Source of the DNA: a virus
Length of the DNA stretch: 22,657 nt
Strand: one strand, 5' to 3'
IMG/VR virus record: IMGVR_UViG_3300014720_000199
Span: 1 to 22,657 of that record
Numbering within the stretch: the first letter of the stretch is position 1; every line of letters starts with the position of its first letter. Under the pieces are notes generated by a model. The model was not told where the DNA came from and did not search any database. It saw only the letters and a program-made list of their open reading frames with translations. The translations under genes were made by a program, and so were the position numbers. Shown piece by piece: positions 1 to 22,657 of this stretch.

Positions 1-1302
1 ATCCTGGCTCCGAACCATGCTCCGCAATCCAACGACATCAACTTCAACTACAAGGACGCTCTCCGTAAGCGTGTCGTGGCCCATGAGTACTGGGGCAACT
101 ACGACATCAACAAGAATGGGGAGCTGGTGCCCATCGTGGCAACCTGGGTTGAGGGCATCCTGGTTCGCCTGGAAGTCAACCCGTTCAAGGACGGCAAGCA
201 CCCGTTCGTCGTGGTTCCCTATATGCCGATCAAGCGGCAGGTCATGGGTGAGCCAGACGCTGAGCTTCTCGAGGACAATCAGAAGGTCCTGGGCGCCATC
301 ATGCGCGGTACGATTGATCTCCTGGGTCGATCGGCGAATGGGCAGCAGGGCTTTGCCAAGGGCATGCTCGACACCCTGAACAAGCGGCGTTTCGAGTCTG
401 GTCAGGACTACGAGTACAACCCGAACTTCACGCCGCAGACAGGCATTGTGGAGCACAAATATCCGGATATCCCACAGTCGGCCATGCTGATGATTGGGCT
501 ACAGAACCAGGAAGCAGAGGCTCTCACGGGTGTGAAAGCTTTTTCTGGTGGCCTGTCCGGAGATGCTTTCGGTGATGTTGCCACCGGCATCAAGGGCGTT
601 CTGGATGCTGCCTCGAAGAGGGAGATGGCGATCCTGCGTCGACTGGCGGCAGGCCTCGTGCTCATCGGCAAGAAGTTCATCTCCATGAACGCCGACCTTC
701 TCTCCGAGGAGGAGGTGGTTGCTGTCACCAACAGCGAATTCATCACCATCCGACGGACCGAGCTGTCCAGCGTGGCCGGCGAATTCGATCTGAAGGTGGA
801 CATTTCGACTGCGGAAATTGACCAGGCGAAATCCCAGGATCTGTCGTTCATGCTCCAGACCATGGGGCCCAAGGTGGATTTTTCGTTCACCCAGATGATC
901 CTGGCTGAGATCGCACGTCTGAAGCGCATGCCGGAACTCGAGCAGAAGCTTCTCTCGTTCAAACCCACACCGGATCCGATGCAGCAGCAGCTCATGCAGC
1001 TCCAGATCATGCGGGAGCAAAAGGAGATCGAGCGCATCGATTCCGAAATCGCACTCAACCAGGCCAAGGCCCAGAAGGAACTGGTTACCGCGGAGCAGGG
1101 TGCGCTGGATACGATTGAGCAGGAAACGGGTACTAAGCACGCTCGCGACATGCAGAAGCAGGTGGCTCAGTCCTCCGGCAACCAGAGTCTCGAGGTGACG
1201 AAGGCTCTGCTGAAGCCCCGCAAACCCGATGAAACCAAGCCAGCTATCGAGGCGGCTGCTGGTTTCAACGAGCTCATCAGATCACGGGATCAGGTAACCT
1301 GA
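1..1302 (+). CDS. Portal protein, C-terminal part (N4 gp59-like), cut by window start
   Basis: The frame is open from base 1 to a TGA at 1300-1302, giving the last 433 residues; the start lies upstream. The portal is the dodecameric ring at one head vertex through which DNA is packaged and ejected and to which the neck attaches. The visible part starts with a block typical of N4-like portals ([10 protein letters not shown], then a [10 protein letters not shown] strand pair and [11 protein letters not shown]). A helical middle follows, and from about visible residue 321 a Gln/Glu/Lys-rich helical tail ([12 protein letters not shown] onward) likely forms a coiled coil or crown. N4 gp59 is about 760 aa from memory, so roughly 330 residues should be missing. 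The position directly upstream of scaffold and capsid genes supports the call. No cysteine is visible. The family call is from recognition, not a search. Confidence 0.9.
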
Positions 1303-1309
1303 TTACCAA

Positions 1310-1330
1310 GATAATCGAGTCTAGATTATC
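1310..1330. repeat. GATAATC/GATTATC inverted repeat, copy 1
   Basis: Seven-base perfect inverted repeat (1310-1316 and 1324-1330) around a 7-base spacer, just after the portal stop. The same arms recur at 5016-5038 with a spacer of equal length and related sequence (GAGTCTA here, GACTTCT there). The GATAAT core resembles a sigma-70 -10 box. It is a candidate late promoter, operator or RNA hairpin; the sequence alone does not decide between them. Confidence 0.6.
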
Positions 1331-1344
1331 AAGAAGGGGTTGAC

Positions 1345-1382
1345 CCGACATTATCGTAGGCGATATGTCTATAATCGCCTAC
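1345..1382 (+). promoter_or_regulatory. Candidate late promoter with perfect TATAAT inside a hairpin
   Basis: TATAAT lies at 1370-1375, about 35 bases before the next start codon. The best -35 match is CCGACA at 1345-1350 with a long 19-base spacer; TTGACC at 1340-1345 is too far (24 bases). A 9-bp perfect hairpin (1356-1364 with 1374-1382, loop 1365-1373) overlaps the -10 box. N4 late promoters are known to be used by host sigma-70 polymerase helped by the phage single-strand binding protein and have poor -35 elements, which fits. It could instead be only an mRNA hairpin. Confidence 0.4.
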
Positions 1383-1409
1383 TAACCCACACGAAAATAG
1401 GGACTGATA

Positions 1410-1748
1410 ATGTCGGATCTTCAGGATCTCCAGCAGGGCATCAAGGATGCCGAAGAGCTCATCGGTCGTCGCAATACGGCGATCAGGTTGTCGACGAACC
1501 CGGACTTCAAGGAACTGTTCCTCGACGGCTACTTCCAGGAAGAGGCAGCTCGCCTGGTTCAGCTTTCGTCCGATCCTGCTCTCGACCCCATGCAGCGTGC
1601 CGACGCTCTGTCGATGGCCCAGGCCACCGGTCATGCCAAGCGCTACCTGTCCATGATGGTGCAGATGGGGGCCCATGCCGAGCGGGAACTCCCGGCCATG
1701 AACGAAGCTCTCGTCGAGCTGATGTCTGAAGCCGACGGAGACGAGTGA
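1410..1748 (+). CDS. Small conserved head-region protein (N4 gp58 position)
   Basis: 112-aa, all-helical-looking acidic protein. The ATG at 1410 has an AGGGA ribosome site at good distance. It begins with a short helix (DLQDLQQGIKDAEELI) followed by a block (NPDFKELFLDGYFQEEAARLV, shown here in pieces: NPDFKELFLDGY, then FQEEAARLV). I associate this pattern with small proteins encoded between portal and scaffold in many podoviruses. No biochemical role is known to me; a head-assembly or packaging accessory is an inference from position. The stop overlaps the start region of the scaffold-like gene (TGA at 1746-1748), so the two are probably translationally coupled. No cysteine, signal peptide or membrane segment. 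The gene is real with high confidence; the function is unknown. Confidence 0.8.
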   Translation: MSDLQDLQQGIKDAEELIGRRNTAIRLSTNPDFKELFLDGYFQEEAARLVQLSSDPALDPMQRADALSMAQATGHAKRYLSMMVQMGAHAERELPAMNEALVELMSEADGDE

Positions 1749-1753
1749 TCACC

Positions 1754-2998
1754 ATGGCCGGCGAAACCTCCACCGAAGACTACTTCGGGATGTCGGACGA
1801 CGACTTCCTGAAGATCAATTCTCCCCCGACGCCGGCCGAGTCGGATGTAGGCCAGCAGGAAACTGCTGGTGCCACTACCACCACGACTGAAGCCGGTACC
1901 AGCATCGAGCAGGGTGAGCAGCACGCTGAGACGGCGTCTGAGGGTGCTGAAAGCACCACCACCACTGATCCCACGACATCCACAGCTGCTGCAGCTGTCG
2001 AGGAAGACGGTGGACCCACCACCGATCGAGTAGAGGCCACCAAGGTAACCGGCGCTGACAAGGACCGGGGAAGTGATGCTTCTACTGGTTCCAAGGACAC
2101 GTCAGCCGCAGACGGCGACAACAAAGACGCTTCGAAGACAGAAGCCGCTGCCGATACGTCGACAGAGACGAAGGTCGACTTCGAGGGCTTCTTCAAGAAG
2201 GTCATGGCTCCGTTCAAGGCGAACGGACGAGAGATCAAGCTCGAGAGTCCGGAAGAAGCAATCCGTCTCATGCAGATGGGCGCCGGATACGGCCGCAAGC
2301 TCCAGGACCTTCAACCGGCGCTGAAGACCCTCCGCATGCTCGAGAAGAACGATCTGCTCGATGAGGGCCGGCTGTCGTTCCTCATCGACATTAATAACAA
2401 AAAGCCCGAGGCGATTAAGAAATTAATCGCTGAGTCGGGTATCGACCCCCTTGAATTGAATATCGGAGATAATGTAACTTACACTCCGACGAACCACTCT
2501 GTCAGTGACAAGGAGATGGCGCTTCATTCGGTTCTCAACGACGTGCAGTCGACTGAGGCCGGCCAGGAGACCATACGAGTTGTCAACCAGACGTGGGACC
2601 AAGAGAGCAAGTCTGTTCTCTGGGAGTCTCCCGAGCTTCTGAATGTCATCAATGCTCAGCGTGAAAATGGGGTCTATGACCGCATCACTGCTGAAGTGGA
2701 ACGACAGAAGCTCCTGGGTCAGATCCCACCGACGACGCCGTTCCTACAAGCCTACAAGCTCGCTGGAGATCATCTCTCCAAGCAGGCAACCCAGAGCTCG
2801 TCGGGAAGCACGACTTCCCAGCAGCCCCAAGTGGTCGCCGTTCGCACAGCAGCTCCGAAGGCCCAGGTTCAGAATGGCGAGAAGGCAGCAGCAGCGGCTT
2901 CCACCAAGACGGTAAGCCAGCGCTCAGCCCACGCAACCGTCAACCCGCTCGAGATGGCGGACGACGATTTTCTGAAAACGTTCAAGGGTCGTCTCTGA
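1754..2998 (+). CDS. Scaffold-like acidic protein (N4 gp57 position)
   Basis: 414 aa from the ATG at 1754. A GTG at 1745 overlapping the previous stop (GTGA) would add three residues. I prefer ATG because GAGTGAT just upstream can pair with the 16S tail, whereas GGAG sits only 4 bases from the GTG; this is not settled. Residues 25-135 are a Thr/Ala/Ser/Glu/Asp-rich low-complexity segment, then comes a helical core (FEGFFKKVMAPFKANG, EEAIRLMQMGAGYGRKLQDL) and a Ser/Gln/Ala-rich tail. The location directly before capsid, acidity and disorder fit an internal scaffold, though some N4-like annotations use other names. M-S-DDDFLK at residues 13-20 recurs as M-A-DDDFLK at 401-408 near the C-terminus. 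Residues around 215-240 are encoded by an AT-rich stretch with unusual codons for this genome (TTA, AAA, ATT) that forms a strong hairpin. Confidence 0.75.
   Translation: MAGETSTEDYFGMSDDDFLKINSPPTPAESDVGQQETAGATTTTTEAGTSIEQGEQHAETASEGAESTTTTDPTTSTAAAAVEEDGGPTTDRVEATKVTGADKDRGSDASTGSKDTSAADGDNKDASKTEAAADTSTETKVDFEGFFKKVMAPFKANGREIKLESPEEAIRLMQMGAGYGRKLQDLQPALKTLRMLEKNDLLDEGRLSFLIDINNKKPEAIKKLIAESGIDPLELNIGDNVTYTPTNHSVSDKEMALHSVLNDVQSTEAGQETIRVVNQTWDQESKSVLWESPELLNVINAQRENGVYDRITAEVERQKLLGQIPPTTPFLQAYKLAGDHLSKQATQSSSGSTTSQQPQVVAVRTAAPKAQVQNGEKAAAAASTKTVSQRSAHATVNPLEMADDDFLKTFKGRL
2405..2439 (+). other. Intragenic hairpin with GAAA tetraloop
   Basis: Within the scaffold-like gene, GCGATTAA (2411-2418) and TTAATCGC (2423-2430) form a perfect 8-bp stem closed by a GAAA tetraloop. 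After an asymmetric internal loop, CCCGA (2405-2409) pairs with TCGGG (2435-2439). No T-run follows, so it is not a standard terminator. Local base composition is much more AT-rich than the flanks. The role is unknown: translational pause, mRNA stability or processing are possible. Confidence 0.55.
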
Positions 2999-3023
2999 TC
3001 CTTGACTGGGGATTTTCTTCAAA

Positions 3024-4226
3024 ATGCTGAACTACAACGCTCCCACCCAGACCAACGCGGGTACCGCGTCGGACATCGACGGATCCGGCTCCGGCCAGAT
3101 GAACACCTTCTTCTGGCTGAAGAAGGCCCTCATCGAGGCACGCAAGGAGCAGTACTTCATGCCCCTCGCCAGCGCCGTCAACATGCCCAAGCACTATGGC
3201 AAGACCATCAAGGTCTTCGAGTATGTTCCGCTCCTCGACGAGCGCAACATCAATGACCAGGGCATCGACGCTTCGGGCGCCACGATCAGCGACGGCAATC
3301 TGTACGGTTCGTCCAAGGACATCGGCACCATCACCAGCAAGCTTCCGGTTCTGACCGAGAACGGCGGTCGTGTGAACCGTGTCGGCTTCACTCGTATCTC
3401 CCGTGAAGGCTCCCTGAGCAAGTTCGGCTTCTTCACCGAGTTCACGGCCGAGTCGATGGACTTCGACTCCGACGACATGCTGATGGATCACCTGAGCCGC
3501 GAGCTCATGAACGGCGCCGTCCAGATCACCGAGGCCATCCTCCAGAAGGATCTGCTGACCAATGCCGGCGTCATCCTGTACGCTGGTGAGGCCACCACGA
3601 ACGGCACCATCACTGGTGAAGGCGCGGATCCGTCGGTCGTGACGTATGCCGATCTCCAGCGCATGGATCAGCTGCTCACGGACAACCGCACCCCGAAGCA
3701 GACCAAGATCATCACCGGCTCCCGTCTGGTCGACACCAAGACCCTCCCGGCCGCTCGTGTGATGTTCATTGGTTCGGAACTGACTCCCCTGGTGAAGGGC
3801 CTCGAGGACACCTTCGGCAATCCGGCCTTCATCCCGGTTCAGCAGTACGGTGACGCCGGCACGATCCTGAACGGCGAGATCGGCACCGTCGATGCTTTCC
3901 GTATCGTGCAGGTCCCCGAGATGCTGCACTGGGCTGGCGTCGGTGCTGGCGAAACCGTGGCCAATCTGGGCTACCGTGCGACCAGCGACCACTACGACGT
4001 GTTCCCCATGCTGGTCGTCGGCGACGACTCGTTCTCGACGATCGGCTTCCAGACCGATGGCAAGACCGTAAAGTTCTCGGTCATGACCAAGATGCCTGGC
4101 AAGGAGACCGCCGATCGCAACGATCCGTATGGCGAGACCGGGTTCAGCTCGATCAAGTGGTACTACGGTATCCTGATCAAGCGTCCCGAGCGCATCGGCC
4201 TCATCAAGACCGTCGCACCGATCTGA
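3024..4226 (+). CDS. Major capsid protein (N4 gp56-like)
   Basis: 400 aa, close to the length of N4 gp56. It is the HK97-fold subunit of the icosahedral shell. The start [11 protein letters not shown], followed by [17 protein letters not shown] and [14 protein letters not shown], is characteristic of N4-like capsid proteins as I know them. The N-terminal part contacts scaffold; the middle ([15 protein letters not shown]) matches the long spine-helix and E-loop region expected of this fold; the C-terminus ([15 protein letters not shown]) ends in the usual axial beta segment. No cysteine was seen. The ribosome site is weak (TGGGGA about 11 bases upstream) for such an abundant protein, so expression may depend on the promoter or on coupling. 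A strong intrinsic terminator follows directly, as expected for a highly expressed unit. Codon use is strongly biased to C/G third positions. Confidence 0.95.
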
Positions 4227-4247
4227 TCGGTGATGGTCTGAGCCAGC

Positions 4248-4283
4248 AAGGGGAGGGGGAGACAGCTCCTCCTCCCCTTTTTT
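4248..4283 (+). terminator. Strong rho-independent terminator after capsid gene
   Basis: A 14-bp stem pairs 4248-4261 with 4266-4279 (one G-T pair at 4257/4270), closed by the loop ACAG (4262-4265). It is followed by a T tract (4278-4283, then CTT). It lies 22 bases after the capsid stop and before the next gene, which has its own ribosome site. It probably limits read-through so that capsid outnumbers the downstream virion proteins. Confidence 0.93.
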
Positions 4284-4326
4284 CTTCAACGCATACGCCC
4301 TCAAAAAGAGACCCAAGGAAAACACT

Positions 4327-5016
4327 ATGACCACCAATTCGACCGACGGCCTGTTCAACAATCTGCTGAAGCCGAAAGAGAACCAGGATCCGAACATCGA
4401 CACGTCCGGCGAGACCGCAGAGAATTCTGATCCGGCTTCCGAGCTGAACATGCTGAAGAACCGGGCCCGGCTGATGGGTATCTCGTTCTCGAACAACATC
4501 GGCATCGAGTCGCTGAAGGCTCGCATCCAGGCCCGTCTCGAGGGCGAAGCCAAGGAAGAAGAGGCCAAGGAAGAGCCCGAGATCCAGGAGGAGCCTGTGA
4601 ATTCCGCGCCGGCTGTCCAGGCCTCGGCTGCCGTCACGCGCAAGAGCAAGCGCCAGAAGATGTACGCCGAGCAGATGAAGCTCGTTCGGGTCCGGATCAC
4701 CAACCTCAATCCGAGCAAGAAGGATCTTCCGGGTGAGATCTTCACCTTCGCCAACAAGGTGCTGGGGGCGGTCCGCAAGTTCGTGCCCTATGGTGAGGTC
4801 ACCGAGAAGGGGTACCACATCCCCTACTGTATCTACACCCAGCTCAAGGAGCGCGAGTTCGTCAACATCAAGACGCGCAAGGACAGCCATGGTCGAACGA
4901 TCGTGGAGTCGTCCATGAGCCGTGAGTTCGCTCTGGAAGTGCTCCCTTCCCTGACGAAGGCCGAACTCGCCAGTCTAGCGGCTCAGCAGGCTGCCGCGGA
5001 CGGCATGTCGTCGTAA
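4327..5016 (+). CDS. Capsid-adjacent virion protein with HeH/LEM-like motif (N4 gp55 position)
   Basis: 229 aa; AAGGA sits 7 bases before the ATG. Three parts are visible. A short acidic, probably disordered N-terminus (1-37). A helix-extended-loop-helix pattern at about 38-76 (LKNRARLMGI, then SLKARIQARLEGE), as in HeH/LEM or SAP-like motifs used by phage head proteins for docking. After a Glu-rich linker, a C-terminal domain from about 117 (VRVRITNLNPSKKDLPGEIF, KFVPYGEVTEKGYHIPYCIY, ending in the LPSLTKAELASLA helix). I recognise this C-terminal pattern as a conserved protein next to capsid genes in several podovirus groups, with no firm function. It holds the only cysteine in the protein. 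The gene lies just after the capsid terminator, so it is transcribed by read-through or from a promoter I did not find. A structural or head-completion role is inferred from position. Confidence 0.78.
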   Translation: MTTNSTDGLFNNLLKPKENQDPNIDTSGETAENSDPASELNMLKNRARLMGISFSNNIGIESLKARIQARLEGEAKEEEAKEEPEIQEEPVNSAPAVQASAAVTRKSKRQKMYAEQMKLVRVRITNLNPSKKDLPGEIFTFANKVLGAVRKFVPYGEVTEKGYHIPYCIYTQLKEREFVNIKTRKDSHGRTIVESSMSREFALEVLPSLTKAELASLAAQQAAADGMSS

Positions 5017-5038
5017 GATAATCGACTTCTGATTATCT
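5016..5038. repeat. GATAATC/GATTATC inverted repeat, copy 2
   Basis: AGATAATC (5016-5023) and GATTATCT (5031-5038) are perfect 8-base inverted arms around a 7-base spacer (GACTTCT). The copy overlaps the last base of the preceding stop codon and ends 17 bases before the next ATG. It shares arm sequence and spacer length with the copy at 1310-1330. A GATAAT -10-like core is present. Candidate late promoter or operator for the 54-53-52 gene group. Confidence 0.6.
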
Positions 5039-5055
5039 AGTTAATGGAGTAGACG

Positions 5056-5661
5056 ATGCCCGTACCGGTAAAGCTTGCAGTCACCGACCTGACCACCGGA
5101 GTTGTTGCCGGTACGGGCCTGTTCGACAAACTGATGGTGAGCCTCACGGCTCATCTTCAGGTCGAATACCAGGCCAATCGCATCTCCGGGGCTGAGTACA
5201 CCAAGGCCTACATCGCCGTGGTTACCGCGGCCCTTCAGACGGCATCTCAGTTTCTTGTTGCAGCTGACCAGACATACTGGGCAGCGCTGAAAGCGGCTAC
5301 TGAGAACGACAATCTGGTGATCCAGGGCCAGAACCTGGAGTTCACCAGGGACAACCTGCTTCCGGCCCAGGAAGCCCTGCTGCTCGAGCAGACCGAAGTG
5401 CAGCGAGCTCAGACACTGAACACCCGCACTGATGGCGTCACCACCGTGGCTGGTGCGGTTGGAAAGCAGAAGGATCTCTACACTCAGCAGATTGCTTCGT
5501 ATCAGCGGGATGCCGAGACCAAGGTGGCCAAGATTTTCTCTGATGCCTGGATCACCCAGAAGACGATCGACGAGGGGCTGACCGCTCCTACGCAGTTCAC
5601 CAACACCGAGATCAACGAGGTGCTTCTGGCTATTCGTGCCGCGAATAGTCTCGGCAGCTAA
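5056..5661 (+). CDS. Virion protein, head-tail connector candidate (N4 gp54 position)
   Basis: 201 aa; TGGAG lies about 8 bases before the ATG. The protein is largely helical: a beta-like N-terminus (VPVKLAVTDLTTG), two long helices (LFDKLMVSLTAHLQVEYQAN; AYIAVVTAALQTASQFLVAA), then a Gln/Glu-rich helical hairpin (DNLLPAQEALLLEQTEVQRA) and a conserved-looking C-terminus (YQRDAETKVAKIFSDAWITQ). I recognise this pattern from phage structural proteins found after the capsid gene; in N4 the gp54 position is a virion protein. A head-to-tail adaptor or 'ear' role is an inference from size, helicity and place in the operon. No cysteine or membrane helix. It is preceded by the inverted repeat at 5016-5038 and followed 15 bases later by the next gene. 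Confidence 0.72.
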   Translation: MPVPVKLAVTDLTTGVVAGTGLFDKLMVSLTAHLQVEYQANRISGAEYTKAYIAVVTAALQTASQFLVAADQTYWAALKAATENDNLVIQGQNLEFTRDNLLPAQEALLLEQTEVQRAQTLNTRTDGVTTVAGAVGKQKDLYTQQIASYQRDAETKVAKIFSDAWITQKTIDEGLTAPTQFTNTEINEVLLAIRAANSLGS

Positions 5662-5676
5662 GCTGGAGGGCCTACC

Positions 5677-7734
5677 GTGGCCTCGGAAGTCGCAGTCGCC
5701 TCGGTGGTCTACAACATGGCCGGTGGTCCGGAAAACCGTCCGGACTACCTTAAGGCTTTGACTGTTCAGCAGGTTTTCTCCAAAGCCAGTGACAGCATGG
5801 GCAGCGCCATTACCCAGGGCATGCTCAAGGGTCCAGCGTTCCGCATGCGGAACTTCTATAACTGGGCCACCAATCCAGCCAACTTTGACGAGATTGGTCT
5901 TCCCTCTGGTTCCATCCAGTCGGACGAGCCTCCTGACGAGGCTGTGGTTGCCGCAGCAGTTCCTCAAGAGATTGGAGATGTCGTCACGATCGATACCCTG
6001 AGCATCGATCTGGCTGATCCAGCTTACTGGGCGGAGCGTTGGATCCTGGAGAACCGACCCACCGATATTGCGTTGGACTGGAGCTATGCGATCGATGACG
6101 CGGGTGACTACATCACGATCGTTTTCCCGGATGGTTCCCCGACCCCTCTCATCGAGGTAATCCCGGCGACTCTGCCGACCTTCAATGCAAGCGGCTACTA
6201 CATCTACGCCAGGTACACCCTGTCGACGTCTCCGACCGTCGATCGATTGTTCATCTATGGCGTAGGTGATGGCAACCAAGACCTGGACGACCTGATCTCA
6301 TCCTCAGTGAGCTATGGCTCGTTCTTTCCGTTCATCCCGATCCGACTGAACAACCAGTTCCTCTCGGAGAGCTACCTTCCTGATGCTTACGCCCAGACGA
6401 CCCGGGCCTACCGCAAAGTCATGGATGGAGCCAAGATTTCGGATCTTGTCGAGCTGCTCGAGACCAATCCGTCTTTGGATGACATTGACCATGCCTGCAT
6501 CATGTTTGGCGTCTCGTTGAACGTGCAGGACAACGCCAGCCGGCGGTACCTCTACAACTTCTTCAAGAGCCTCCGGGATATTCAGATCGGCGGGCCTACG
6601 ACCACGTCCCTGGCATCTCAGAATATCGTCACGATTAAGGGCCAAACCTCGGTATCGTCTTTCTATGACATCCGGCTCAGTTGGCGATATTTTTCGGAGA
6701 CAACCGGCAGTGGCCTGGGAAAGGTCGACGCTGATGTGGGTGAGTTCTGGTTCCAGAAAAACGGGACCGTCTCCTCTGGTAGCAAGACCTACGAGAAGCT
6801 GCGCCTCTATTGGCAGGAAACCGACTCGACTTATCGGTACCTCGAGCTGGTTGGGTTCTTCCACTACAACTACGTCTACGGCTCGAAGCGCGTAGAAATT
6901 AGCGCCTTCTCAGCAATTGACGACACCGAGGAGTCGGGCTTCGTGGTTCCGCTCCACTACGATGTGTGGCGAGAGACTTCCCTGATAAGCACGTCTCAGG
7001 TGGCCACGGCTTGCACGTTCATCGTCTTCAACTGCTACGAGGTGCACAAGACCCAATGGTGGGAGACCGGCATCTTCAGGATCTTCCTGGTGATTGTCAT
7101 AGCAGTGGTGAGCGTGTTGTTCACGGGGGGTGCTGGATTTGGTCTGCTCGGGGCTCACCTGGCTCTAGGTACCGCCTTGGGCTTCACCGGCATGACGGCA
7201 GCGATTGTTGGTGCCGTTGTGAACGCCCTGGCCGCCATGATCCTGATATCGCTGTTGGACACGGTCTTGAAGCCTCTGGGCCCCATGGCTCCGGTGATTG
7301 CCGCGGTACTGATGTTTGTCATTGGCCAGGCCGCCGGATCTTTCGTCTCCGCGGGTACTCTGACTGTAAACTGGGGGGATCTGCTTCGAGCAGACAACCT
7401 TCTCGCCATGACAAGTGCTGTTGGGCAGGGGTTCACTGGTCAGATCAACGCGGGGACGCTGCAGCTCCAGGACAAGTCCGTCGATTATCTCAATAAGGCC
7501 AAGGCAGAAACTACGAAAATTCAGCAAGCACTTTTCGAGGAATTCGGTTATGGTAGCTGGGTCATTGACCCTCTGTCACTTACCGAAGCCTTGAACAAGG
7601 ACCTGGTGGCAGAGAGCTCCGCAACTTTCCTGACCCGGACTTTGATGACCGGAAGCGAGATTGCCGAGATGTCCCGGGAGCTCCTCTACGACTTCCCGAC
7701 CTACAGCCTAAAGCTTCCGGACGCATTCACGTAA
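5677..7734 (+). CDS. Large virion protein with hydrophobic membrane-type block (N4 gp53 position)
   Basis: 685 aa with a GTG start supported by an excellent GGAGGG ribosome site (5665-5670) 6 bases upstream and by lack of a better ATG. Residues 1-60 (KALTVQQVFSKASDSMGSAI, GPAFRMRNFYNWA) are helical. Residues 70-460 look like a mostly beta domain rich in Tyr, Ser and Asp. From about 466 to 560 there are several long apolar stretches (IFRIFLVIVIAVVSVLF, TGMTAAIVGAVVNALAAMIL, MAPVIAAVLMFVIGQAA) rich in Gly and Ala. The C-terminal 120 residues are again soluble. This is one of the few proteins in the run with cysteines (three, all before the apolar block). It matches the N4 gp53 position; the exact role is unknown to me. 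The apolar block suggests contact with a host membrane during ejection, or a buried helical plug. This is inference. Confidence 0.72.
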   Translation: MASEVAVASVVYNMAGGPENRPDYLKALTVQQVFSKASDSMGSAITQGMLKGPAFRMRNFYNWATNPANFDEIGLPSGSIQSDEPPDEAVVAAAVPQEIGDVVTIDTLSIDLADPAYWAERWILENRPTDIALDWSYAIDDAGDYITIVFPDGSPTPLIEVIPATLPTFNASGYYIYARYTLSTSPTVDRLFIYGVGDGNQDLDDLISSSVSYGSFFPFIPIRLNNQFLSESYLPDAYAQTTRAYRKVMDGAKISDLVELLETNPSLDDIDHACIMFGVSLNVQDNASRRYLYNFFKSLRDIQIGGPTTTSLASQNIVTIKGQTSVSSFYDIRLSWRYFSETTGSGLGKVDADVGEFWFQKNGTVSSGSKTYEKLRLYWQETDSTYRYLELVGFFHYNYVYGSKRVEISAFSAIDDTEESGFVVPLHYDVWRETSLISTSQVATACTFIVFNCYEVHKTQWWETGIFRIFLVIVIAVVSVLFTGGAGFGLLGAHLALGTALGFTGMTAAIVGAVVNALAAMILISLLDTVLKPLGPMAPVIAAVLMFVIGQAAGSFVSAGTLTVNWGDLLRADNLLAMTSAVGQGFTGQINAGTLQLQDKSVDYLNKAKAETTKIQQALFEEFGYGSWVIDPLSLTEALNKDLVAESSATFLTRTLMTGSEIAEMSRELLYDFPTYSLKLPDAFT

Positions 7735-7747
7735 ATAGGGGTGACCC

Positions 7748-8182
7748 ATGAACTTCAACGCCAGTGATTTCAACTTCGGCATCATCCCGAACATCGACAC
7801 CCTGTCGGGTGTCGGGGTATCAAATCCTGTCGGCAGTTACCTTCGAGCAGCTGGACCGAGCGGTGCCATCGGGGCCAACAAGTCAGCTGTTCCCGGAATG
7901 TCGGGTGGTCTTGGGTTCAACCTGGATACGGCCCAGCTGGCTCTCGGTGGTCTGCAGACGATCGGCAGCCTCTGGCAAGCCTGGGAGGCCAACAAGCTCG
8001 CGAAGGAGAGCTTCAAGTTCCAGAAGGACTTCGCCAACACGAACCTGGCGAACTCGATCCAGTCCTACAACACGACCCTTGATGACCGCATTCGATCTCG
8101 AGGTTTCACCGAAGGGCAGTCGGCCGATCAGATCCAGGGATACCTGGACAAGAACCGCCTTCCGACCCGTACCATCGGCTGA
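7748..8182 (+). CDS. Small internal virion protein, T7 gp14-like pattern (N4 gp52 position)
   Basis: 144 aa; AGGGG lies 6 bases before the ATG. The N-terminal half is Gly/Ser/Asn-rich. The middle has an apolar or amphipathic helix (AQLALGGLQTIGSLWQAW), then a charged helix (ANKLAKESFKFQKDFANTNL) and an Arg/Asp-rich end. The order apolar helix, then LAKxSFxFQKxFANxNLAN resembles the small internal or ejection proteins of many podoviruses, of which T7 gp14 is the best studied; there the protein goes to the host outer membrane as the first part of the ejection channel. The two genes that follow are a lytic-domain protein and a giant enzyme, the same relative order as T7 14-15-16. No cysteine. 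The resemblance is by eye and could be convergent; the gene itself is secure. Confidence 0.7.
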   Translation: MNFNASDFNFGIIPNIDTLSGVGVSNPVGSYLRAAGPSGAIGANKSAVPGMSGGLGFNLDTAQLALGGLQTIGSLWQAWEANKLAKESFKFQKDFANTNLANSIQSYNTTLDDRIRSRGFTEGQSADQIQGYLDKNRLPTRTIG

Positions 8183-8196
8183 TTATCAAGATAATA
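8181..8196. repeat. GATTATC/GATAAT junction element, copy 3
   Basis: GATTATC (8181-8187) and GATAATA (8190-8196) face each other with only two bases between, forming a near-palindrome that overlaps the preceding stop codon and ends 10 bases before the next ATG. The gap is too short for a stable 6-bp RNA hairpin, so a double-strand DNA function (operator or -10 box) is more likely for this copy. AGGA just after it serves as the ribosome site of the next gene. Confidence 0.5.
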
Positions 8197-8206
8197 GGAT
8201 ACCAAC

Positions 8207-10321
8207 ATGGCTCCGCTTACCTGGCGTGAAGTTTCAGCCCCCAACTTCTCCGGTGTAGCGGAGTCGCAGCGCCTTGCCGGCCAGATGCTGAGCAACGGCT
8301 TCCAGAGCTCCATCGATGCACTGGGCCGCCTCAATGACAGCCAGAAAGCTGCTGCCAACGGTGAGTTCCTGTCCAGGATCTCAGGCTTCACCGATGCCCC
8401 GGCATTTCGGAATGCGCTGCAGAACGGGACGATCTTCGATGGATTGGACCGATCGGCGATCACTCCTGAGACCTTTGACCGCGCCAATGCCCATGCGGCA
8501 GCCCTGCTCAAAGATGTGCAGACTGGCGTGGTCACCGATGGGCAACGGCTCAACAACCAGAACCAGTCACTGCAGAACGACCAGCTGGCCTGGAACAACG
8601 ACAAGACTCGCTCTTTCGAAGCTGGTAGGCCTGCAGCCGTCGATCTGGTGAACCAGATCAAAAATTATGCTGCGCTGGGAACTCCTGAAGGTCGAGCCAA
8701 GGCCGAGGAACTCACTCGAGGCGGTTCCAAGGTGCTCGCTGACTCCGGCTTCACTACTGACATGATGACCCAGCTGGTCAACGGAAACCTCGACACTACC
8801 ACAAAGGGTATCAGGACCAACACTGATCTACGGGATCAGGGTGATGCTGTTCGAGCCCATGAGATCCAGATGTCGGCCCAGACGCTCTACAATGAGGCGC
8901 TGCGCTCGACGGGCAACGACGTGGCTCTTGCCGAGCGTATGATCCGTGAAAGCAGCCAGCTCAATCCCCAGGTGGCGCAGCAGGCGCTTGCTCTTCTTGG
9001 TTCCGACCAGGCGAAGCTGCTTCAGGGTCCGGACACGAATGCCGCATCCTACATGCTGCAACAGACCGTCGACGCACGGACTGGTGGACCGAGCCGCGGC
9101 CTCATCGGACTGATCGATCGCACTGAAGGGAATGGCGACTATCGCACTCTCTTTGGGCACTCTCAGCGTCCGGGTGGGGCATTTGAGGGCGTGGACATCA
9201 CCCAGATGACCCTCGCCCAGCTGGATGATTTCGACAAGGAATACGGCAGCTGGGTCAATGGAGAGATCGGCCGAGTCACCACTCCTGGTGGCAGGTTTCA
9301 GATCGTTGGAACAACTCGCCGCCAGGTGGCTGATGAGATGGGTCTGCCGAGTGACACGGTCTTCTCGAAGGAGGTGCAGGACGCAATGTTCTACCATCTC
9401 GTCGACAAGCGCATCTCTGGACCGCGGTCCATGGAGGCGAAGATGCGTGGGCTTCGCCAGGAGTGGGAGGGTTTCAAGAACGTCTCGGACAAGGATCTCA
9501 GCGCAGCGATTACGGCCTACCAGAACGGTGACGCCGGAGCACTGGGTGGTATCACTGGGGCAGTTTCCGGACAGACCAATGGACCGGCTCTTTCTGAGGG
9601 CCAGAAGCTCTTCGAGTCGGCCCTGAATTCTTCGTCCAAGCTCAACCAGGCTCAGAACCAGGCCCTGTTCCAAGGGACCGTGGAGGTGGCAAACCAGGCT
9701 GCCTCGGTCATGGACGCTATGCGAGTGGATAGTATCTGGGGCACGACGGCGCTTGCCGAGTCTCTGCTCGATGAGTCGCTGGCAACCGAGAGCCAGACAG
9801 CCAGCCTTGCGAAGCTGCGCTCTGCTATGGGCCCGGACGTTGACCTTAAGGATCCGGAGCTCACGGACAACATCAACGCCATCAAGGACAAGTACGGCAT
9901 GTCCTTTGGGCAGGCAGCAACTGTCGTTGCGAACTCCTTGCACCAGGAGCCGTGGATCCTTCGCTGGCTCCAGGGACAGACGAATGTCGACTACAACCGG
10001 TTCGATGAGCTGGTTGGGCAGGTCTACAACAAGGACGGCAAGACCCGAGGTGACAAGTTCCGTCCGGCTATGGAACTGCTCGAGAACTCCCGAAGCAAGC
10101 AGAACGCGGCCACCCAGCTCACCAACATGCAGGGGATGGTGGATCAGGCACAGCAGCGCTATGTGAACCTGCTCGCCCGGGTACGCACCAACGCCACGCC
10201 GGCCCTCGAGAGGGAACTTCAGCGAGCCCAGCTCGAGTACCAGACGCTTCTCGGGCAGATGAAGAAGACCGTGTCGACGATCGACAGTGACCCGAGGGTC
10301 GGCTTCCGATCTGGGGGTTAA
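8207..10321 (+). CDS. Internal virion protein with lysozyme-like lytic domain (N4 gp51 position)
   Basis: 704 aa; AGGA lies about 7 bases before the ATG. The N-terminal 290 residues are helical and Gln/Asn/Ala-rich. A compact lysozyme-like domain follows at about 295-430: GLIDRTEGNGDYRTLFGH contains the likely catalytic Glu307, and GGRFQIVGTTR (Gly362-Arg363-Phe364-Gln365), then FSKEVQDAMFYHLVDKRI match the order seen in phage lambda R-type lytic transglycosylases and related muramidases (SEG..., GRYQ, SQDA). Such domains open the peptidoglycan locally so that DNA and ejected proteins can pass. Residues 440-704 are long helices with coiled-coil potential (ALERELQRAQLEYQTLLGQM at the end). No cysteine was found in 704 residues. 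It lies between the gp14-like protein and the giant polymerase, preceded by a GATAATC element. The enzyme class (lyase or hydrolase) is uncertain. Confidence 0.78.
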   Translation: MAPLTWREVSAPNFSGVAESQRLAGQMLSNGFQSSIDALGRLNDSQKAAANGEFLSRISGFTDAPAFRNALQNGTIFDGLDRSAITPETFDRANAHAAALLKDVQTGVVTDGQRLNNQNQSLQNDQLAWNNDKTRSFEAGRPAAVDLVNQIKNYAALGTPEGRAKAEELTRGGSKVLADSGFTTDMMTQLVNGNLDTTTKGIRTNTDLRDQGDAVRAHEIQMSAQTLYNEALRSTGNDVALAERMIRESSQLNPQVAQQALALLGSDQAKLLQGPDTNAASYMLQQTVDARTGGPSRGLIGLIDRTEGNGDYRTLFGHSQRPGGAFEGVDITQMTLAQLDDFDKEYGSWVNGEIGRVTTPGGRFQIVGTTRRQVADEMGLPSDTVFSKEVQDAMFYHLVDKRISGPRSMEAKMRGLRQEWEGFKNVSDKDLSAAITAYQNGDAGALGGITGAVSGQTNGPALSEGQKLFESALNSSSKLNQAQNQALFQGTVEVANQAASVMDAMRVDSIWGTTALAESLLDESLATESQTASLAKLRSAMGPDVDLKDPELTDNINAIKDKYGMSFGQAATVVANSLHQEPWILRWLQGQTNVDYNRFDELVGQVYNKDGKTRGDKFRPAMELLENSRSKQNAATQLTNMQGMVDQAQQRYVNLLARVRTNATPALERELQRAQLEYQTLLGQMKKTVSTIDSDPRVGFRSGG

Positions 10322-10336
10322 CTAGATAATCACTAG
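10322..10336. repeat. GATAATC junction element, copy 4
   Basis: CTAGATAATCACTAG starts directly after the stop of the lytic-domain gene: GATAATC (10325-10331) between two CTAG tetramers (10322-10325 and 10333-10336). It is the only single-arm copy in a gene gap. The following 36 bases are T-rich and lead into the terminator-like hairpin at 10373. Candidate late promoter or operator for the giant gene; no convincing -35 box was seen. Confidence 0.45.
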
Positions 10337-10372
10337 CCGATTTTCTTCTGGCTTTAAGTACCATTTTGAGTA

Positions 10373-10404
10373 ATGTGGGGGGAGAAATACCTCCCACATT
10401 TTCT
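10373..10404 (+). terminator. Terminator-like hairpin before the virion RNA polymerase gene
   Basis: ATGTGGGGGG (10373-10382) pairs with CCTCCCACAT (10390-10399), 10 bp with one G-T pair, around a 7-base loop, followed by TTTT (10399-10402) and CTATT. It fits a modest intrinsic terminator or attenuator between the lytic-domain gene and the giant gene. An in-frame ATG at 10373 is inside the stem and has no ribosome site, so it is an unlikely start. Confidence 0.7.
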
Positions 10405-10423
10405 ATTGGAACCAGAGCTGACA

Positions 10424-13400
10424 ATGGCTGAGTTCAACCTCCTCGATCCCACGACCTGGCCGTCTGTGAATGAGCCGAAGACGGGCCCGAAGTTCACCAA
10501 TGCCGTGATCAATGGTGTGGAGGATCCTGGACTGCCGATGCCGGGCACTGTGGCCCCAGGTGCTCAGGCTCCAGCTCAGCTTTCTGCGGATGCACAGCTG
10601 AAGCTCGATCTGGCTCAGATCGACACAGCCCTCCGCAATCCCGATGCACTGGCGGCCCTGTCGCTCTCTGAGCAGCGTGGCAATGGCCTGACAGCGGGCA
10701 ACAAGCTTCTCGACGACTACGAGGCCCTGACGCCTGTTCAGTTCCAGCAGAAATATGGGCTCGACACCTACCGTACTCTGGTGGCCAAAGGCATCAGGTC
10801 CAGGAAGTTCCTGTCGACAACCACTCCTGAGAGGGACCTGCTAACCCATGCTGCAGATGCAGCTGTGAGCGCGGCTGATGGGGCAAATCAAGCACTGATC
10901 GGCCTGGCCAATGCCGGTATTCATGTTGGTCTGTCGGATGGGCCGATCAAGGATGCGGCACTCGATTGGACAGCCAACCTGTCTGAAGATGCTACCAATC
11001 GTGCATCACGCCTGAGCAGCGATGCCCTGAACCAGAGGACATACGTCGACTCCATCAGAACCGCACTGGATCAGATGGACAACCAGGCCTTGTCTGAGTC
11101 GGACAAGTCGAACGACAAGAACTTCATCGACAACCTGGCCAGCCATGGTCGGGAGTTTCTCCGCGACAGCGGGTATGGGGCCAAGCGCCTTATCGAAGAC
11201 CCTGAGATGCTTCTCAATATGTCCGAGCAGGGGGTCGGTTCTCTCGTTACTGGTGGTCTGGTGGCAAAGACGGCTGGTGCCGTTGCCAATGCTGGAAAGG
11301 TACTGACTCCGTCAGCTCGTCAGCTGATGGATGAAGCGTCTTCGAAGACCGCTTTTGCCCCGACAATCGGCGGCATGGAGGGGGGTGGGGCTTCGATCCA
11401 GGCTCAGCAGGCTGTCATGAACATGCCTGAAGCCGAGCTGATGGAGAGCCCCAAGTATCGAGAACTGCTCCAGAACGGCTTCTCGGCCCACGAAGCGCGT
11501 CTTCAACTGGCGGCAGATGCGGGTATCGTCGCCATGGTTCCTGCAGCTGCAGTTGGTGTCCTGACCGGCAAGTTGGTCGAGGGTATCGAACTTGCCCCAC
11601 TGGCTCGAACGAATGTAGGTGGTCTCCTTGCGAACGCTGGCAAGGAGTCTCTTGAGGAGGGTGTGCAATCTGCAGCTGGTCAGGTTGCCAGCAATTTGGG
11701 TGTTCAGGTTTCCGGAGCAAATCCGGATCAGAACCTCGGTGAAGGGGCTGGTGGCAGCTTCGTTCAAGGTGCGGCTGCAGGTGCCGGCACGACTGCCCTG
11801 ATGCAGGGTCCTGGTGTAGCCCTTGATGCTGCTGGAAAGACCGCGGTAGCAGCAGCCAAGGCTTCTGTTCCTCTGGCTATTGGTACGGCTCAACTGGCAG
11901 GGCAGGGACTCGTGGCCACCACCAAATTGGCAGGGGTGGCGTTGCGACCCTTGATCAAGGTCGGAGAGCAACGCCAGGAGGCTGTTGCAGCCGAGTCAAC
12001 GGTCTCTCCTGAAAAGATGGCACCGGCTATCCAGGATGCTGTTGTCTCCGCCCCCGTTGTAGCAGACGGTCTGCGGGCAATGGCAGCCGAAGTTGGGGCC
12101 ACTGGTGCAGACGTCGAGAGCTATATCTCTGATGTCCAGAAAGCCGCCCAGCTCCAGGAAGCCGATCTTGCATACATGCCGGACGTCGTGGGCACCCAGA
12201 TTGCCGATGCTCGAGAGCAGCTCGGTCGGGTTCCGAACAAATTCGAAGCCCTGAACATTGCCGGCGGTGTTGTGATCAATCCGGATAGCTCGGAACAGGA
12301 TCGGGTGGCGGCAGCCACGTTCATCCTCAAGAGCATCCAGGAAAATCGTAACCTGTTTCAGGAGGAGCTGCCGAAGTTCCTCCAGAAGGTTCCGCAAGAT
12401 CGTCCCGAATTCCAGGAGTTTAACGCCTACGCCAATCTTCTGAGCGCGATCGAGCAAACCCCCAAGGTCCGCGATGCGATCAAGTGGGCACAGGAGAAGA
12501 TGCAGCAGCCGGATGCTACTGGTCCGCTTGATCCGAAGATTGTGGCGCAGACTGTGCAGCTGGCAGCTGTTGCTCCGCAGGCCGTTAACGCCAATATCGC
12601 CGATCAGATCCTCAATCAGTCTGGCAGTACTACCGAAACGCTGACTCCTGAGCAGCGCCGGATCCTGCAGGGCGCCCGAAACCTGAAGAAGGCCGGAGAG
12701 ACATACGCAGAGCAGCTCGGTGAGGCTGACAAGCTGGACTTCATCGACAAACAGATCCGCCTCGATGGTGGGTCCAAGAGGCATCAGCTTTCCCTGGCTC
12801 AGCATGCGCAGCAGATCGCCGCGGCGCAGACATCCGGTAATCCGGAGCGCATCAAGGCCAGTGTTCAGAAGCTGAACCGGTTTGCCCTCTCACACCGCAA
12901 CAAGGTGGCGGCTCTCAACCGCTCCATCAAGACCGGTGATCAGGATGTGAAGTATCGAGCGGCGGACGCCGAGGGCAAGAGCTACATGACTCCCAAGGGG
13001 GTGGGTGTTCGTGTTGGCAATGCTGGCCAGGAACGCTTTGCGCGCACTGTTCATGCGGAGGCCACCGCCATTGCGGAAATGGCCAACAACTTCGCTCAGC
13101 TCTATCCTGAGCTTGGTTTGCCGCAGGTTCAGGTACCTGAGCTGCTCCTCGATCGGGCGCTTGAGGTGAACCAGCCCCAGTCAAGCCAGGTAACTGAAAA
13201 AGAGGGACGCTCGGATACTGCCAGCAAGAAGCAGGAGCCGACGACATCCCAGGCTACCACGACCAGGACTGACGGTGCTTCCGAACAGCAGGAGCGTCCC
13301 TCTCAGGATCCCGCACCACAGACAACCGCGGATGCGGGAAAGCCGGCTGGAGATAACCAGTCGACGATTATGGGTGAAATCGAAAAGCTCAATGAACGCC

Positions 13401-16400
13401 TGTACCAGAGCGATGCCAACGATCTGGATACTCGTGATGCGCTGAAGCGTGAGATCGAGGGTCTGAAGGACCAGCTCGAAGCACTGAGTGAAACAGTCTC
13501 TGAGGTGTCAGAGGCTGTGAAGCCTGTTTCTGTGGAGCCCACTCGAGTTGAGCCAGTGCCTGAGCCGACCCTGGAGCAAGCAGAGCTTCTCTTGGATCAG
13601 GAGTCTGATATCGGGCAGGTGCCGGCCATCGAGACCGAATATCCTCTCCTGGTTCAGATCCAGGGCAAGAACATCTTCCATCGGGCCTTCAAGCTGCCTC
13701 GCCGTCAGAAATCCCGACTGATGCGTCTGCGTACCCCACTCGAGGAGCTGATCGAAGCTCTCTCGAGTAGTCAGGGCCTGATAGACTTTCTTGGCGGTCT
13801 CGAGAGAAGCAATGCTCTTCGGTACGACATCGGATCCGAGGATAGAACCAACCTGCAGCAATTGCTGGACATCGGGCAGCTCGTGCGGGCGGAGATGCGT
13901 AAGCGTCTCGTTACCGTACTGACCGGGAAACAGAAGGCCAACAAGGATGGGGTGGCACAGCCGTCATACCTCGAGCGCCTGAAGAACAATGATCCTATCA
14001 TGCTGGGGGCTCGCTTCCGGGCACTCGGGATCCTCGAGAAAACCGAGACCAGTTATCGGTACAACCAGCAGCTCGTCGAAGCTGCCATTGTGGCCGGCTT
14101 GGACTGGGCCATGAATGCCAATACCCGCAGCACTCCGCCGACCCGTGAGCAGGTTGCTGAAATGCTCGAGATCCAGGATGCGGATGAGGTCTCCGAAACC
14201 CTTCGCAAGAAGTTCGAAGATGGTATTTCGCTGGATACCGCGGTCCGCTCCATGGCGGAAAGCATCATGCGGTTCTGGGGCGTGGATCCGAACAAGGACA
14301 CTGACGACGCATACGTGAAGGGAATTCCTGAAGCGATCGCCAAGGAGGTACTCCACAGCCTGGAGAGCGTTGGTCTTGTTCGGCTGGATACCTGGACCTT
14401 CCCGGAATTCACGAAGAAGAACTTCGGGCGTGTCTTCTTCGACAAGCGTCCCGAGAACGTGGACACCTTGGTCAGGAGCCTGCACGGTGTTCACGACGCT
14501 CTGGCCGACATGGCCATGATCGAGAAAGAGGTGCAGGGATACCAGATTGGGGCTCCGATCCAGGAAGTCGATCAGACCCAGTTGCACAATCCGATGGTCA
14601 AGCTGACCTCACAGCAGACCCAGGCTTTGCGCGCTACCCAGGCAACACCGCATTATCCGAACATGCCGATGTTCGATTTCTTCATGTCCCTGGGACGTGA
14701 GCAGTTTGTCACGCTCTTCAGCGGACATCCCTACACGGATGGTGATCTCAAAAAGGATCACACCGAGGTGGGCTTGAACAAGGGTCATTGGGCCTCGGTG
14801 CAGGGTCTGCAGCGCAGCCTGGTGATGTCGTTCGACAACATCGGTAAGCAGATGAAGGCTGTTCGGCAGCACGCCAAGGGCTCATTCAATCCTCTGGATC
14901 CGAACAGTCGGCCGATCGGTGTCGAGCAGGTGCCTACCTTCTATCGTCACCACATCAACAAGCTCGGTCGTCCTCAAATGGACGGGGCCAGCAATCCTCA
15001 GTCCGACAAGGCCGCTCGAGAAGTCTATATGCCGACCCGGTCAGTGTTGAACCTGGTTCAACAAGACGGGTCTGATTTTGCCAAGTTCCTGCTGACGATC
15101 GGCCAGGCTATCGGGATGAAGACCGAAAAGGCCAACCGTCCTGGTGTGGTCAAGGGTGGGCGTCAGGTCATCGGAGAGGCGGTCATCCAGGAAACCATGA
15201 CCGCGGGCGGTAAATATCGCCCAATGGTTGAAACCCTCAAGATCTGGCTGAGCTCCAGGAACCAGAAGTCGGATACCCCCCTTCCTGTCGAGGCGGTCGA
15301 GGAACTGGCCCGTCTGCAATCTGACAAGAAGACCAAGCTGACCTTCGCCGGTATCCATGGGCTGATCAACGTGGCTCGGTATGAGCTGGCTCGAGAGAAC
15401 AACCAGGATCTGAGCAAGTTCGAGTCGTTCGGATATCTGGAAGCCGACGGCAAGACCAACGGCATGATCAATGCGCTGATGCTCTATGGCATCGGTGAGA
15501 TTGTTCCGTCCTGGCTCCGAGCGATTGCCAAGGGTGGTGCATTCTTCGGCCGTGAAGGCAAGACGCTCAACGATCATATGGTTGAGGACCCCAAGGATCT
15601 GTATCAGGAAGGCGCGGAGAAGACTGACGGTAACGTCGCTACTCTCGGTCGATCCATTGCGCTCAGCAATGCACCGGCACACGATCTCTTCCAGGCGTTC
15701 CGGAGAGTTCTTGCTGCCCTGAGTGTTGATGTATCGCTCGACCCGTCGAGTGGCGACATCACGATCAGCCGTGGGCTGACCAAGAACCCCATGACGATCA
15801 CGATCTACGGATCGGGCTCAAATGGTATTGCCGGCAACGTGGCGGATGACCTGATCGGGGTGCTCTACGAGACTCTGTCGGCATCCATGGAAAGTGGTAC
15901 GCCGGCTGGAGAGCTGCTTTATGGTCCTGGTGGTAGCCAGGCGCTCATGGCTGACCTACAGTCCCTGACCTCCTATGTCGCTCGCAAGAACGACAATGGT
16001 GAGTGGTACACGATGGGGAACAGCATCCCGATCGAGGGCAGCGCTGCAGATTTCGAGCTGACCCAGCTGCAGAAAAAGAACCTGATCGGGAACCTGAACA
16101 CGTTCCTGGTTCAGCCCATGGTTTCGGCCATCGAAGAGACGCTGATGAAGCATGTCAGCGCAGTTGCTGATGCAGCTCAGCAGGCCACCCAGGTCCAGTC
16201 CATCATCCTCAAGGGTATGTTCATTGACAAGGTGACCCAGAGGTTGGCCATGAAGCAGGCGGATCCGGAGAAGTATGGCTACCGCAAGGGTGATTACCTG
16301 TCCAAGCAGGAACAGGAGGATATTCTCAATAATCTCTCGGCATTTTCTCCGATAATCGAGACCGGCACTCAGGGGTACTTCCTGGCCGGCGGAGAGAAGT

Positions 16401-19400
16401 CCGATCTCTTTGAGAAAACCACGATCACGGTTGGCACAGAGACCTACACGGTGTCGTTCCCGGAGAACTTCTCGAGGTCGCTCACGGATGACCTGAGCAC
16501 GTCAGCGTTCGCCTATGGCCCGACCCTGTCCGGGGTGAAGGCCAAGCCGACGCTTGTGATCGGATCCGGGGATGGGCAGATGATGCTCAATTTCCTGTCG
16601 GAGAACGTCAACGGATCGGCGAACCGTGTCGAGCACATCTTCGATGGCCTACATATGCCGACGGATGCGATCGACGAATACTCCCAGCAGATCAACCAGT
16701 CGGTCTTCAAAACCTGGACCGAGAACGCCAATCCTGTACGGGCAGCGTATGAAAGCTTCGCCAAGTTCATGGCCCGTAATCCGATCAAGGCCCTTTTCGG
16801 ATCGGACAACCTGACCCCACAGCAGGAGAACGCTCGTCTCGAGCTAGCCCGGGTGTACCACGACCGGTTCAAGGTCTCCGAGAACGAGATCCCCAGCCTC
16901 GAGGACATGCAGATCTTTGCGGAAAGTCTCCTGGCTGGGATGAAGGACCTGGCGGACAGCACTGATGCACGCAGGCTTACCTATGCCGAGTTCATGCTGT
17001 CGGTGGATCAGATGGCGAGCGGTGAGAACCCCTACGTCAATCCTGGCTCCATCCAGCTGGCTCCTAATGCCGACCCTGAAGTGGTAGCGGATGCGATGAC
17101 CAGCAGGTATCGAGTTCACCTGGCCAAGATCCGCGGGCAGGTACTCAGCCCGCCGGTAACTGCAGCTGTTCAGGTTGTCGGCACTGTGGAGGAAACGGGT
17201 GCGACTGTGATGTCAGTCGACAACCTTCCGTCGATGCTCAAGAACCTCGAGGCCAAACTCTCCCCGACCCAGAAGGAGATGATGCGCCATGTCGGCAAGC
17301 TCCTGAAGGGATCAGGATACCGTCTCGTCTTCGGTTCGACCCGTCAGTTGGATGCCTGGGAGCAGGCCAACAATGCGGATCGTTTCGTTCCTGGTTCCAA
17401 TAGCCAGAACGGCAAGATCGATCCGGTAGCAAAGGTCATCCTGATCTCGAATATGGAAAGCGAGACTGTGATCCATGAGCTGGTTCACGCGGCCACCATT
17501 GACAAGGTGCGGGCATTCTACTCGAACCCGTCTTCTCTTTCGAAAGAGGAGAGGGCGGCGATCGAGCGTATCGAAGGACTGATGGGAGAGTGGTTGACCC
17601 AGGATCCGAACAAGGAGAACAGCAGCGGCTACGAAGCTCGGCGCCTGGCTGAGGCTGAGATCTCTCGTCGGCTCTCGAAAGGGCAGAAAGCCGAAGCGGT
17701 CAACGAGTTCATGGCCTGGGTACTGGGCAATCAGGATCTTGCTGCCCTGGCTCAGAAGACCAAGGTCAAGAACACGGCTTGGCGGATCGTCGGAGATGCT
17801 CTGGCAGCGCTCAAGACCTTGATCTGGGGTGCTCCGAACAAAGGACCCCGTGTCGGGGACTCACTCTTGTCGAACCTCAGGTTCAACACCCGTGTGTTGA
17901 TCAACGGCCCGACTCAGCTGGAAAGTCTGCAGCAGGATGCCAATGCTGTGGCGATGTACCAGTCCAAGGCGTTTGGATCGAATGATCGCTTGTCGACCAT
18001 TCGTCAGCGCCTCAATAGCCGGATCACTTCCTGGCTCGAGGGAGATGGTTCTGCGCTCAGCAAGGTGACGCGCCCGACCCGTACTGTGGCGGATATGAAG
18101 AACCGTGCACTGACTGGGCAGATCACTTCTCAGTTTGCCTTCCACTTCCCCGATCTGAAGTCGATGCAGGCTGCCAGCACGTTCGCCTCGATCCAGCGAG
18201 CTCTGATGACTGAGATCGAGCTCAATCCAAATGCGTTGTCGCGTATGGAGGATCTGTACGCCCATGTCGTCGGGCAGCTGAAATACACCGACTTCATGGA
18301 CGATGCGGACCAGGTGCCTCCTGATCCGAATGATGAAAAGCAGGCCCGTGACAAGCTCGATCTGGTACTTGGCAAGTTCGGGACCACGATCGATGCCTTT
18401 GGCCGGTCATCCCTGATGTCGTCATTTCTGGCCCTGTCCATGACCAGCGAGGAATTCCGCGGTATCCTGTCGAAATTCGACAAGCCGAAGTGGGACAAGA
18501 GCAGCTCGAGCGGGCTGGATGGTCTTGTCGAGAACGTCGCAATGGCCTCGGTGGATCGTCTCTCCATCCTTCTGTCTGGTGAGAAGGGTAGGGGCGCCAA
18601 CGTTCAGGAGGCCCTGGATCGTCTGATGCTCTCCATGATCGAGAACGTTGGCGACCAGAGGACCTATATCGAGCGGTTTGGAGAAAGCCAGCTCGACAAG
18701 GTTGAAGCGTATCTCTCGAACCAGCTGCAGGAAACCAGTGCTGCTGTTGCGGAGAAATCCGCAGAGGTGGTTCGCAACACGAAGAACCGGGCAGTGAAGG
18801 TCGGAGCCACGTTTGTTGGTGCGGTGGCAACCGCCATCAATGAGCAGAAGTCCACCGAGGCAGCTTTGGGTTTGATCTCCCAGCTCAACAAGATCGACGG
18901 ATGGAACCCGATCAAGGAGCTCATTGCGGATCTCGTTGGGCGAACCAGGGAGAATGCCCCGATCTTCGATATGATCTCCAAGGTCAGGGCTACCGTACAG
19001 CAGGTCCGACAGCAGTTCCGGGATGAACTCCCCTTGAAGCTGAACAGTGCCTTCACCAAAGCGGTGAGCGCTGAGCAGTGGTCTGCGATGTACAGGGCCT
19101 TGGGCAAGACCGATCTGGCTGCGATCAGTCGGGTCTATGGTCTTGATGGGGCCCTGAAGATGCTGACGGATAGCACCTCCCGTACCGCGGAGATCCGTAA
19201 GCTCGAGAGTTCCTTCGATAAGAGGATCCTCGATAAGGCTCGGCAGCTCGCTCACTTCATGGTGTCTGGGGAGCATGGCTCTGAGCTGCTTCGAAATGCC
19301 TATGCGATCGCAGCGCTATCGGTACCGGGCATCCGCAATATGAACCCGACCCAGGAAATGGTCGATGAAGTAGACCGCCTGGTGACGCTCTATGCGATCA

Positions 19401-21319
19401 ATGAGACCGATGCTGGATCCCTGGCCGCGGTGGCGGAGCTGATCGACAATGGGGAAAAGCCTGGTGTCGAGTTTGTCACCAGCTACCTGATGGGCCAACG
19501 CACCGATGAGATGGCCAAGACCCAGATGACATCGTGGGCTCGGGTCAACCATTACAAGGGACATCTGCCGGCGGAGGCGCAGAACGAAGGATCTCTCGTC
19601 ATCGTGTCAGATGGAGAGCATGCCCAGATGGTCAGCCGCGGATACACCCGGGTTGGTGCCTACTCTGGATCCTCGGCTGATCGATCTGTGGGCAAGCGAA
19701 GCTATTACTTCGCACCTGTGTCAGGTCGTGCGGTGTTCAACCAGGGCGTGCTGCAGACGGTACATCAGACGGCTTCTGGCGTGGATCCTGAGACTGGGTT
19801 CACTGTCGGTGAGCCTATGGCTGGGCGGATCGAAGATCCGCAGATGGTGAGGCTGATCCAGAGGATGCTGGTGAACCAGTCCAACACTGACGAAAATCTG
19901 CTGCCGGTATATGATGGCAACGGTAGGGTGGTGGCCTTTGAACGTGCCGCGGATCCCCGCATGCTCTCCAAGCTGGATCGCTCTTCGGACCTGGCTGCGA
20001 TGATCGGTGTCTGGCGTGGTCGTCAGGCTGAGGAGCTGCTGGCCCAGGAAGTGAACCACCAGCTGATCGACAAACTGCACGGTATCTGGGTCGAGGGAAA
20101 AGCAGCTGGCCGTGAACGAGAATTCGTGAACATCGCCAAGCTGGATCCCAAGACTGACGACAAGGTGCTGATCGAAGCAGTGAGCCTTATCCCCGACCAG
20201 GCCCAGGCCTATATCGAGCAAGTCTTCGGGCCTGGAGTGATGATGGTGCGTCGTGACATGCTTCTCGACACATTCGGAGCACGGCAAGCTTCAGTAGGTG
20301 ACCTGTTCACTGGTCAGACGCGGTGGAACCCCAAGATTGCAAACGACATGGAGAAGCTCGCGACAGCTGTCTTCAACAGGGACGCTTTCAAGACCCTGGT
20401 CGGATCTGAGCGAAATATCCAGGAAGTTGTCGCGGGGGTGAAGCAGATGATCGTAGTTCGATCGGTGATCGTTCCTGCGGCCAACATGCTTTCGAACATG
20501 TTCCAGCTGATGAGCCGCGGAGTGCCGGTCAGGGCCATCCTCCATGGGGTAGGCGCCAAGACAACGGAGATAAGCTCCTATGTGAAGCGTCGGCAGCGTG
20601 AGATCGACCTCGAGGCTGATCTACGAGCTGCAGAAGGGCGTAACGACTCAGGTGCTTCCCTCAAGATCTCGAACCAGATCCAGGCGATCCAGGACAGCTA
20701 CAGACGCATGTCGATCTGGCCGTTGATCGAGGCTGGTGAGTTCTCGGCCATCTCGAGTGGTCAGGTTACCGCGGAGGACCTGGCTATATCGGATGGAAAG
20801 TGGAGCACCTTCATCGAGCGCAAGATCAGTGCACTCAGTGAGCCGTTAAGGACGGCTGCCAGGTATGGCTTGGTGACCAGGGACACGGCCCTATTCCAGG
20901 GCCTCGCTCGTGCGGTCCAGTACGGTGATTTCGTCGCCAAGGCGGTACTCTATGATGACCTGACCAGTCGTAAAAAGTCGTCGAAGGAGGGCGCCATTGC
21001 TACCGTGAATGAGGCGTTCGTAAACTACAACCGTCTCGCGGGTCGCAGCCGTCAGTACCTCGAGAGCATTGGTCTGCTCTGGTTCTACAACTACAAGTTG
21101 CGCATCATGAAGGAGGCGGCTTACCTGCTGCGTCATAACCCGCTGAGGGCTTTGCTTGCTGTCTCGGTGCCGTCGTTACCAATGATCGGGGACATCGGTA
21201 CACCAGTGAGCGATAACATCGTCGGGATCCTGAACGATGGGAAGCTCGGCTACTCGATCGGGCCCGGCATGGGTATCGGTAGCTGGCAGCTCAACCCCTG
21301 GATCAACCTGGCTCGTTGA
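10424..21319 (+). CDS. Giant virion RNA polymerase, N4 gp50-like, with metallopeptidase-like module
   Basis: 3631 aa from the ATG at 10424, close to the about 3500 of N4 vRNAP. The family is a single-subunit T7-type RNA polymerase packaged in the head and injected to transcribe early genes. Order of parts: helical N-terminus with Gly/Ala-rich apolar stretches (about 268-512); disordered linker and coiled coil (about 923-1065); polymerase domain (about 1090-2250); zincin-like module (about 2265-2470); helical C-terminal region to 3631. Polymerase motifs: INKLGRPQMDG (TxxGR type, Arg1516), EADGKTNGM (motif A, Asp1675), SRGLTKNPMTITIYGSG (motif B, Arg1783, Lys1787, Tyr1795), HIFDGLHM (motif C, Asp2074). 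Spacings A-B of 112 and B-C of 287 compare with 111 and 281 recalled for N4 mini-vRNAP. Metallopeptidase motif: HELVH 2351-2355 with Glu2428 in NEFMAW. No cysteine found. The start has a weak ribosome site (GAG, 6-base gap) behind a terminator-like hairpin, fitting few copies per virion. Confidence 0.95.
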   Translation: MAEFNLLDPTTWPSVNEPKTGPKFTNAVINGVEDPGLPMPGTVAPGAQAPAQLSADAQLKLDLAQIDTALRNPDALAALSLSEQRGNGLTAGNKLLDDYEALTPVQFQQKYGLDTYRTLVAKGIRSRKFLSTTTPERDLLTHAADAAVSAADGANQALIGLANAGIHVGLSDGPIKDAALDWTANLSEDATNRASRLSSDALNQRTYVDSIRTALDQMDNQALSESDKSNDKNFIDNLASHGREFLRDSGYGAKRLIEDPEMLLNMSEQGVGSLVTGGLVAKTAGAVANAGKVLTPSARQLMDEASSKTAFAPTIGGMEGGGASIQAQQAVMNMPEAELMESPKYRELLQNGFSAHEARLQLAADAGIVAMVPAAAVGVLTGKLVEGIELAPLARTNVGGLLANAGKESLEEGVQSAAGQVASNLGVQVSGANPDQNLGEGAGGSFVQGAAAGAGTTALMQGPGVALDAAGKTAVAAAKASVPLAIGTAQLAGQGLVATTKLAGVALRPLIKVGEQRQEAVAAESTVSPEKMAPAIQDAVVSAPVVADGLRAMAAEVGATGADVESYISDVQKAAQLQEADLAYMPDVVGTQIADAREQLGRVPNKFEALNIAGGVVINPDSSEQDRVAAATFILKSIQENRNLFQEELPKFLQKVPQDRPEFQEFNAYANLLSAIEQTPKVRDAIKWAQEKMQQPDATGPLDPKIVAQTVQLAAVAPQAVNANIADQILNQSGSTTETLTPEQRRILQGARNLKKAGETYAEQLGEADKLDFIDKQIRLDGGSKRHQLSLAQHAQQIAAAQTSGNPERIKASVQKLNRFALSHRNKVAALNRSIKTGDQDVKYRAADAEGKSYMTPKGVGVRVGNAGQERFARTVHAEATAIAEMANNFAQLYPELGLPQVQVPELLLDRALEVNQPQSSQVTEKEGRSDTASKKQEPTTSQATTTRTDGASEQQERPSQDPAPQTTADAGKPAGDNQSTIMGEIEKLNERLYQSDANDLDTRDALKREIEGLKDQLEALSETVSEVSEAVKPVSVEPTRVEPVPEPTLEQAELLLDQESDIGQVPAIETEYPLLVQIQGKNIFHRAFKLPRRQKSRLMRLRTPLEELIEALSSSQGLIDFLGGLERSNALRYDIGSEDRTNLQQLLDIGQLVRAEMRKRLVTVLTGKQKANKDGVAQPSYLERLKNNDPIMLGARFRALGILEKTETSYRYNQQLVEAAIVAGLDWAMNANTRSTPPTREQVAEMLEIQDADEVSETLRKKFEDGISLDTAVRSMAESIMRFWGVDPNKDTDDAYVKGIPEAIAKEVLHSLESVGLVRLDTWTFPEFTKKNFGRVFFDKRPENVDTLVRSLHGVHDALADMAMIEKEVQGYQIGAPIQEVDQTQLHNPMVKLTSQQTQALRATQATPHYPNMPMFDFFMSLGREQFVTLFSGHPYTDGDLKKDHTEVGLNKGHWASVQGLQRSLVMSFDNIGKQMKAVRQHAKGSFNPLDPNSRPIGVEQVPTFYRHHINKLGRPQMDGASNPQSDKAAREVYMPTRSVLNLVQQDGSDFAKFLLTIGQAIGMKTEKANRPGVVKGGRQVIGEAVIQETMTAGGKYRPMVETLKIWLSSRNQKSDTPLPVEAVEELARLQSDKKTKLTFAGIHGLINVARYELARENNQDLSKFESFGYLEADGKTNGMINALMLYGIGEIVPSWLRAIAKGGAFFGREGKTLNDHMVEDPKDLYQEGAEKTDGNVATLGRSIALSNAPAHDLFQAFRRVLAALSVDVSLDPSSGDITISRGLTKNPMTITIYGSGSNGIAGNVADDLIGVLYETLSASMESGTPAGELLYGPGGSQALMADLQSLTSYVARKNDNGEWYTMGNSIPIEGSAADFELTQLQKKNLIGNLNTFLVQPMVSAIEETLMKHVSAVADAAQQATQVQSIILKGMFIDKVTQRLAMKQADPEKYGYRKGDYLSKQEQEDILNNLSAFSPIIETGTQGYFLAGGEKSDLFEKTTITVGTETYTVSFPENFSRSLTDDLSTSAFAYGPTLSGVKAKPTLVIGSGDGQMMLNFLSENVNGSANRVEHIFDGLHMPTDAIDEYSQQINQSVFKTWTENANPVRAAYESFAKFMARNPIKALFGSDNLTPQQENARLELARVYHDRFKVSENEIPSLEDMQIFAESLLAGMKDLADSTDARRLTYAEFMLSVDQMASGENPYVNPGSIQLAPNADPEVVADAMTSRYRVHLAKIRGQVLSPPVTAAVQVVGTVEETGATVMSVDNLPSMLKNLEAKLSPTQKEMMRHVGKLLKGSGYRLVFGSTRQLDAWEQANNADRFVPGSNSQNGKIDPVAKVILISNMESETVIHELVHAATIDKVRAFYSNPSSLSKEERAAIERIEGLMGEWLTQDPNKENSSGYEARRLAEAEISRRLSKGQKAEAVNEFMAWVLGNQDLAALAQKTKVKNTAWRIVGDALAALKTLIWGAPNKGPRVGDSLLSNLRFNTRVLINGPTQLESLQQDANAVAMYQSKAFGSNDRLSTIRQRLNSRITSWLEGDGSALSKVTRPTRTVADMKNRALTGQITSQFAFHFPDLKSMQAASTFASIQRALMTEIELNPNALSRMEDLYAHVVGQLKYTDFMDDADQVPPDPNDEKQARDKLDLVLGKFGTTIDAFGRSSLMSSFLALSMTSEEFRGILSKFDKPKWDKSSSSGLDGLVENVAMASVDRLSILLSGEKGRGANVQEALDRLMLSMIENVGDQRTYIERFGESQLDKVEAYLSNQLQETSAAVAEKSAEVVRNTKNRAVKVGATFVGAVATAINEQKSTEAALGLISQLNKIDGWNPIKELIADLVGRTRENAPIFDMISKVRATVQQVRQQFRDELPLKLNSAFTKAVSAEQWSAMYRALGKTDLAAISRVYGLDGALKMLTDSTSRTAEIRKLESSFDKRILDKARQLAHFMVSGEHGSELLRNAYAIAALSVPGIRNMNPTQEMVDEVDRLVTLYAINETDAGSLAAVAELIDNGEKPGVEFVTSYLMGQRTDEMAKTQMTSWARVNHYKGHLPAEAQNEGSLVIVSDGEHAQMVSRGYTRVGAYSGSSADRSVGKRSYYFAPVSGRAVFNQGVLQTVHQTASGVDPETGFTVGEPMAGRIEDPQMVRLIQRMLVNQSNTDENLLPVYDGNGRVVAFERAADPRMLSKLDRSSDLAAMIGVWRGRQAEELLAQEVNHQLIDKLHGIWVEGKAAGREREFVNIAKLDPKTDDKVLIEAVSLIPDQAQAYIEQVFGPGVMMVRRDMLLDTFGARQASVGDLFTGQTRWNPKIANDMEKLATAVFNRDAFKTLVGSERNIQEVVAGVKQMIVVRSVIVPAANMLSNMFQLMSRGVPVRAILHGVGAKTTEISSYVKRRQREIDLEADLRAAEGRNDSGASLKISNQIQAIQDSYRRMSIWPLIEAGEFSAISSGQVTAEDLAISDGKWSTFIERKISALSEPLRTAARYGLVTRDTALFQGLARAVQYGDFVAKAVLYDDLTSRKKSSKEGAIATVNEAFVNYNRLAGRSRQYLESIGLLWFYNYKLRIMKEAAYLLRHNPLRALLAVSVPSLPMIGDIGTPVSDNIVGILNDGKLGYSIGPGMGIGSWQLNPWINLAR

Positions 21320-21341
21320 CGCTGGGGTCCTCATCAGGCTA

Positions 21342-21371
21342 CACCAGTCCCTATTGCGATGGGGACTGGTG
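21342..21371 (+). promoter_or_regulatory. Strong hairpin overlapping start region of the small membrane protein gene
   Basis: CACCAGTCCC (21342-21351) pairs perfectly with GGGACTGGTG (21362-21371); a T-G and an A-T pair extend it to 12 bp around the loop TTGCGA. No T-run follows, so it is not a typical terminator. It covers GGGGA, the only plausible ribosome site of the gene at 21374, and the upstream ATG at 21359. It may repress translation or protect the 3' end of the giant mRNA. Confidence 0.6.
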
Positions 21372-21373
21372 CT

Positions 21374-21571
21374 ATGTCGATGTTGAAGCAGATCATGACC
21401 GGGGTCTTTATTTTCTTGGCCTTTGGGGTTGTTTTGACACTGGATAAGCCTGATGCAGGTGGCAAAGTAGTCAGCTCCCTGGCCAGGATGTCCCCTATCA
21501 TCCTGATCGTCCTAGTGCTCTATTTGGTGGTGAGCGGGGTCAGGAAGATACTCAAGCGCCTCCAAGGTTAG
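21374..21571 (+). CDS. Small two-helix membrane protein (holin-like shape)
   Basis: 65 aa from the ATG at 21374, with GGGGA 8 bases upstream. ATGs at 21359 (adds five residues, lies in a hairpin loop) and 21380 (two fewer) are alternatives in frame. Two apolar segments, about residues 7-23 (IMTGVFIFLAFGVVLTL) and 41-55 (PIILIVLVLYLVVSG), are joined by a short loop with a DKPDAGGK turn, and a basic tail ends the chain (VRKILKRLQG). This is the shape of class II holins, but also of many unrelated small phage membrane proteins. N4 has a small gene (gp49) in this place, downstream of vRNAP. No lysin gene is adjacent, which weakens the holin idea. Its stop codon overlaps the stop of the opposing minus-strand gene (shared bases 21568-21571). 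Confidence 0.6.
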   Translation: MSMLKQIMTGVFIFLAFGVVLTLDKPDAGGKVVSSLARMSPIILIVLVLYLVVSGVRKILKRLQG

Positions 21572-21584
21572 CCATCGGCTAGCC
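21566..21584. other. Hairpin at the convergent late/early gene junction
   Basis: GGTTAGCC (21566-21573) and GGCTAGCC (21577-21584) form an 8-bp stem with one wobble pair around a 3-base loop (ATC). It spans both overlapping stop codons of the convergent genes. Neither strand has a T-run after it, so it is not a clear intrinsic terminator, but no other terminator candidate separates the two convergent units. Confidence 0.45.
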
Positions 21585-21840
21585 CCAGCACGCAATAACC
21601 CGGCTCGATGCCGAATTGCCCGCCTTGCAGCAGGTACGTGATCCGCTTGCGAAGTTTCACGGCGCTGAACATGCCCGGCTCTGTGATGTAGTAGCGCCCC
21701 TCGTCGTCGTCCCACTTCTCAAGGATGAGGATATCCCCGGTCTGGAACGCGCGATCATTCTTTCGCACCTCGAACGTCTTTCGACCGTCGGCCACGGCAT
21801 CCCAGTACCGCGCCAGAGTCTTCAGCGTGTGTTCACTCAT
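21568..21840 (-). CDS. DUF3850 / ASCH-PUA-like domain protein
   Basis: 90 aa; ATG at 21840 with GGAGG 6 bases upstream. The sequence follows the DUF3850 pattern closely: HTLKTLARYWDAVADGRKTFEVRKNDRAFQ (in pieces: LKTLARYWDAV, GRKTFEVRKNDR), then FQTGDILILEKWD, and ending IEPGYCVLGL. The family is a small beta-barrel related to ASCH and PUA domains, which are RNA- or nucleotide-binding folds; its role in phages is not established to my knowledge. It spans the whole protein, so it looks complete. It is the last gene of a minus-strand group with overlapping starts and stops, and its stop overlaps that of the opposing late gene. Likely part of the early/middle accessory region. Confidence 0.85.
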   Translation of the reverse strand: MSEHTLKTLARYWDAVADGRKTFEVRKNDRAFQTGDILILEKWDDDEGRYYITEPGMFSAVKLRKRITYLLQGGQFGIEPGYCVLGLADG

Positions 21841-21853
21841 CCTTTGCCTCCAG
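21833..21853 (-). repeat. 21-bp translation-coupling repeat, copy A
   Basis: On the minus strand the junction reads CT followed by GGAGGCAAAGGATGAGTGA. It holds a ribosome site, the start ATG (21840-21838) and the stop TGA (21835-21833) of the previous gene, and encodes the end ...LEAKDE. It differs from copy B at 22068-22088 by one base (C for A after GGAGG). Confidence 0.85.
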
Positions 21854-22075
21854 GTCTTCGAGTTCTCCGGGTTTCGGCCACCACAGGGCGAAGGCCCGTC
21901 CAGTCAGCACCCACCATGCCGCGACAACACGGCTACGTGGGCTGTCATATGGAACGCAGACGGCCCGTACTACACGCCCGCTCGGGAGCCCGGCGATGCT
22001 GTTCTTGCTGGGGTAGATGCGCGCAAGGGTGTGAATCCCCCACGGAAGCGGGGTGGTGTTTGCTGTCTCACTCAT
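21833..22075 (-). CDS. Hypothetical 80-aa early-region protein
   Basis: I place the start at the ATG at 22075-22073 (MSETANTTPLPW), 80 aa, because GGAGG lies 6 bases upstream and the start overlaps the previous stop as ATGAGTGA. The open frame extends to an ATG at 22180, but that extra part has no such support and lies inside the upstream gene. The protein has a central Val/Arg-rich part (GRVVRAVCVPYDSPRSR) and a Trp-rich block (AAWWVLTGRAFALWWPKPG). The latter recalls a GRAxAxxWP pattern in small phage proteins of unknown function. One cysteine, no membrane segment. No function can be assigned. It sits in the middle of a tightly packed minus-strand group and probably needs translation of its upstream neighbour. 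Confidence 0.72.
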   Translation of the reverse strand: MSETANTTPLPWGIHTLARIYPSKNSIAGLPSGRVVRAVCVPYDSPRSRVVAAWWVLTGRAFALWWPKPGELEDLEAKDE

Positions 22076-22088
22076 CCTTTTCCTCCAG
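22068..22088 (-). repeat. 21-bp translation-coupling repeat, copy B
   Basis: On the minus strand the junction reads CT followed by GGAGGAAAAGGATGAGTGA. It contains the ribosome site and ATG (22075-22073) of the 80-aa gene and the TGA (22070-22068) of the coiled-coil gene, and encodes ...LEEKDE. It is 20/21 identical to copy A; similarity ends at both edges. Confidence 0.85.
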
Positions 22089-22373
22089 TGCTGCGCGGGC
22101 GCGTTGGATGATAGTATACGCTTCTGCAAGTTCCCGTTTGGCGGCTTCGGCGCGGTTATGCTCATGGATACAGGCGTCATTGGCCGCGTTCTCGCGAATA
22201 CGTGCTTTTGCCGCGTAATCTCGCGCCTCGTCCCGTTCCCGCTCCAGCCGCTCGATGGCTGCGGCGGCTGCGTTCATTGCATCAGTCAAGGCGGGATCGA
22301 AGTGCTCAGGTGAACGGTCTCGCTCGGCAGCTTCTCGCCGTAGCAGTGCTACCAGTTCGGTCATCTCGCTCAT
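22068..22373 (-). CDS. Hypothetical coiled-coil protein, 101 aa
   Basis: ATG at 22373 overlaps the stop of the upstream gene as ATGA; GGGAG lies 8 bases before the start. The protein is almost wholly helical and rich in Ala, Glu and Arg: MSEMTELVALLRREAAERD, a short loop with Pro and His (RSPEHFDPALTDAM), then a long coiled coil (AAAAIERLERERDEARDYAA to RARAALEEKDE). Similar short proteins with 'AADxIExLExE' helices are common in phage early regions and are of unknown function. One cysteine (NDACIHEH) sits near two His residues, but one Cys and two His in a helix is weak ground for a metal site. The C-terminal residues are set by the 21-bp coupling repeat. Confidence 0.75.
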   Translation of the reverse strand: MSEMTELVALLRREAAERDRSPEHFDPALTDAMNAAAAAIERLERERDEARDYAAKARIRENAANDACIHEHNRAEAAKRELAEAYTIIQRARAALEEKDE

Positions 22374-22657
22374 GGCTCACTCCCATGCCGGGGAGCGGGG
22401 CCGAAGTCTTTGAATGCGAAGTCGCGTTCCGCGCCCTTGTCGGCATCGTAGGCTTTCACCAGCCATTGCGGTTCGGGGTGCCAGTCGGTGGATCCGTACC
22501 AGAACGATAACGGAATGATGCACCGAACCGCGAACTCGCCACGGTAGTTGGTATAGCCGATCTCGACCGGAGGCGCGATCTTCCCGTCTACGCGCGGGTA
22601 CGCCACCGGCTCCACCTCCCCTTGGACTGGGGAAAGGGTGGGAGCGGCGGCGAGCCA
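22370..22657 (-). CDS. Hypothetical protein, C-terminal part, cut by window end
   Basis: The minus-strand frame is open from the window edge to the TGA at 22372-22370 (96 codons visible). A GTG at 22615 with GGGGAG upstream could start an 81-aa protein. However, the frame upstream of it is open to the edge and encodes a plausible Ala/Pro linker (WLAAAPTLSPVQGEVEPVAY), a pattern common in the middle of longer phage proteins before an 'EPVAY' segment, so I treat it as partial. The visible domain has many aromatics (GYTNYRGEFAVRCIIPLSFW, WHPEPQWLVKAYDADKG) and ends FKDFGPAPRHGSEP. The function is not recognised. The stop overlaps the next start as ATGA, the same tight packing as the rest of this group. 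Confidence 0.65.
   Translation of the reverse strand, partial: WLAAAPTLSPVQGEVEPVAYPRVDGKIAPPVEIGYTNYRGEFAVRCIIPLSFWYGSTDWHPEPQWLVKAYDADKGAERDFAFKDFGPAPRHGSEP

Follow-up and report, generated by a model that had tools for sequence, protein, structure and literature searches.

We analyzed a stretch of 22,657 bases from a virus record, a fragment of an N4-like phage referred to here as the window. It contains most of a head gene module and the gene for a virion RNA polymerase, and the genes that concern us are the following.

76..1302 (+): portal protein of the N4 gp59 family, truncated at the start of the window to its C-terminal part (PHROG 1216; Pfam SU10_portal)
1410..1748 (+): gp58 homologue, 112 aa, function unknown (PHROG 2346)
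1754..2998 (+): N4 gp57 homologue, 414 aa, probable scaffolding protein (PHROG 2120; synteny)
3024..4226 (+): major capsid protein of the N4 gp56 family (PHROG 1357, E 8e-138)
10373-21319: virion RNA polymerase, 3648 aa, with a polymerase domain that matches N4 (E 4e-106)

The genes follow the order portal (cut), gp58, gp57, major capsid protein, gp55, gp54, gp53, more virion genes and the polymerase, and the order portal-gp58-gp57-major capsid protein recurs in the annotated relatives that we fetched. The capsid protein resembles solved Schitoviridae capsid proteins, for example 9e99 and 9bgn. The gp57 homologue matches the PHROG 2120 profile over its full length (E 1.7e-118, residues 4-411 of 414), and its position between gp58 and the major capsid protein, with a virion RNA polymerase in the same window, places it within Schitoviridae. 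It is an ordinary member of PHROG 2120, with approximately 32-59% identity to the aligned relatives. Mechanical antisense ORFs that overlap the gp57 gene were left aside.

Three further ORFs merit mention. The gp58 homologue (1410-1748, + strand) is a possible assembly partner of gp57, and small ORFs occupy the corresponding gap in SU10 and AD45-P2 as well. A 704-aa virion protein (8207-10321, + strand) matches PHROG 6126 and 14527, has no Pfam match and may be an ejection protein, judging by its position. A 90-aa ORF on the opposite strand (21568-21840, - strand) adjoins the late virion genes and matches Pfam DUF3850 (E 5.5e-26) and ASCH.

Terminal motifs and predicted architecture of gp57

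The 414-aa ORF translates as the sequence-only reading had claimed, with two octapeptides, at residues 13-20 and 401-408, that are identical at seven of eight positions. The gp57 gene can be divided as follows.

1790..1813 (+): N-terminal copy, MSDDDFLK, residues 13-20; predicted short helix at residues 15-21; D15 invariant in 63 sequences
1814..2167 (+): acidic arm rich in Thr/Ala/Glu, residues 21-138, predicted disordered, net charge about -18; AF2 pLDDT mostly about 40-53
2168..2803 (+): folded core, residues 139-350, a beta hairpin (PFKANGREIKL) and helices; AF2 pLDDT about 90-98 in most blocks
2804..2953 (+): mildly basic arm of low AF2 confidence, residues 351-400
2954..2977 (+): C-terminal copy, MADDDFLK, residues 401-408, preceded by a conserved NPLE; predicted helix at residues 403-408; D403 invariant in 63 sequences

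The pattern [DE][DE][DE]F[LIM][KR] has no further match in a six-frame scan of the window. On shuffling the terminal 60-residue segments, an end-to-end match of 7/8 arose once in 2000 trials, and in none of 1000 in a second run. Scored with a family profile, the N copy reaches 30.0 bits and the C copy 25.2; the runner-up within gp57 scores -6.2, and 1000 composition shuffles never exceeded 15.2 bits. Elsewhere in the window, the highest-scoring site is LSMTSEEFRG at polymerase residue 2690 (about nt 18434-18463, + strand; 9.3 bits), a likely chance occurrence in a protein of 3648 aa.

The two copies are unusually alike in the window protein, whereas N4 gp57 has MSDEEILN and MSDEDFMK. A scan for exact identity between the ends found the copies of the window protein and missed those of N4 and AD45, so we used profiles across the family. 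In DNA the two copies agree at 20 of 24 positions and share the same codon at four of eight. It had been argued that differing codons speak against a recent duplication and for a motif kept at the protein level. The second part is upheld by the relatives; the codons alone are insufficient for the first, since half are the same. Recent duplication is instead excluded by the presence of both copies throughout the family and mostly also in a far outgroup.

An AF2 model from 63 sequences places short helices at exactly the two motifs (block pLDDT 79 and 83), while the arms around them are of low confidence and the core is confidently predicted. The model bears out the earlier description of a disordered acidic segment and a helical core, and an acidic N-terminal arm with a basic C-terminal arm was found in all 76 proteins measured. 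A Foldseek search of the gp57 model against the PDB returned no match at E <= 0.001, an absence that does not argue for a different fold, and the BFVD matches at the same threshold apparently belong to the gp57 family or lie close to it.

Retention and coordinated change of the two copies

Homologues of gp57 were gathered from viral contigs and annotated phages, giving 96 distinct sequences, of which the 92 complete ones were used, and 86 representatives after clustering at 75% identity. A profile built from the N-terminal sites alone, scanned with the first 60 residues excluded, found its best match within the last 35 residues in 86/86. The reciprocal profile from C-terminal sites alone, with the last 60 residues excluded, found its best match within the first 40 residues in 85/86. 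Exactly two motif sites (at least 8 bits) are present in 78 of the 86 representatives, and the site is weak at one or both ends in five (LUZ7, AD45-P2, mv51A6, L093 and ZC08). The 63-sequence alignment has 19 invariant columns, among them D15 and D403, the Asp that follows the Ser/Ala of each copy. Relatives that keep only one copy at random, which would have spoken against a paired role, were not the pattern found: nearly all 86 representatives retain both. Judged from these sequences, the two-ended motif is a trait of the gp57 family, and we consider it very probable that both copies are functional elements.

S-x-x-E with flanking hydrophobic residues is a common helix-capping pattern, and the gp57 motif is consistent with a helix start that has a hydrophobic staple and a capping box. 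At the N- and C-terminal ends, respectively, the residue before the cap is M/L/I/V/F in 83/86 and 83/86, the cap is S/T/D/N in 84/86 and 74/86, N3 is acidic or Gln in 83/86 and 82/86, and N4 is hydrophobic in 86/86 at both. The conserved block of the C copy, NPLxMSDEEFxK....R[L/V], is longer than that of the N copy. A tblastn search with the 21-residue N-terminal motif segment alone, too short a query, gave no match. Two homologues (L062 and L089) carry a third motif-like site in the N-terminal arm, at about residues 88-98 of gp57 (VNQTDEEFEK and LGASDDDLES).

We also compared the copies within and between proteins, using 43 phylogenetically independent pairs taken from a tree of the core only. 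The N and C segments of one protein resemble each other more closely than segments swapped between proteins do (mean D 5.5, p = 0.002; 27 pairs positive, 13 negative), and no effect was seen at ten other registers (shifts of -5 to +5 except 0). By part, the coordination is strongest in the upstream positions -4 to -1 (p = 0.001) and weaker in the octamer (p = 0.037), with p = 0.12 downstream; when the top five pairs are removed, the overall p rises to 0.03. In a random re-pairing control, the identical pairing came out every time, which left the control uninformative. We weigh the coordination as moderate support for one kind of binding site, and with the cross-recognition of the profiles it suggests that the N and C copies bind alike.

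The far outgroup surrounds Alteromonas AD45-P2. These homologues were searched from the single AD45-P2 protein, and the four long records searched from AD45-P2 and related contigs span 92-123 kb. The AD45-like gp57s share about 20-25% identity with divergent Schitoviridae gp57s, while the capsid and portal proteins are about 31% and 43% identical to those of the window. Most AD45-like gp57s have forms of ...DLWDMSDEELEAAFKEA at the N-terminal end and DYLDDSDEAFDEWYKKL at the C-terminal end, and cross-scans succeed in 20/28 and 19/28. A virion RNA polymerase domain gave no match in the AD45-P2-like phages, although the window domain matches N4 at E 4e-106; extreme divergence is conceivable. Since the two-ended gp57 is mostly kept where the polymerase is not detectable, the motif appears to follow the module of portal, capsid protein and gp57 rather than the polymerase.

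The N copy is degenerate in several AD45-like lineages and the C copy near-invariant, and the C copy thus looks the more constrained of the two. Seven AD45-like proteins (L173, L181, L183, L186, L187, L189 and L191) have a degenerate N copy, for example IDPEMERIWRE, and keep the C copy in modified form, for example DYLDDNDEDFDAWYKK; they offer a natural experiment for one-ended function. Coordinated change within the AD45-like group is unsupported by profile correlations: over all positions, the AD45-like N profile correlates at 0.47 with the Schitoviridae C profile versus 0.39 with its own C profile, and only positions -2, +5 and +9 agree.

Assignment of gp57 as scaffold or tape measure

A search with the gp57 gene matches 469 phage records, nearly all apparently Schitoviridae, and many of these name the product 'tail length tape measure protein'. 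We favor a scaffold over a tape measure on the grounds of gene position, predicted structure and absence from most reported virion lists. The gene lies between those for the portal and the major capsid protein, as expected of a scaffold; in the annotated loci its neighbors are portal and capsid genes and not the tail genes expected around a tape measure. The AF2 model and the arm charges describe a mostly helical protein with flexible charged arms, which is likewise expected of a scaffold.

Published virion proteomics bears on the same question. The virion list of RPP1/RLP1 includes homologues of N4 gp52, 54, 56, 59 and 67, and gp57 is missing (PMC4193335). The Moo19/B2 lists include the capsid protein (gp73/gp36) and the portal (gp76/gp39) and none of the genes between (PMC11654681), which, by gene order, would be gp57 and gp58. 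In KP8, the gp57 homologue is annotated without a mass spectrometry value while the capsid protein and portal have one, and the authors caution that their detection of structural proteins may be incomplete (PMC6950046). The ZC03 list does include the gp57 homologue, among 65 of 85 ORFs detected, thymidylate synthase included (PMC11619397). Taken together, these lists favor a scaffold, short of proof.

A real tail tape measure, attached to both ends of the tail by its terminal motifs, would account for the detection in ZC03 particles and for the name carried by PHROG 2120 and many GenBank records. These phages, however, are podoviruses, the gene is flanked by those for portal and capsid protein, and the gp57 homologue is missing from most virion protein lists. 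The DEV virion paper, which never uses the term 'tape measure', describes a tail made of portal, adaptor, tail tube and gp72. We therefore regard a tape measure as very unlikely, and the name as probably wrong and spread by annotation transfer. The scaffold-like character noted at first is thus supported by synteny, predicted fold and published virion proteomics, and we consider it highly likely that gp57 is the head scaffolding protein. If true, this identifies the scaffold of the N4-like phage family and corrects the 'tape measure' label of many records. Our searches of the open-access literature brought up no paper that describes the motif or names gp57 as a scaffold.

Candidate docking partners and known scaffolds

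Helix-forming peptides on flexible arms, paired conservation and inheritance with the capsid and portal genes are best explained by docking peptides. We propose, as an evenly balanced judgment, that gp57 is a scaffold with an equivalent docking peptide at each end, the coat protein being the most likely target, so that one molecule could bridge two subunits. Its narrower form, in which each gp57 would bring two equivalent coat-docking peptides and act as a flexible crosslinker between coat subunits, is put forward somewhat more tentatively. Each end would be one docking peptide with the consensus [hydrophobic]-x-[M/L]-S-D-[E/D]-[E/D]-[F/I/L]-[L/M/A]-[K/N], forming a short helix with a hydrophobic residue before it, a Ser N-cap, an acidic N3 and an aromatic N4. 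This helix would sit at the tip of a flexible arm, long and acidic at the N-terminal end, shorter and basic at the C-terminal end. Both copies would bind the same kind of site during procapsid assembly, in all likelihood one that the major capsid protein exposes on its inner face, such that one gp57 subunit may grip a pair of coat subunits, or one of the coat and one of the portal. The helical core would associate inside the shell, and the scaffold would depart before or during DNA packaging. We take the major capsid protein as the most likely partner because it is abundant and repeated; the portal is a possible second partner.

The ends may instead bind different partners, the C copy the coat and the N copy the portal (or gp58), so that the scaffold would link a portal-nucleated start to the shell. 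The longer conserved block of the C copy and the degeneration of the N copy alone in several AD45-like lineages point this way, as does the P22 scaffold, which touches both portal and coat (PMC12005531). The in-register coordinated change and the cross-recognition in 86/86 and 85/86, however, favor the same kind of site at both ends, and we consider different partners unlikely. Another arrangement would have one or both ends dock on the core of a neighboring gp57 to build a scaffold lattice. The gp57 core is well conserved and scaffolds do oligomerize, as P22 trimers and tetramers illustrate, but P22 multimerizes through folded domains and keeps its C-terminal end for the coat (PMC12005531). 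Our data give no hint of a groove on the gp57 core that would take the motif, and such self-association seems to us a doubtful prospect, a shade less probable than different partners.

Two further readings carry little weight. The motifs could serve to load the head with internal cargo, either the virion RNA polymerase or ejection proteins; N4-like phages do package a giant RNA polymerase, and one is present in the window, but the AD45-P2-like phages mostly have a two-ended gp57 without a match to the polymerase domain, extreme divergence again being conceivable. Recruitment of cargo is thus highly improbable. Least credible of all is a generic helix-start sequence, frequent by chance in acidic proteins and without shared function. 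Patterns of S-x-x-E with flanking hydrophobics are indeed common, but the other proteins of the window have no comparable site except the polymerase match, the gp57 sites stand at 30 and 25 bits against a shuffled maximum of 15.2, the Asp is invariant at both ends, and cross-profile recognition among the 86 representatives contradicts it. Two equivalent peptides that dock on the coat protein remain our preferred reading. If true, it defines a short motif relevant to the scaffold's control over the geometry of a T=9 shell.

We compared gp57 to known scaffolds. T7 gp9 is similar in its gene position between portal and capsid protein and in its acidic N-terminal and basic C-terminal parts, but it has no family-motif site above 2.1 bits and no repeated terminal segment, and comparison with the gp57 profile detected no relationship in sequence. 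SU10 (Kuravirus) shares the order portal, small ORF, scaffold, capsid protein and a scaffold with an acidic N-terminal and a basic C-terminal part; the motif, however, is at neither end (best site 6.5 bits, residue 276), and the SU10 scaffold has no significant match to the gp57 profile. P22 gp8 is, like gp57, a separate, helical and flexible scaffold protein, and a terminal element contacts the coat; it differs in that a single C-terminal U-shaped hook (helix-turn-helix) makes this contact, and the coat-binding regions of the scaffolds compared with it are all C-terminal (PMC12005531). The D3/HK97 scaffold domains and the 80alpha and phi29 scaffolds resemble our proposal in that a short terminal stretch of the scaffold attaches to the coat on its inner face, but each has one contacting end, C-terminal in 80alpha and P22, N-terminal in phi29 and a fused domain in HK97 and D3 (PMC12749128). 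Since the scaffolds in these two studies touch the coat by one end, the N4-like scaffold would be a two-ended variant, and this would suggest that bivalency helps to set the spacing of coat subunits.
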